The notes below the pieces were generated by a model, which saw nothing but the letters and a program-made list of their open reading frames with translations, was not told the origin of the DNA and ran no database searches. From an uncultured Gammaproteobacteria bacterium (lineage in GTDB: Bacteria > Pseudomonadota > Gammaproteobacteria > Pseudomonadales > Pseudohongiellaceae), in assembly GCA_913060695.1 (NCBI GenBank), contig CAJXUA010000005.1:62001-126000 (forward strand): a stretch of 64,000 nucleotides of DNA, written 5' to 3'. A program made the position numbers and the translations under genes. Position 1 is the stretch's first letter; every line of letters begins with the position of its first letter. Shown in pieces: positions 1-64,000 of the stretch.

Positions 1-2929
1 GCTGAACATCGACTACAGGAAGCGTAAGCGTGCCAGTGACATTGAGGCTTTTTGACGTGCCTGTGACCTGAAGGTTGGGTGAGATCTTGAGTAGGATCTC
101 TGCATCGTTAGCGATCGTGAAGTTATCGCCTTCGATGCTAATTTCGAAGCTTCGCTCTGGCGCTAATGGCGCATTTATCTCGCTGAAAAATTGCAGAGTG
201 CCGTCGCCCGAGGTGGCATGTCCTTGTATCGCCACGGTCTGATTGATGTCGCTCGTAACATTGGCCGCGATATCCCGCAACTCTAATCCTAAGCCTGGTA
301 TATCGACCGAGGCATTGATCAGCTCTAGGTTGCCGCCGAAACGAGGTGCCGAGATCGAGCCGGATATGAGCGTTAGCCCCTGCAGTTGCCCCTGTGTGTT
401 CTGTAAAGAGGGTAGGAAGGCTTCTATCCAACTTAGATCGTCGAAAGCGAGGTCTACACGGCCGTCTAAATCTTGGTTTGCGCGTACCGTCAGTTGCGCG
501 TCAGCGTTGCCCTGCACAGACATGCCGCTATCGGCGAGATTGGGCTGATAGAAATCGAGTGTGCTAGTGATCTGCCATTCATTGTCTGTGCGTGTGCCAT
601 CGATCTCAGCATTGCGCCAATGGAAGGTCTGCGGCTCAAGTGGCTCGGCCTCTACAGCGGTTAAATCGTCTACTTCCGCGATCACGGGCTCTACGTGGAT
701 CATGCCTTCGCCTGCGTTCACATTGAAACGCAGCGCGAGCGCCGATGGGTCTGCGGAGAGCGAGCCTGTCGCGCTGGCCTCGATGCTCAGGCTACCTTCG
801 GCGCGGCTACCCTCGGGTAGTTGTGGCAGCAACACCGCGCCCTCTTGCCCGCTGGGCTCGCCAGACACAGGGGCATTGAAATGACTTAATGGGTAGTCGA
901 GTAATTGAGCGTTCGCAACGAGCTCGCCAGTGCTAGCCCAGTCTACATCTAGGCAAAGAGTGCTCTGCTCCTGAAGCCAGCATTGGCGGCTTAGCGTGAC
1001 AGTCTGGGCGCTTGCGCTTAAGGTAGGCTCGCCGTCGAGTTGCCACAGGCCGAGGTCGCTGAGTATACGGCCGTTGTTTATACTGCCGGTCCATTGGATC
1101 GGCTCTTCAAATTGCACCGCACCACTTAGTGACAGGTCGAACTCTCCTAAAGGCGCGCGCGCTGCGAGTGTCACTTGGTGCTCGGCTGGGGTGCCCCGTG
1201 CCGCAATGGCGACTGAGTCGATGCGTTGTGAGTTCTCGCCGCTGGTCTCGATACCGATTGTGTTTATCTCGACCATATTACTATTGTTAAGATATTCGCC
1301 CTTAGCTCTAAAGCTGTCGATGCGAGTGCCAGCGAAGTCGAGGCTATTGCCACTAGCGTCGAAGTTGATCTGCGGCGCTTCTGGGGTGCCGCGTAGAGTG
1401 CCGGTCGCATCGATGCTGCCAGAGAGAAGAGGGGAGAGTGTGCCGATGTTCGAGGCGTCTATTTCCCAATCGAGATTGATGCTGTCTGACCAGTTGCCAT
1501 TGACCGAGAGTGTGGTGCTACCGCTAGCGGCGCGCAGGTCGTCGACCTGCAAGCCGTCTTGTCCGTAAACAAGATTGCCTTGTGCGCTAAGGGGGTAGCT
1601 GTTGAGTTCGCCAGTCACATCGATGATGCGCAGCTCGCCGGCGAAACCGCTATCGCTTTGTTGAAGGCGCAAATCGCCGCTTCCGCTCAAGGCACCAATA
1701 ATGAGTCCTTCAGGTAGAAAGGGCTGGTACTGTTCGCCGTTGCGTTCCTCTACTTCTAGGTGGACGTCTAGGTTAAAGCCGTCCTGCCAATCTAGCGAAC
1801 CGTTTGCAGCAATTCGCCCCGTCGTGCTTGTCACCATAAGTGTTTCCACCGCTAGAGTCTGCCCCTGCCAGCGCGTGTCCCACTGTAGATCTAAGGGAGG
1901 GACTATGACCTCGCCTAGTGGGTCTTCGGCGGTAATGCTAGCTTCGCCAGATAGGCGAACCGCTTCTAGGCTGCCCACTGTGGTGATTTGCGCGGAATCG
2001 ATGCGTAGGCGTCGTCCTCCGGCTAGGTCGGCGGAACTAAGGACTTGAGGGTCGATGCGATGATTCAGCTGGAAGCTTCTCTCGCCAGTATCCGCGTTTA
2101 GTAGGTTCAGCTCTAACTCGCCGCGGCTACTAATTTGCGCCGGCGTGATCAGCTCGTGATTGAGGCTAATCCGATTCAAGTTGCCCTCGAGGCGCAATTC
2201 GCCGCTGGCCTCTTCAAACCCCTCCAGTATTGGTCCGTTATAGAGCCAGTTCAGGTCGAGCGCCAAGGGCATGGCCGTTTGCAGATCTGTCTCTATGGAG
2301 CCCGATACTTGCACTGGCGGTGCGGAAAATTGCAGGCTGTTTAGGCTTAAGTGGCGCTCATTGAGGCGAGCAATTAGCGTCAATGAGTCAATGCTATAGG
2401 CCGCCTCGTCGAAAGCGATGTTGGCATCACGCAGTGCAAACCTATTGATAGCGATGTTCAGCGGCAGCGGCAGTATTCCAGCGAATGGGTCTGGGTTCAC
2501 CGGCTCGGCATCCTCGGGCGCCGGAGCGCTATGCCAATCCACATCTAGCCCGGTGAAGCTGAGTTGATCGAATACGAACTCTCCGGAGAACAGGCTCATA
2601 GGGTTCCAGCTGCTCTGCAGTGTGGTGACTGATACGACGTTCTCGCCATCGCGATAGCGCAGGTCCTGAAAGCGCATGCCAGAGAGTAGGGTGCCTTGGC
2701 TCTGCTCAAAGCTCAGCTCTCGCGTTTCGCTTTGCAGCTGAGCAAAGCCGAAGTTCAGGAGCCACGCGCTGCCACTATTAGTTCCGACGAGTGCGCTAAT
2801 GAGAGCAAGAACAGCAACCAAAAGAATCATCAGCAAAGAGACGCTGATAGCACTTATGCGAATGAGCCGAGCTCGCCATGTCGGCGCCACTTGCTGCGAC
2901 GACTGTTCCATCTGGTCCTCACTACTCAT
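1..2929 (-). CDS. tamB: TamB, translocation and assembly module inner-membrane subunit (partial, C-terminus beyond the left edge)
   Basis: TamB is the inner-membrane-anchored, periplasm-spanning partner of TamA. It carries lipids and/or helps outer-membrane protein assembly. Seen: an open frame on the minus strand from an ATG at 2929 to the window edge, about 976 codons. The N-terminus has a polar tail, one membrane anchor at about residues 24-45, and then the family pattern of a WLL motif followed by GTLLSGMRFQDL and a conserved tryptophan segment. The rest reads as repetitive beta-strand sequence expected of the AsmA/TamB groove. The start codon overlaps the tamA stop (ATGA), so the two genes are translationally coupled. 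The diagnostic C-terminal DUF490 domain lies outside the window. Identity rests on the N-terminal pattern plus coupling to tamA. Confidence 0.9.
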   Translation of the reverse strand, partial: MSSEDQMEQSSQQVAPTWRARLIRISAISVSLLMILLVAVLALISALVGTNSGSAWLLNFGFAQLQSETRELSFEQSQGTLLSGMRFQDLRYRDGENVVSVTTLQSSWNPMSLFSGEFVFDQLSFTGLDVDWHSAPAPEDAEPVNPDPFAGILPLPLNIAINRFALRDANIAFDEAAYSIDSLTLIARLNERHLSLNSLQFSAPPVQVSGSIETDLQTAMPLALDLNWLYNGPILEGFEEASGELRLEGNLNRISLNHELITPAQISSRGELELNLLNADTGERSFQLNHRIDPQVLSSADLAGGRRLRIDSAQITTVGSLEAVRLSGEASITAEDPLGEVIVPPLDLQWDTRWQGQTLAVETLMVTSTTGRIAANGSLDWQDGFNLDVHLEVEERNGEQYQPFLPEGLIIGALSGSGDLRLQQSDSGFAGELRIIDVTGELNSYPLSAQGNLVYGQDGLQVDDLRAASGSTTLSVNGNWSDSINLDWEIDASNIGTLSPLLSGSIDATGTLRGTPEAPQINFDASGNSLDFAGTRIDSFRAKGEYLNNSNMVEINTIGIETSGENSQRIDSVAIAARGTPAEHQVTLAARAPLGEFDLSLSGAVQFEEPIQWTGSINNGRILSDLGLWQLDGEPTLSASAQTVTLSRQCWLQEQSTLCLDVDWASTGELVANAQLLDYPLSHFNAPVSGEPSGQEGAVLLPQLPEGSRAEGSLSIEASATGSLSADPSALALRFNVNAGEGMIHVEPVIAEVDDLTAVEAEPLEPQTFHWRNAEIDGTRTDNEWQITSTLDFYQPNLADSGMSVQGNADAQLTVRANQDLDGRVDLAFDDLSWIEAFLPSLQNTQGQLQGLTLISGSISAPRFGGNLELINASVDIPGLGLELRDIAANVTSDINQTVAIQGHATSGDGTLQFFSEINAPLAPERSFEISIEGDNFTIANDAEILLKISPNLQVTGTSKSLNVTGTLTLPVVDVQ

Positions 2930-4722
2930 AGATCGGGACCCATGGTGATGTGGAGGCGCAAGCCACCGCCCTCGTCCAGCCCCTTGGCCAGATCCACGCG
3001 GATTGGCCCAATGGGAGATTGCCAGCGTACCCCGAGACCGACACCGGACTTTAGGGCTAAATTAGTATAGTCGGCGAAGGAGTTGCCGGTGTCATAGAAG
3101 ACCGCGCCACGCCAACCGGGTCGCACTTCGAAATCATACTCAACGCTGCCGGTAAGCAAGTGCTTACCTCCTATTACTTCGCCTTCATCGTTCTCGGCGC
3201 CAATGCTGCCATATTGATAACCGCGCACGCTTTGATCGCCGCCGGCGAAGTAGCGAATGGTCACTGGCAGCTCTTCTACGCCACCGACGATCGACGTTGC
3301 GATCTCCGAGCGAATCAGAAAACGCCCGATACCGATGTCGTGCACAAACTTACCGCTCGCATACAGCTGCACGAAACTCAGGTCTGAGAATAGCGCGTTA
3401 GAGGCGCCACTGACCTGCGTAAACAGGCGCCAGCCGCGGGCGGGATAGATGGGGTCGTCCGCTTGCGTCTTGGTCCAGTTAATACCGTTTATGGTGAGGT
3501 TGTAGCTCTCGACCACGTCGTTAATCTCGGAGGTTTCGTGCTGATAGTTGGTAAAGATATTCTGCAACCAATCATCGCCCAGAAACCAGGCGTCTACGCT
3601 GGAACGGTAACTCACCCCGACCTTAAAAGTGTCGGTAGTGAAGGTGTCGTTGTCTTGGCCAACTAGGCCCGTCGAGAAGCTAATGCTCTCTGTACTCGGT
3701 TCGCTCAACGGTATGTTGTAGGTAAGATTGCCGCGTTGGTCCAGTGGTGAGAGCGCCGCGTCGCCATTGAAGCGGTGTCCTGAGCGATTGAGGTAGCGAT
3801 CCTCATAAGCCAAGGTCAGGCGTGGACCGATATCCGTGGTGACACCTATGCCGGTCGACCAGCTACGACGCGGGCGCATGTTCAAGTCGATATTCACTGG
3901 CACGTCGCGCGAAGTTGCAGCGCCTGTGACAAGCGATGAATCCAGCTGCGGGGTCACCGCTACGTCACTGAAGTATTGACTATTGTTCAGGCTGTCACGC
4001 AGCTCGATGAGTGCATCTGTGGAATAAGGCGCACCGGCCCTAAATGGGACGAAGCGGGCGATAAAGGGTTCCGAGAGGGCCTCTATCGGCGTGATGCGTA
4101 TCGCACCAAAACGAAAACGCACCCCGGGGTCGAACTCGATTTGCACATCGGCGAGCTTACGTTGCAGGTCGACGCGCAACTCAGAGCGAATAAAGCGGGC
4201 GGAGAAGTAGCCATTCTCTACCGCTATTGCGCTTAGAGAGGATTTTAGGTTCTCGTAATCGCTATGTACTAGCTGGCTGCCCGTGCGTATAGGCGATTCA
4301 TCTAGGAAGTTTGCGAAAGGATCGTTCTCAGAGAGAGTTCTAGTGTCATCTGGCGCGATATCAACGCTAATTTCGCCGAAAGAGACAGGTTCTCCCGGGG
4401 TTATCGCTATATCGAGCGCCCAACACCCATTGGCATCGATGAACTCGCTGTTATAGCTTGCGCCGTAATATCCTAGGGCTTGTAGGGCTCGCTCGATGTC
4501 GGAGTTGATCTGTGGCAGTAGGCGGTTGAGCCTGCGCAGCTCTGTGCTACAGCGTTCGGTCCCTACGTTAAGGTGAGCGCGGATGTTTTCCTCTAGGCGC
4601 TCTCCCGCCCCACTGATCCGAATACTCGGAGCAGGCGCTTGGGCGAACACCGGCTGCATAGTCGCAATGAAGGCGATTGACAGCAGAGTGTGGTAAACAG
4701 GAACTCTCAGGATTCTCTTCAT
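2926..4722 (-). CDS. tamA: TamA, Omp85-family outer-membrane assembly factor
   Basis: TamA is an Omp85-superfamily outer-membrane protein that works with TamB in envelope biogenesis. The chosen start at 4722 gives 598 residues opening with a signal peptide that begins MKRILRVP and is probably cleaved after VFAQA. A longer frame exists to 4854 but its first 44 residues are not signal-like and would run into the acnA leader. Three POTRA-like modules occupy about residues 30-260, with sequences such as ALQALGYYGA and AVENGYFSARF. They are followed by a beta-barrel with the Omp85 hallmarks RYFAGGDQSVRGY, the GG-K-HLLTGSVEYDF strand and a C-terminal GPIRVDLA strand. The gene is divergent from acnA and its stop overlaps the tamB start by four bases. 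Confidence 0.93.
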   Translation of the reverse strand: MKRILRVPVYHTLLSIAFIATMQPVFAQAPAPSIRISGAGERLEENIRAHLNVGTERCSTELRRLNRLLPQINSDIERALQALGYYGASYNSEFIDANGCWALDIAITPGEPVSFGEISVDIAPDDTRTLSENDPFANFLDESPIRTGSQLVHSDYENLKSSLSAIAVENGYFSARFIRSELRVDLQRKLADVQIEFDPGVRFRFGAIRITPIEALSEPFIARFVPFRAGAPYSTDALIELRDSLNNSQYFSDVAVTPQLDSSLVTGAATSRDVPVNIDLNMRPRRSWSTGIGVTTDIGPRLTLAYEDRYLNRSGHRFNGDAALSPLDQRGNLTYNIPLSEPSTESISFSTGLVGQDNDTFTTDTFKVGVSYRSSVDAWFLGDDWLQNIFTNYQHETSEINDVVESYNLTINGINWTKTQADDPIYPARGWRLFTQVSGASNALFSDLSFVQLYASGKFVHDIGIGRFLIRSEIATSIVGGVEELPVTIRYFAGGDQSVRGYQYGSIGAENDEGEVIGGKHLLTGSVEYDFEVRPGWRGAVFYDTGNSFADYTNLALKSGVGLGVRWQSPIGPIRVDLAKGLDEGGGLRLHITMGPDL

Positions 4723-4855
4723 CGATGCGGTTGTGCGGCTCTCTGGCGATTTTCGGGTCACGAGCATGGGGTGATTATCGCACCTCGCCACCGCTAGGGT
4801 ATACTCCTCGTTGACTGGGTTTAGATCAATGTACCTTGAAAATAGGTGTTTCATT

Positions 4856-7549
4856 ATGACTACAAGACCGGATTCACACTCAAAAGGACTTCAAGCCTCC
4901 ACCACGCAAAAGTCGGCGCTAGATACTCTGCGCACTCTGCGCGTAAACGACACCGATTACGACTATCACAGCATAAGCGCGCTCGATGAGCTGGGTTTAA
5001 CTGGTTCCGAACGCTTGCCCGTTACTTTGCGAATACTGCTTGAGAATTTACTCAGGCGCTTAGGCACTTCCTCGGTCACAGTAGACGATGTTAAAGCTAT
5101 GTTGGCGTGGGCAGACACTCAACGCTCCACCCATGAGATCAGCTTTATGCCCGCCCGGGTGTTGATGCAGGATTTCACTGGTGTGCCGGCAGTAGTTGAC
5201 CTAGCGGCGATGAGGGATGCGGTGGCGGCGCGTGGCGGAGACCCCGCACGGGTTAATCCCCTTAGCCCGGTAGATCTGGTGATCGACCATTCCGTTACAG
5301 TCGATCATTTCGCAATGGACTCGGCATATAAAGACAATGTACTGATCGAGATGGAGCGCAACCGCGAGCGCTATGAATTCCTGCGTTGGGGCCAAGAGGC
5401 CTTCGCCAATTTTCGCGTCGTGCCACCGGGCACCGGCATTTGCCACCAGGTAAACCTTGAGTTTCTCGCCAAGGCTGTCTTCTCTGCCGAGGTAGATGGG
5501 CGACAGATCGCCTATCCAGACACATTAGTGGGTACAGATAGTCATACGACCATGATCAATGGGCTAGGCGTTTTGGGCTGGGGCGTTGGTGGCATCGAGG
5601 CCGAGGCGGCTATGCTTGGCCAGGCGACGGCAATGGTCATTCCTGAGGTCGTAGGCTTTCGCTTCGAGGGTGCCCTGCGCGAGGGAGTTACGGCAACCGA
5701 TCTTGTGTTAACCGTAGCGGAGAAACTGCGCGCACACGGTGTGGTCGGCAAGTTTGTTGAGTTCTATGGTCCAGGCTTGGATTCGCTTTCACTTGCGGAT
5801 CGCGCCACGATTGCGAACATGTCTCCCGAATATGGTGCCACGTGCAGTTTCTTTGCCGTGGACGCCGAAACACTGCGCTATATGGAGTTAACCGGCCGAG
5901 ATGCGCAAAATATCGCGCTTGTGGAAGCCTATTGTAAAGAGCAGGGGCTGTGGCGCCACGACAACGAGAACGTTGTGTATAGCAGCAATGAATCCTTGAA
6001 TCTAGATGAAGTGTTGCCCTGTTTGGCTGGCCCCGAGCGGCCGCAGGATCGCGTGTTATTGCCTAAGATTCCTAAGGTCATTGAAGACCTGTTAGAAGGC
6101 GATATTCGTAAGTCCATCACAGTGGCAGACGAGGACTACAAATTGCACGATGGCGATGTCGTGATCGCGGCTATCACCTCTTGTACGAACACCTCGAATC
6201 CTGCCGTGATGATGGCAGCAGGTTTGCTGGCGCAAAAGGCTTTAGCGAAAGGCTTGCAGCGTAAACCTTGGGTAAAGACCTCGTTAGCTCCCGGGTCGAA
6301 GGTGGTGACTAGTTATCTGAAAAGCGCGGGCTTACAAGACGCGCTCGACAGCCTTGGCTTCAACTTGGTTGGCTATGGTTGTACCACCTGTATAGGAAAC
6401 TCAGGCCCCCTAGACAAGGATATCGAGGAAGCAATAGAGGTAGCGGGCCTCACTGCCTGTGCAGTACTTTCGGGTAATCGCAACTTTGAGGGACGCATAC
6501 ATCCTAAGGTGCGAGCCAACTGGTTGGCCTCGCCACCCTTGGTGGTTGCCTATGCGCTGGCTGGCACCATGAATATCGATATAAGCAGCAAGCCACTCGG
6601 TCACGATAAAGAAGGCAATGCGGTGTACCTGAAGGATATCTGGCCAAGCAGTGCCGAGATTAGCACCGCAATGGCTAAGGTTAGTCGGGAGATGTTTACC
6701 AGCGATTATGGCAAGGTCTTCGACGGCAACCCCGAATGGAATGCGCTGCCTGTTAATAAGTCCAAGACTTATCAGTGGGATCCAAAGTCTACCTATATTC
6801 AGCACCCTCCCTTCTTTTCGGAAGACATGGCGCCTTTGCGTGGTGACATCAAAGAGGCGCGCGTGCTCGCGCTATTGGGAGACTCGGTCACTACCGACCA
6901 TATCTCGCCAGCAGGTGCGATAGGGAAGAGCACGCCAGCGGGTCGCTATTTGATCGAAAACGGAATCAATAAGGCGGATTTCAATTCCTATGGTGCGCGC
7001 CGCGGCAATCACGAAGTAATGATGCGTGGCACTTTTGCTAATATCCGTATTCGCAACGAGATGCTTAGCAATGTCGAGGGTGGCTATACCCAGATATTCC
7101 CAGAGAAGGAACAGACGAGCATCTACGACGCGGCGATGCGATATCAAAAGCGTGCTACGCCTCTTGTTGTTATTGCGGGCAAGGAGTACGGCACCGGTTC
7201 TAGCCGCGACTGGGCGGCGAAGGGCACACGTTTACTAGGTGTTATGGCAGTAGTGGCAGAGAGCTTCGAGCGCATTCACCGCTCTAATCTCGCGGGGATG
7301 GGCGTATTGCCTCTGCAGTTCGAGGAGGGCACAAACCGCAAAACCCTTGGGCTCGATGGAAGCGAAACAATCAATATTCTCGGGCTCGACTCCCTAAGCC
7401 CCGGTCAGATGGTGCAAATGGAGATTGTGACGAGTAAGGGCGAGAAGAAGCAGTGTGCGTTGAAGTGTCGCTTGGATACTGAGGACGACCTAGCCTACTT
7501 CACGCGCGGTGGCATCATGCCTTTCGTACTCGATCAATTGCTCGAGTAA
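4856..7549 (+). CDS. acnA: Aconitate hydratase A
   Basis: AcnA interconverts citrate and isocitrate in the TCA and glyoxylate cycles with a [4Fe-4S] cluster. The product is 897 residues, the usual size for the AcnA/IRP group. Cluster ligands are visible as Cys443 in TSCTNTSNP and Cys509 and Cys512 in YGCTTCIGN. The swivelling domain 4 carries YGTGSSRDWAAKG near residue 780. ATG 4856 was chosen because the family begins close to it. A longer frame starts at 4811 but would add 15 unconserved residues. No strong ribosome-binding site is visible. It is followed after seven bases by fumC, so two consecutive hydratase steps of carbon metabolism are probably co-transcribed. It is divergent from tamA across 133 bp. 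Confidence 0.97.
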   Translation: MTTRPDSHSKGLQASTTQKSALDTLRTLRVNDTDYDYHSISALDELGLTGSERLPVTLRILLENLLRRLGTSSVTVDDVKAMLAWADTQRSTHEISFMPARVLMQDFTGVPAVVDLAAMRDAVAARGGDPARVNPLSPVDLVIDHSVTVDHFAMDSAYKDNVLIEMERNRERYEFLRWGQEAFANFRVVPPGTGICHQVNLEFLAKAVFSAEVDGRQIAYPDTLVGTDSHTTMINGLGVLGWGVGGIEAEAAMLGQATAMVIPEVVGFRFEGALREGVTATDLVLTVAEKLRAHGVVGKFVEFYGPGLDSLSLADRATIANMSPEYGATCSFFAVDAETLRYMELTGRDAQNIALVEAYCKEQGLWRHDNENVVYSSNESLNLDEVLPCLAGPERPQDRVLLPKIPKVIEDLLEGDIRKSITVADEDYKLHDGDVVIAAITSCTNTSNPAVMMAAGLLAQKALAKGLQRKPWVKTSLAPGSKVVTSYLKSAGLQDALDSLGFNLVGYGCTTCIGNSGPLDKDIEEAIEVAGLTACAVLSGNRNFEGRIHPKVRANWLASPPLVVAYALAGTMNIDISSKPLGHDKEGNAVYLKDIWPSSAEISTAMAKVSREMFTSDYGKVFDGNPEWNALPVNKSKTYQWDPKSTYIQHPPFFSEDMAPLRGDIKEARVLALLGDSVTTDHISPAGAIGKSTPAGRYLIENGINKADFNSYGARRGNHEVMMRGTFANIRIRNEMLSNVEGGYTQIFPEKEQTSIYDAAMRYQKRATPLVVIAGKEYGTGSSRDWAAKGTRLLGVMAVVAESFERIHRSNLAGMGVLPLQFEEGTNRKTLGLDGSETINILGLDSLSPGQMVQMEIVTSKGEKKQCALKCRLDTEDDLAYFTRGGIMPFVLDQLLE

Positions 7550-7556
7550 GTCTGTG

Positions 7557-8972
7557 ATGAGCGTGCAACAAGACTACCGCATAGAACATGACAGTATGGG
7601 CGAGATTCGCGTGCCTAGCGATGCTCTATGGGGCGCGCAGACGCAACGCTCACTAGAACACTTCGCTATCGGAACTGACAAGTTTTCGCCTCATTTCATT
7701 AAGGCCTTTGCGCTCGTTAAGAAAGCGGCTGCGCAGTGCAATCTCTCCCTTGGCGCAATGGATGCAAGCAGTGCGGAGTTAATCGTGAAAGTGTGCGACG
7801 AGATACTTTCGGGACAACATGCCGATCAGTTCCCTTTGTGTGTCTGGCAGACCGGCAGCGGCACACAGACCAATATGAATGTGAACGAGGTGATCGCCAA
7901 CCGTGCAAACGAGATAGCAGGGCAGCCAAGGGGCAGCAACTCTCCTCTGCACCCAAACGATCATGTCAATATGGCACAGTCGTCCAACGATGTGTTTCCG
8001 ACGGTTATGCATGTTGCCACTATGCAATTTTGGCAAGGCAGTCTTGCGCCATCCCTACAGGCCTTGATCGACGAACTAGCGCGCAAGAGTAGCGAGTTTG
8101 CCGATCAGATCAAGAGTGGGCGTACCCATATGATGGACGCGACCCCCGTGACACTGGGCCAGGAGTTCTCGGCCTATCAGGCACAGTTAGCCTACGCACA
8201 AGAACAACTTCAAGCGGTTATGCTTGGAGTGGCACAGCTCGCCTTGGGCGGCAGCGCAGTGGGCACGGGCCTTAACACGGATCCACGCTGGGCTAAGGCA
8301 GTGGCATCGCGAATTGCCCAGCTAGCGGAGTTGCCGTTTGAGACAGCGCCGAACAAGTTCATGGCCCTGGCCGGACATGATGCGCTAGCGGACTTGCACG
8401 GTCGACTTACGGTCTTGGCCACCTCGCTATATAAGATGGCGAGCGATGTGCGCCTAATGAACTCTGGGCCGCGCTGCGGGCTCGGGGAGATTCGTATACC
8501 AGAGAATGAACCTGGGAGTTCGATCATGCCGGGCAAGGTGAACCCCACTCAAGTAGAAGCCTTGACCATGGTTTGCTTAAGGGTAATGGGAAACAATACG
8601 GCTGTGACTATGGCCGCAAGCCAGGGGCAGTTCCAGTTGAATGTTTATAAGCCGCTGATTATCCACAGCTTACTGGAGTCTATGGAGCTGCTGGCCGACG
8701 CCATGTCGAGTTTTCGTGAACACTGTCTGGAGGGCATCGAGCCCATCGAAGCAAACCTACTCCGGTCCGTGGAGCGCTCCTTGATGTCAGTGACCGCATT
8801 GAGTCCTGTGATTGGCTACGAGCAAGCGGCAAAACTCGCCAAGTATGCGCAGACGAACGATGTGGGTCTCAAGGAGGCGGGGCTGGCACTTGGGCTGCTT
8901 AGTGAGAAAGAGTTTGATGCCTTGCTAGATGCACGTAAGATGCTGTTTCCGTTGGCGGGGAAACCCAGCTAA
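7557..8972 (+). CDS. fumC: Class II fumarate hydratase (FumC)
   Basis: FumC is the iron-independent, oxidation-resistant fumarase that converts fumarate to malate. The ATG at 7557 gives 471 residues. The fumarase/aspartase superfamily signature GSSIMPGKVNP is at about residues 319-329. The substrate-site segments TGSGTQTNMNVNEV and the SSND-FPT motif are also present, as is GRTHMMDATP with the conserved histidine of the second region. A longer frame from 7509 would overlap the end of acnA and is unlikely. Only seven bases separate it from acnA, which argues for one transcript. AspA-type aspartase was considered, but the length and QTNMNVNEVIANRA pattern favour fumarase. Confidence 0.96.
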   Translation: MSVQQDYRIEHDSMGEIRVPSDALWGAQTQRSLEHFAIGTDKFSPHFIKAFALVKKAAAQCNLSLGAMDASSAELIVKVCDEILSGQHADQFPLCVWQTGSGTQTNMNVNEVIANRANEIAGQPRGSNSPLHPNDHVNMAQSSNDVFPTVMHVATMQFWQGSLAPSLQALIDELARKSSEFADQIKSGRTHMMDATPVTLGQEFSAYQAQLAYAQEQLQAVMLGVAQLALGGSAVGTGLNTDPRWAKAVASRIAQLAELPFETAPNKFMALAGHDALADLHGRLTVLATSLYKMASDVRLMNSGPRCGLGEIRIPENEPGSSIMPGKVNPTQVEALTMVCLRVMGNNTAVTMAASQGQFQLNVYKPLIIHSLLESMELLADAMSSFREHCLEGIEPIEANLLRSVERSLMSVTALSPVIGYEQAAKLAKYAQTNDVGLKEAGLALGLLSEKEFDALLDARKMLFPLAGKPS

Positions 8973-9005
8973 ACTCCACTGCCCAGTATTAGTGATAGAG
9001 GAAGT

Positions 9006-10562
9006 ATGGAATTCCTGTTAGATCCGTCGACGTGGATCGCGTTGATTACCTTGATTATTCTCGAGGTAGTTCTCGGTATCGACAATTTGGTATTCATCGC
9101 CATTCTCGCGAATAAACTCCCGCCTCATCAGCGCGATCGTGCCCGGGTTACCGGGCTCTCCCTCGCCGTTGTAATGCGTCTTGGTTTGCTCAGCGGCGTC
9201 TCGTGGCTAGTGACTCTTACCACTCCCTTGTTCAGCGTCTTCAGGCTCGATTTCTCCGGGCGTGACTTGATTCTCTTGGCCGGTGGTTTCTTCCTTTTAT
9301 TTAAGGCGACCACCGAGCTCCATGAGCGTCTCGAAGGCGGCATGCGCGGGCAGGTTGAGAATCGCGTATACGCGGGGTTCTGGTTGGTCGTCTCGCAGAT
9401 CATCGTTCTGGATGCGGTATTCTCTCTCGATGCTGTTATCACTGCGGTGGGCATGGTCGACAATCTCGCGATCATGATGACTGCCGTGATCATCTCCGTT
9501 AGCCTTATGCTGCTGGCCTCTAAGCCGCTGACAGAGTTCGTAGACGACCACCCTACCGTAGTGGTGCTTTGCCTTAGTTTCCTTCTCATGATTGGTCTCA
9601 GCCTGATTGCGGAAGGCTTTGGTTTCCATATCCCTAAGGGTTATCTCTACGCCGCGATTGGCTTCTCGATCACCATCGAGTTTTTCAACCAGGTCGCCAG
9701 TCTGAATCGACAGAAGCATGAGGCCCGTATGCCCCTGCGCGAGCGCACCGCGGCGGCAGTTTTGAGCTTGCTAGGTGGGCGCGCCTATGACCAGGCCGAG
9801 ACACTTGAAGAGAAGATAGCGACAGAAGATTTAGCTGCCTTCCACGTGGCAGAGCGCAATATGGTAACGGGCGTGCTGACCCTTGCCGAGCGCTCTGTGC
9901 GCTCTTTGATGACTCCGCGTACAGACGTCTCCTGGGTGAATCTCGACGACGACATCGAGGAGATTAGGACGATGCTCATCGATACCCCCCACAGCTTCTT
10001 CCCTGTTTGTCGTGGCAGTTTAGACGAGATAGTCGGTATTGGCCGCGCCAAGGACTTGCTCAACGATCTGTCCGTTAACGAACAGATCACCGTTATCGAG
10101 AAGCTACGTAAACCAATATTCGTGCCGGACTCTATAGCCGTGTTACCGCTTATAGAGACTTTGCGACGCTCTAAGGGGCAATTGGTCTTAGTAGTGGACG
10201 AGTACGGCACCATACAGGGCCTGATCACGCCAATCGACGTATTCGAGGCCATTGCCGGAGAATTCCCCGACGAGGACGAAACCCCTGCCATCGAGGTGCT
10301 CGGCGATCACGAGTGGCTTGTGGCGGGGCATGCTGACCTACACGAACTTTCGCGAGTGCTCGAGACGAGCGTATTCGACGACGATATCGAGAATTACTCC
10401 ACGATTGCAGGCTTCCTGATGAGCAAGTTCGACCAGTTGCCGGATGTTGGCGCGAAGCTGGAACTGCGCGGCTTTATCTTCACCGTTATGCAGGTGGAGG
10501 AGCAGCGCATTGCCCAGGTGGAAATCTCAAGAGTATTACAACAAGACCTCTACGTGGGTTAG
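9006..10562 (+). CDS. TerC-family membrane protein with CBS pair and CorC/HlyC domain
   Basis: This is a 518-residue inner-membrane protein of the YoaE/YegH type. The N-terminal TerC domain, about residues 1-230, has seven hydrophobic helices and the acidic intramembrane motifs EVVLGIDN and [12 protein letters not shown] typical of TerC metal-ion transporters. Then come two CBS modules (about 300-425, containing MTPRTDVSW and [13 protein letters not shown]) and a C-terminal CorC/HlyC transporter-associated domain. TerC proteins are linked to manganese homeostasis, and the CBS/CorC tail probably senses nucleotide or ions; the exact substrate is not shown by sequence. A good ribosome-binding site (AGAGGAAG) precedes the ATG. 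It follows fumC by 33 bp and ends in a hairpin that covers its stop codon. Confidence 0.9.
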
Positions 10563-10571
10563 TAGAGGTCT
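10544..10571. terminator. Bidirectional hairpin between convergent genes
   Basis: A perfect 10-bp stem (AGACCTCTAC / GTAGAGGTCT) with an 8-nt loop spans the stop codon of the TerC-family gene. It also lies 15 bp beyond the stop of the convergent lipoprotein gene. Neither side has a clean U-tract, so termination efficiency is uncertain, but position and symmetry fit a shared terminator. Confidence 0.6.
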
Positions 10572-10586
10572 GTTGAAAGAGCCAGA

Positions 10587-11243
10587 TTACTGAGGAGCGG
10601 CGACGATCTGTAGCTCTACGCGGCGGTTCTGCGCACGCCCTGACTCGTTGTCGTTCGACGCGATTGGCTGATCTGGGCCCATGCCTTGGGAGATCATGCG
10701 ATTCTGATCTACACCCTGCGAGGCAAGATAGTTGGCGACACTAGTGGCACGACGATTAGACAGGTTGTAGTTGTAGTCGGCACTACCAGTTGAATCGGTA
10801 TGGCCGAAGACCTGTAGGCGGGTGTCTTTGTACTTGTACAGTACGGTTGCCACCGAGTCCAATACAGGCTGGAACTGTGGTCTCAGTGAGTATTCGTTGG
10901 TGTTGAACGTGATATTGCCAGGCATTATCAAGTCGAGACGATCGCCATTGCGCTGTACCTGCACACCGGTACCCTGCAACTCCTGACGCAACTCTGCCTC
11001 TTGTACGTCCATATAAGCACCCACACCCGCGCCGATAGCGCCGCAACCCGCAGCTGCATTTCGCGCGTGCTGGCCGTTTTCGATAGCGCCGACAAGGCCA
11101 CATACTACTGAGCTGATAGCGCCATATTTGACAGCCCTGCTGGTTTGTTGCTGGCCAGTGTAGGGGTTAATGGTGGTACAGCTCGCAAGCAAGGTGCCTG
11201 TGGCAAGCAACGCACATGCTAGTTTCAAGTTCATTCCGTTCAT
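10587..11243 (-). CDS. OmpA-domain lipoprotein, YiaD-like
   Basis: This is a predicted outer-membrane lipoprotein that binds peptidoglycan. The signal peptide ends in the lipobox LASC, so the mature protein starts at that cysteine. A glycine-rich hydrophobic stretch (GAISSVVCGLVGAI and GCGAIGAGVGAY) resembles the glycine zipper of YiaD-type proteins. The C-terminal OmpA domain carries the HTDSTGSADYN motif and the NLSNRRATSVANYL helix with the conserved diaminopimelate-contacting Asp and Arg. Start: ATG at 11243, behind AAAGGAGAT; a second ATG at 11234 is possible. The length is about 218 residues. It is convergent with the TerC gene and divergent from the QEGLA gene. Confidence 0.9.
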   Translation of the reverse strand: MNGMNLKLACALLATGTLLASCTTINPYTGQQQTSRAVKYGAISSVVCGLVGAIENGQHARNAAAGCGAIGAGVGAYMDVQEAELRQELQGTGVQVQRNGDRLDLIMPGNITFNTNEYSLRPQFQPVLDSVATVLYKYKDTRLQVFGHTDSTGSADYNYNLSNRRATSVANYLASQGVDQNRMISQGMGPDQPIASNDNESGRAQNRRVELQIVAAPQ

Positions 11244-11480
11244 AATCTTTAGATCTCCTTTATTGCGAAACACGACTCATACTTTAAACAAGGGTGCGGG
11301 TCGATGTACACCATTGGCGCTATCATAGCCCTCGCAATGTGAACTAGCGCTGAATATCGTAATTATTCTTCATGATTCGCGCTAAGTTCATGGCATGTTC
11401 CGTGGCGATAAACTCTAGGTTGGGGCTCGGAATTGCTTTAAGCTCATGAATCCAGTCTATTCTTCCAAGGCCCGTGTGTT

Positions 11481-12842
11481 ATGAGCCAAGCCGACTATCA
11501 GGCACGAGTAAAAGTGTTGTCTGACCGCTTGATTGCGCTTCAGCAGCCCATCCGCATCCTCGATGCGATTAAATGGCCAGCCCGCTTTGAGCAGGATTTC
11601 CTCGCCTCTGGCGGCACCCAGCTGCCCCCGGTGGATAGGGACTATTACGAGCGGATAACGCTGAATTTTCAGCCCGACACGCTGCGCGGCCAATTCAAGG
11701 ATTTGCGCGCAGCCGTGCGCCGTGAGCTAGGGCGCAACGATGGCCTTGGCAGCATCATGAGCGCGACTATAGAGCAGTATCTACTAGTTATTGATCTACT
11801 GGAGGCACGCGGTACACCGCGCTTCGGTGCCGTTAGCCGAGAGCTGTATGGGTCTGCCTCTGACAAGCTGCGCGGAGACAGGCAAAGCCTGCGTAAGCTA
11901 GGTGAGAAGCTGTGCGAGATTTTCTCTCTGCCAGCTGCACAGCACATCAGCAGGCCCTACGGTAAAACCATCGCCGCTAGCGATGCCGTGGAAATATTGC
12001 AGCAAAAACTGAACCCTTATTTTCCCCCTGGCGACATCCGGGTGATTCTTAGCGACGGTATTGTTTCTGATGCGGCCGCCGGTGGCGACTATATCAAGAT
12101 CAACCAGGACTCGGAGTTCAGCGAGTTTGACCTGCAGATACTCGAGGTTCACGAGGGTTGGGTGCATGTTGGCACTACCCTGAATGGCCGCAAGCAGCCC
12201 TACGCGACTTGGCTCAGCGTTGGGTCGCCGCGCGTAACAGCGTGTCAGGAAGGCTTGGCGGTGCTGATGGAGACACTCACCTTTAGCTCTTACCCAAAAC
12301 GCGCCTTGAAGGTGAGTGATCGCGTAATCGCCGTAGATATCGCCGAACAGGGTGCTAGTTTTATCGAGGTCTATCAGTTCTTTGTCGCTCGCGGACTTAG
12401 CGAACGCGAAAGTTATCGCATCACCCAGCGCGTGTTCCGTGGTGGCACACTAGAGGGTGGCTCCGTCTTCACCAAGGACCTTTCTTATCTGCGCGGTTTC
12501 GTGGAGAACGTGAACTTTATCCGCAGCGCCATCAACTCTGGCGTGCCCGAGATCATTCCAATGCTGTTTGTGGGTAAGGTGACGCTGGACGATGTGCCGA
12601 TCCTATACCAGCACTACCTCGAAGGCACCATCGCGGGGCCGCAGATCATCCCTGCGATGTTTCGCAATATGAATGGACTCTATGTGTGGTTTGGCTTCTC
12701 CAGCGGCATAGGCTTGGTGAACATCTCGCGCGTGCAGAAGCATTTCGATCTAATGTTTCGAAAAATGCCGAAGAGCGACCCTGTGTACGGCGCCGATAAC
12801 TCTATCGCGCGGCCCTACCGTGATGAGTCTTCGATTGACTAA
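11481..12842 (+). CDS. QEGLA-motif protein (DUF1704; TIGR02421 / MATCAP-like metalloprotease family)
   Basis: The 453-residue product belongs to the family annotated as flavohemoglobin expression-modulating QEGLA motif protein. The family motif is present as ACQEGLAVLMETL near residue 255. A probable metal site HEGWVH lies near residue 221. Its HExxxH spacing matches the eukaryotic tubulin tyrosine carboxypeptidases of the MATCAP group, distant relatives of this family, so a peptidase function is a reasonable inference. The bacterial substrate is not known to me. No signal peptide is present, so it is probably cytoplasmic. No flavohemoglobin gene lies nearby. The ribosome-binding site is weak. 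It is the last gene before the palindromic element and the AT-rich island. Confidence 0.85.
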   Translation: MSQADYQARVKVLSDRLIALQQPIRILDAIKWPARFEQDFLASGGTQLPPVDRDYYERITLNFQPDTLRGQFKDLRAAVRRELGRNDGLGSIMSATIEQYLLVIDLLEARGTPRFGAVSRELYGSASDKLRGDRQSLRKLGEKLCEIFSLPAAQHISRPYGKTIAASDAVEILQQKLNPYFPPGDIRVILSDGIVSDAAAGGDYIKINQDSEFSEFDLQILEVHEGWVHVGTTLNGRKQPYATWLSVGSPRVTACQEGLAVLMETLTFSSYPKRALKVSDRVIAVDIAEQGASFIEVYQFFVARGLSERESYRITQRVFRGGTLEGGSVFTKDLSYLRGFVENVNFIRSAINSGVPEIIPMLFVGKVTLDDVPILYQHYLEGTIAGPQIIPAMFRNMNGLYVWFGFSSGIGLVNISRVQKHFDLMFRKMPKSDPVYGADNSIARPYRDESSID

Positions 12843-13008
12843 TATCTCGCCAAGAATCCTATTTGTGATTATTAGCCTAGGCTGTACGTTGCTCTAGTCA
12901 TCGACTTTTGTGTTGGCGCTTCGACTTGTAACGATGGGAGTGTCGCATTGCTGTTCCACCTAATTATGACAATAGTGCTCGAAGAATTTGGCCGTCTGTA
13001 CTTTCGCG

Positions 13009-13150
13009 CTATTAGTTCAGCGTCGGACATGAGTTCGGTATTCGCTTCCGTGACACGCCGTAAACCCTTCCCTGGGGGCTCGACGCCAGCATCCATGCTG
13101 GCGACGGTACACAGAAGCGAACACCAAACTCACGTCTTTAGATCAAGTGG
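13009..13150 (+). repeat. Palindromic interspersed element, copy 1
   Basis: Copy 1 of a 142-bp element whose second copy lies inverted at 14951-15092. Bases 13050-13136 are identical between copies and the ends differ at a few positions. The element is itself an imperfect palindrome: an outer pair of about 32-bp arms (from GACATGAGTTCGGTATTCGC to GCGAACACCAAACTCACGTC) and an inner hairpin CGCCAGCATCCATGCTGGCG. The asymmetric core that includes CCCTTCCCTGGGGG gives it direction. This layout resembles MITE- or REP-like non-coding elements. No transposase is present. Confidence 0.9.
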
Positions 13151-13239
13151 GCAGTCGTGATGTGGGGTCTATGCCTTCGAGTTTTGTCCTAACAATTCGA
13201 CTTGAAGTTTCGTGAGTGTCGATAGAGTTTCTTCCCCTC

Positions 13240-13282
13240 AGCTAACTAGCGCTCTCAATTCAATATTGAGTTGGCGTTAGCT
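13240..13282. other. Imperfect hairpin upstream of the peptide gene
   Basis: Arms begin AGCTAAC and end GTTAGCT, with further pairing through CTCAAT/ATTGAG around a short loop; a few internal mismatches interrupt the stem. It lies about 120 bp before the small peptide gene and may act as a transcription or RNA structure element, or be a decayed palindrome. Function is not shown. Confidence 0.45.
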
Positions 13283-13399
13283 ATTGCAGTGATAAATATT
13301 CAGTCCTTAATAACTGGTCGAATTTCGATTCTTGAGCTAGATTTTAATTGCAGTCTGCAAACACTTTAATCAAAGGGAATCCATAGGAGGGAATCCAAA

Positions 13400-13618
13400 A
13401 TGCGTGAATTAAGTATGGAAGAGGTTGGGCAGGTGAATGGGGGGATGTTTCTAGATGCGATGCCTGGTTTTACTGCCGCTATAGGTCTTGCTGCGGCAAG
13501 ATACGGAAAAAACTGGGCCCTTGTACCAATTAGGGCTGCATTCGTAGCATCTCCGATTGTGTTTGGAGCAGTTGTCGGTATTACGTTAGCTGCTGGTGTA
13601 GTTATGACGAGGGACTAA
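13400..13618 (+). CDS. Small peptide with microcin-type double-glycine leader
   Basis: A 72-residue product with the strong Shine-Dalgarno GGAGGG eight bases upstream. The first 15 residues, MRELSMEEVGQVNGG, match the double-glycine leader pattern of class II microcins such as colicin V (hydrophobic residues at the spaced positions, ending Gly-Gly). Cleavage there would leave a 57-residue, cysteine-free, hydrophobic, glycine/alanine-rich peptide. It has one or two membrane-insertable stretches (roughly residues 20-33 and 41-69) and a TRD tail. Known leaders of this type are cut by C39-peptidase ABC exporters; none is in the window. The next gene, 84 bp downstream on the same strand, is a rhomboid protease. 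Bacteriocin or signalling function is inference; the leader match is direct. Confidence 0.8.
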   Translation: MRELSMEEVGQVNGGMFLDAMPGFTAAIGLAAARYGKNWALVPIRAAFVASPIVFGAVVGITLAAGVVMTRD

Positions 13619-13702
13619 CGGATCCGTTCTCTTGCATGAAACATTTATGTCATTGACGAGGTAGTTGAAGATCGAGCTATCTCGTCTCGAAGAAGACAAT
13701 TA

Positions 13703-14920
13703 ATGAAAAATAGTGAACACCAAAATATAAATGAAATGGAAATCGAGAGCTGGTCGAAAAATTTCTCTCTAAATAAGAAAGAAATCGAATCGAGAGTGAA
13801 AAGTACAATAGTGCTTCTTTGGGCTGCTGTTTCAATTTTTTGTGTGTTAAGTCTTTCTAGTAAGTTGATGCAATACGTTGGCCAACTATCGCTACCTGTG
13901 TTGATTGTGCCAGGTCTTCTTTTCTTCCTCATGCTAAGAAAACTAGCATTGTCGAGAGTTAAGCTTGAAATATCATTCGATCGTGGAAAGCTAACCTTCC
14001 CGTATTATTATGTTTGGTTCGCAGATTTTCCTCTTAAGCAGATTTGCAGTCTAGAAGAGTTAAGGGGCAATGGAGAAACAGAAACTTTAATAGTTGTTCT
14101 CAACAGTGGGGCGCTAGCCTATTTCGATAGAAACATATTTGCTAGTAAATTGGAGTTTGAGAAATTTCGCGAACAACTTCTAATTCTAGTTAGTCTAAAT
14201 GCTGAGTATAACTCTGATGTAGATTCTATCGTTGCTACGAGTAGTGCATCGCATACTATTGTCCAAGTGTTAGTTATTCTTAGTTGGGTTGCTGTATTTT
14301 TCTTGATTTCATCAAATAGTTCTCAAGAATTTACTGCAATTCTCGAGAAAGGGGCGATTTCAAGGGAGGGGGTACTAAGGGGGGAGGTTTATAGGATTTC
14401 TTCATCTTTTTTCCTGCATTCTAGCTTCTCGCATCTCGTTGCAAATGTTCTACTTTTTACAGTTTTGAACCAGTTTCTTCTTAGGGTGGTAGATGTTTAC
14501 AGATATATAAACATACTTTTTATTTCTACTCTGATTGCAGCATTAGTGACACTTTTAGCCCATCAAGAAGATTTTGTGATAGGTGCTTCTGGCGGGGTAT
14601 TTGGTCTTTTTGGTGCGTTCTGCGCAATCAAAAATACACAGAATGCATCTGATTCAGTTGGCCAAATTTCAGGAATATTTGTAGTTTTTCTGATCTTCAT
14701 TGAAATGATCTTTGGAGCAGTAAGCGGCAGAGTTGATGTTTATAGCCATCTCGGAGGGTTTCTTTCTGGTTTTTTCCTCTTGAAACTATTTCTGACGATA
14801 AAGACTTCAAAATCGATTTACTTATCCTCTTCGCCTGAGAGGCTTGCCTCATTGATCTTGCTGGCAATTTACTATGCTGGTTTCTATCAGTTTCTTTCGA
14901 ATGTTTACATTAACTCTTAG
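13703..14920 (+). CDS. Rhomboid-family intramembrane serine protease with N-terminal membrane/PH-like extension
   Basis: A 405-residue integral membrane protein. The N-terminal third has two hydrophobic helices (about 34-52 and 60-78), then a beta-rich soluble segment (about 86-170) that may be a small PH-like domain. The rhomboid core follows, about 183-365. The catalytic pair is visible as Ser296 in GASGG and His349 in SHLGG. The upstream FLHSSFSHLVAN motif supplies His239, His244 and Asn248, matching the GlpG oxyanion-site pattern. All key residues are present, so it should be active. The gene is clearly more AT-rich than the flanking genes. With the peptide gene it forms a two-gene cassette between inverted palindromes. 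It could process the peptide or its receptor, or confer self-immunity as CAAX-type membrane proteases do for some bacteriocins; none of this is proven. Confidence 0.88.
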   Translation: MKNSEHQNINEMEIESWSKNFSLNKKEIESRVKSTIVLLWAAVSIFCVLSLSSKLMQYVGQLSLPVLIVPGLLFFLMLRKLALSRVKLEISFDRGKLTFPYYYVWFADFPLKQICSLEELRGNGETETLIVVLNSGALAYFDRNIFASKLEFEKFREQLLILVSLNAEYNSDVDSIVATSSASHTIVQVLVILSWVAVFFLISSNSSQEFTAILEKGAISREGVLRGEVYRISSSFFLHSSFSHLVANVLLFTVLNQFLLRVVDVYRYINILFISTLIAALVTLLAHQEDFVIGASGGVFGLFGAFCAIKNTQNASDSVGQISGIFVVFLIFIEMIFGAVSGRVDVYSHLGGFLSGFFLLKLFLTIKTSKSIYLSSSPERLASLILLAIYYAGFYQFLSNVYINS

Positions 14921-14950
14921 TAGGAAAGGAGGCGTTACCCCATGGCTGTC

Positions 14951-15092
14951 TCACTTAATCTAAGGACGTGAGTTTGGTGTTCGCTTCTGTGTACCGTCGC
15001 CAGCATGGATGCTGGCGTCGAGCCCCCAGGGAAGGGTTTACGGCGTGTCACAGAAGCGAATGCCAATCTCATGTCTATCGCTGAACTAATAG
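14951..15092 (-). repeat. Palindromic interspersed element, copy 2 (inverted)
   Basis: The reverse complement aligns without gaps to 13009-13150. The pair encloses exactly the peptide and rhomboid genes, in inverted orientation. Both share the inner CATCCATG-centred hairpin. Weak similarity continues a further 40-50 bp outward on the core-proximal side, suggesting the original element may have been longer. Confidence 0.9.
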
Positions 15093-15154
15093 TTTGATAG
15101 CTCAAACGACAAGAGTGTTTAAGTATTATTATCATAATCAGACGCTGTGCCCAA

Positions 15155-18100
15155 TTAGGGTTTTTGCTTATGTTTATACCGCATATCCAAGGTGTAAGGG
15201 TGTGCCTCATGGGGCTCGCCTAAGTCGAGTTCCATGTCGCCTTGGGTGTGGCCTTGTTTCGAGAAACGGGCCACGCGTCTCGCTTCGGCCTCGTTGCCGT
15301 TTACGGGGAAGGTGTCGTAGTTGCGGCCGCCTGGGTGAGAGACGTGGTAGGTGCAACCGCCCAAGGATCGGTTGTGGTAGGTGTCCACTACGTCGATGAC
15401 TAGAGGCGAATGAACGTCGATAGTCGGGTGCAATGCAGACCAGGGTGCCCACGCCTTATAGCGGATGCCGCCAACGAATTCGCCCTCGGTCCCGGTGCTT
15501 CGCATGGGGACTTTGCGGCCGTTGCAAGTGACGATAAAACGGTTGCCCGTCATATTGCGCGTGCGCACTTGTAGTCTCTCTACTGAGGAGTCTACGTAGC
15601 GTGCGGTGCCTTGGCCGGTGGACTCTTCGCCAAGGACATGCCAAGGCTCGATGGCGCGGTGTAAGTCTAGCTGTATGCCCGCGACATGGATGGTGCCGTA
15701 ATGAGGAAAACGGAATTCCTGGAAGGGCGCGAACCAATCTAGGTTGAACGAATATCCCGCCTGATTTATGTCATCGATAACCCAGCCTAGATCTTCCCAC
15801 ACGAAATGCGGCAGCATGAAGCGGTCGTGCAGCTCGGTGCCCCAGTTGATGAGGGGCTTGGTGTAGGGCGTTTTCCAGAAGTGCGCAACGAGTGTGCGAA
15901 TCAACAACACTTGCAATGCACTCATCTGCCAGTGGGGAGGCATCTCGAAGTTTCTGAACTCGACGATGCCCAAGCGACCACTGGAGCTGTCTGGTGAATA
16001 GAGCTTGTCGATGCAGAACTCGGCGCGGTGGGTATTGCCTGTAAGATCGACCAAGAAGTTGCGCAGTATGCGATCCACCAACCAGACCTGATCGCTGCCG
16101 ATGCCTTCTAATTGCTGTAGAGCTATCTCTAGCTCGTATAGATTATCGTCACGCGCTTCGTCTACGCGAGGAGCTTGGCTAGTGGGGCCTATAAACTGTC
16201 CTGAGAATAGATAAGACAAACTAGGGTGGTTCTGCCAATAGCGGATGAGGCTGCCGAGTACGTCCGGTCGACGTAGGAAGGGGCTGTCCTCTGGCTTGGC
16301 AGCGCCGAGTGTCACATGATTGCCACCGCCGGTGCCGGTGTGGCGCCCGTCGAGCATAAACTTCTCGGTCCCGAGCCGGTTCTGGCGCGCTTGCTCATAG
16401 AGGACATGGATGAGCTTGGTGAGGTCTGGCCAGTTATTCGAGGGCTGGACGTTCACTTCTATCACGCCGGGGTCTGGTGTGATTAGCAGCTTCTGTAGGC
16501 GCGGATCTTTCGGTGGCTCATAGCCTTCGATAATGATGGGGCAGGTGAGCTTGTCGGCTGTTGCCTCTATCGCGGCGATCAGGGCGACATAGCGCTCTAG
16601 GTCGGTTTGTGGAGGTAGGAATAGATAAAGTCGACCGTCGCGGACTTCAGCACATATTGCCGTATGGAATATGCGCGCGTCCTCAGCAATCACGGGCTCT
16701 AAGTCGCTGCCTTCACTCTCTGAAAGTAGGGGGTAAGCTAACTCTTCGCGCGGCGCGAAAGGATCCTTCGCGTGCTCATCCTCTGAAGTATCGGGCACCT
16801 GCCATGGAAGACTGTTCAGTGGTAAACGGAACCCGATGGGAGAGTCTCCCGGCGTTAGGGCAAGTTGTTCTTTGCGGAAATACCAGCGGCAGCTGATCCA
16901 CTTGATATCGCCTTCATTCTCTTTAGAGGAAAGTGGCATAACATAGCCAATCTCTTTGTCGAGCCCATGGGCGAAGACCCGCTTTATGCGCGCGGCCTCA
17001 AGCGGGTCTACTACTTTGTTGTCCCAAAGTGATACGTTCGCTGGCAACTCGGACTCGCGCTTCAAATACCAAGCCTTATCTTCGAACGCGGGCAGAACAT
17101 AACTAGGATTAATGCCTAGTCGTTTCGCTAGCGCGGAGACAAAGGTTGCGGCGTGTTTGGTAGTGGCAGAGCCACTGGTGCGTTCATCCGCTAATAACTT
17201 AGGGTTGTGCCAGAGTGGCTTGCCATCGGTGCGCCAGAATAGGCCCAATGCCCAGCGCGGAAGTGGCTCGCCTGGGTACCATTTGCCTTGGCCAATGTGA
17301 ATTAAACCATCGGGTCCATAATGCTTCTTAAGGGCGTGCAGGAGTTCGCCAGCAAGTTTGCGTTTCTCCTTGCCTAATGCCGCGGTATTCCACTGCTCGC
17401 TCTCCATGTCGTCGATGGAGATAAAGGTTGGCTCGCCGCCAACGGTAAGGCGCACATCTTGTTCTTTGAGCTCTGCGTCGATCTCCATTCCTAGGGCATC
17501 AATTTTCTGCCATTGCTCTGCGCTATAGGGTTTGGTGACGCGGGGGTCTTCGTGGATACGGGTAACGCTATTTTCGTGAATAAACTCAACCTCACAGACC
17601 CCTGTTGAGCCGGTGATTGGGGCTGCGCTTACTGGGTCCGGAGTACAGGCCAATGGGATATGACCCTCGGCTGCAAATAGTCCAGAGGTCGGGTCTAGGC
17701 CGATCCAGCCGGCACCTGGAATATACACTTCGGTCCAGGCGTGTAGGTCTGTGAAGTCTTCAGTAGTGCCGCCTGGGCCGTCGATAGATTTTACGTCTGC
17801 GGTGAGTTGCACCAAGTAACCAGAGGCGAAGCGAGCCGCAAGACCCATATGGCGAAGAGTCTGTACAAACAGCCATGCACTATCTCGGCAAGAACCATAT
17901 TCCGAGGTCAGGGTTTCTTCACAGGTTTGCACGCCTGGTTCCATGCGGATAACATAATTTACCGCCGCCTGTGTTCGGCTATTCTCGGTTACTAGAAAAG
18001 TTACGATCGGCTGGTGGCTTTTGTCGACGCCTTTAAGCCACTTCGTCATAGCCGGGCCATTCTCTTTTACTTCTAAGTATGGCGCCAAGTCTTTGGCCAG

Positions 18101-18427
18101 CTGGGGGTCGTATTTAAAGGGGAAGTGCTGGGCGCTATCTTCGACAAAAAAGTCGAAGGGATTAATAACCGTCATGTCGGCGATAAGTTCGACAGTAACC
18201 GATAATTCTTTGGCCGGTTCCGGGAAAACGAGTCGAGCTAGATGATTAGAAAAAGGGTCTTGCTGCCAGTTAATGAAATGGCTGCTTGGTTCGATTTTGA
18301 GCGAGTAGGCATCGATAGGCGTTCGACAATGTGGTGCAGGTCGAAGGCGAACAACGTGGGGTAAAATTTCCACCAATCGATCAAATCGATATGTCGTTTG
18401 ATGGCGTATTGCTACTTTAATGCTCAT
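15155..18427 (-). CDS. Transglutaminase-like protein with C-terminal DUF2126
   Basis: A 1090-residue cytoplasmic protein. The N-terminal part (about 1-260) is a bacterial transglutaminase-like domain: beta-rich N region, then a catalytic triad of Cys180 (YGSCRDSAWL), His229 (DLHAWTEV) and Asp245 (GLDPTSGL). The remaining 800 residues are the DUF2126 region, with conserved blocks such as GGEPTFISIDD, GRHTGTGGGNHVTLG and VEFRNFEMPP. The latter blocks have been compared with amidoligase (glutamine-synthetase-like) active sites. The family occurs next to circularly permuted ATP-grasp and alpha-E genes and is predicted to make or break amide/isopeptide bonds in a peptide modification system. Here it is transcribed away from those partners, with only 19 bp between start codons. 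Confidence 0.92.
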   Translation of the reverse strand: MSIKVAIRHQTTYRFDRLVEILPHVVRLRPAPHCRTPIDAYSLKIEPSSHFINWQQDPFSNHLARLVFPEPAKELSVTVELIADMTVINPFDFFVEDSAQHFPFKYDPQLAKDLAPYLEVKENGPAMTKWLKGVDKSHQPIVTFLVTENSRTQAAVNYVIRMEPGVQTCEETLTSEYGSCRDSAWLFVQTLRHMGLAARFASGYLVQLTADVKSIDGPGGTTEDFTDLHAWTEVYIPGAGWIGLDPTSGLFAAEGHIPLACTPDPVSAAPITGSTGVCEVEFIHENSVTRIHEDPRVTKPYSAEQWQKIDALGMEIDAELKEQDVRLTVGGEPTFISIDDMESEQWNTAALGKEKRKLAGELLHALKKHYGPDGLIHIGQGKWYPGEPLPRWALGLFWRTDGKPLWHNPKLLADERTSGSATTKHAATFVSALAKRLGINPSYVLPAFEDKAWYLKRESELPANVSLWDNKVVDPLEAARIKRVFAHGLDKEIGYVMPLSSKENEGDIKWISCRWYFRKEQLALTPGDSPIGFRLPLNSLPWQVPDTSEDEHAKDPFAPREELAYPLLSESEGSDLEPVIAEDARIFHTAICAEVRDGRLYLFLPPQTDLERYVALIAAIEATADKLTCPIIIEGYEPPKDPRLQKLLITPDPGVIEVNVQPSNNWPDLTKLIHVLYEQARQNRLGTEKFMLDGRHTGTGGGNHVTLGAAKPEDSPFLRRPDVLGSLIRYWQNHPSLSYLFSGQFIGPTSQAPRVDEARDDNLYELEIALQQLEGIGSDQVWLVDRILRNFLVDLTGNTHRAEFCIDKLYSPDSSSGRLGIVEFRNFEMPPHWQMSALQVLLIRTLVAHFWKTPYTKPLINWGTELHDRFMLPHFVWEDLGWVIDDINQAGYSFNLDWFAPFQEFRFPHYGTIHVAGIQLDLHRAIEPWHVLGEESTGQGTARYVDSSVERLQVRTRNMTGNRFIVTCNGRKVPMRSTGTEGEFVGGIRYKAWAPWSALHPTIDVHSPLVIDVVDTYHNRSLGGCTYHVSHPGGRNYDTFPVNGNEAEARRVARFSKQGHTQGDMELDLGEPHEAHPYTLDMRYKHKQKP

Positions 18428-18446
18428 AAGGTAATGTTGCTCATAT

Positions 18447-19901
18447 ATGCAAATTGACTGGAATACTTATAACCCTGGCGCTTTTTACGATGAACTAATT
18501 AGTTCGCCGGGGCACGCTCGCAAGTCAGGTGAAATTCTGGCGCAGTACCTTAGCTCGCTGAAAAGTGAAGATTTACAGCAACGCAAAACTGCTGCTGAGC
18601 TTGCCATCAAGGCGATGGGTATTTCGTTTACTGTCTATAGCGAGGCTGGCAATATCGACCGGGAGTGGCCGTTCGATATTATCCCTCGAATCATTACAGA
18701 AACACAATGGCAGAAGACAAGTCAAGGATTGGAGCAGAGATTGCGCGCCTTGAACTGTTTTATAGACGACATCTATAACGAACAAAAGATTCTAAAAGAT
18801 AAAGTAGTTCCCGCCGAGCTTATAGCAAAATCTGTAAATTTCCGTAAAGAATGTGTAGGCATGAAACCTCTCCATGGGGTTTGGGCACACATTTGCGGTA
18901 CAGACCTGATCCGCGATACCAACGGGCAATTCTATGTGCTCGAGGACAACCTAAGGGTACCGTCTGGCGTGTCCTACATGCTGGAGAACCGCAAAGTAAC
19001 CAAGCGTGTTTTCCCCGAGTTATTCGAAAACTATAACATTCAGCCTATTACCGAATACACCTCGCAACTGTTCGACATGTTGGCGGCAATCTCGCCACGT
19101 CAGGCGGACTACCCTGAGGTTGTGGTTTTGACCCCGGGCATCTATAACTCTGCCTATTTCGAGCACTCTTTCTTGGCGCAAAGAATGGGCGCCGAGCTGG
19201 TAGAGGGCGGCGATCTAGTAGTAGAGTCCGATGACTGCGTGTATATGCGCACCATTAATGGGCTCTCTAGAGTGGATGTTATCTATCGTCGCATCGACGA
19301 TCTTTTCCTAGACCCAGAAGCATTTAACCCAGACTCCGCTCTCGGCGTGCCTGGTCTTATGCGTGCTTGGTTAAAGGGTAATGTGGCGTTGGCCAATGCG
19401 CCGGGTGCAGGGGTAGCTGACGACAAAGTCATCTATACCTATGTGCCAGCCATGATTAAATACTATCTTGGCGAAGAGCCTTTGCTAGAGAATGTACCAA
19501 GCTATCTTTGTGTCGACGAAAAACAATGTAAATATGTGCTCGAGAATCTAGATAAACTGGTGGTTAAGCCCGCCAACGAGTCGGGTGGCTACGGCATGCT
19601 TATGGGGCCGCAAGCTAGCAAGAAAGAGCGTGCCGAGTTTGCATTGAAGATTAAGGCGAACCCACGTAATTACATGGCCCAGCCCTTGATTTCACTTTCT
19701 ACTGCCCCTGTGATTGGCGAGCGTAACGCTGAGCCTAGGCACATTGATTTGCGCCCCTTTATCCTACAAGGGCGCGACACCTACGTAACTCCCGGCGGTT
19801 TAACCCGCGTGGCAATGGTCAAGGGTTCTTACATCGTGAATTCGTCGCAAGGCGGCGGCAGTAAGGACACTTGGATCGTTTCAGATGGGGATGACGCATA
19901 A
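18447..19901 (+). CDS. Circularly permuted ATP-grasp protein (DUF404/DUF407)
   Basis: The 484-residue product is a predicted ATP-dependent carboxylate-amine ligase. It opens with the family pattern of a tryptophan-tyrosine segment, PGAFYDELISS. It also has the circularly permuted ATP-grasp blocks GTDLIRDTNGQFYVLEDN, RVDVIYRRIDDLFLDP, KLVVKPANESGGYGM and HIDLRPFI, the last two being nucleotide- and metal-binding parts. It overlaps the following alpha-E gene by one base (TAATG), so they are translationally coupled. It is divergent from the transglutaminase gene with a 19-bp gap. Family-level inference: it forms an amide bond on an unknown peptide or small molecule. Confidence 0.92.
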   Translation: MQIDWNTYNPGAFYDELISSPGHARKSGEILAQYLSSLKSEDLQQRKTAAELAIKAMGISFTVYSEAGNIDREWPFDIIPRIITETQWQKTSQGLEQRLRALNCFIDDIYNEQKILKDKVVPAELIAKSVNFRKECVGMKPLHGVWAHICGTDLIRDTNGQFYVLEDNLRVPSGVSYMLENRKVTKRVFPELFENYNIQPITEYTSQLFDMLAAISPRQADYPEVVVLTPGIYNSAYFEHSFLAQRMGAELVEGGDLVVESDDCVYMRTINGLSRVDVIYRRIDDLFLDPEAFNPDSALGVPGLMRAWLKGNVALANAPGAGVADDKVIYTYVPAMIKYYLGEEPLLENVPSYLCVDEKQCKYVLENLDKLVVKPANESGGYGMLMGPQASKKERAEFALKIKANPRNYMAQPLISLSTAPVIGERNAEPRHIDLRPFILQGRDTYVTPGGLTRVAMVKGSYIVNSSQGGGSKDTWIVSDGDDA

Positions 19902-20881
19902 TGTTATCGCGAGTCGCAGAACGCATTTACTGGTTAGGTCGCTATCTGGAGCGCGCAGAGAATACAGCGCGTTTACTTACAGTCTATTCCAACCTCTTAT
20001 TGGACCTGCCGCGCGGGGCAAGAGTAGGCTGGCATACGCTGGTAGAGATCACCGGCACGCAAGATGAGTTTGATGAGAAACATAAGGAGACGGATGAGCG
20101 ATCTGTTAATCGCTTTCTGATGTCCGACAAGAGTAACTACTCTTCAATTATCAGCTCAATCTCCTTAGCGCGAGAGAACGCGCGTACTACCCGAGAGATT
20201 ATTCCTACGGAAGCGTGGGAGCAGATCAACAACCTCTATCTCTTTACGCGCGATAGTATGGGTAAGGCAACCGCCCGTGGTCCGCGCCACCAATTATTAC
20301 AAGAGATCATCGCCCACTGCCAGCAGATCGCAGGCTTGCTTGCCGGCGCGATGAGTCACAATAGTGGTTATAATTTCCTACGCATGGCAAGAAGCCTAGA
20401 GCGGGCCGACATGACTACGCGTATCGTCGATGTAGGTTCTTTAACGCTTGTGCCCAGTCTAATGAACCCGGGGCTGTCGCTAGAGCCAGCGGCAAGGCCT
20501 TACTCGAATATGATTTGGATGAGCGTTTTGCACTCAATTAGTGCGTATCAGATGTACCGTCAACATGTTCTTGATCGAGTTAACGGCGAAGACGTAGTGA
20601 CGTTCCTCTTGCAAGATAAACAGTTCCCCCGCGCAGTGCTTCATTGCCTGTCGAAGTTGCAGACCTGTTTAGAATTCCTTCCCAATAATGACGCGACAAA
20701 GCTACAAGTGTCGGCCACTCAGAAGTATGTACAAGAAGCCAATATTCCGCAGTTGCTGGAGAGCGGTCTTCTTGAATATATCGATGAGTTGCAGGTTGAG
20801 ATTGCTAGCATTCACGCGCGTATTACCGAAACTTGGTTCCTGCCAGTCGTCAGCGAACAGCAACAGCAACAATCTGCTTGA
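19901..20881 (+). CDS. Alpha-E domain protein (DUF403)
   Basis: A 326-residue, all-helical protein beginning MLSRVAERIYWLGRYLERAE, the signature of the alpha-E family. Family members sit directly after the permuted ATP-grasp gene and are thought to help the ligase, for instance as a scaffold or a modified substrate; no enzymatic residues are known. The start ATG shares its A with the upstream TAA stop. A glutamine-rich tail (about six Gln near the C-terminus) closes the protein. It is 18 bp from the next gene, so the three + strand genes 18447-21955 look like one operon. Confidence 0.92.
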   Translation: MLSRVAERIYWLGRYLERAENTARLLTVYSNLLLDLPRGARVGWHTLVEITGTQDEFDEKHKETDERSVNRFLMSDKSNYSSIISSISLARENARTTREIIPTEAWEQINNLYLFTRDSMGKATARGPRHQLLQEIIAHCQQIAGLLAGAMSHNSGYNFLRMARSLERADMTTRIVDVGSLTLVPSLMNPGLSLEPAARPYSNMIWMSVLHSISAYQMYRQHVLDRVNGEDVVTFLLQDKQFPRAVLHCLSKLQTCLEFLPNNDATKLQVSATQKYVQEANIPQLLESGLLEYIDELQVEIASIHARITETWFLPVVSEQQQQQSA

Positions 20882-20899
20882 TCCCAAAGAGTTAATTGC

Positions 20900-21955
20900 A
20901 TGAGAGACTTTCAGTGCGTATGCGGGCAAACGCTGTACTTTGAAAATACAGTTTGCACGTCCTGTAAACGTCCCCTTGGCTATGATCCCATTCGGTCAGA
21001 CTTGCTCGCCCTAGAGCCAGTCGAGAATCTCGATGCCGACAGTTTGCCAATGTGGACGGATGTTAAGTCCGGTGCGGAGTATCGTCGTTGCTTCAATGAC
21101 ACCGAATATCAGGTGTGTAATTGGCTGGTAACGAGTCCACAGGAAAACTTCTGCCACGCCTGCAATTTGAACGACACCATTCCCGATGTCGACTCTAGCT
21201 ATCGGGCGAACCGACGCCGCAGATGGTGGGGGCGAATGGAGCAGGCCAAGCGACGTTTGATCTATACATTGCTCGCACTAGGCTTGCCGGTCGATGGCAA
21301 GGCGGAGCATACGGCAGGCTTGGCATTCTCCTTTCTGGAGGATCAACGCTCGAACCCGATGGCGGATGAAGAGCATGTGCTCACTGGTCATCTACAGGGT
21401 TTGATAACCGTTAATTTGGCGGAAGCCGATGCCATCAATCGTGAACAAGCACGTCAGGATCTTGGCGAGTCCTATCGCACCTTACTTGGCCATTTTCGAC
21501 ACGAGAGTGGGCATTACTATTTCGATAAGTTGATCTTCAAGCCAGCCCATTTTCAAGAGTTTAGAGCGCTGTTCGGAGACGAGCGCGCCGATTACGACGA
21601 AGCCTTAGAGCAGCATTACGCGAAAATGGCGGAGATGAAAGGGGAGAGCGATCGCGTCAGCGCCTATGCCGATATGCATCCCCATGAGGACTGGGCGGAA
21701 TGCTGGGCGCATTATCTGCACATGACAGATTGTCTGGAGACGGCGTGGCAGGTTGGCTTGTTGCAAGAGCGTTTGATCAATCCTGGGACAACGCCGGATA
21801 TCGAGCGTTGTCTTGAGGCTTGGTCTACCGAGGTGTCTATTGCGATGAACGCGCTGAATCGTAGCATGGGTGTGCGGGACTCTTATCCCTTCGTGCTCTC
21901 ACCCAATACGCTTAATAAACTCCGCTTTGTTCATCAGAGGATTTATCCCAGCTAG
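20900..21955 (+). CDS. Zinc-binding metallopeptidase with N-terminal zinc ribbon (Peptidase_Mx type)
   Basis: A 351-residue cytoplasmic protein. The N-terminal zinc ribbon has a CVC knuckle followed by CTSC at residues 19-22, then a second cysteine pair in FCHAC near residue 88. The peptidase site is HESGH at residues 201-205 within GHFRHESGHYYF, an HExxH zincin motif, with a candidate third ligand in MHPHEDWAECWAHY about 60 residues later. This family accompanies the alpha-E/ATP-grasp genes in many proteobacteria and may mature or degrade the ligated product. The 3' end overlaps the convergent Anbu gene by 44 bp. Confidence 0.88.
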   Translation: MRDFQCVCGQTLYFENTVCTSCKRPLGYDPIRSDLLALEPVENLDADSLPMWTDVKSGAEYRRCFNDTEYQVCNWLVTSPQENFCHACNLNDTIPDVDSSYRANRRRRWWGRMEQAKRRLIYTLLALGLPVDGKAEHTAGLAFSFLEDQRSNPMADEEHVLTGHLQGLITVNLAEADAINREQARQDLGESYRTLLGHFRHESGHYYFDKLIFKPAHFQEFRALFGDERADYDEALEQHYAKMAEMKGESDRVSAYADMHPHEDWAECWAHYLHMTDCLETAWQVGLLQERLINPGTTPDIERCLEAWSTEVSIAMNALNRSMGVRDSYPFVLSPNTLNKLRFVHQRIYPS

Positions 21956-22670
21956 CAGCCCAAGCGAAGGGCGGCATTTGGCGGAAGGCGTCTTTGAGGC
22001 GCTGATCCCAGCTGCGTTTTAACTCACGTAGGAACTCACTGTCTTCATTAAAGCGCAGAGGATCTGTCAGCGTAAGTGTGTCTGTGCGATAGACAAGCGT
22101 TTCGATGGGTGGACCAACGCTTAAATTACTGCGCATCGTCGAGTCCATGGACACCATTGCGCAAAGAGCGCAGGTATCGAGGTTTAGATCTGGGGTAAGA
22201 ATGCGATCTAGAATCGGCTTGCCGTACTTGCTCTCGCCAATCTGCAGATAAGGTGTGTCTTTGGAGCTAGTGATGTGGTTGCCTTGCGGGTACACCAGCA
22301 TGATGCGATGTTTGCTATTGGCAATCTGCCCGCCAATGATGAAGCTTGCTTCGAAGGAGTTGCCAGTCTTGGCGTGTTTCTCCTGCTGAGCAAGGCTGAT
22401 GTCACCAAGGTAATCTGCTGCATCTGCCAAGGACTCCACCGTTAGTAAGCTAACGTTAGCCCGCTCTTTAATATCGCGCTTAACTTGCGCGATACAGGCT
22501 TGGGTAGTTGCAAGATTTCCGGCGGTAAGGATGACGAATTGGCGTTGACCATCCACGCCGAAACGATACATTTTGCTATAAGTGCTTACTTGGTCTATGC
22601 CCGCGTTGGTGCGTGAATCGGAGCAAAAGACCATGCCCGCATCTACGGCTACTGCCACACAATAGGTCAT
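21912..22670 (-). CDS. Anbu, proteasome-like (HslV-related) peptidase
   Basis: Anbu is a bacterial relative of the proteasome beta subunit and HslV that assembles into open ring or helical structures. The 252-residue product begins MTYCVAVAVDAGMVF, placing the N-terminal nucleophile Thr2 right after the initiator Met. The next conserved block, SDSRTNAG, supplies the Asp of the Ntn-hydrolase site and matches the Anbu consensus. A conserved ILTAGNLATTQ segment follows. Anbu genes travel with transglutaminase, ATP-grasp and alpha-E genes, exactly the neighbours here, which supports a joint role in making and cleaving modified peptides. Its stop lies inside the 3' end of the convergent metallopeptidase gene. 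No separate ATPase partner is visible. Confidence 0.92.
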   Translation of the reverse strand: MTYCVAVAVDAGMVFCSDSRTNAGIDQVSTYSKMYRFGVDGQRQFVILTAGNLATTQACIAQVKRDIKERANVSLLTVESLADAADYLGDISLAQQEKHAKTGNSFEASFIIGGQIANSKHRIMLVYPQGNHITSSKDTPYLQIGESKYGKPILDRILTPDLNLDTCALCAMVSMDSTMRSNLSVGPPIETLVYRTDTLTLTDPLRFNEDSEFLRELKRSWDQRLKDAFRQMPPFAWAASWDKSSDEQSGVY

Positions 22671-22878
22671 GATTTGGGGAACCGGGTTACAGAAGAAATA
22701 CCACTAAATGGGCTTGTTGATGGGCGAAACAGTACACTAGTTCTGGCATCAGGTGAACAGAAATTTTAACTCGATTGCAGTGCTGCAGCTAAGCTCTCGG
22801 CGCGCTTGCTAGTTACTACAATAGGTTTGTCGCGTAATCGTTTGGCAGGCTTAAAATTTCGGGGCTAAGGATTCTCAA

Positions 22879-22899
22879 CCCTCCTTGTTGCAAGGAGGG
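22879..22899 (-). terminator. Hairpin downstream of the small acidic protein gene
   Basis: A 9-bp perfect stem (CCCTCCTTG / CAAGGAGGG) with a 3-nt loop, 27 bp after the stop of the minus-strand gene 22926-23198. No U-tract follows, so factor-independent termination is only possible, not certain. It could also protect the mRNA 3' end. Confidence 0.45.
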
Positions 22900-22925
22900 C
22901 TGGACAAATGAGAGGCAACGGCGGA

Positions 22926-23198
22926 TTAGTGCTCGTCTATGTCGTCATCGAAGTTGTAATCGTCTACTTCGGCGCTACTGCGAAGATTGAACTCTTCGTT
23001 ATCATCGTCGAATTGCGAGTCGCCATACATACGCTTCCAATCGAGGCGTTCCTCGGTTCGGCGGCGCAGCTCGGTGAGACGACGCTTGTTGAGGTGCTTG
23101 TCATTTGTCTCTTCGAGTTCTGTCTCTGGCATGAAGGCAACAGAATCAAAAAAGTCTTTTGACGTATCGGCTATATCATCCCATTGATGACTTTTCAT
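22926..23198 (-). CDS. Small charged protein, function unknown
   Basis: A 90-residue soluble protein with an acidic N-terminal part, a strongly basic central helix (KRRLTELRRRTEERLDWKRM) and a C-terminal tail dominated by Asp and Glu (DDDN, DDDIDEH). The alternating charge blocks suggest a small nucleic-acid- or protein-binding adaptor, but no family is recognised with confidence. AGAG lies about 10 bases before the ATG. It stands alone between Anbu and the zinc-ribbon gene and ends at a hairpin. Confidence 0.65.
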   Translation of the reverse strand: MKSHQWDDIADTSKDFFDSVAFMPETELEETNDKHLNKRRLTELRRRTEERLDWKRMYGDSQFDDDNEEFNLRSSAEVDDYNFDDDIDEH

Positions 23199-23538
23199 GT
23201 GATTAATCTCTTGTTTAATCGCGTTGAGTCGGACTTACTCGTTCACTATTCGTGCGGCACTGTTAAGCGATATGATCGTCATTAACAGCGGCACATTGCT
23301 TTCCGCCTTTTACCCTTTGTCAAGGTGTTCCGGCGGGGTGTTTACGATGCGAATTATGGTTATAAAATCGCAGAATGCAATAGCAAGAGCAATTATTTTT
23401 TTGTTTGCTCTAGGCCAATCATAGCAAGGCTTTCGAGGCATTTGGGTGTGCAACATAGCAGTGCATCGGGACGGGCTTGTGACAAAAACTAGGGCGTTTA
23501 TACTGTCCACCCCCTTAAACACTAGGAGAGAACATAGT
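23199..23538. other. Intergenic region between divergent genes
   Basis: 340 bp with no credible gene. It holds the upstream region of the minus-strand small charged protein, AT-rich patches with a short AGAGCAA/TTGCTCT inverted repeat at about 23386-23411, and the predicted promoter of the zinc-ribbon gene at 23477-23504. Confidence 0.6.
23477..23504 (+). promoter_or_regulatory. Predicted sigma-70 promoter for the zinc-ribbon/Smr-like gene
   Basis: TTGTGA (23477-23482) and TATACT (23499-23504) are separated by 16 bp. Transcription would start near 23511, about 13 bases before the AGGAGAG ribosome-binding site. This placement rules out the longer ATG-initiated frame at 23446. Confidence 0.55.
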
Positions 23539-23895
23539 TTGTTGAGAGCATGTCTTGATTGCGGCATGGCAGTGGACGGAAACGTCACTCACTGTCCAAA
23601 GTGCGATGCGGATCTAGCGGCGCAGACCGATGGGTCGGTGCTGCATGCCGATATCGCACATCAACGCGAGACGATCCCTGTGGCACTGCACAAGCTACAG
23701 CAGGCATTAGAAGAGGCGCGCAGTGGTCATGCGCGTGCGGTTCGACTGGTCGTCGGGAGGGGGCTGATTCGGGACGAGGTCCATCGACAGCTAAGCTGGT
23801 TGAAACACTCGGGCGAGGTCTTGGACTTCGATCATGACGAAGGCAACACTGGCGCGATTGTCATTCAACTGCGCCGGGGAGCTAGGAAGGGCTAG
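23539..23895 (+). CDS. Zinc-ribbon protein with Smr-like C-terminal domain
   Basis: A predicted 118-residue protein starting at TTG 23539, eight bases after AGGAGAG. An ATG 93 bp upstream lies before the predicted transcription start and is not favoured. The N-terminus has two CxxC knuckles ten residues apart (CLDCG and CPKCD), a zinc ribbon. The C-terminal part has VRLVVGRGLIRDEVHRQLSWL and a final GAIVIQLR strand. These match the layout of the GKG-containing half of Smr endonuclease domains, but the LDLHG motif is absent and Gly-Arg-Gly replaces Gly-Lys-Gly. A nucleic-acid-binding role is inferred. Its last 14 bases overlap the convergent acyl-CoA ligase gene. Confidence 0.7.
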   Translation: MLRACLDCGMAVDGNVTHCPKCDADLAAQTDGSVLHADIAHQRETIPVALHKLQQALEEARSGHARAVRLVVGRGLIRDEVHRQLSWLKHSGEVLDFDHDEGNTGAIVIQLRRGARKG

Positions 23896-25624
23896 TGGTT
23901 TTCAAAGAGGCGATAACTTCCTCGCGGATAAGCTTCTTGGCAATCTTACCGCTAGCGATGCGTTGTAACTGCTCGCTTTGGATACGATAGAAACAGGGCA
24001 GCTTGAATTGTGCCAAACGCTCTGCGAGGAAAGCGCCCAGCTCCTCTTCAGTTAATACTGCGCCAGGCATAGTCATGACTGCGGCACCCACAACTTCTCC
24101 GAGTCTCTCGTCCGGTAGTCCGAACACGGCCGCCTCGCAAACCGCGGGATGTTCGGCAAGGGCATACTCTATTTCTGCACAGGCGATGTTTTCGCCTCCT
24201 CTAATCACGATGTCTTTGGCGCGGTCCTTGATGACTAGGAAGCCGTGCTCATCCAGCAGGCCGATATCGCCGGTATGAAACCAGCCGTCTTTTATTGCCG
24301 CGGCTGTATCTTCTGGGCGCTTCCAATAGCCCTTCATGATGGTGGCGCCTTTGATGCAGATCTCGCCGATCTCGCCATTGGGCAATTCACGCCCTTGTGC
24401 ATCCTCTATGCGCATTGCGGTAACCGGTGGTGTTGGGCGACCAGTGCTATGGGGTTTGCTCAGATAGAATTTGCCAGTGATCAGTGCGCCGATGGCATTG
24501 GTCTCTGTTAGTCCATAACCTAGCCCGGGTAGCACCTGCTCAGAGAACTTTTTCTCAATCATGACAAGATGCTCTGGTGGGCGGGCGGCTCCTCCACTTT
24601 GCACGCTGCGCAGGCTGCTCAGATCGAACTTGTCGAAATTGGGGGAGTTCATTACTTCCCAGGTCATCGTGGGAACGCCGTGTAGAACTGATAAACGCTC
24701 TTGCTCGATAAGTTGCAAAGCCTGCTCTGCATCCCATTTGTACATCATTACGAACTTGCGCTGGTACAAAAAGCTCGAGAGAAATTGAGCGTGATTGCCG
24801 GTGACGTGGAATAGCGGCACATTGGCGAGGATGCCAGCTTGGTAAGGAGGGTTGGCCTCGCGCAGCTCTGGCCGCAAGATCTCATTGATCTCCTTAGCGA
24901 ATTTCCAGGTATAGATAGCGTTGATGATAGCTCTGTGTGTAGATAGCACGCCCTTTGGATTGCCTGTGGAGCCGGAGGTGTACAAGATCGAGGCGTCGTC
25001 ATCGGGTGCTACAGGGTGCGCAGCGGGGTCGAACGCGGGGCCTTGCGCGCCAGTCTCGATCAGCGCATGAATCTCGGGATAGGGGCTCTGTGGCCCTGGC
25101 TTGATTGCAATTATCTGCACATTCACTTTCTTCTCTAAGGAAGCCAGGCGGTCGATACGCTCTTGGTCGGCGAAGATGATCTTGCTACCGCTATCCTCAA
25201 TACCAAAACTCATTTCGCTGCCACGCCACCATGAGTTCATTGGAACTACGATTGCCCCAAGCATGGTGATTGCCATGTAGGCAAGGCACCACTCGGGATT
25301 GTTGCGAGAGCAAACTGTTACGCGGTCGCCCTTTGCGATACCGAAACGTTGTTCGAGGCTCTTTGCTAGCTGCCCTGCCATAGCGTAGGTCTCGCCGAAG
25401 CTATAGCGTTGGTCTTGATAGACAAGGAAGGGCAGCTGGGGATGCAGCATCGCCGCGGATAGATAGACCCCGCCAAGATTGTCCGGCACCTTGCTAAACA
25501 CCGGGGTCTCAACCCCATTGATTATGGCGGTGCCCACCGCAAGTTCTGCTTCGGGTGCCTTGTGGCGCAGGGTGATTTCTTTGAGGGATTGAAGGTCCTG
25601 CAATATTTCTTCGTGGCTGAGCAT
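23882..25624 (-). CDS. AMP-dependent acyl-CoA synthetase/ligase
   Basis: A 580-residue adenylate-forming enzyme that activates a carboxylic acid with ATP and joins it to CoA. Visible ANL-family motifs are the P-loop LYTSGSTGNPKGV, the GLTETNA segment, the GWFHTGDIG hinge region with its ribose-binding Asp, and the C-terminal catalytic lysine in ASGKIAKK. The ATG at 25624 (MLSHEEIL) is preferred over an in-frame TTG at 25642. The substrate cannot be read from sequence; long- or medium-chain fatty acids are typical for this subgroup. It is a single gene, convergent with the zinc-ribbon gene. Confidence 0.9.
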   Translation of the reverse strand: MLSHEEILQDLQSLKEITLRHKAPEAELAVGTAIINGVETPVFSKVPDNLGGVYLSAAMLHPQLPFLVYQDQRYSFGETYAMAGQLAKSLEQRFGIAKGDRVTVCSRNNPEWCLAYMAITMLGAIVVPMNSWWRGSEMSFGIEDSGSKIIFADQERIDRLASLEKKVNVQIIAIKPGPQSPYPEIHALIETGAQGPAFDPAAHPVAPDDDASILYTSGSTGNPKGVLSTHRAIINAIYTWKFAKEINEILRPELREANPPYQAGILANVPLFHVTGNHAQFLSSFLYQRKFVMMYKWDAEQALQLIEQERLSVLHGVPTMTWEVMNSPNFDKFDLSSLRSVQSGGAARPPEHLVMIEKKFSEQVLPGLGYGLTETNAIGALITGKFYLSKPHSTGRPTPPVTAMRIEDAQGRELPNGEIGEICIKGATIMKGYWKRPEDTAAAIKDGWFHTGDIGLLDEHGFLVIKDRAKDIVIRGGENIACAEIEYALAEHPAVCEAAVFGLPDERLGEVVGAAVMTMPGAVLTEEELGAFLAERLAQFKLPCFYRIQSEQLQRIASGKIAKKLIREEVIASLKTTSPS

Positions 25625-25829
25625 GTAACCCCGTGGCGGCAATTGATCGCGTTAACTAGTGACGTAGTGAAGCTGCAAAGGTGAGCGGTTTAGGCGTGGT
25701 TGTTGGCCTACAAAAGCTACTACATTTGGCTCAAGTGATTGAAACATTATACGTTCACGGAGTGGGAATCAAGAAGTCGAGCAAACGTTCGAATAATCGA
25801 TTGATCGGTGGGGTATGCGTTAAGCAAAG

Positions 25830-25846
25830 CCTCCCCATCGGGGAGG
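25830..25846 (-). terminator. Hairpin terminator after the CopC-like gene
   Basis: A 7-bp GC-rich stem (CCTCCCC / GGGGAGG) with a 3-nt loop, 6 bases after the stop of the minus-strand gene 25852-26361. The minus-strand continuation is CTTTGCTT, moderately T-rich, consistent with factor-independent termination. The rest of the gap to the acyl-CoA ligase (25625-25829) holds nothing recognised. Confidence 0.6.
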
Positions 25847-25851
25847 TTGGC

Positions 25852-26361
25852 TCAGAAACTCTGATCGATTAGGCGATAGTCCGGCACGATGACGGGGGCG
25901 AGTTCCTCTTCTTCCGGGATCAGGGTGGAAGGGGGAGCTGCGTCGGGGCCAAAAGAGAAGCTAAAACTGCCGCGCGCCACTAGATTGGAAGGGTCAATCG
26001 CCGTCCATTCGATGGTGTAGTACAAAGCCGGGGGGATCTCTGGGAGGTCTAGAAAGAATACACGGCTCACAGCAGGGTCGTAGCGAAACCCGATGTTTAC
26101 AAATTTTTCCTCTGGGTTCTTCATGGTGAGCTTGACTAGTTTTACATAGGTGCTAAAGCGCAGCATCAGCTCCTTTGGGGCGCTTTCGAACACCTCATCG
26201 TCAACAGGCGATGACTCCAGCTCAACGTCGCTATTGGAGTTGATCGTCATAACATGTTGTGCCTGCGCATACTGGGCGCTGCTAAACGCAAGGCATAGTG
26301 CAAAAACGAGGCGAGCTATGCCCTTGGCGGGTAAAGATTCTGTGCGAAATAAGCTTTTCAT
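25852..26361 (-). CDS. Secreted CopC-like domain protein
   Basis: A 169-residue periplasmic protein. A signal peptide (hydrophobic core LVFALCLAFSS, probable cut after YAQA) precedes a single beta-sandwich. Its opening SSPVDDEVFESAPKELML, followed by an RFSTYVKL strand, matches the start of CopC/YobA domains. The YYTIEWTAIDPSNLVARGSFSF segment matches the closing strands. The copper-binding His/Met set of true CopC is not evident, so copper binding is doubtful. The C-terminus is acidic and proline-rich. A good AGAAGG ribosome-binding site precedes the ATG. A monocistronic unit ending in a hairpin. Confidence 0.75.
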   Translation of the reverse strand: MKSLFRTESLPAKGIARLVFALCLAFSSAQYAQAQHVMTINSNSDVELESSPVDDEVFESAPKELMLRFSTYVKLVKLTMKNPEEKFVNIGFRYDPAVSRVFFLDLPEIPPALYYTIEWTAIDPSNLVARGSFSFSFGPDAAPPSTLIPEEEELAPVIVPDYRLIDQSF

Positions 26362-26683
26362 GTGCCCTTCTTCTATTACTAAAACGCGGGTTTTATAGCA
26401 CGAGCCAGCCCCTATTTGTAAGAGCTAGTCGTCTTAGTGGCATCAGCTTAGCCAAGCTAGGGGAAATACTAAACCTTCATCGATGAAACTTGTTCTCAAT
26501 GCGACAATTAGGTTCATTAATTTCACATTGATTCGGCCTGACGCAAAGTGAAATCATTAAAGCTGTTATTTATAGCTAGAAAATTTCGCTTTGCGGGAGA
26601 CGTTTTCAGTGGCGAGGTGCTTTGATGGGATCGGCCTATAACAATTAAAAAGAAGCCCACAAGGCTTTCAGGGAGTGATACAC
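26362..26683. other. Intergenic region between divergent secreted-protein genes
   Basis: About 320 bp, AT-rich, with no gene. It must contain the promoters of the CopC-like gene and of the downstream secreted protein. The only clear structure is an inverted repeat at 26542-26554 and 26583-26595. Confidence 0.6.
26542..26595. repeat. Inverted repeat, possible operator or hairpin
   Basis: CGCAAAGTGAAAT (26542-26554) and ATTTCGCTTTGCG (26583-26595) are inverted with one mismatch in 13, separated by 28 AT-rich bases. It lies about 90 bp before the start of the secreted protein at 26684. It could be a paired regulator site or an mRNA leader hairpin. Confidence 0.45.
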
Positions 26684-27646
26684 ATGCAGTTTGCAAAAAG
26701 CGGGTATTCTCGTCCGATTGGCGGCATCACTTGGGCCTTAGTCCTAATTGCCAGCCTGTTTCTGTCTCCAGTGTTTGCACAAGACACTTATCGCAAGGGG
26801 CAGCATGTCGAGCCTGCCTACGAGGGCTGGGAAGAGAATGCCGATGGCAGCTTCTCGTTCATTTTTGGCTACCATAACGAGAACTGGGATGAAGAGCTTG
26901 ATATACCGGTAGGCGAAAACAATTTCTTCTCGCCCGGCCTCGAAGATAGGGGGCAACCTACGCACTTTCTTCCCCGTCGCAATCGATTTACCTTCAAGGT
27001 GCAAGTGCCCGCAGACTGGGGCGACAAGGAGTTGGCTTGGACCATGACCGTCAATGGGGTGACGCGTATTGCTTACGCGACCCTGGCGCGTGACTATGTG
27101 GTCGACAACGTCGTCATCGCTTCGGAGACTGGCTCGCTGGGTGCGGGCACGAGTAGCCCTGAGTCTCGCTCGAATATACCTCCAGTCGTGACCGTGCAAG
27201 GTGATCGCGTAGGCAACGAGATCGTGCGCAATATCAGAGTTGGCGAAACGTTGACTTTAGTCACTCATGTAGAGGATGACGGTCTCCCTAAGCCTCGGAC
27301 AACACAGATTCGAAACTTGCCGGGGGAGTCCAACACGCAGTATCTATTAAGACCCCCTTCTCGCGTCACGGTTGGCAAGACTAATGGTCTGTTCCTTTCT
27401 TGGAATATGTATCGCGGCGAAGGCAGTGTGCATTTCGACCCGCCCCAAGTGAAGCCTTGGGAAGATACTCGCACTTCTGCAAATTCCCCCTGGGGCTCTG
27501 TCTGGGTTCCACCCCCCGTGCCTGAAGATGGCATGTACACAGTCAATGCAGTCTTCGACCGTCCCGGCACTTATGTGCTGTGGGCGCGTGCCGACGACGG
27601 TGGGCTGTTTCACGATCAGTATGTCACGGTTAATGTGACTCCTTGA
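26684..27646 (+). CDS. Secreted protein of unknown function
   Basis: A 320-residue product with an N-terminal signal peptide (hydrophobic stretch WALVLIASLFLSPVFA, cut before QDTY). The mature part is beta-rich with two regions. The first (about 35-140) includes GYHNENWDEELDIPVGEN and RRNRFTFKVQVPADWGDKELAW. The second (about 165-320) resembles immunoglobulin/PKD-like folds and contains VPPPVPEDGMYTVNAVF and YVLWARADDGG. No catalytic motif is visible. ATG 26684 follows GGGAG by nine bases; an in-frame GTG at 26675 is less likely. An AraC-type regulator gene follows, and the two may be functionally linked. Confidence 0.75.
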   Translation: MQFAKSGYSRPIGGITWALVLIASLFLSPVFAQDTYRKGQHVEPAYEGWEENADGSFSFIFGYHNENWDEELDIPVGENNFFSPGLEDRGQPTHFLPRRNRFTFKVQVPADWGDKELAWTMTVNGVTRIAYATLARDYVVDNVVIASETGSLGAGTSSPESRSNIPPVVTVQGDRVGNEIVRNIRVGETLTLVTHVEDDGLPKPRTTQIRNLPGESNTQYLLRPPSRVTVGKTNGLFLSWNMYRGEGSVHFDPPQVKPWEDTRTSANSPWGSVWVPPPVPEDGMYTVNAVFDRPGTYVLWARADDGGLFHDQYVTVNVTP

Positions 27647-27818
27647 TCCATCCGAATTGAGCGTGATCGCAACTTTTAGATGCACAGGCTTGGGTTTCCA
27701 CTGTGTGTAAAACTTTGCTATAAGTGTCCTATTGATGAACAGCTTGCCGCAACACTTGCAAAGCGCGAGGTGCTCCACTATCTTCCTGAGCGCATAAAAT
27801 TAGAAAAGTGAATCGCTT

Positions 27819-28865
27819 ATGCAGTTGCTCCAATACGCCACAAGTTTCCTTGCGATCTCCCAGCTTATCTTCATGGCATTGTTTTATTTGACTTATTACC
27901 GTCGGCAATTGCTAGGGCGGTTGATGTCGTTTTATGCCTTGTGCCTAATAGCCTATATTGCCTCGACATTGCCCGAAATAGACAGCGGGCCGCGCCTATT
28001 CGAATTCCCACTGAATATGCTCGCGATTACAGCTCCTGCCTTGTTATGGATTATCACGCGCTATTTGTTCGTCGATGAGCCGAAGATCGACAAGTCAATC
28101 TGGGCCATCATAGTGACCTATATAGTGTTGCGTGCGTTTGGCAATATCACTGGACCCTATACCGATATCGGTTTTTGGCTTATCTACGTTTCCACGCAAC
28201 TAGTCATGCTCAGTTTTGCCTGTCATGTGGTGTACACCGCAGTGCGCGGATTGGGTGGAGATCTAGTGGAGACGCGGCGTCGCTTTCGCGTGCCGTTCGC
28301 GATCACGATGGGCTCTATTGTGGCGATCATAGTAGGTTCTGGTTTCTTCAGCCCCTCTAGCGATGCGCTAAACAGCCTCTATATTGGCAGTATATTTCTG
28401 CTCATTTTGTTCTTTAACCTCGCAACCTTCCGCTTGCATGGCGACTCGATGCAGTTGATCGAGCCCGCAGCGCAGCAGTCGCTGCCCTCGTTGAAGAGTC
28501 GTATGGGGGAGAAGGATAAGGATAGGCCATTGGTCGAGAGAATCCACACGGTCATGGAGACAGAGCGGCTCTACGCGCAACCTGGGCTCACTATTGGGAT
28601 GTTAGCGACAAATGTCTCCATGCAGGAGTATCGTCTGCGCAGGCTGATTAATCAGAAGCTGCACTATCGCAACTTCAATCAATACCTGAATCAATATCGT
28701 ATTGCAGAGGCTGCGCGCCGCCTTCAGGACCCGGCCGAGACACAAGTCGCGATCTCGACCATCGCTCTGGATGTAGGTTATGCGTCTTTATCGTCGTTCA
28801 ACAAAGCCTTTAAAGAGCTGCATGGTGTGACACCCTCCATCTACCGCAGCAGGGCGTCACAATAA
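27819..28865 (+). CDS. Membrane-bound AraC-family transcriptional regulator
   Basis: A 348-residue protein with about seven hydrophobic helices in its first 215 residues (for example FLAISQLIFMALFYLTYY and IGSIFLLILFFNLATF). A short linker leads to a C-terminal AraC DNA-binding domain (about 245-345) with two helix-turn-helix units; the second contains ISTIALDVGYASLSSFNKAF and ends GVTPSIYR. Integral-membrane AraC proteins are thought to sense membrane or extracellular signals and act directly on DNA. A likely target is the preceding secreted-protein gene. It converges on the oxidoreductase gene with four bases between stops. Confidence 0.88.
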   Translation: MQLLQYATSFLAISQLIFMALFYLTYYRRQLLGRLMSFYALCLIAYIASTLPEIDSGPRLFEFPLNMLAITAPALLWIITRYLFVDEPKIDKSIWAIIVTYIVLRAFGNITGPYTDIGFWLIYVSTQLVMLSFACHVVYTAVRGLGGDLVETRRRFRVPFAITMGSIVAIIVGSGFFSPSSDALNSLYIGSIFLLILFFNLATFRLHGDSMQLIEPAAQQSLPSLKSRMGEKDKDRPLVERIHTVMETERLYAQPGLTIGMLATNVSMQEYRLRRLINQKLHYRNFNQYLNQYRIAEAARRLQDPAETQVAISTIALDVGYASLSSFNKAFKELHGVTPSIYRSRASQ

Positions 28866-28869
28866 GCGC

Positions 28870-29853
28870 TTATTCCTGGCGAATCTGCAGGACTACCTTG
28901 CCCATGACGCGGCGCTCACTAAAGACATTGAAGGCGGCAACATACTCTTCCATCGCGAAAGTCTGCGTAATGATTGGCTTGAGCTTGCCCTGTCGGTAGA
29001 ACTCTAGCAGTTCGGCAAAGTTCTTTTCATACTCCACGGGCTCCTCCTTGCGGAAGCGACCTAGGAAAACCCCCACCATCGAGGCTCCCTTGAGGAGTGC
29101 GAGGTTGGCTTTGTATTCGGGGATTCGTCCGCTGGTGAAACCCACCACCAAGATGCGCCCATTCCAATTGATGCAGCGCGTGGCTTGATCGAAAAGATTT
29201 CCGCCTACGGGGTCGTATATGACATCTGCCCCCTTGTCGTCAGTTAAGGCCTTTACTTTCTCCTTGAGCTCACCGTCTCCATAATTGAGCAGTTCGTCAG
29301 GGTCTGCTTGGCGCACGAAATCGAGCTTCTCATCGCTACTTGCGGCGGCGATAACCCTTGCCCCCATCATCTTGCCTAGCTCTACTGCGGCCATTCCTAC
29401 ACCGCCACTGGCACCTAGGACTAAGAGTGTCTCGCCAGGCTTAATATTCGCGCGCTGTTTTAGCGCGTGGTAAGAGGTTGTATACACCATGGCGAATCCA
29501 GCCGCGGTCTTGAAATCCATATTATCGGGAATTTTACGTACCCCGGAAGTGGCAACTACTACCTGCTCGGCCATGCCCCCGATGGAGGGGGTAGCCATTA
29601 CGCGATCACCCACCTGAAACTCACTAACCCCGGGCCCTAGTGCGCGGACTATACCGCCGACTTCGGAGCCCGGAGTGAAGGGCATAGGTGGTTGGAATTG
29701 GTACTTGCCCTGAATCTGCAGAGTGTCAGGAAAGTTCAAGGATGCGGCGAAGACTTCGACTAAGACTTGCCCCTTGTCTGGAGCGAGATCATTTACATTC
29801 TCGAGTACGAGATTTTCGGATGTGCCATAACTATGGCAAACGAGCGCTTTCAT
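28870..29853 (-). CDS. NADPH:quinone oxidoreductase family protein (zinc-free MDR)
   Basis: A 327-residue cytoplasmic medium-chain dehydrogenase/reductase. The N-terminal GroES-like fold contains ASLNFPDTLQIQGKY and FTPGSEVGGIV. The Rossmann fold has the nucleotide motif LGASGGVGMAAVELGK at about residues 145-160. The cysteine cluster and catalytic zinc ligands of alcohol dehydrogenases are missing, which places it with the quinone oxidoreductase/crotonase-like MDR enzymes that use NADPH. A strong purine-rich ribosome-binding site (AAGGGGGA) precedes the ATG. Substrate unknown; monocistronic. Confidence 0.88.
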   Translation of the reverse strand: MKALVCHSYGTSENLVLENVNDLAPDKGQVLVEVFAASLNFPDTLQIQGKYQFQPPMPFTPGSEVGGIVRALGPGVSEFQVGDRVMATPSIGGMAEQVVVATSGVRKIPDNMDFKTAAGFAMVYTTSYHALKQRANIKPGETLLVLGASGGVGMAAVELGKMMGARVIAAASSDEKLDFVRQADPDELLNYGDGELKEKVKALTDDKGADVIYDPVGGNLFDQATRCINWNGRILVVGFTSGRIPEYKANLALLKGASMVGVFLGRFRKEEPVEYEKNFAELLEFYRQGKLKPIITQTFAMEEYVAAFNVFSERRVMGKVVLQIRQE

Positions 29854-29953
29854 ATATCCCCCTTAACGTTTTTACCAGCACGGATTCAAGCATTTTTGAT
29901 TACGCACTACAATCGTCATGACATGCTGGGGAGCCTTTCCTACATCTTTGGCA

Positions 29954-29959
29954 TATAAT
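29954..29959 (+). promoter_or_regulatory. Consensus -10 hexamer upstream of the HolD-like gene
   Basis: TATAAT at 29954-29959 without a good -35 partner. Transcription would start about 29966, which supports initiation of the downstream protein at ATG 29996 rather than at the earlier frame start at 29918. Confidence 0.4.
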
Positions 29960-29995
29960 CGCGTCTTGGTAGACGCAGACGAGTTGAGTGGGCAG

Positions 29996-30850
29996 ATGGT
30001 CGCAAGTGAATCTCAGAGATTGGCATACCTTAAGCTTATGGGCGTACAAGCCTATTTCCCGCGGCGGCCTTTGCCCGGCGCAAGGCCAGTGCGCCAATAT
30101 GCCGAAGGTTTCTTGAGTCAGAGTACAGTGGACGCGAGCGTGCCTAAGCCCGTGGCTAGTAGCCGTGCACCCGTCAATGTTCAGGACGTTCTCAGTATGC
30201 TGGTAGCCAAACCGCCGATTGAGCAGTCTGCCCCGAAAGCACCTGTAGAAACACCTGCATCCGCACCCGCGCCTCGTGCAGAGGGCGCAGTGCCAGAGAG
30301 TGCTGCTAGCAACCGCGAGCCTGTGCTTGAGGGTGAGGAGGTGCGCTTCGTTTTCGCCTACTTCCCCATAAACGAGCAATTTGCCGTGATTAACGAATTG
30401 CCTTGGAGTAAGACTGCAAGCGTCTCTCCAAGTTGCCGCAAATTATTGGCGGACATCTTAAAGGCTCTTGGGGTAGAAGTGCCAGAGCGTAACTTAAATC
30501 CTATGGTTTTCACATGGCCAATTTTCGAGGGCGCACCTGCGGACTTGAACAGCGAGAACGCTCGACAGACTCTCGAAGGCTTTGTGTCTAAACGCCTGCG
30601 CTTGCTGCCAGTGAAGACGCTGCTTGTCTTTGCGGAACAGTCAGCACAATTACTTTTTCCTCGTGATTTCTTGGCAGAGAAAGGGCCTCAGCTTAAGCAT
30701 CCTCGTCATGAGGTAGACGTGGTACTCACCCATAGTCTGAATGCGATGGAGGCAGTGCCCGATCTCAAGAAAGCCGTGTGGAAGACATTGCAACCATTGC
30801 GCGGTCAGCTTTCGGGCTCGAGCGGTGATTCACAGGACGGCGTTGCTTGA
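29996..30850 (+). CDS. Putative DNA polymerase III psi subunit (HolD-like)
   Basis: A 284-residue product that directly precedes and overlaps rimI, the position of holD in many gammaproteobacteria. The first residues, SQRLAYLKLMGVQAYFPRRP, resemble the N-terminal peptide of psi, whose role is to bind the clamp loader and link it through chi to SSB. The middle (about 60-125) is a Pro/Ala-rich, probably disordered linker. The C-terminal 160 residues look like a compact alpha/beta fold (KTLLVFAEQSAQLLFP and VDVVLTHSLNAMEA), in line with the glycosylase-like fold of psi. It is longer than E. coli HolD (137 residues). Annotation rests on position and weak motif similarity. Confidence 0.55.
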   Translation: MVASESQRLAYLKLMGVQAYFPRRPLPGARPVRQYAEGFLSQSTVDASVPKPVASSRAPVNVQDVLSMLVAKPPIEQSAPKAPVETPASAPAPRAEGAVPESAASNREPVLEGEEVRFVFAYFPINEQFAVINELPWSKTASVSPSCRKLLADILKALGVEVPERNLNPMVFTWPIFEGAPADLNSENARQTLEGFVSKRLRLLPVKTLLVFAEQSAQLLFPRDFLAEKGPQLKHPRHEVDVVLTHSLNAMEAVPDLKKAVWKTLQPLRGQLSGSSGDSQDGVA

Positions 30851-31338
30851 TGTTTGGTACTAGCAATACACAGTCAGCGCTCAATGTCTTTGTTCGTGTG
30901 ATGCGAGCGAGTGATTTGGATTTGGTTGTGGCGAGCGAGAATCTGTCGTTGCAAAATCCTTGGTCGAAGCGCGTGTTCTCTGACTGCCTACGCTCTGGCT
31001 ATGAGTGTTGGGTGTTGGCGACTCGCGACCGCATAGTAGCCCATGGTGTGTTGTCCGTCGGTGCAGGTGAGGCCCATGTCCTTACTATCTGCGTTCATCC
31101 CGACTTCCGTCGGATGGGTTATGGGCGACGCATGCTGAAACACCTCTTAGACAAAGGCGCGAAGAATGCCGCGAAGGTATGTTTCCTAGAAGTGCGACCT
31201 TCGAACAAGCTTGCGATCGCCCTATATCTGTCATTTGGCTTCGTGCAGGTGGGGGAGCGCCGTCACTACTACCCCGCCAACCCAGGCGAACAGGTACGCG
31301 AAGATGCGTTAATTCTGTCGCGTTTGCTGCCTCTATAG
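30850..31338 (+). CDS. rimI: Ribosomal protein S18 N-alpha-acetyltransferase RimI
   Basis: RimI acetylates the N-terminus of ribosomal protein S18 using acetyl-CoA. The 162-residue GNAT protein shows the acetyl-CoA pyrophosphate loop RRMGYGRRML (the R/Q-x-x-G-x-G/A pattern), preceded by the ICVHPDF strand. The family's FLEVRPSNKLAIALYLSFGF segment follows, with a conserved Tyr near the C-terminus. The ATG overlaps the stop of the HolD-like gene (TGATG), so the two are coupled. An N-terminal extension of about 12 residues relative to E. coli is present. It converges on the two-helix membrane protein gene with six bases between stops. Confidence 0.88.
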   Translation: MFGTSNTQSALNVFVRVMRASDLDLVVASENLSLQNPWSKRVFSDCLRSGYECWVLATRDRIVAHGVLSVGAGEAHVLTICVHPDFRRMGYGRRMLKHLLDKGAKNAAKVCFLEVRPSNKLAIALYLSFGFVQVGERRHYYPANPGEQVREDALILSRLLPL

Positions 31339-31344
31339 AAGAAC

Positions 31345-31602
31345 TTACTCAGGCTTGTCTTGCGCGTCTTTTGCAAAAAGACGTCGTGCTATTTTCTTAA
31401 CAAGATAGATTGCTGCAACCACACAAATTGCGCAAACTGCTATCAGCAATAGCAAAACAATGGTGTAAAAAAAGAAGCTCAAGAGGTTTTCGCGCGCTTC
31501 ATCATAGGCCATTGTAAGGGCCCAAAGTGAGGCGACACCGATCATCAAGCCAACGAGCGTTGCACGGGTATTCTTGCTAATTTTTAAACGAGGTAATTTC
31601 AC
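31345..31602 (-). CDS. Small two-helix membrane protein, function unknown
   Basis: An 85-residue product starting at GTG with AGAG six bases upstream. Two transmembrane helices are obvious (about 14-31 and 42-66), the second rich in Ile/Val/Leu. The N-terminus is basic (KLPRLKISK) and the C-terminal tail is charged. No family recognised. It is the last gene of the apparent hisC - zinc finger - membrane protein run, nine bases after the zinc-finger gene. Confidence 0.65.
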   Translation of the reverse strand: MKLPRLKISKNTRATLVGLMIGVASLWALTMAYDEARENLLSFFFYTIVLLLLIAVCAICVVAAIYLVKKIARRLFAKDAQDKPE

Positions 31603-31611
31603 TTTTTCTCT

Positions 31612-32088
31612 TTAGCGCCGCGTCTCTTCTTTAAAGACGGGCTCTCCATTCATGTCGGGCCAAGTGTGTCGACATTCGGGAAACTGACTGCAGCCCCAGA
31701 AATATCCGTTCTTTGATCGCCTGCGTCGAAGCAGCTGCCCACAGGCAGTGCAGCGAAATGCTTTGGCGGGCATGCCATTATCGTCCTTGAGCCGTGTCTT
31801 GCAACCCTTGTCGAAGCCGGTGCAGAACCAGTAGAAGCCACGGCTGTTCTCGGTGCGCACCATGCTGCGGGTGCAAACCGGGCAGCGAAAGCGTTCATCG
31901 GCTGTCTTGGAGGGCTTGCCGTCTTTATCGAACAGGGTCGCCTTACATTTCGGAAAGTCGGTGCAGCCCCAGAATGGGCCTTTCTTCCCTACGATCCGAC
32001 GCATAGGCTTATGACATTCGGGGCATGGATGCTGCCGCGTCTGCACCGGAGCTTGCAGGGGAATGTCGCCTAACAAGTCTTTGGCCAT
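31612..32088 (-). CDS. Topoisomerase-type C4 zinc-finger protein (YrdD-like)
   Basis: A 158-residue protein made of three consecutive C4 zinc fingers of the kind found at the C-terminus of DNA topoisomerase I. Finger 1: CPECHKPM ... FWGCTDFPKC. Finger 2: CPVCTRSM ... WFCTGFDKGC. Finger 3: CTACGQLL ... FWGCSQFPEC. Each has paired CxxC and C-x5/6-C ligands with the conserved aromatic residues that contact single-stranded DNA. There is no topoisomerase catalytic domain, so it is a stand-alone nucleic-acid-binding protein similar to E. coli YrdD. It lies nine bases after hisC. Confidence 0.88.
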   Translation of the reverse strand: MAKDLLGDIPLQAPVQTRQHPCPECHKPMRRIVGKKGPFWGCTDFPKCKATLFDKDGKPSKTADERFRCPVCTRSMVRTENSRGFYWFCTGFDKGCKTRLKDDNGMPAKAFRCTACGQLLRRRRSKNGYFWGCSQFPECRHTWPDMNGEPVFKEETRR

Positions 32089-32097
32089 GGGGCCTCG

Positions 32098-33201
32098 CTA
32101 ACTCGGACGTAGATAGGACGCAAGTTGTTGCAGTAGCCGCGAGTTCTCTTGCGCAGTGCCGATCGTGATGCGCAGTTTGTCGCGCAGGCGTGGCATATCA
32201 AAATAACGCACCAAGATGCCATCATCCTTTAGGCGTTGATAGCATTCGCGGGCTAGGATCTCTGCGCTCTCGTAGCGCTTATCCGTGCTCGGGAGCTGCG
32301 CCAACAGGAAATTGCTCTGGCTGGGAGCGCAACTCAACCCTAGCTCTTGAAGTGCTTGCTCTACACGGACGCGTTCCTCACGCACCTTACGCCAACTCTG
32401 TGCGGCCTCAGCGCGGTCACTAAGCGCGGCGGTGGCTAATGCTTGCGAGATGAAGTCGGTGTTATAACTGTCGCGCGTCTTGTATAGCATTGGCGCTATC
32501 AATTCCTCTGACCCGATACCGTAGGCAAAGCGCAAGCCGGCGAGGGAGTAGCCCTTGCTCATGGTGCGAAGGATTAGCACATTATCAAACTCCTTCACGA
32601 GGCTAACAGCGTCATAGCCGAGTTCGGGATCGACGAAATCCACATAGGCCTCGTCGATGACTAACACGCCTTTGAAGCGCTCTGCAATTTGACGCAGTGT
32701 GCTCACCGCTGTGAGAAGGCCAGAGGGGGCGTGTGGGTTGACGATAAACGCTAGTTTGGCGCCACTGTCATTCAATGCATCGGCATAGCTCGGGCCCATC
32801 TGCCAGTCGTCTTGAAGATCTATCTTGACGATAGGGCAATTCTGAATGGCGGCTAGCACGGGGTACAGGGAATAGCTTGGTTCGCTGATGGCGATGGATT
32901 GGCCTGGGTCGACAAACGTGGTGATCGCGAGGCGGATGAGTTCGTCGCCGCCGTTGGTGGCGAGGATATTCTCAGCATTGAGCTGGTGATACCGCGCAGC
33001 CTCTTCGCGAAACCCGTTGGCATAGGGCTGCGGATAACGGCGTAGATCCTCAACTCGGATTGCCTTGAGGGCTTTCTCTACCGCGCTAGTTGCGGGGTAG
33101 GGGTTCTCATTGGTATTGAGTTTTATGACATCGGCTTGGCGAGGTTGTTCTCCTGAGCTGTAGCCGGTCATGCTCTGGATGTTCGATCTTTCGTAACTCA
33201 T
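32098..33201 (-). CDS. hisC: Histidinol-phosphate aminotransferase
   Basis: HisC transfers the amino group from glutamate to imidazole-acetol phosphate in histidine synthesis, using PLP. The ATG at 33201 gives 367 residues; a TTG at 33213 is also in frame. Class I/II aminotransferase features: KLNTNENPYP near the N-terminus, the NPHAPSG segment, the DEAYVDF strand, and the PLP lysine in RTMSKGYSLAGLRFAYG. It is not in a complete his operon. The next genes on the strand are the zinc-finger and membrane proteins. The hisC2-type paralogues that serve aromatic amino acids are a possible alternative. Confidence 0.88.
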   Translation of the reverse strand: MSYERSNIQSMTGYSSGEQPRQADVIKLNTNENPYPATSAVEKALKAIRVEDLRRYPQPYANGFREEAARYHQLNAENILATNGGDELIRLAITTFVDPGQSIAISEPSYSLYPVLAAIQNCPIVKIDLQDDWQMGPSYADALNDSGAKLAFIVNPHAPSGLLTAVSTLRQIAERFKGVLVIDEAYVDFVDPELGYDAVSLVKEFDNVLILRTMSKGYSLAGLRFAYGIGSEELIAPMLYKTRDSYNTDFISQALATAALSDRAEAAQSWRKVREERVRVEQALQELGLSCAPSQSNFLLAQLPSTDKRYESAEILARECYQRLKDDGILVRYFDMPRLRDKLRITIGTAQENSRLLQQLASYLRPS

Positions 33202-33286
33202 AGGATAGGGCAAGCTCTAAAGGAGGATTGTCGATGCGCCGGGGCGCAGCCAAGGCCGCCAAGGTTACTGCTTAATCCTATCCCAT

Positions 33287-33511
33287 TCAATTGTCTCGCA
33301 GTGTGCTGGCGTAATTTTCGCGCGCCACACTCATCTCATTCATTGCATCTAGCTCTGTCTTGTACTCCGCCCACCAGCCACCGGAGTGGGGAATCATCAT
33401 GTGGAAGTTGTACATCCCGTCCTCCAAAGAGTCCACGAAGGCTTGGAAATCTTGCTCTTGTTTGATCAACAGTCTTTGCATACAAATGATGACATTACGC
33501 TCGTCATTCAC
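33287..33511 (-). CDS. Small protein of unknown function
   Basis: A 74-codon frame starting at GTG 33511 (or ATG 33481, residue 11). The sequence is amphipathic with a conserved-looking GGWWAEYKTELDAMNEM segment and no membrane helix. No good ribosome-binding site is seen for either start. It lies 48 bp after the lipoprotein gene on the same strand and may be part of the same transcript. No family recognised. Confidence 0.45.
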   Translation of the reverse strand: MNDERNVIICMQRLLIKQEQDFQAFVDSLEDGMYNFHMMIPHSGGWWAEYKTELDAMNEMSVARENYASTLRDN

Positions 33512-33559
33512 GTCGATTGCGGCAAGCTGTATCGAAAGCTGTGCGAGATCGGTATCGGT

Positions 33560-34369
33560 TTAGGGCAAGCTTTCATAAGTGTGCGTGCGATTATTCCAGC
33601 CCTCTAGCCAGCGCTGCTCAGCTCGTTCACTAGGCGAGTTGGCGACGCGTCGAGCTAAAACCGCTCGAGCCGCCGCGGCAAATTGCGTCATTAGCGGCGA
33701 TTGGTCGCGAGTATTGGAAAGTGTCTCTAGCACTTGTAGTAGGCCCCAGCCCTGTCCTTGATAGCGTTCCGATAACGCGGTGCCCTCGCCTTTAAAATTG
33801 ACATAGTCGATCAGGGCATACATGCCTAAGGGAGGATCTGTAGCCGCGATTTCGTAGAAAAGTGATTGAATTAGTTCGGGTTTTTCGGCGTTTGCGAGTA
33901 GGCTTGGCAGGCTGGATTGCATCCGCCTCATGATGAACTTCACTTGCGTGTCGCGTGTATCGTTGAGAAAGCTGCGCAGGGACTGTAGGCGCTCGCCTTG
34001 CTGATCGGCCAAAAACTCTGCGCGGTTTTGCCAAGGGGAGTGTTGACCAGGAAGTTCCTCTAGCCATCGCGGAAGTGGGACTCCTTCGCTCCTGTAAAAG
34101 CTTAGCAGAGCGGGGAAGCTCTCAACGAAACTATCTTGCTGGTCGGCTCTATACCAAATGAAGTGACCTATTCCGAGCGAGGGGAAGTCCTCGCCCGCGT
34201 TCCAACTGGTTAAGCACGGTATTTTCAGGTTACACTCGTTAGCGAATATACGTTCGCCTAGCCATTGTGTTTGCTGCATTGTGAGGGTTGGCATCGGGTT
34301 CTTAGGAGCTTGTGAGCAAGCAGTAAGGAATGTCAGTATTAAGGCAGTAAAATAGGCGAGTTTGTGCAC
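33560..34369 (-). CDS. Putative lipoprotein of unknown function
   Basis: About 269 residues from a GTG at 34369, with an AGAAGAAG sequence 11 bases upstream; a longer frame reaches 34408. The signal peptide ends FLTACSQ, a lipobox, so the protein is probably membrane-anchored by lipid. The mature part is helical and opens with IFANECNL, LTSWNAGEDFPSLGIGHFIW and ESFPALLSFYRSEGVPLPRWL, which look like conserved blocks. The GIGH segment recalls muramidase-like folds, but no catalytic pair can be assigned. Function unknown. Confidence 0.7.
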   Translation of the reverse strand: MHKLAYFTALILTFLTACSQAPKNPMPTLTMQQTQWLGERIFANECNLKIPCLTSWNAGEDFPSLGIGHFIWYRADQQDSFVESFPALLSFYRSEGVPLPRWLEELPGQHSPWQNRAEFLADQQGERLQSLRSFLNDTRDTQVKFIMRRMQSSLPSLLANAEKPELIQSLFYEIAATDPPLGMYALIDYVNFKGEGTALSERYQGQGWGLLQVLETLSNTRDQSPLMTQFAAAARAVLARRVANSPSERAEQRWLEGWNNRTHTYESLP

Positions 34370-34552
34370 GGTATGGGGTTCTTCTTCTGTTGGGCCAAGG
34401 TCCGCCACTAGATTGAGCTCTATTTGCGAGTTAGAAAGCTTGCAGCGAGGGATGTTAGCACACAGATCGGCAATGCCAGAGAAAGCGGTTTATAGTTAGT
34501 CCTCTTCAGGCGCTGTATCGAAAACTCAATTAAATCAGCACGGTCGAACAAT

Positions 34553-36841
34553 TTGAATCAAACAGCAGAAGTGGTTGAAGCGAAGGAACCAGAGCCTCAG
34601 GACGAGTTCGTCCGCGGTCTGTCGCTGGTCTATCAACGGCTTAAACAGAGCAAACACCTCAAAAAGGCCATGAAAGAGGTGGAGCAGTCTTTATTGGACC
34701 TGTTGGGCGTGCGGCTGTTCACGATTTACCAATGTGTACAGAATGGCAAAGAAGTCTTGGCCAGCTTTAAAGGGGGAGATCCCCTCGATGACAACAGCAC
34801 GGAGATTCGCGTCCCCTTTAGCCCAACCTCGCTAGCGGGCTATGTTGCCCTTAGCCAGCGCGCCTTAGTCATCCGCAACGTGCTTGATCAGCAAGAACTC
34901 CTCGATATTCACCCACGCCTCAAATTCGACCGCCGCTTTAGCGATGCTAAGGGTTGGGCTGTGAAGTCCATGATCGTAGTTCCGATCAAAGACGGCATTC
35001 TGCTTGGCGTGTTGCAGCTGATTAATTTCGAGGGCGATCGCGATTTCAGCAAGACCGATTTAAAGCACGCGATGATGGTGTCGCAGATGCTTGCCAAGCA
35101 GTTTCGATCGGAGCTGCAGAGCACTCAGGGGCCATACGATTTCCTAGTGCAGAAGAACAAAATTTCCAGCCAGGAGCTGGAGGAAGTGCAAAATAAAGTA
35201 GGCCTGTATGGGGGCTCTGTGTCTCGCATACTCATGGAGGACTACAGCATCGAGGCAGATGCCATTGGCGCATCGCTCGAGTTCTATTATCGCGTTCCCT
35301 ATATGAAGTATCAGGCAGGCGTAACTCTGCCAGCCGAGCTGTTCGAGAACATCGGAGTCAGCTACTTACGTAAGAATTTGTGGCTGCCAATCGCGGGGGA
35401 TAAGAACGAGGCGGTGATCCTCATCGATGATCCGAGCGATTATCAGCGCATCATGGAGATTCAGGGAGTACTCAATGCTCGTAACTATGCGTTCCGTGTA
35501 GGGCTGCCGGAACACATACTGCAGTATCTTCGAGACGATGACGGCTCCGATATGGAGGCGGGTTTCGACGACGTGTTCTCGCGTCTCGAGGAGCAAGGCG
35601 CTGTCGAAGTAGAGTCCGAGGAGGAGAGCGAAGAGGAAAATCTCGCCGCAACCTCCGCCATCATCCAGTTGGTTAATCGCATCATTACAGAGGCGGATCG
35701 ACTAGGGGCCTCGGATATTCATGTGGAGCCCGGTAAGGATCAGTCTGCGGGTAATGTCCGGATACGTGTCGACGGTATTTGTCGCGAACTATTGAAGGTG
35801 CCTAAGGAGCATACCTCTGCACTAATTGCGCGCATAAAGGTGATTTCGCGGCTCAATATTGCAGAGCGACGCCTGCCTCAAGATGGCAAGTGTAAGCTCA
35901 AAGTGCGGGGCAAGAAGCTCGAGCTGCGAGTGGCGACTGTACCGACGGTTAACGGCGAGAGTGCGGTACTGCGTTTGCTTGCTGCGGGCAGTGCGATGCC
36001 ATTAGCGAAACTGAACCTCTCCAAGCCCAATTACGACAAGATTGTTGAGCTTTCGGCTCACCCCCATGGATTGCTTTTAGTGGTTGGCCCTACAGGCTCT
36101 GGTAAGACCACCACGCTGCACGGAGTGCTCGGCTATATCAACACGCCTGATCGTAAGATATGGACTGCTGAGGACCCTGTGGAGATCACTCAGCCGGGTT
36201 TGCAGCAGGTACAAGTGCTGCCTAAGATTAATTTCACCTTCGCCACCGCGATGCGCGCGTTTCTGCGGGCAGACCCCGACGTAATTCTAATTGGCGAGAT
36301 GCGTGACCACGAGACCGCGAGTATCGGTATCGAAGCCTCCTTGACCGGTCACTTGGTGCTCTCGACTCTGCACACTAACTCTGCGCCGGAGACCATCACG
36401 CGTCTTCTCGACCTTGGTCTTGATCCTGTCAATTTCTCCGACGCCCTGTTAGGGGTTTTGGCGCAACGCCTTATGCGCACACTGTGTGGCGCTTGTAAGG
36501 AAGAGTACAGCCCAGAGAAGCATGATCTCGATCATCTGATCAATACATATGGTCGTGAACAGTTTCCAGAGCTGGGCGTGGATTTAGAGAATGTCCGTTT
36601 GTTCCGCGCAGTTGGCTGCGATGATTGCGGGGGTACTGGATACAAGGGTCGAACCGGCATACACGAGTTGCTCACGGGCACCCATGAGCTGCGCAGCATG
36701 ATCTATAACAAAGCGGACTTGGACGACCTGCGCAAGCAGGCATTGCGCGACGGCATGCGCACCCTCAAACAGGACGGGATTAATAAGATTTTCATGGGCT
36801 TAAGTGATTATAAGCAATTGCTCAGGGTGGTCGCTGAGTAA
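34553..36841 (+). CDS. GspE/PulE-family ATPase with N-terminal GAF domain
   Basis: A 762-residue cytoplasmic ATPase. Domains: a GAF-like sensor (about 25-205, including AVKSMIVVPIKDGILLGVLQL), a GspE/MshE N-terminal domain (about 197-325), an acidic linker (about 340-365), and the secretion ATPase core. Walker A is GPTGSGKTTT at about 510, the Asp box and Walker B DPDVILIGEMRD at about 575, and a tetracysteine zinc site is formed by CGAC (about 644) and CDDCGGTGYKG (about 689). All catalytic elements look intact. The predicted start is TTG without a clear ribosome-binding site. No pilin, inner-membrane platform or secretin gene is nearby, so this is an orphan motor whose activity may be gated by the GAF ligand. 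Confidence 0.88.
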   Translation: MNQTAEVVEAKEPEPQDEFVRGLSLVYQRLKQSKHLKKAMKEVEQSLLDLLGVRLFTIYQCVQNGKEVLASFKGGDPLDDNSTEIRVPFSPTSLAGYVALSQRALVIRNVLDQQELLDIHPRLKFDRRFSDAKGWAVKSMIVVPIKDGILLGVLQLINFEGDRDFSKTDLKHAMMVSQMLAKQFRSELQSTQGPYDFLVQKNKISSQELEEVQNKVGLYGGSVSRILMEDYSIEADAIGASLEFYYRVPYMKYQAGVTLPAELFENIGVSYLRKNLWLPIAGDKNEAVILIDDPSDYQRIMEIQGVLNARNYAFRVGLPEHILQYLRDDDGSDMEAGFDDVFSRLEEQGAVEVESEEESEEENLAATSAIIQLVNRIITEADRLGASDIHVEPGKDQSAGNVRIRVDGICRELLKVPKEHTSALIARIKVISRLNIAERRLPQDGKCKLKVRGKKLELRVATVPTVNGESAVLRLLAAGSAMPLAKLNLSKPNYDKIVELSAHPHGLLLVVGPTGSGKTTTLHGVLGYINTPDRKIWTAEDPVEITQPGLQQVQVLPKINFTFATAMRAFLRADPDVILIGEMRDHETASIGIEASLTGHLVLSTLHTNSAPETITRLLDLGLDPVNFSDALLGVLAQRLMRTLCGACKEEYSPEKHDLDHLINTYGREQFPELGVDLENVRLFRAVGCDDCGGTGYKGRTGIHELLTGTHELRSMIYNKADLDDLRKQALRDGMRTLKQDGINKIFMGLSDYKQLLRVVAE

Positions 36842-36993
36842 GTGTTTTAGCCGAAAATCGGTCAAATTCTGCCTTCATTTCCCGCGTTTCATGACGCCGT
36901 TCAAACTTTCACACATTGCCTCTAAGTAAGTACTGGGCTTGCCGCTATAGTCAGTACTCAGCGAGTTATCTTCGCTGGACTGAGGTGTCTCCC

Positions 36994-37299
36994 ATGTTCA
37001 AATTCGCGCTTTACGCAGCTATTTTATTTATAACCCTTGGGGTGACGATTGCTAGGGAAACCTTAGCCCAGCTGGGCTTAGATTCGAATTATCTAGCGAT
37101 GGGGGTTCTCGCACTGTCTGTCACCGCCCTGCTTGCACACCGCAATTGGCTGCTCGTGGGCGTTGTTGCGCTTCTTTGCGTTATTATCAATCTGCCGCCG
37201 GAAATGCTTGGCGGTATTCAGATCGACCACGATCTTCTGATAGCGCTGTTGATAGGTGTAACAATTCTGCCCGTGGTACATCGCCTAGTCTTTCGCTAA
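36994..37299 (+). CDS. Small membrane protein, function unknown
   Basis: A 101-residue product starting at ATG 36994, eight bases after GAGG; a longer frame from 36916 adds a non-conserved-looking lead. Three hydrophobic helices cover most of the chain (about 4-20, 30-48 and 50-66, with a further hydrophobic end at 80-97). No motif is recognised. It is convergent with the anchored protein at 37304, four bases between stops. Confidence 0.6.
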   Translation: MFKFALYAAILFITLGVTIARETLAQLGLDSNYLAMGVLALSVTALLAHRNWLLVGVVALLCVIINLPPEMLGGIQIDHDLLIALLIGVTILPVVHRLVFR

Positions 37300-37303
37300 G
37301 GGG

Positions 37304-37738
37304 CTACTGGGCGGCAGGGCCCTGCATTACCTCGTATTCGCGCACCAGCCACTCACCATTTCGGTACACGAGCGATGCACGCACATCCGCTACTCCGCGC
37401 GAGTAGTGAGCGCGAGCACTCAGCTGCGCTTGGGGGGTCCCATTGGCATAGAACGCTGGCACGTCAATTTGGCCCTCCCACGGATCTAAAGCAATCAAAG
37501 GCAGATACTGTGTGATAAACGACATACTCGGGCTTCTCAGCTGCACTCCTTCATCTAGTTGTGCAAACAGTAAGCTTGGGTTGCCTTTCTCCAGTAGTGG
37601 CAGGCTGATCTCGTTGAGTGTGTCGTGGACCCTGCGCTCGATACGAGCACGGGTCGTATAATCGATGACTAAGAACACGACTACGAGACTGGCTGCGACG
37701 GCTACTCCAGAGAGAATAGAAAATCTGAGTGATTTCAA
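37304..37738 (-). CDS. Membrane-anchored periplasmic protein, function unknown
   Basis: A 144-residue product, initiated at TTG 37738 with GAGG nine bases upstream. One N-terminal membrane anchor (about 7-27) is followed by a helix and a beta-rich region ending VRASLVYRNGEWLVREYEV. This strand-turn-strand end resembles small NTF2/lumazine-like folds, but no family is assigned. A predicted promoter lies 50 bp upstream on the minus strand. Confidence 0.6.
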   Translation of the reverse strand: MKSLRFSILSGVAVAASLVVVFLVIDYTTRARIERRVHDTLNEISLPLLEKGNPSLLFAQLDEGVQLRSPSMSFITQYLPLIALDPWEGQIDVPAFYANGTPQAQLSARAHYSRGVADVRASLVYRNGEWLVREYEVMQGPAAQ

Positions 37739-37787
37739 AATGCACTACCTCATAACTGAGCGCTCTTAATAAGCTGCTCGGATGGCG

Positions 37788-37815
37788 ATTATAGAGCAAA
37801 AAAACCCAATGAAAA
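37788..37815 (-). promoter_or_regulatory. Predicted sigma-70 promoter for the anchored protein gene
   Basis: Read on the minus strand: TTTTCA (37810-37815), 16-bp spacer, TATAAT (37788-37793). It lies about 50 bp upstream of the TTG start at 37738, giving a leader of about 40 nt. Confidence 0.55.
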
Positions 37816-37826
37816 CAGCGCTCAAA

Positions 37827-37867
37827 GGGGGGCTATTTAACAAGAAATTTAAATGTGCCCCCTTTTT
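37827..37867 (+). terminator. Orphan factor-independent terminator
   Basis: GGGGGGC pairs with GCCCCC, with further pairing of ATTTAA/TTAAAT inside, followed on the plus strand by TTTTT. This is a textbook terminator shape, but no plus-strand gene ends here: the nearest, at 36994-37299, stops 530 bp upstream with a minus-strand gene in between. The minus-strand reading has only three T's after the stem. Confidence 0.65.
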
Positions 37868-38078
37868 ATGCACATACATTCCGAAATTGTCACTATTCTC
37901 CTATAAATATAGTGTTTTTCGCTCTGGGAACGTTCGATAGTTAACTATCTTGTTGAATAATATAGGTATTACTATTTGATCAAAAAATAAGCAAGTTGAG
38001 TCTAAGCGCTAGAATTTCAGTGTTTCAGGCGGTTATTTTCAAGTTATCAACGGACTTATCCACAGAATCTGTGGAAAA
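37866..38078. promoter_or_regulatory. DnaA-box-like cluster
   Basis: TTATGCACA (37866-37874, fits TTATNCACA), TTATCCACA (38056-38064, perfect high-affinity box) and, five bases later in the opposite orientation, TTTTCCACA (minus strand, 38070-38078). An AT-rich tract separates the first from the others. The arrangement could be a DnaA-regulated promoter or titration/reactivation site. A full origin is doubtful because only one GATC and no dnaA, dnaN or gidA gene is seen. Confidence 0.5.
37936..37949. repeat. 14-bp perfect palindrome
   Basis: GATAGTTAACTATC in the AT-rich gap, a plausible binding site for a dimeric regulator. It is not close to the start of either flanking gene (about 200 and 370 bp away). 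Confidence 0.5.
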
Positions 38079-38322
38079 CAATTCGCAGCATTTCCCCTTC
38101 ATACTTATAATTTGGCGTCAACCACTTAGAAGAGGGAATTCGCATAAATTTGACGATGGTAAATTTCCTAAAACAGTGCTGTGCAGAAATGGAACAAATA
38201 CCTCGCTTTTCTGTTACTAAAAGTGGCCACTGTGCGAGGCTAGTTCCAGATTTGCACTTTATCTACTATGGGCAAAGATGCTATCGTACTCGCGTATCAT
38301 CACTCTGAATCAGTAGCAGGCA

Positions 38323-38958
38323 ATGGTTGAACTAACTGGCAACATCCCTTTTTTGTGGCGACTGAGTCCGGAGTCTAGCGACGGACTTTGCGCTGTATCT
38401 ATGGTAGTCCCATACGAATCCGAAGATGATCGCCGCGATCTCACCATTGAGACTAGCGTCGTCAGCTTTGCTTCTGACAGTTCTCGTGCAGAGACTGAAG
38501 AAATGCTGGAATGGAATCAAGACGACATCAGTCTCTTCCTCAAGCTTGTCGCCCACGAGCAGGATGAAAAGCGCGTCATCGCAAACGATACTGTCCGTAT
38601 CGACCTCACTGACCCAGCCATCATCGATATTATTCACATCGTAGCCGCTGCTGGTTTCGGCATGGCCTACAATTCGTCCTCTGTAGTAAAAGCATCTACT
38701 GGATTTTATCCGGCCCATGACTGTGATATCGGCAGTTTTGCCTCTTTGAATACATTGATTGGATTCAAGCGTTGCGTAGTTGTCGATATCGACGGCGAGG
38801 AAGTAGTGTGTGTGCTTCTGGAAGATGTCGATGTCGAATCTATCGGCGAGTTCGATACTCTCAATCGCCATGATTTACTCCTCGTAAAGCGTGCAGACCT
38901 ATTGCACCCCGATTTCGCGATCACCACCGGGCGTCCAGTCTCGGCAACGGTGCATTAG
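38323..38958 (+). CDS. Acidic protein of unknown function
   Basis: A 211-residue soluble, acidic product with no signal peptide or membrane helix. Segments such as [20 protein letters not shown] and [20 protein letters not shown] suggest an alpha/beta fold. An AGCAGG sequence lies close to the ATG. The opposite strand carries an open frame of 179 codons over most of the gene, but its translation looks less protein-like and it has no clear start signals. No family recognised. It precedes prfC by 152 bp and appears separately transcribed. Confidence 0.6.
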
Positions 38959-39008
38959 CGACTCTCAGCAATGCTGCCGCTATGCTGTGCAGCGCCTCTC
39001 CACCCGGG

Positions 39009-39014
39009 TATAAT
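39009..39014 (+). promoter_or_regulatory. Consensus -10 hexamer upstream of prfC
   Basis: GGGTATAAT with TATAAT at 39009-39014; no convincing -35. It would give a leader of about 90 nt before ATG 39111, and it supports that start over the longer frame beginning at 38982. Confidence 0.45.
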
Positions 39015-39110
39015 TCGCGGCTTTGCGCGCACCCGCCAGGGCACAAAAACAAGTTTTGCAGGGGATATCGAGCGCCATCTAGCGCATTGCCCCGTATAGG
39101 AATCCTCAAC

Positions 39111-40697
39111 ATGAATCACAGTGCACTAGCTGCCGATATCAATCGTCGCCGCACCTTTGCGATTATCTCTCACCCCGACGCGGGCAAGACGACGATCACG
39201 GAAAAGTTGTTGCTGCTTGGTAGGCTAATCCAGAAAGCGGGTACCGTTAAGGGCAAGAAGTCCGATCGTCATGCCACCTCTGACTGGATGGCAATGGAGC
39301 AGCAGCGTGGGATCTCCGTGACCTCCTCGGTGATGCAGTTTCCCTATCTCGATCGCATGGTCAACTTGCTAGACACGCCCGGTCACGAAGACTTCTCGGA
39401 AGATACCTATCGCGTGCTGACAGCCGTGGACTCGGCACTCATGGTAGTCGACGGCGCCAAGGGCGTGGAAGAGCGCACCATCAAGCTGATGGATGTTTGT
39501 CGCCTGCGCGATACGCCGATCTTCACCTTCGTCAATAAGTTGGATCGCGACACTCGCGATCCGATCGAGTTGCTCGATGAGATCGAGACGATTCTCAAGA
39601 TTCGCTGCGCGCCGATCAACTGGCCTATCGGCATGGGTAAGGACTTTAAGGGGGTTTATAACCTCTATACGGACACCATCCATGTTTATCAACACGGTCA
39701 GGCGGATCATCTTTATGAAGACATTCGCATCGAGGGGCTCGACAGTCCAGAGGCTCGCAAGTTGTTGGGGGACGAGTTCGATAACTTGCAGATGGAGATA
39801 GAATTAGTTCGCGGAGCGAGCAATATATTCGAGTTAGAAGAGTACCGCGCTGGGCGAATGACACCAGTGTATTTCGGCACAGCGCTAGGGAATTTCGGCG
39901 TGCGTGAGATGCTGGACGAGTTTGTAGAGTATGCGCCATCGCCAATAGCGAGGGAAACTCAGACCCGCTTGGTGGAACCGCTGGAAGAGAAGTTCACTGC
40001 CTTCGTCTTTAAGATTCAGGCCAATATGGATCCGAATCACCGCGACCGCATCGCCTTCCTTAGGGTGTGCTCTGGCGCTTATACCCGAGGCATGAAGGTA
40101 ACTCATACTCGCCTTGCGAAAGAGATCCGGGTGAGCGACGCCGTGACCTTCCTAGCCGGCGAGCGCGAACAGGCACTGGAGGCGGTTTCGGGAGATATCC
40201 TCGGTTTCCACAATCACGGCACGATTCAGATCGGCGATACCTTTACCGAGGGTGAGTCGCTGCGCTTCGTGGGTATTCCCCATTTTGCGCCGGAGCTATT
40301 TAGACGCATACGCCTGAAGGACCCGTTGAAGACCAAGCAATTGCAGAAGGGGTTGAAACAGTTGTCGGAAGAGGGCTCTGTGCAGGTCTTCATGCCCGCC
40401 AAGAACAACGATTTGATCGTGGGTGCCGTGGGTGTATTGCAGTTCGAGGTGGTCGCCTTCCGCCTCGCGGACGAATACAAGGTCGATTGTATCTATGAGC
40501 CAGTGAGCGTTTATAGCGCCAGGTGGGTAACGAGCAAAGACCGCGCTAAATTGGATGAGTTCCGTAAGAAGGCCTATGACAATATCGCGATGGACGGTGG
40601 CGACCATCTTACCTACCTAGCGCCTAGCCGCGTCAATCTCGCGTTGATGCAAGAGCGTTGGCCGGATATCGAATTCCACGCTACGCGGGAACACTAA
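39111..40697 (+). CDS. prfC: Peptide chain release factor 3
   Basis: RF3 is the GTPase that recycles RF1 and RF2 from the ribosome after peptide release. ATG 39111 gives 528 residues, matching E. coli RF3 (529). GTPase motifs are present: G1 SHPDAGKTT, the G2 region around [10 protein letters not shown]3 [15 protein letters not shown]4 FVNKLDRD. The KMTP-like [15 protein letters not shown] and [20 protein letters not shown] segments are characteristic of RF3 rather than EF-G. AGGA lies nine bases upstream. The next gene, tgt, starts 12 bp after the stop and may be co-transcribed. Confidence 0.96.
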
Positions 40698-41831
<1,134 letters not shown>

Positions 41832-41923
41832 GGCAGGCAAAAGTAGCCGCTTTAATGTCTTGAAATGGCCCCAACTGGCCCCACATAAGTTCATCACAAG
41901 AACACAAACGAGAGAGTATCAGT

Positions 41924-42253
41924 ATGGATTTTTTCATCAGCGCCGCCTACGCACAAGATGCAGGCCCTCAACAAAGCGTTACCTTCAATATCATCTTTAT
42001 CGGGGGCATGTTTGTCCTGTTCTACCTTATTCTTTGGCGTCCGCAATCTAAGCGCGCGAAAGAGCATAAGGAGTTGGTCACAGGCTTGGCGAAGGGTGAT
42101 GAAGTGCTGACCAGTGGTGGATTGCTGGGCAAGGTCACCAAAGTGACTGACGACTACGTGACTTTGCAAGTCGCCGATGGTGTAGAGCTGTGCATGCAGA
42201 AAGCTTCTGTTGCCGCTGCACTGCCAAAGGGCACTATTAAGTCAATTCAGTAA
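41924..42253 (+). CDS. yajC: Preprotein translocase subunit YajC
   Basis: YajC is a small single-span inner-membrane protein associated with SecDF and the Sec translocon. The 109-residue product has one membrane helix (about 25-43, FIGGMFVLFYLILWRP) followed by the family motif SKRAKEHKELVTGLAKGDEV and TSGGLLGKV, then a small beta-rich cytoplasmic domain. It lies between tgt and secD, its standard position. GAGAG is the ribosome-binding site. A short AGGCGC/GCGCCT hairpin lies in the 45-bp gap before secD. Confidence 0.96.
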   Translation: MDFFISAAYAQDAGPQQSVTFNIIFIGGMFVLFYLILWRPQSKRAKEHKELVTGLAKGDEVLTSGGLLGKVTKVTDDYVTLQVADGVELCMQKASVAAALPKGTIKSIQ

Positions 42254-42298
42254 CCGCTTCACAGGCGCCTAGCGCGCCTCTCACAAGAGTTTAGATCG

Positions 42299-44149
42299 AT
42301 GCTGAATAAGTTCCCACTCTGGAAAAACCTGCTCGTCGTCTTCGTGGTGTTGATGGCGGCCATCTATTCCGCCCCCAATCTCTACCCCGACGACCCGGCC
42401 GTACAGGTCAGCCATGAAGATAGCGATATTACCCAGTTCGATTTAGGCGCAATTACCGACGCATTGAGCGCGGAAAGTGTGAGCTATTTCGGCGAAGAGG
42501 TGGACGGCGGTACTGGGCTAGTGCGCTTCAGTAATCTCGAAGATCAGTTGCGTGGCAAAGCCATCATCGAGCAGACTTTAGGTAACGGCTATTTCACTGC
42601 CCTGAACCTAGCGCCGACGACACCGGGTTGGTTGCAGGCGATCAACGCGGGCAAGATGAGCCTTGGCCTAGACTTACAAGGTGGTGTGCACTTCTTGATG
42701 GAAGTCGACATGGACGCGGCGCTACAGCGTCGCATGGAGAATAATGTCAGCACCATTCGCCAGATACTGAGAAGTGAGCGAATTCGCTCTCGCTCTCTGT
42801 CTCTTGAAAATTCCAATCTCATCGTTGCGCGATTCGACAATGAGGAATCCCGCTCCGAAGCGCGTTCTTTGATTCGTGAGAATTTCGCGGACCTACAGAA
42901 CGTTACCCGCGAACAAGGCGAAGTTTTCTCGCTCGAGTTAAGTCTGTCGGATGCCGACATATTGCAATTACAGCGCGATACTATCGCCGCGAACAAGACC
43001 ACAATTCTAAACCGTGTGGACTCCCTCGGTGTGTCCGAGCCAGTGGTGCAACAGCAAGGCTCGAACCGTATCGTGGTGGAATTACCTGGTGTGCAAGACA
43101 CGGCACAGGCTAAACGAATTCTGCAACGCATCGCGACTCTGCAATTCCATCTGGAAGCCGCGCCAGGCGCGCCTTCTACTTCCTACACTACCTACGAGTA
43201 CCAAGGTCAGTTGATCGATGTCAGCAACGACGTGATCCTACAGGGCGACCGCGTGAGTAATGTGCGTTCGGCATTAGACCAGTCCGGTCTGCCACAGGTT
43301 GTTATCAATCTTGATGCCCAAGGCGGCGAACAGTTCAGCCGCGTAACGCGAGAGAATATCGGCACGCTCATGGACATCGTCCTGAGTGAGACGAAGACCC
43401 GCAGTACCTTTACTACTGCCGCCGATGGCGAAGTGACAGAGGTACAGGAAACCTACGAAGAGAAGCGCCTCATTAGCCACGCGACTATTCGAGCGGCCCT
43501 CGGGCGCGAGTTCGTCATTACGGGGCTGTCCACTACAGAAGCGAATGAGTTGTCCTTGCTGATACGCTCTGGCGCACTTGCTGCACCAATGTATTTTGTC
43601 GAAGAAAGGACACTTGGCCCAAGCTTAGGGGCTGAGAATATTAGGCAGGGCACGCAGGCGGTCTATCTCGGTTTCGGCTTGGTATTGATCTTCATGGTCT
43701 TCTACTACCGTATATTCGGCTTAGTTGCCAATGTTGCCCTAGCGGTGAACGTACTGCTGCTGATTGCGATCATGTCGATCATCTCTGCTACGCTGACCCT
43801 GCCGGGTATCTTCGGTATCGTCTTGATCGTGGGCATGGCGGTCGATGCGAACGTGCTGATCTTTACGAGAATTCGAGAAGAACTCGCCTCTGGGCTCTCG
43901 CCGCAAGGCGCGATCTCGGCTGGGTTTAACAACGCCTTTAGCACCATCGTCGATGCCAACGTCACCACGCTCTTGGTGGGCATCGTGTTGTTCTCTATCG
44001 GCACGGGGCCTGTGAAGGGCTTCGCGGTAACTCTGATGATCGGTATCGCAACCTCGATGTTCACGGCGATTATCGTAACGCGCGCGTTGATCAATCTGAT
44101 CTACGGTGGTCGAGCTGTCAAAGAGCTATCGATAGGGAAATATGCATAA
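42299..44149 (+). CDS. secD: Protein translocase subunit SecD
   Basis: SecD, with SecF, uses the proton gradient to pull exported proteins through SecYEG from the periplasmic side. The 616-residue product has an N-terminal membrane helix, a large periplasmic P1 region (LGLDLQGGVHFLMEVD at about 120, the D1 hallmark) and the RND-like transmembrane block. The latter carries GMAVDANVLIFTRIREE at about residue 510, including the proton-path Asp. Length matches E. coli (615). It is followed 63 bp later by secF. Confidence 0.97.
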   Translation: MLNKFPLWKNLLVVFVVLMAAIYSAPNLYPDDPAVQVSHEDSDITQFDLGAITDALSAESVSYFGEEVDGGTGLVRFSNLEDQLRGKAIIEQTLGNGYFTALNLAPTTPGWLQAINAGKMSLGLDLQGGVHFLMEVDMDAALQRRMENNVSTIRQILRSERIRSRSLSLENSNLIVARFDNEESRSEARSLIRENFADLQNVTREQGEVFSLELSLSDADILQLQRDTIAANKTTILNRVDSLGVSEPVVQQQGSNRIVVELPGVQDTAQAKRILQRIATLQFHLEAAPGAPSTSYTTYEYQGQLIDVSNDVILQGDRVSNVRSALDQSGLPQVVINLDAQGGEQFSRVTRENIGTLMDIVLSETKTRSTFTTAADGEVTEVQETYEEKRLISHATIRAALGREFVITGLSTTEANELSLLIRSGALAAPMYFVEERTLGPSLGAENIRQGTQAVYLGFGLVLIFMVFYYRIFGLVANVALAVNVLLLIAIMSIISATLTLPGIFGIVLIVGMAVDANVLIFTRIREELASGLSPQGAISAGFNNAFSTIVDANVTTLLVGIVLFSIGTGPVKGFAVTLMIGIATSMFTAIIVTRALINLIYGGRAVKELSIGKYA

Positions 44150-44212
44150 CAAGCCCAGCAAGGGTTTGTAGTGAAGCATTGAAATATTAAAGGGCAGGTG
44201 CTGGAGAAAAGT

Positions 44213-45163
44213 ATGGCCATATTGAGTAGACAATTTGATTTCATGAGTTTGGCGAAGCCATTTGGCATCGCTTCGATAGCGGCTGTTGTCATCTCCATTG
44301 GCTCATTGTTGATCAACTCCCTTGAATTGGGTTTGGACTTCACCGCTGGGACCTTGGTTGAGGTGGGCTACTCACAACCCGTTGCCGTGGGCGAGGTCAC
44401 TGAGCGTATGCGCGTCGCTGGCTATCCCAATGCGCAGGTGGTGGCCTTTGGTTCCGACCAAGATGTCTTGATTCGTTTGCCTGTCGATGACACTGTCAGT
44501 CAGGAGGAGATGGCGAACTCCTTAGTCTCGCTCGGTGACGATATTCTCGCGGCGCTCGACGATGGCTCGGGCGTAGAGCTTACTATCAACCGACTCGAAT
44601 TCGTGGGGCCTCGCGTTGGTGAAGAGCTCGCCGAGAGTGGCGGTATGGGCTTATTAGTGGCCTTGGGTATCGTGATGATTTACGTCGCGATCCGTTTCCA
44701 ATCTAAGTTCGCAATTGCGGCAGTTATCGCGCTATTCCACGACGTTATCATTACACTAGGAATATTCTCGCTGTTCGGTTTGCAATTCGACCTCACGGTG
44801 CTTGCCGCCTTGCTCGCGATTATCGGTTACTCGATCAACGATACCATCGTGGTGTTTGACCGTATACGCGAAAACTTCCGCATCATGCGCAAGGGTACGC
44901 CCTATGAAATGATTAACGTGTCACTAAACCAGACTCTTAGTCGTACGATTATCACGGCGATGACTACCCAATTAGTGGTGTGTGCGATGCTGTTTCTGGG
45001 GGGTGAGTCGATTCAGGGCTTCGCGATCGCTCTGACCCTAGGTATTCTGATTGGTACTTATTCTTCGGTGTATATCGCCTCTAGCTTGTTGCTGTATTTG
45101 AATGTCAGCAAAGAAGACTTGATGGTGCCAATCAAAGACAACTCGCAAGACTCAACTCCATAG
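44213..45163 (+). CDS. secF: Protein translocase subunit SecF
   Basis: The partner of SecD. ATG 44213, seven bases after GGAG, gives 316 residues; an upstream GTG at 44198 is in frame but less likely. Six transmembrane helices are visible. Family motifs: GLDFTAGTLVEV near the first periplasmic domain, and AIIGYSINDTIVVFDRIREN with the conserved Asp around residue 215, then TLSRTIITAMTT. Its stop codon lies inside a hairpin shared with the convergent decarboxylase gene. Confidence 0.97.
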   Translation: MAILSRQFDFMSLAKPFGIASIAAVVISIGSLLINSLELGLDFTAGTLVEVGYSQPVAVGEVTERMRVAGYPNAQVVAFGSDQDVLIRLPVDDTVSQEEMANSLVSLGDDILAALDDGSGVELTINRLEFVGPRVGEELAESGGMGLLVALGIVMIYVAIRFQSKFAIAAVIALFHDVIITLGIFSLFGLQFDLTVLAALLAIIGYSINDTIVVFDRIRENFRIMRKGTPYEMINVSLNQTLSRTIITAMTTQLVVCAMLFLGGESIQGFAIALTLGILIGTYSSVYIASSLLLYLNVSKEDLMVPIKDNSQDSTP

Positions 45164-45184
45164 CGGCTCAACGCTAGCCGCTAT
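45160..45184. terminator. Bidirectional hairpin covering two stop codons
   Basis: ATAGCGGCT and AGCCGCTAT form a perfect 9-bp stem with a 7-nt loop. The left arm contains the secF stop (TAG) and the right arm contains the stop of the convergent decarboxylase gene. There is no U-tract on either side, so it may act mainly to block read-through or protect 3' ends. Confidence 0.6.
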
Positions 45185-46821
45185 TCCCCCTGCAAAGAGG
45201 AGAGTGATCGAATCTCCTCTTGCACCGCTGGATCCTTCACAATCCTACGCTGTTCTTCTAATACATTCTGCAAAATAGCCATTGTGGTCAGAGGGTTAGC
45301 TAGTACTACGCGAAACACCACTACTGGGTCGCGGTCATAGCGCTGGGGGTTGAGTTGTGTGCGTGACACGAAGGACAGGCCCAGTGCGCGCTGCGTCTTC
45401 TGAATTAGCCGAGTGATCCGATTCAGGATCATATTGCTGGCACTGCGCTGTGCGCTATCGTTGCTCGCTAGCAAGGCTTTGGCCGCCTCCGGCAGATAGC
45501 GGTAGGTTAAAATATTGAGTTCGGGCTCGCTTATTAGTTCGAAATCGCTCGATGCCTTAATGATCTCGGCGAAGGCTTTAGCCTTCGCAATGCCCTCGTC
45601 GATAAGCAATTCATAGCCGCTACGGGCAATAATGTGCAGACCTGCGTGCACAAGAACTGCCATGCCCGGACGGGAACCCTCAACACTATGGCTGCCTAAA
45701 TCTTTCGAGCCCTTGCGAATGATGTATTCGGCGTGATGCTCTACGCTGGCCAGCGTCTCCGGTCGCTTAAACACGCAGAGACCGGCACCCATTGGCACGT
45801 AAAGTTGTTTGTGTGCATCGATGGTCACCGAGTCTGCCCGCTCTATGCCGGCGAGTAATCGTCGATGCGTGCGCGAGAAGAGAGTTGGTCCGCCCCAGGC
45901 TGAATCCACATGAAAATGAATGCCTCGCTCTTGGGCGATGTCCGCTATCGCATTGAGTGGGTCTATGCTGCCTGTCTCCGAGGAACCTGCAACGCCCACT
46001 ATCGCCATGACCTTAGTTCCTGCGCGGCGCAAATCATCGCAGCGCTGTGCGAGTAGGTCGGGGCGGATGCGATTGTTTGCGTCAGTCTCGATCGCGACGA
46101 GGTTGCGGCGACCGATGCCGAGTATGTCCGCCGCCTTGCCAAGAGAGTAGTGGCCACGCTCGGAGACGAGGACCGCTAGGGCGCGATAGTCGTAGTGTTG
46201 CAGACCAGCGGCGAGCCCCTCCTGCGCGATACCAGCGAAGTCCTTACTGGCGGGCAGCACTGCGTTGCGGGCCGCCCATAGGGCCGTCAGGTTAGCGATG
46301 GTGCCGCCAGAGCAGAAGCTGCCTATAGCATGAGCGGGGTCATGCATCCATTTTCCATAAAAGTCGCTGTCTCGCTCGTATATCAAGTGGTGAATCATGC
46401 CAATGACTTGACGCTCGAGCGGCGTAAACGCCTTTGAGGTTTCCACTTTAACGAGGTTCTGATTGAGCGCCGTCATGATGCGCGAGAGCGGCAGCATGAA
46501 ATACGGGAGTGCCGAGGCCATATGTCCCACGAAGCTAGGGGAGGCGATATGCACAGACTGCGCAACTACTTTGTCGAGCACGAAGTCGATTTGGTCCGAC
46601 ACGAAGCTGGGCTGCTGAGGGATAAAGGGGTTCGAGAAGTCCTTCTCAATAAGATCTAGGTCGCGCTCAGCCGCGACAATATGCTCTTGGAGAAAGCCCG
46701 CAAGGTTCTGGGAGATCGATATATCTATCTTGCCCAGAGTCGAGTCTGGCGCTTCTGGGACAGTGAATATACGGTAGAGGCTGTCCAGGCTAGCCTGCGC
46801 CTGCTTCTTTATCTCGGTCAT
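45181..46821 (-). CDS. panP: PLP-dependent aspartate 1-decarboxylase (PanP type)
   Basis: PanP decarboxylates aspartate to beta-alanine for pantothenate and CoA synthesis in gammaproteobacteria that lack PanD. The ATG at 46821 gives 546 residues (a TTG two codons upstream is also possible), the length typical of this subgroup of group II decarboxylases. The PLP-binding features are HVDSAWGGP and the lysine in TIDAHKQLYVPMGAG. The N-terminal region, with SPSFVGHMASALPYF and LNQNLVKVETSKAFTPLE, matches PanP rather than plain glutamate decarboxylase. Related tyrosine or glutamate decarboxylases are the alternative. It is monocistronic and convergent with secF. Confidence 0.8.
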   Translation of the reverse strand: MTEIKKQAQASLDSLYRIFTVPEAPDSTLGKIDISISQNLAGFLQEHIVAAERDLDLIEKDFSNPFIPQQPSFVSDQIDFVLDKVVAQSVHIASPSFVGHMASALPYFMLPLSRIMTALNQNLVKVETSKAFTPLERQVIGMIHHLIYERDSDFYGKWMHDPAHAIGSFCSGGTIANLTALWAARNAVLPASKDFAGIAQEGLAAGLQHYDYRALAVLVSERGHYSLGKAADILGIGRRNLVAIETDANNRIRPDLLAQRCDDLRRAGTKVMAIVGVAGSSETGSIDPLNAIADIAQERGIHFHVDSAWGGPTLFSRTHRRLLAGIERADSVTIDAHKQLYVPMGAGLCVFKRPETLASVEHHAEYIIRKGSKDLGSHSVEGSRPGMAVLVHAGLHIIARSGYELLIDEGIAKAKAFAEIIKASSDFELISEPELNILTYRYLPEAAKALLASNDSAQRSASNMILNRITRLIQKTQRALGLSFVSRTQLNPQRYDRDPVVVFRVVLANPLTTMAILQNVLEEQRRIVKDPAVQEEIRSLSSLQGE

Positions 46822-47008
46822 CGTCAACGCTTATCCGGGCAAGGGGGACGCAGTATAGAGCAATTGTTAAATCAATAAAATCCACCTATTTTAGGCACGG
46901 TTTAGTCCTTTCACAAACGCGGTTCCTCCTTTAGTATAGGCCGCACAATTGCAGGAATTTATTGTCATAAATCGGGTCCAATTTGCAAACCATCATGAAA
47001 ACCATCTT

Positions 47009-49231
47009 ATGAGTCTTGTGTCTCTACAGAGTCTGCGAAAGTGCGCGTTGCTAGTTGTGGTAAGCCTTATGGCCACCTTAACCGCTCAGGCGCAAGAGCT
47101 GTTGCCGCGTCCCGCAGCCTTAGAGCCAGCAATCAAGTTCTGGACTCGCGTGTACACCGAGGTAGATACCGAGAGTGGGTTTTTGCACGATTCGAATAAC
47201 CTCGCCATCGTCTACCAGCGTGTGGATTATGATCGCCCCGAGATCGAGCGCCAGCGCACACGGATCCAGAATGCCCTAAAAGTGCTTGCTAGCGGTAAGC
47301 GCAGCGGGCTTAGTGACCTCGAGCAGCAAGTGCTATCCCTCTGGCCGAACTCGGTCAGTAACGATACCTTGTCGACCGCGGCCAATAATGTACGCTTCCA
47401 GTTGGGTCAATCCGATCGTTTTGTAGAAGGTTTGATTCGCTCCGGAGCTTATCGTAGCCACATCGACAGTGTCGTGCGTGCTAAGAATCTGCCAATAGAA
47501 CTCGGGGCATTGCCCCATGTTGAGTCCTCTTTCCACCCAGGTGCTTATTCGAGCGTGGCCGCTGCCGGTATGTGGCAGTTCATGCGCGCCACAGGGCAAC
47601 GTTTCATGCGCATTGACCACATCGTGGACGAGCGTATGGACCCCTATACAGCTACCTATGCGGCAATGAGCTTGTTGGAGTATAACTACCGCATCCTCGG
47701 CACTTGGCCCTTGGCTCTAACAGCCTATAACCATGGCACGGGGGGCATGAGTCGAGCGGTGCGCGACACTGGCAGCAATAAGATCGACGACATCATCGCC
47801 AACTACAAAGGACCGAGTTTTGGCTTCGCCTCGCGTAATTTCTACCCGCAATTTCTCGCAGTTCTCGACGTAGAGCGTCAAGCGCAGACACTGTTCGGTG
47901 TGTTGCAATTAGACGCTAGCCCGCAGTACGAAGAATTCGAGATGGATTCCTTCGTTGAGGCACAAACTCTAGCAGATGCGCTCGGCGTAACACTCGAACA
48001 TCTGCGCTTCGACAATCCTGCGTTGCGTCCAGTGGTGTGGGAGGGTGGCAAGCGTATTCCCAAGGGCTTTGTGGTCAAGGTACAAAAAGAGCAGCTGCGC
48101 GGGCCTATCGATAACTTGTTAGCCAGAGTTCCTAATAACGAACGCTTCCCTATACAGACACCTGATATAGCCTATGTAATCCAGAAGGGCGATAGCCTGT
48201 CGGCCATCGCGAGGCGCTTCAAGACCTCGGTAGCGCAATTGACCTCACTCAATCAGATCAGCAACAGCCACCGTATCTCCATCGGCCAGCGCTTACTCCT
48301 CCCCCAAGACACGGAGGCGACTACTGGGCAGACCTCGGCACAGATAGCCGCATCTGCACCCGCGAGCAGTGCACCCACGCGCAGCAATGAAGACAGTTAC
48401 TCCGTACGCCGTGGCGATACGCTCTCTTCGATAGCTAAACGCTTCGATGTGAGTGAGCTAAGTTTATTGCAGGCGAATAATATCGATCATCCGGACCGCA
48501 TCTATCCGGGGCAGGAATTGCAATTACCGGGTCAGTCTCCCAGTACGGCGCAACCCGTGGTCTATGTGAGTTCACCAGAGCCCGTGGTGAAGCCTGCACA
48601 AGTATCCGAGCCCGAGCCAGTTGAGATAGCGATGATCGAAGAGTTGATGCCGCCTCTGAATGCTGACGAAGCGGCTCTAGAGGGGGGCGATGAGGCAGGA
48701 GACGAGGCCTTGGCGCTCAGCTTCGAGGACACGCGCAGCATAGAGCAGCGCAATGAACAGCTACTCAATGATCTAGCCGCAGATCCATCGGACTACGGTG
48801 TTGCTGAGAATAATACAATCGAGATCCAGGCGTCAGAGACACTAGGTCATTATGCGGAATGGCTGGGCCTTGTAAGTGCCGATATACGTCGGTTAAACAA
48901 GATGCCTAACTCGCAACCTGTCGTTATAGGGCGACGTCTACAGTTGGATTTCTCCAAGGTAAGCTCTGCAGAGTTCGAGCTGAAGCGTCGTCAATATCAT
49001 CTTGAAGAGCAGCAGGAATTTTTCCGCCAATACCGCATCGAGAATGTCGATGAGTATAAAGTCGCTAAGAACGACAATATTGCCAATTTGGCGCGGCGCA
49101 AGTATTCGGTGCCAATGTGGTTGTTACAGCAATACAACCCAGAGCTAAATTTTAGGCAAGTCCAGATAGGCCAAACTGTTGTGTTTCCAGTGCTCGCGCC
49201 GGTGCAGGCGCAGAGCAACAGTGGCGCCTGA
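47009..49231 (+). CDS. mltD: MltD-type lytic transglycosylase with LysM repeats
   Basis: A secreted peptidoglycan lytic transglycosylase of 740 residues from ATG 47009; a longer frame starts at 46949. Signal peptide: basic RKCALLVVV then SLMATLTAQAQE. The SLT domain, about 155-290, has the catalytic Glu172 in HVESSFHPGAYSSVAAAG and GMWQFM, then LTAYNHGTGGM. LysM-type peptidoglycan-binding repeats follow: two clear ones (about 390-435 and 465-510) and two weaker ones toward the C-terminus (about 605-650 and 690-735). An acidic linker lies between the second and third. The lipobox of E. coli MltD is not evident. It is convergent with an MltB-type enzyme, one base between stops. Confidence 0.9.
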   Translation: MSLVSLQSLRKCALLVVVSLMATLTAQAQELLPRPAALEPAIKFWTRVYTEVDTESGFLHDSNNLAIVYQRVDYDRPEIERQRTRIQNALKVLASGKRSGLSDLEQQVLSLWPNSVSNDTLSTAANNVRFQLGQSDRFVEGLIRSGAYRSHIDSVVRAKNLPIELGALPHVESSFHPGAYSSVAAAGMWQFMRATGQRFMRIDHIVDERMDPYTATYAAMSLLEYNYRILGTWPLALTAYNHGTGGMSRAVRDTGSNKIDDIIANYKGPSFGFASRNFYPQFLAVLDVERQAQTLFGVLQLDASPQYEEFEMDSFVEAQTLADALGVTLEHLRFDNPALRPVVWEGGKRIPKGFVVKVQKEQLRGPIDNLLARVPNNERFPIQTPDIAYVIQKGDSLSAIARRFKTSVAQLTSLNQISNSHRISIGQRLLLPQDTEATTGQTSAQIAASAPASSAPTRSNEDSYSVRRGDTLSSIAKRFDVSELSLLQANNIDHPDRIYPGQELQLPGQSPSTAQPVVYVSSPEPVVKPAQVSEPEPVEIAMIEELMPPLNADEAALEGGDEAGDEALALSFEDTRSIEQRNEQLLNDLAADPSDYGVAENNTIEIQASETLGHYAEWLGLVSADIRRLNKMPNSQPVVIGRRLQLDFSKVSSAEFELKRRQYHLEEQQEFFRQYRIENVDEYKVAKNDNIANLARRKYSVPMWLLQQYNPELNFRQVQIGQTVVFPVLAPVQAQSNSGA

Positions 49232-49232
49232 T

Positions 49233-50279
49233 TCAGTCGCGAATATTCGCAATCTCATCTGATAAAAGACTAACCCCGAGTGCATACTTGAACGAGGGGT
49301 TGTAGCGTAATAGCGAACAGAAATTGCGATAGACAAGATAGCCTTTGTCGTCGCCTTCATCCCCGATAATGAGAGCAGCTGCAAGTGGGCGGGTTGGCAG
49401 ATCGCTGCCATCGGCCTTGCGTACGCCTAACTCTTGCCAGTCATTGAGGTCTCGCCACACACCCATGGTAGTATAACGTCGGCAGGTAGCATCGGGTGAA
49501 AGCCCTGTGTTCTGTGGGGCTGGCAGGGATTGTTCGCCGCCCGGTGGCAGGCTTACGACTCTGCCCCATGTCTGGTTGTCTTGCCAGCCAGTAGATTTCA
49601 AATAGTTTGCAACGGAACCAATGACATCAGGCCCCATCGTCCAGAGGTCACGCTTGCCGTCACCATCTTGATCGACAGCGAGACGCAAATAACTCCCCGG
49701 CATGAATTGCGGAGCACCGAGGGCGCCTGCCCATGAGCTCTTCATTTCCTCAGGGCTGGCGTAGCCCTTGTCCACTATCTCAAATGCAGCAAATAGCTCG
49801 CTGCGAAATTGGTCGCCGCGGCGTGAGTCGAAGGCTAGTGTTGCGATTACATTGAACAGCGGCTCGGTGATTGGGAAGGTGCCGTAATTACTCTCCATAC
49901 CGAGAATCGCTGCCACAAAGCGCGGCTGCACATTGTAGGCTTGGGCGGCGCTATTGATCATGTCGCCGCGCGTGGCGAGTAATTCTTGGCCCATCTCGAT
50001 ACGGCGATCACTCACTCGGTCTAAGTAACTGGCATAGGTCTGTACGAACTCCGCTTGATTGCGGTCGGCCTCGATAACACGGCGTTGCTGCTCGATGGTT
50101 GGGATAACGGCGTCCAATGTGGCGGCGCTTATGCCGCGGCCTAGAGCCTCTGTGCGGAACTCAGTTAGCCAGGTCTGAAACGCGGCATCGCTTGTATCTT
50201 GGCTCGGCTCTTCTTGGGCGTAAGTAATCGCAGCGGCAAGTGTGCTCAGTGCGAAGATGGTATTGCGGATAACTTTCAT
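49233..50279 (-). CDS. MltB-family lytic murein transglycosylase
   Basis: A 348-residue periplasmic enzyme cleaving glycan strands of peptidoglycan with 1,6-anhydro ring formation. The signal peptide ends near AAITYAQ. The catalytic Glu is in GMESNYGTF at about residue 130, followed by the family segments WAGALGAPQFMPGSYLRLAVD and VDQDGDGKRDLW with its metal-like loop, and GSVANYLKSTGW. No lipobox cysteine, so it is probably soluble, closer to SltB/MltB paralogues than to lipoprotein MltB itself. It lies back to back with the MltD gene, which may allow antisense coupling of the two hydrolases. Confidence 0.9.
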   Translation of the reverse strand: MKVIRNTIFALSTLAAAITYAQEEPSQDTSDAAFQTWLTEFRTEALGRGISAATLDAVIPTIEQQRRVIEADRNQAEFVQTYASYLDRVSDRRIEMGQELLATRGDMINSAAQAYNVQPRFVAAILGMESNYGTFPITEPLFNVIATLAFDSRRGDQFRSELFAAFEIVDKGYASPEEMKSSWAGALGAPQFMPGSYLRLAVDQDGDGKRDLWTMGPDVIGSVANYLKSTGWQDNQTWGRVVSLPPGGEQSLPAPQNTGLSPDATCRRYTTMGVWRDLNDWQELGVRKADGSDLPTRPLAAALIIGDEGDDKGYLVYRNFCSLLRYNPSFKYALGVSLLSDEIANIRD

Positions 50280-50399
50280 GCGAACTCCATGGTCTTAATT
50301 TCTGGCTTTGCCACCCAATTTCTTGGCGAGACTTTAGCCTCGATAGGAATGACAGTACAAGCCTTTTTTCCCTATTCAAGGCTAGCTAGCCACACACCG

Positions 50400-51530
50400 C
50401 TATTTTACTAAGACTGATTCGAAAAGCCTTTGGTATTCACCCTGCAGCCTGCTTTGCCGAAATTGATCTAGCAATGGGCTGGGCAGAGTTTGGCCGGCGC
50501 GTTTGAGCATTGTCCAATGTTGCAGAGTGTTCGCAGCACTATTGCTGCTTTCCTGCAAATCTGCGGAATCCGCGAAGAGGCACTCGTGCGACAGGTATTC
50601 TGGATAGACTAGGCGTCGTGGCGCCAGTGGCGCGCAACCTAATGCGCAGCCCTCCAATATAGAGAGGCCTTGGAAATCGTGAGCGGCAGTGCTAAGTACG
50701 ACATCGGCGTCGCGCAGACATTGGAGGTAGTCTTCCTGCTGCTCTAGGAAACCGCAGCGCCCTGCGGCTATTCCCGTATTGGCGTAGTAGGTATCAAGAA
50801 GTTGCTGTATCTGCGCAAACTCCGCTGGCGCCACTCGAAAGCGTTGACCCAATAAATGCAGGCGGAAGGGCAGCTGGCGAGCGATTAGTTGCTCGACGAT
50901 CGCCAGCAAAAGCTGCGGCCCCTTGTCATACTCCCAGCGGTGGTTCCAGACAATCTCGAGGATATCGCTGTCGTGCCGTTTAGGTGCATCATCGAACAAG
51001 TCATCGCTGAGCGGCACTGGAATGATGCTGGCCTGTTCTATGCAGCGCAATAGTCCCTCAGGCACGTGGTCTGGCAGCTTCTTAAGCAAGGCGGTGGCGC
51101 CGTCCAAGAAGCTACTGCGATTATATTCGCTATTGAATACCACTGCGTCGGCGCATAGCGCGGTGTAGAGACTAAGGATCTGCGGCTCCACCATGTTCAC
51201 TGGCCGTGCCAGTGGGTCAGGGTTACTCGGGTAGGCAAACTGATTCTCATGGAAGTAGACGATGCTGGGGATGCTACAGATTTGGGGAACGAAGCCACGT
51301 AGTGCCGATAGGTCGGTCATAGAGGTGCTGAGCAATAGATCGTAGTTGTCAGTCAGCACATCGCGATGGTTAAATGCCCAGCTCAAGCTGTTACCGCGAA
51401 CGCGCCAAGGGAAGTGGCGCGCTGGCAAGAGCAGTTCGACCCACTCGATATTCGGAAACATTGTTTTGAGATTTTTGCGCCAGACGCCATGGCTTTGCGC
51501 GTCATACGCCGATAGTAACAATGCTTTCAT
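50400..51530 (-). CDS. Glycosyltransferase of the tRNA-queuosine mannosyltransferase family (DUF3524)
   Basis: A 376-residue cytoplasmic GT4-like enzyme starting at ATG 51530. The N-terminal DUF3524 signature is direct: LLLSAYDAQSHGVWR, LPARHFPWRVRG and SWAF, then LSTSMTDLSALRG and YFHENQFAYP. The C-terminal Rossmann half has EIVWNHRWEYDKGP and the EGCALGCAPLAP segment that binds the nucleotide sugar. The human homologue GTDC1 adds mannose to queuosine-34 of tRNA-Asp. By family the bacterial protein probably glycosylates queuosine too. Tgt is encoded 9 kb away, so the acceptor should exist. It is divergent from the AMP ligase with 12-24 bp between starts. Confidence 0.85.
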   Translation of the reverse strand: MKALLLSAYDAQSHGVWRKNLKTMFPNIEWVELLLPARHFPWRVRGNSLSWAFNHRDVLTDNYDLLLSTSMTDLSALRGFVPQICSIPSIVYFHENQFAYPSNPDPLARPVNMVEPQILSLYTALCADAVVFNSEYNRSSFLDGATALLKKLPDHVPEGLLRCIEQASIIPVPLSDDLFDDAPKRHDSDILEIVWNHRWEYDKGPQLLLAIVEQLIARQLPFRLHLLGQRFRVAPAEFAQIQQLLDTYYANTGIAAGRCGFLEQQEDYLQCLRDADVVLSTAAHDFQGLSILEGCALGCAPLAPRRLVYPEYLSHECLFADSADLQESSNSAANTLQHWTMLKRAGQTLPSPLLDQFRQSRLQGEYQRLFESVLVK

Positions 51531-51554
51531 AATGGATGATTCATGCAGGAAAAA

Positions 51555-53132
51555 ATGCAATCTAGCGATCTCGCCATGCTCGGTCAATCAGTAGAGCAGT
51601 TACTGCAAGACTTACCGGAGCGAATCAGCGGTCCTTTGCGTCGTGCGCAGGAGGAACGCCCAAGCGCCCCGGCGCTTAGCGATCATTTAGGCACGCAGTG
51701 TAGCTTCGCCGAATTGGCACAGCGAGTGGATGCCTGCAAAGACCTCTTGAGAGAGCAGGGTGTAGGGGCTGGCGATCGTGTCTTATTAATCAATGAGAAC
51801 TGTGTAGCGGTCCTAGTGTGGATTTTAGCGCTTAGCGAGATCGATGCCGTGAGCGTGGTAATCAATGCGCGCCTAGCGCAGCCCGAGATCAAAAGGATCC
51901 TAGAGCACTGCGAACCGCGCTTGACAGTATGTTTCCTAGACTCTAGCGCCGCACAGGCGCACTGGGCTAGATTGCGTGAGCAGGGAGAGCATTCTGAAGT
52001 CACGCAATTTACGGCCCCGCTAGGCTTGCTGCAGGGCGGCCCAAGCGCACCACTCGACGAGGCGGATCTTCCTGTGTCCGAACGAGTGTGCGTGATGATC
52101 TATACCACCGGCACTACAGGAGACCCCAAGGGCGTAATGCTGAGTCATCGTAATATGCTCTTCGTCGCGGCAGTGACCAGTGTATTGCGCGGTATGACAA
52201 AGGAGGATCGGATTTACTGTGTGCTGCCGATCTCCCATATTTTCGGACTCTCCGCTGTGTTCCTCGCAACGCTCTATCTGGGGGCAGAGCTAGTGCTCGC
52301 CGACCGCTTCGACGCCGAGAGTAGCCTGCGCACATTACGCGAGAGACGCGTCACCGGCATGATGGGTGTGCCCACTATGTTCGCAAGAATTATCGAGTAT
52401 GCCCGTGCCAATGATCTTGGCAGTGACGACATGCCACACCTGCGTTTCCTCTATTCCGGCGGCTCACCCTTAGACCCCACTATTAAGCGTGACACGGAAC
52501 AATTACTAGGAGTTACGTTGCTCAATGCCTATGGCATGACCGAAAGCGGACCCACTATCTGCCAAGTGCGCTGGAATGAGAAATTGGACAATTGCAGCGT
52601 TGGTAGGCCGCTGCCGGGAATGACGCTTAGGGTGCTAGATGGCAATGGCAAGCAAGTCCCATTGGGTGAGGTCGGTGAGCTCCATGTGCGCGGCCCGAAT
52701 GTAATGCGCGGCTATTATAAGAATCCAGAGGCTACCGCGGCTGTAATCGACGACGAGGGCTTTCTGAACACCGGCGATTTGGTGCGCTTAGATGAGGCTG
52801 GCAATGTCCACATAGCCGGGCGGAGCAAGGAGTTGATCATTCACTCCGGCTTCAATGTCTATCCGCCAGAAGTGGAGGCTGCAATCGCTAAGCATCCCGA
52901 TGTAGTGCTCTGTGCTGTCGTTGGGGAAGCCATAGACGGCAACGAACACGTGATCGCTTATGTGCAGCGCAAGGCGAACAGTGCGCTGACGGAGAGTGTG
53001 TTGCACGCGTTCCTCAAGCCGAGCCTATCGCCCTATAAGCGGCCGGCAACTATCATTTTCTTGCCGCAATTACCGACCGCACCGTCGGGTAAGGTGCTCA
53101 AACATCAGTTACGAGGAGTTCGTAACGCATAA
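51555..53132 (+). CDS. AMP-dependent synthetase/acyl-CoA ligase
   Basis: An adenylate-forming ligase of about 525 residues. The start at 51555 follows AGGA by four bases; 51543 is also in frame. ANL motifs: IYTTGTTGDPKGVMLSH (P-loop), NAYGMTESGP, the FLNTGDLVRLD hinge with its ribose-binding Asp and KELIIHSGFNVYP, and the catalytic lysine in APSGKVLKHQL. The substrate is not specified by sequence; medium- or long-chain acids are usual. It may be co-transcribed with the following GST-like gene, 27 bp downstream. It is distinct from the other acyl-CoA ligase at 23882. Confidence 0.9.
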   Translation: MQSSDLAMLGQSVEQLLQDLPERISGPLRRAQEERPSAPALSDHLGTQCSFAELAQRVDACKDLLREQGVGAGDRVLLINENCVAVLVWILALSEIDAVSVVINARLAQPEIKRILEHCEPRLTVCFLDSSAAQAHWARLREQGEHSEVTQFTAPLGLLQGGPSAPLDEADLPVSERVCVMIYTTGTTGDPKGVMLSHRNMLFVAAVTSVLRGMTKEDRIYCVLPISHIFGLSAVFLATLYLGAELVLADRFDAESSLRTLRERRVTGMMGVPTMFARIIEYARANDLGSDDMPHLRFLYSGGSPLDPTIKRDTEQLLGVTLLNAYGMTESGPTICQVRWNEKLDNCSVGRPLPGMTLRVLDGNGKQVPLGEVGELHVRGPNVMRGYYKNPEATAAVIDDEGFLNTGDLVRLDEAGNVHIAGRSKELIIHSGFNVYPPEVEAAIAKHPDVVLCAVVGEAIDGNEHVIAYVQRKANSALTESVLHAFLKPSLSPYKRPATIIFLPQLPTAPSGKVLKHQLRGVRNA

Positions 53133-53159
53133 ACCGTTTTTCACAAGGGGGGAAAAATC

Positions 53160-53783
53160 ATGAAGCTACACGGCTTTCCGATAAGTAATTACTACAATAT
53201 GGTGAAGATGGTGCTGCTAGAGAAGGGCATGGACTTCGAGGAAGTTGTGACCAAGCCTTCTCAAGAGCCCGACTATCTGACGATAAGCCCAATGGGCAAA
53301 GTGCCGTGCCTAGAGACCGAGAAGGGCTTTCTTACCGAGACCAGCGTGATTATCGATTACCTTGAGGAGCTAGGCATTGGCCCCTCGTTTTATCCCTCCG
53401 ATGCCTTCGAGCGCGCTAAGGTACGCGAGTTCATGCGTTATCTGGAGCTCTACGTCGAATTGCCGGCGCGTCGACTTTACGGCGATGCCTTCTTTAACCG
53501 CCCAGCCAACGACGAGCTAAAACAGGAGGTCCGCAAGAGTTTGGAGCGTGGCTTCAAGGCAATCGACGCGATTCTTCAAGAGGGACCTTATGTGTGTGGG
53601 GCGCAGCTCACCTATGCGGACATCTACTATTATTTCACCATGAGCGTCGTCGCCCGGCTTACCAAGATATCGCTAGCATGGGATAGCTACAACGAGCTGC
53701 CTGGGCTGCGCACCCGCATGGAATTGTTGGCGCAGCGCGACTCGATTGTACGCATCCACGCCGATCAGCGCGCCGCGAGCTGA
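53160..53783 (+). CDS. Glutathione S-transferase family protein
   Basis: A 207-residue cytoplasmic protein. The N-terminal thioredoxin-like half begins MKLHGFPISNYYNMVKMVLL and contains the cis-proline GKVPCLETEKG and the glutathione-binding TETSVIIDYLEE. The helical C-terminal half follows (about 88-205). No cysteine sits at the usual catalytic spot; a Ser/Asn/Tyr near residues 9-12 could serve. Strong ribosome-binding site AAGGGGGG. Its place behind an acyl-CoA ligase hints at a detoxification or isomerase role, unproven. Confidence 0.88.
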   Translation: MKLHGFPISNYYNMVKMVLLEKGMDFEEVVTKPSQEPDYLTISPMGKVPCLETEKGFLTETSVIIDYLEELGIGPSFYPSDAFERAKVREFMRYLELYVELPARRLYGDAFFNRPANDELKQEVRKSLERGFKAIDAILQEGPYVCGAQLTYADIYYYFTMSVVARLTKISLAWDSYNELPGLRTRMELLAQRDSIVRIHADQRAAS

Positions 53784-53811
53784 TGGACGTTTCTGAGCAG
53801 GAGGCATCGCG

Positions 53812-54378
53812 ATGATGCCAACCCCAGCCAGCACTGTCGTGGTGGTACGTCAGGGACAGGAAGATATCGAAGTCTTACTGCTGCTGCGTAGTGCCGCGCT
53901 CAAGTTCAATGGAGATTGCTGGGTGTTTCCAGGTGGACGAATCGATCCGGAGGATTATCCGGATGCGCAGCGCCAACAAGAGTATCGGGCCGCGCAGCGG
54001 GCCGCCGTTCGAGAGACTCAGGAGGAGGCGGGCCTCGATATTAGTGGTGAAGCGCTCCTCCATTTTGCTCATTGGACCACTCCGGAAGGCATGTCTCGGC
54101 GCTTCTCCACCTGGTTCTTTCTGTGTGTGGTCTCCGCCCCGACGCCCGTTCGGGTTGATGCTCAGGAGATGCTTGCGCACCGCTGGCTGAGCCCCCGCGC
54201 GGCATTGGCGCTGCATCGCAGCGGCGAATACAAACTGCCAGAGCCGACTCTGCAGACGCTACGAGGTTTCACGGCGTTTCGAGATTTGTCGGGCCTCGTT
54301 GAGGGTGTGGCAACCCTTCCTATCCATGTGTTCCCCACAGACTCACCTTTCTATCGATTTGAAACGATTGAGAGCTGA
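53812..54378 (+). CDS. NUDIX hydrolase
   Basis: A 188-residue pyrophosphohydrolase. The Nudix box core is visible as AAVRETQEEAGLDIS (REUxEExGU), preceded by VFPGGRIDPED, with a short insertion between the glycine and the first glutamate. This lengthened box occurs in CoA-diphosphatase-like and some (di)nucleotide-sugar Nudix proteins. GAGG lies seven bases before the ATG pair. It follows the GST gene by 28 bp. The 273-bp gap after it (54379-54651) holds no gene; TTGACT at 54506-54511 could be the -35 of the DUF4175 promoter. Confidence 0.88.
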   Translation: MMPTPASTVVVVRQGQEDIEVLLLLRSAALKFNGDCWVFPGGRIDPEDYPDAQRQQEYRAAQRAAVRETQEEAGLDISGEALLHFAHWTTPEGMSRRFSTWFFLCVVSAPTPVRVDAQEMLAHRWLSPRAALALHRSGEYKLPEPTLQTLRGFTAFRDLSGLVEGVATLPIHVFPTDSPFYRFETIES

Positions 54379-54651
54379 GGAAAGACTTGTTGCGGCACTG
54401 CGGTCTAAGCTTGTGCGATGAGTCATTCTGCATTAGTGCCTATCACTCAACAGCACTCCACATATGTCTTGGAATTGGCTCCTTGCGGCGCTTTTGACAG
54501 GCAGATTGACTTGCTTTTGTTGCATTGTTAATGGGATAGTTGGGCCGTCCGAGGGTCATCTAAACCCAGTATCGAGGCGTATCAAAGAAGGCAGTGGGGC
54601 ATACATCAGCTAGTGACGCTCATCTAAATTGCACAGTTAAGAAGATTCTTT

Positions 54652-58434
<3,783 letters not shown>

Positions 58435-58436
58435 CG

Positions 58437-60746
58437 ATGAACTACCTTCTCGATCAACATGCCATTGACGCGATCCAAGAGGGTCGCTTCTCCTTTGTTT
58501 ATGGAATCAGTCCGTGGCTAGCCGCACTCATCGCCGTTGTGCTAATTGCCCTAGTTTGGTTGCTCTATCGCAAGACTACACGCAGTCTAAGTGCTGGCTG
58601 GAAAGGCACCCTCATCACATTACGCAGCATGGTCCTGTTGCTTCTGCTGTTCTGCCTTTTACGACCAGTGGTGACAACTGAACAAGTCGTGCCCCAGGAA
58701 AGTTATCTCGCCGTATTGATCGATGACTCCCAGAGCATGTCCATCGAGGATCTTCCGGGTGGACGCTCGCGAGCGGCAGCAGTTGAGCAATTACTCTATG
58801 AGGGTGGCGGCATACTTGAGCCCCTATCTGACTCGTTCCAAGTGCGTACATTCCGCTTCGATAAGGACACTCAGCGAGTAACGGATTCCTCAGGCCTGAG
58901 CTCTGCAGGTACCGCCTCTTCAATCGATCAAGCCTTAGAGTACATCGACCAACAGTTGAGTGGTTTAGCGCTAGGCGGCATATTGCTTTTGAGCGATGGC
59001 GCAGACAACGAAGGTATTGATCCTGTGCCGCGTGCAGAGAGTTTCGGTGCGCGGCAGATCCCCGTGTTTACCGTTGGCGTAGGGCAAGAGAATATCCCAC
59101 GTGATGTAGGCATAGTGGACGTTGCTGCGGCTAAGACAGTGCTGGAAGGCTCTGTGTTTAATGTCGATGTGGCACTGAGTAATCAGGGTTACTCCGGGCA
59201 AGAAGTAGGCCTGACGGTATACGATGGTGACACCTTGGTTAGCACCGAGAGAGTCTTGCTAGGGCCAGATAGTTCTACTAGACGATTCTCTATCGAGCTC
59301 ACTCCAGAGCGCGAGGAGGCCATACTCTACCGCCTAGAGGTAGAGGAGCAGGACGGCGAGATCGTCTTGCAGAATAATCACTACAGTTTTCTAGTAGACA
59401 ATAGTGCCAAGCCCGCCTTGGACATTCTCTATGTCGATGGACACCCGCGTAACGAGTACAAGTTTATTCGCCGCGCTGTTGAAGCCGATAGCTCTATACG
59501 CCTAGCTACATATCTGCAGACAGGCCCAGGAAAGTTTTACCGACAGGGCATTAAGACTCCGCTAGAACTGAGCCGCGGCTTCCCCGAGAGAATGGATGAG
59601 CTTTATCAATACGAGGCGATCATCCTAGGTGACGTAGATAAAGACTTCTTCACCGATGGTCAGTTAACAATGCTGCAGGACTTTGTGGCGGAGCGCGGTG
59701 GTGGTCTCTTGGTCGCTGGCATGCTTGACGACCTCTTCGTGGACACGCCACTTGCCGATATTTTGCCCGTCAGTCTAGTTAGCAGCAATCTACTGCCTCA
59801 GCCCCTGCGCGGAGGGATTGCCCGTGGCAATCACCCGACCGGGCAATTGTTCACGCCACAATTGACGACAGCTGGCGAGTATTCCGAGTTACTGCGTCTG
59901 CATAGCGACGACAGCGAGAACCTGCGTTTGTGGCGTGAAATGCCTCAGCTTCAGGGCGTCTATGTCACTGGCCGCGCTAAACCAGGCGCAACGGTGCTCA
60001 TGGAGCACCCATTGCTGCAATTCCAGAATCAACGCCTGCCCCTTATTGCGACCCAGCGTTACGGCAGCGGTCGCAGCATGTCGATCACCAGCGCTAGCAC
60101 ATGGCGCTGGCAGATGATGATGCCCGCCGAGGACCAATCCCATGAGCGCATCTGGCGCCAATTATTGCGTTGGTTGGCGGTGTCCGCGCTGGAGCGAGTG
60201 ACAGTGGATTTCGACCGCGAGTTCTATCATGTTGGAGACCGAGTCAATGTTACGGCTACGGTGCGCGACATCAATTATCTCCCCGATAACAATGCCTCTG
60301 TATGGATGCACCTAAGCGACCCAGAGGGTGGTGTTATCGATAATGCGATGGAGTGGGACATCGATCGCGACGGCGTTTATCGCAGCAGTTTCGAAGTGCA
60401 AACCGAGGGCGTGTTTAATTTGATGGTCGATGTTGCAAGTGCAGCGGGGGAGGCCGACCGCAGTGATACCGAACGCAGTGCGGCCTTCGTTGTAACCCCC
60501 TCCTTGCGCGAGTTTTCATCGGCGGGTCGTGACACGGCATTGCTAGAGAGAGTTGCTGCCGCGAGTGGTGGGCGCTATTTCGACCTTGAGCAAACCTCTG
60601 CGCTAGCCACTGATATTACCTACACGCCGAATGCCTATTCGAAAGAGGTTCAAGAAGATCTCTGGGATACGCCAGCCTTACTCCTACTACTAATATTATT
60701 GCTGTGTGCCGACTGGATGCTGCGCCGCTTCAAGGGGTTGTCGTGA
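58437..60746 (+). CDS. VWA-domain/GATase-like membrane protein
   Basis: A 769-residue protein starting two bases after the DUF4175 stop. Two N-terminal helices (about 24-43 and 56-76) and one near the C-terminus (about 745-760) anchor it. Residues about 85-250 form a von Willebrand A domain with the MIDAS motif DDSQS and GGILLLSDGADNEG. Next is a beta-sandwich (about 225-315), then a class I glutamine-amidotransferase-like fold (about 320-560) with DILYVDGHPRNEY and GGLLVAGMLDD but no obvious catalytic Cys-His-Glu triad. It fits the membrane VWA proteins that work with MoxR ATPases, though no MoxR gene is in view. Confidence 0.82.
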   Translation: MNYLLDQHAIDAIQEGRFSFVYGISPWLAALIAVVLIALVWLLYRKTTRSLSAGWKGTLITLRSMVLLLLLFCLLRPVVTTEQVVPQESYLAVLIDDSQSMSIEDLPGGRSRAAAVEQLLYEGGGILEPLSDSFQVRTFRFDKDTQRVTDSSGLSSAGTASSIDQALEYIDQQLSGLALGGILLLSDGADNEGIDPVPRAESFGARQIPVFTVGVGQENIPRDVGIVDVAAAKTVLEGSVFNVDVALSNQGYSGQEVGLTVYDGDTLVSTERVLLGPDSSTRRFSIELTPEREEAILYRLEVEEQDGEIVLQNNHYSFLVDNSAKPALDILYVDGHPRNEYKFIRRAVEADSSIRLATYLQTGPGKFYRQGIKTPLELSRGFPERMDELYQYEAIILGDVDKDFFTDGQLTMLQDFVAERGGGLLVAGMLDDLFVDTPLADILPVSLVSSNLLPQPLRGGIARGNHPTGQLFTPQLTTAGEYSELLRLHSDDSENLRLWREMPQLQGVYVTGRAKPGATVLMEHPLLQFQNQRLPLIATQRYGSGRSMSITSASTWRWQMMMPAEDQSHERIWRQLLRWLAVSALERVTVDFDREFYHVGDRVNVTATVRDINYLPDNNASVWMHLSDPEGGVIDNAMEWDIDRDGVYRSSFEVQTEGVFNLMVDVASAAGEADRSDTERSAAFVVTPSLREFSSAGRDTALLERVAAASGGRYFDLEQTSALATDITYTPNAYSKEVQEDLWDTPALLLLLILLLCADWMLRRFKGLS

Positions 60747-60748
60747 AC

Positions 60749-61822
60749 ATGTTTAAGCAGTGCAGTAAGCTCTTTAAAGCCGACGGCGTCACGCGCTGGG
60801 GTACGCTCCTATGTCTATCGATGCTGGGAAGTATGGCGATTGCACAGAGTTCAACAGGCAATAACGAAGACGCCTATTTTCTCAATGATAGCGATGCCAA
60901 GAAGTATGTGCTGATTATCACCGGCGCCGCCGCCTCGGACGAGATCCGCGAGCGTTTCTGGCAATGGTCCTTGTCCCTTCATGACACCCTAGCGCGAGAC
61001 TATGGCTATACCCGAGATAGCATCACTTTGCTTTTCGACGATGGGCCTGATGCGCAGAATCCGAATTTCCGTGTCGATGGCAGTTCGCGCCGTGAAGATA
61101 TAGAGAGCCACTTGGCACGTCTTTCTGGCGAGTTGGAGGGTGGCGACCAACTTAGCATCATCATGATTGGACATGGTTCTAGTTCCGAAGATTCCGCGAA
61201 ATTCAATATAGTCGGTCCGGACATTACTGGCGAAGAGTTCGCCGTCTTGCTGGAGCCTTTGAATCAACAGGACCTAGTGATAGTCAACGCGACAAGCTCG
61301 GGTTACGAGTTCGCTGCAGATCTATCCTCTCGTGGTCGAGTAGTGCTCTCCGCCACTCGCTCTAGGGCTGAGCGTTACGACCCGATGTTCATGCGCTTCT
61401 TCATCGAGGCTCTCGACAGCCGCAGCGGCGACCGCGACAAGAATCAGCGTGTGTCGATCCTTGAGGCTTACCTATACGCGAGTCAGTCCGTTCTAGGCTG
61501 GTATTCCGACCAAGGTCGACTGCCGACGGAACGCGCCGTGATCGACGACAATGGTGATGGCATTTTTAGCCTTGAACCGGGCACTGGCATGGGAGACGGG
61601 GCATTGGCAGAGATTGCCTATTTTGATTTGAGCAATGCCGGGGACGTGAAAAGCTCGGCACAAGGACAGCAGTTACACGCACAGATGCAGGACTTGGAGC
61701 GTTCCATATTCCTGTTGCGTGGGCAGAAGGCGAACTATCTTGAGGATGATTATTGGAACCGGATGGAAGCATTGTTAATCGAACTGGCGAGAACTACAGG
61801 ACAGTACAATGAACTACCCTAA
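60749..61822 (+). CDS. Caspase-like (C13/C14 fold) protein lacking the catalytic cysteine
   Basis: A 357-residue exported protein. Start ATG 60749 or GTG 60743, both behind AAGGGG; the upstream gene's TGA overlaps the GTG. Signal peptide: LLCLSMLGSMAIAQ. The alpha/beta fold matches legumain/caspase-type peptidases: YVLIITGAAASDE strand, TLLFDD, then IIMIGHGSSSE with the catalytic-position His142, and VIVNATSSGYEFA. In active members the last motif carries the Cys; here it is Thr182, so protease activity is doubtful. A regulatory or binding role within the membrane complex is more likely. It overlaps the next gene by 14 bp. Confidence 0.78.
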   Translation: MFKQCSKLFKADGVTRWGTLLCLSMLGSMAIAQSSTGNNEDAYFLNDSDAKKYVLIITGAAASDEIRERFWQWSLSLHDTLARDYGYTRDSITLLFDDGPDAQNPNFRVDGSSRREDIESHLARLSGELEGGDQLSIIMIGHGSSSEDSAKFNIVGPDITGEEFAVLLEPLNQQDLVIVNATSSGYEFAADLSSRGRVVLSATRSRAERYDPMFMRFFIEALDSRSGDRDKNQRVSILEAYLYASQSVLGWYSDQGRLPTERAVIDDNGDGIFSLEPGTGMGDGALAEIAYFDLSNAGDVKSSAQGQQLHAQMQDLERSIFLLRGQKANYLEDDYWNRMEALLIELARTTGQYNELP

Positions 61823-64000
61823 GCAAACAGCAAAGCTCATGCACAAGAATAAGCGCCGTCAGGGCCTCGCCTTGGCCGTATGTCTTGCCCTTGGCGTATT
61901 AAGTAGCCCTCTCTATGCTCAGGATGCATTGCTGGGAACTGAGCCTCCGCTAGAGCGTGGCCAGCAGCTGCTCAATGCTGGTTCCTATATCGCCGCGATC
62001 GATAGCTTCCAGCGCGTTAATGGTTTCGACGAGGAGGCAGCCCTGCTAGGGCTAGGCCGTGCCTATGCGTTAACCGGGCAATACGAAGAGGGCATCGCCT
62101 TGCTTGAAGACGAGATTGGGGCCTATGCCATCTCGCCGGTATTGAGCACGCAGTTAGCGGAGTTGCTGCGCACGACTGGGCAGTCTGCTCGCGCCCTAGA
62201 TATTCTAGAAGAAGTCGTCTCCGAAAATACTAACCCCCCCGTTCGCGCACTCGTGCAGTACGGTAGCCTGTTGCAATTCGTGGGGCGTCGCGATGAGGCA
62301 ATAGCGCCATTGAATGCCGCTATTGCTCGCTACGATAATGGCATGGTGTTTGACTCCGAAGAGATCGCGATGGTGGCCTTGGCCAGTTGGCTACTGGATC
62401 GTTTCCACGATGCCAATAGTCTGTTCAGTGAAGCAACAAGGGTTGATCCGAATAATCTCGAGGCGCAGGTACTTTGGGGCGACCTCTTCATGGAGAAATT
62501 CAATACTCCTGACGCAGAGAAGTCTTATGACGCGGCGCTGGCAATTAACCGTCGCTATGGGCCAGCCTTGATAGGCCAGGCCAAGATTAGTGGTGGCGAA
62601 CGCTCGCTAAGCTTTGCCCTGAGCGTGAACGAGCGTGATGTCAAAGCCTTGGAGACCATGGCTACGCTGTTGGTGCTCAATAATCGTCAGGAAGATGCCG
62701 AAGAGTTCATCGAGGCAGCTTTGGAGATCAACCCAGAGTCGATCAAGTCACTCAGCTTGAAGGCGACTCAGGCTGCCATGAAGGAAGAGTTTGCCCTGTT
62801 TGCGCAGTTAGAGGCGCAAGTGAAATCCTTCAGCCCGAATAATCCGCACTTCTACGGCGATATCGCTGATGCCTTCGGCAATAATTATCGCTTCACCGAG
62901 GCGGTGGGCTATGCCCGTCAAGCCATCGCCGCTGATCCCAATTACTGGCAAGGGCATACCTTGTTGGGCACCAATCTTATCCGCTTAGGTGAAGAAGAGG
63001 CGGGGCGTGAGTCTCTCGAACTTGCGTTCGACAACGACCCCTTCAATGTAATGACTTCCAATATGCTCAAGGTTTTCGACACCCTAGAAGAGTACGCAAC
63101 GCTGCGTACTGAGCATTTCGAAGTGCGTATGAGTCAGAGTGATGCAGTCGTTCTATGGCCCTACATGGCGCCGCTCATCGAAGAGAATTGGGCCACCTTG
63201 ACTGAGAAGTATGGTTTCGAGCCCGAAGCGCCCGTCTTGATCGAGATATTCGATCGCACAGAGGATTTTGCGGTGCGCTCTGTTGGCCTGCCCGATATCG
63301 GCCCACTAGTAGGCATCTGTTTTGGCAAGGTCGTTACCCTGATCTCTCCAGCGACACTGGATGCCAATTGGCAGGAGATTCTGTGGCACGAGTTAGTCCA
63401 CGTATTTACATTGCAGATGACCAATAACCGCATGCCACGGTGGCTTTCGGAGGGCATTTCCACTTGGGAGGAACGTGAGGCGCGGCCGGAATGGGGGCGT
63501 CGTCAGGGTATCGAATTAGTACGCGCCGTCGAGGATGAGAAGCTGCTGCCTGTGGCGAGCCTCAACGAAGGTTTCACTGGGGCTAATAACAACGAAGACC
63601 TAGGTTTCGCATACTTCCAGTCCTATCTGGTTGTCGATTTTATCGCCAAAGAGTATGGCTTCGAGAAGATGGTCGAATTGATCAATCAATACGCGCTCAT
63701 CAAAGAAGAGTCTGAAATGTTCAGCGCTGTATTCGGTAAGCCCGTCGAGGAGTTCGACGCGGATTTCCGCAGCTGGATCGACCGTCGTGTGGGCGAGATC
63801 GACGTCTACGTCCACACCGAAGACGCGGCGGATGAAGGGGCTGCCCATGGTCACGGTCAGCGCGAGAACTCCAGTGCGGTCCTAGCGGAGCTCTATAATA
63901 ATGCTTCCTTGAAACAACATATGCGCCAGCGCGTTCAGGATCAGCCCCGTGACTTCCAGGCGCATTTGCAGTTGGGCATCGTACTCTTCAAAGAAGAATT
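61809..64000 (+). CDS. TPR protein with peptidase MA-type HExxH domain (partial, runs off right edge)
   Basis: At least 730 residues of an exported protein. Signal peptide: basic HKNKRRQ then LALAVCLALGVLSSPLYAQ. Residues about 50-400 are tetratricopeptide-like helical repeats (LLGLGRAYALTGQYEEGI and later ALEINPESIKSLSLKATQA). The peptidase region has HELVH at residues 527-531 and a downstream WLSEGISTWEE whose Glu is the likely third zinc ligand, as in gluzincin/peptidase-MA families. A His/Gly-rich patch and another TPR stretch start near the edge. Start ATG 61809 is preceded by AGGACA. It is the fourth coupled gene of the DUF4175 operon. Confidence 0.85.
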   Translation, partial: MNYPKQTAKLMHKNKRRQGLALAVCLALGVLSSPLYAQDALLGTEPPLERGQQLLNAGSYIAAIDSFQRVNGFDEEAALLGLGRAYALTGQYEEGIALLEDEIGAYAISPVLSTQLAELLRTTGQSARALDILEEVVSENTNPPVRALVQYGSLLQFVGRRDEAIAPLNAAIARYDNGMVFDSEEIAMVALASWLLDRFHDANSLFSEATRVDPNNLEAQVLWGDLFMEKFNTPDAEKSYDAALAINRRYGPALIGQAKISGGERSLSFALSVNERDVKALETMATLLVLNNRQEDAEEFIEAALEINPESIKSLSLKATQAAMKEEFALFAQLEAQVKSFSPNNPHFYGDIADAFGNNYRFTEAVGYARQAIAADPNYWQGHTLLGTNLIRLGEEEAGRESLELAFDNDPFNVMTSNMLKVFDTLEEYATLRTEHFEVRMSQSDAVVLWPYMAPLIEENWATLTEKYGFEPEAPVLIEIFDRTEDFAVRSVGLPDIGPLVGICFGKVVTLISPATLDANWQEILWHELVHVFTLQMTNNRMPRWLSEGISTWEEREARPEWGRRQGIELVRAVEDEKLLPVASLNEGFTGANNNEDLGFAYFQSYLVVDFIAKEYGFEKMVELINQYALIKEESEMFSAVFGKPVEEFDADFRSWIDRRVGEIDVYVHTEDAADEGAAHGHGQRENSSAVLAELYNNASLKQHMRQRVQDQPRDFQAHLQLGIVLFKEE

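Follow-up and report, generated by a model that had tools for sequence, protein, structure and literature searches.

Two adjoining genes, one for a 72-residue peptide with a microcin-like double-glycine leader and the other for a rhomboid intramembrane serine protease, form a pair which is real and beyond chance, since the peptide is under purifying selection and the homologues are paired in 10 out of 10 cases. The pair lies in a stretch of 64,000 nucleotides (the window). Judging from the sequences, the rhomboid is very likely a dedicated partner acting on the neighbouring peptide, and it probably disarms or trims it. We tentatively propose, with a chance somewhat short of even, a microcin-like system in which the rhomboid would cut the peptide in the membrane of the producer as a means of self-immunity.

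The peptide gene, the rhomboid gene and the hairpin between them

The features of the locus are collected in Table 1. A 72-residue peptide with a double-glycine leader and a strong ribosome-binding site had been reported in the preliminary description, and both were found as described. After the leader MRELSMEEVGQVNGG the ORF continues for 57 residues, most of them hydrophobic. Alignment of eleven homologous peptides shows that L4, E8, V12 and G14 of the leader are invariant in all of them and that position 15 is either G or A, so that every one carries the double-glycine (GG or GA) leader which belongs to a class II microcin precursor by definition (PMC9746304). In the mature part, G36, W39, A47, P52 and G66 are common to the eleven. 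Between the window and the relative G012 the peptide gene has a pN of 0.037 and a pS of 0.456, and this low ratio indicates purifying selection. A peptide restricted to a single strain would have spoken against the preliminary description; with 11 homologues this is not what was observed. Five of the 11 peptides touch the Pfam family MccV (PF17508), the best with an E value of 0.0033 and all under the 27-bit cut-off of Pfam (15.9 bits for the peptide of Massilia horti), while the window peptide gave no PF17508 match at all. No Pfam or NCBIfam family was found above cut-off for the mature peptide, and the peptide profile gave three weak hits among solved structures, all to unrelated proteins. 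In the peptide model, which is of low confidence (mean pLDDT 67.6), hydrophobic helices are predicted with a break at a conserved [FY]GxxW element.

Table 1. Features of the peptide-rhomboid locus and its surroundings (positions in the window).
Feature	Position	Strand	Basis
Shine-Dalgarno AGGAGG, 9 nt ahead of the peptide ATG	13385..13390	+	Direct reading
Microcin-like precursor, 72-aa double-glycine-leader peptide	13400..13618	+	ORF, homologues in 10 further genomes, purifying selection
Leader MRELSMEEVGQVNGG, 15 codons	13400..13444	+	Predicted C39-exporter cleavage after G15
12-bp stem-loop between the genes	13655..13686	+	z -2.12, 6/200 shuffles as good
Rhomboid intramembrane serine protease, 405 aa, partner of the peptide	13703..14920	+	PF01694 E 1.1e-22, catalytic residues invariant 10/10
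N-terminal PH-like domain, residues 19-168	13757..14206	+	Model; PH folds Z about 8; moderate confidence
Rhomboid core, residues 182-367, with Ser296 and His349	14246..14803	+	GlpG structures, best Z 17.8
Inverted repeat, upstream copy, palindromic core; judged outside the system	12960..13149	+	Sequence comparison
Inverted repeat, downstream copy, 86% identical; judged outside the system	14952..15141	-	Sequence comparison

The rhomboid gene starts 84 bp after the stop codon of the peptide gene, and its protein carries Ser296, His349, His239, His244 and Asn248, in agreement with what had been noticed before. All five residues are invariant in 10/10 aligned homologues, the first two making up the Ser-His dyad (the serine of GASGG and a histidine in a late helix), which suggests that the enzyme is kept active. 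The PF01694 domain occupies residues 227-363 (81.2 bits, cut-off 22.6), and with a search at E up to 1 it was matched by 10/10 clade members; no other family was shared by two or more of these, and no CPBP family was present among the Pfam matches. The core superimposes on the GlpG structure 2xtu over 177 residues with an rmsd of 2.7. The model of the rhomboid, built from 7 sequences (mean pLDDT 69.4), places a TM hairpin after the first strand of the PH-like domain; this assignment is graded as moderate because the Z score lies near the level reached by common arrangements. The nearest NCBIfam model is rhombosortase (TIGR03902), with 49.5 bits and E 4.2e-13, below the curated cut-off of 84 bits; as the E value of the window rhomboid is the best of the 10, the other nine clade members should score lower. 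A different contig of the window genome (3.73 Mb, 47 contigs) encodes one further rhomboid over cut-off, which has the NRho domain found in rhomboids of the GlpG type.

A hairpin was observed between the two genes in 10/10 loci, with z scores from -2.1 to -7.4 and 0 to 6 of 200 shuffles as good, and its sequence is largely unshared between lineages. The window stem-loop has no T run, while T runs, as in intrinsic terminators, follow several of the homologous hairpins. In three loci the position of the hairpin hinges on the rhomboid start, the starts in the relatives having been chosen by us: a TTG start would place it inside the ORF in G021 and G051, and the start used in the alignment overlaps it in G631, while the next downstream start codons leave it between the genes in all three. 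The row of the Massilia horti rhomboid in the alignment began 8 codons before the likely ATG. Promoter and terminator scans of positions 12800-15200 were no richer than those of shuffled sequences. The hairpin suggests that more peptide than protease would be made, and it may thus keep the peptide in excess.

Constancy and distribution of the pair

The rhomboids of the window's clade were checked for a leader-peptide neighbour, the association on which the preliminary description depends. A homologous GG/GA-leader peptide is encoded just upstream in 10/10 distinct full-length members, and none of these lacks it, whereas a leader-like ORF was found in 0/110 other rhomboids with at least 600 bp of upstream sequence. 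The leader pattern was applied to the 70 N-terminal residues of ORFs between 30 and 160 aa long, with the same limit for the 110 controls; 8 of 118 other rhomboids had less than 600 bp of sequence before them and were dropped, as were 3 truncated duplicates among the 13 family rows. The peptide of G631 was missed by the pattern on account of a far upstream start and was caught by the peptide profile. G049 and G051 were first reached by the peptide search, whereas the remaining seven relatives came from rhomboid searches alone. A core tree was built from the 10 members together with 50 of the best-matching rhomboids outside the clade whose match reached model position 340, and in it the paired rhomboids are monophyletic with a support of 100/99. 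Rhomboid and peptide distances are correlated (r 0.79, 0/20,000 permutations as high); this is weak support, because shared ancestry would give the same result. G050, where the peptide lies at a contig end, was left out of the rhomboid counts and of the correlation.

The members come from the family sample of Massilia horti and from two genera of Gammaproteobacteria. When 38 genomes were searched with the rhomboid, six matches were obtained, of which four (the window included) were strong and full length, each with a leader peptide upstream, and the remaining two (E 4.5e-11 and 6.3e-7) covered the core only. With the peptide profile, any match was seen in 12 of 137 family genomes. Seven of these matches were strong (E 1e-18 or better) and had the rhomboid downstream in all cases except that of G050; the six matches in the other five genomes were weaker (E 5e-7 to 9e-4), and the available stretch showed no rhomboid near any of them. 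A scan of named genomes showed the pair in Massilia horti, and three more were obtained from 392 genomes of its family. In a class sample of 369 genomes only the window's own rhomboid appeared at clade strength, the next match (E 1.2e-22) covering the core only, and two order samples of 399 and 390 genomes yielded no new member at E 1e-35. Viral contigs gave no match to a single-sequence query, and plasmids gave none to the rhomboid of Massilia horti or of the window. Across these samples the pair is rare.

Surroundings of the pair and divergence between species

Both genes had been described beforehand as an AT-rich island bounded by two inverted palindromes. The two copies are indeed alike (163/190 bases identical; 88 of 90 core bases align at 99%), and the repeat has 16 matches in the window genome, 4 of them near full length. 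However, the element is absent from the 18 kb around the pair in G012, where the pair lies between the same two genes, and the palindrome-bounded island was therefore rejected. The AT-richness holds clearly for the rhomboid gene (GC 0.374) and only mildly for the peptide gene (0.484), as compared with 0.556 and 0.54 for the flanking genes and 0.53 for the window. As a separate observation, two of the 4 near-full-length copies are in direct orientation on one contig.

The upstream flanking gene, of the QEGLA/MATCAP family, was matched in 13 of 14 genus genomes. In three of them the pair stands between this gene and a DUF2126 gene, and one of the three (L176) has an htpX-like gene as well. In nine relatives of the genus without a match to the pair, an htpX-like protease gene adjoins the QEGLA gene (within L171-L180), and the DUF2126 gene follows within the available stretch in four of the nine. 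The htpX-like gene at this place in the nine counts against the palindrome-bounded island as well. The QEGLA locus of G011 ends at a contig end and was left out of the comparison.

The neighbours of the 10 pairs were then compared, comprising 793 ORFs of at least 40 aa within 6 kb; ORFs overlapping the pair were excluded, and likenesses within a lineage were reported only above 60 residues. Besides the pair itself, a match of 27 residues and a generic OmpA-type domain were the only protein likenesses between the three lineages. The peptide and the rhomboid are thus the only locus-specific genes common to the three lineages, and no other conserved immunity candidate was seen among these neighbours.

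A C39-peptidase ABC exporter together with HlyD is encoded beside the pair in 3/4 Massilia-side loci (3/10 of all pair loci). In L154 the peptide gene is followed by those of the rhomboid, HlyD and C39-ABC in this order; in L060 both exporter genes are divergent and lie just upstream of the pair; and in L152:9909-13394 (G563) a 1161-residue ORF downstream of the pair has HlyD at its start and C39-ABC at its end. A natural HlyD-ABC fusion is the less likely reading in the latter case, because the last 120 residues of HlyD are in a different frame, which makes a frameshift or an assembly error likelier. In the fourth locus, L153, no exporter ORF was found in 17 kb, and strong C39 matches lie far off in its genome. 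The layout on the Massilia side resembles that of a class II microcin cluster in which the rhomboid would stand in the place of the immunity gene. A hydrophobic 67-aa ORF directly after C39-ABC was noticed in L154:9450-9653 (G631) and may be a small immunity gene there; it has no counterpart in the other pair loci.

An exporter of this kind elsewhere in the window genome, which the preliminary description had envisaged, does exist: C39-ABC and HlyD genes are present at L025, unlinked to the pair and with no leader-like ORF beside them. For the six gammaproteobacterial pairs, no C39 match was seen on the contig that carries the pair. Of 23 genomes searched, 20 gave a C39 match over cut-off, and the match was strong in 9 of 11 peptide carriers; no C39 match was detected in the two others, G021 and G050, which carry GA-leader peptides and whose drafts are rated 98 and 100% complete. 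Presence of the exporter was rejected as a correlate of the pair, because a strong C39 match occurs in all 14 genus genomes, in the 11 which lack the pair as well as in the 3 which carry it.

The two genes have diverged unevenly. When the window is compared with G012, the flanking genes show dN values of 0.030 and 0.034, the peptide gene one of 0.038 and the rhomboid gene one of 0.312, with dS near saturation throughout (0.70 to 1.73); identity is 93% for the peptide and 57% for the rhomboid. These dN values indicate that the peptide gene is constrained and that the rhomboid protein has changed about ten times faster, which may reflect replacement by recombination. Compared with the third species, G003, identity falls to 33% for the peptide and 32% for the rhomboid, the flanking proteins remaining at 80 and 85%. 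Strong divergence of both partners, as seen with G003, resembles that of toxin and immunity genes.

Proposed self-immunity, alternative functions and related systems

In the proposed self-immunity mechanism, the precursor would be exported by a C39-peptidase ABC transporter with HlyD, and the 15-residue leader would be removed there, as the form of the leader and the linked exporters of the relatives suggest. The mature peptide of about 57 residues would be hydrophobic, probably two-helical and membrane-active. The rhomboid, in the slot of the immunity gene, would protect the producer, its outward-facing active site cutting those mature peptides which insert into the producer's own inner membrane. 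We favour immunity because the rhomboid stands where an immunity gene would be expected and the neighbours compared include no other shared candidate, and also because the active site of rhomboids lies close to the periplasmic side of the membrane (PMC3712462), on which it would encounter a peptide that returns or has stalled. The reported participation of bacterial rhomboids in the quality control of orphan membrane proteins (PMC7232013) was counted on the same side. Against immunity stand the two carriers G021 and G050 without a C39 match, the lack of a C39 match on the contigs of the gammaproteobacterial pairs, and the occurrence of C39 exporters independently of the pair in the genus. The uneven divergence between the window and G012 is not explained by immunity either, and no proposed reading accounts for it fully. 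Caution also comes from SilX, a CAAX protease of a bacteriocin locus, which appeared to serve signal processing and not immunity (PMC9298176).

The main rival, which is less likely and on balance doubtful, is that a second cut by the rhomboid, of which the conserved element [ILV]xxxx[FY]GxxW may be the site, gives the active secreted form or frees the peptide from the membrane, immunity being provided elsewhere or unneeded. All 11 peptides have an aliphatic P4 and an aromatic P2' at this element, followed by invariant G and W, and the break of helices in the low-confidence peptide model falls at the same place. TatA of Providencia stuartii, a rhomboid substrate cut in a region which the element resembles, has I5 and W14. 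It is cut at A8-A9, with F10 at P2' and then the helix-destabilising G11, S12, P13 and Q15, and the rule derived for it asks for a small residue at P1 and hydrophobic ones at P4 and P2' (PMC2941825). The P1 residue of the peptides is small (A, S, G) in only 7/11, being T in one and F, I or V in three. Moreover, shuffled mature peptides hold about 3 motifs each (means 2.7 to 3.7), so that the motif proves nothing as such and was rejected as evidence of a cleavage site. That cutting by a rhomboid can activate a protein is known from TatA (PMC3712462), and SilX is a precedent for processing by a protease of another family (PMC9298176); however, an enzyme which processes a 93%-conserved substrate is not expected to drift to 57% identity. 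It is unlikely, although the conservation of the peptide between the window and G012 is about that of the flanking genes, that the peptide is a secreted signal or a membrane regulator with the rhomboid as its receiver or turnover enzyme. Retention of the site in three species of the genus and the failure to find C39 in G021 and G050 would suit such a signal or housekeeping pair; its patchiness (12/137 family genomes with a peptide match, 7 of them strong, and the window's rhomboid alone at clade strength in the class sample), the microcin-type exporters linked in 3 loci and the fall of peptide identity to 33% against G003 argue against it. Very improbable indeed is a chance association, in a mobile island bounded by palindromes, of an ordinary rhomboid with a small ORF unrelated to it: palindromes do flank both genes and the rhomboid gene is AT-rich, but the pairing is kept in 10/10 loci whose remaining genes vary from lineage to lineage, purifying selection acts on the peptide, and in G012 the pair occupies the same site with no palindromes around it.

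The pair is related to class II microcins of the microcin V type (PF17508) in layout, sharing with them the GG/GA leader form, the adjoining of precursor and partner genes and, in 3/4 Massilia-side loci, a linked C39-peptidase ABC and HlyD exporter. It differs from them in that the partner is a protease of some 400 residues, and the antibacterial action is a prediction here. Confirmed class II microcin immunity proteins have 51-216 aa, and in the cinful survey immunity candidates of 30 to 250 residues were retained (PMC9746304). With the limit of 250 residues given in that source, the survey would miss a 400-residue rhomboid. Given this size limit, microcin systems of one type may have escaped notice. 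The bacteriocin clusters of CPBP/Abi (CAAX-type) proteases, which are mostly Gram-positive, likewise encode an intramembrane protease in the locus, for which immunity or processing has been proposed. The CPBP/Abi enzymes are glutamic acid intramembrane proteases (PMC11980579), whereas the enzyme of the window is a serine rhomboid, of another catalytic family. Rhombosortase, the nearest NCBIfam model, acts on targets with a C-terminal GlyGly-CTERM sorting tail; in contrast, the Gly-Gly (or Gly-Ala) of the present pair is in the N-terminal leader of the partner. AarA of P. stuartii and TatA are likewise a rhomboid with a small membrane-spanning substrate, with a similar FGS-type stretch after the cut, but TatA is a transport protein and not a leader peptide, and the likeness of its motif to the peptide is not statistically established. 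TatA is not known to be encoded beside AarA.

The preliminary description knew of no rhomboid-microcin pair, and no earlier account of a rhomboid with a leader peptide was found in the open-licence literature by titles and abstract starts, among the matches listed. There is roughly an even chance, as far as sequence comparison allows it to be judged, that microcin immunity or maturation is achieved here by intramembrane serine proteolysis, a rhomboid subfamily having specialised in cutting a single secreted antibacterial peptide within the membrane of the producer. It is unclear which natural substrates most bacterial rhomboids cut (PMC2941825, PMC7231995); since the enzyme and its probable substrate are encoded by adjoining genes in this case, the question of the substrate is directly testable. 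If the proposal is true, rhomboids gain a role in bacterial competition, together with a dedicated natural substrate coded next door.

A different glycine-rich leader peptide (MRELSLEE...GG) was also observed in two species of another genus (L020:1501-1758 and L023:1463-1720). It is followed in both by a conserved 136-residue ORF with hydrophobic stretches (1788-2198 and 1751-2161, respectively), and the two genes may represent an ordinary microcin and immunity pair.
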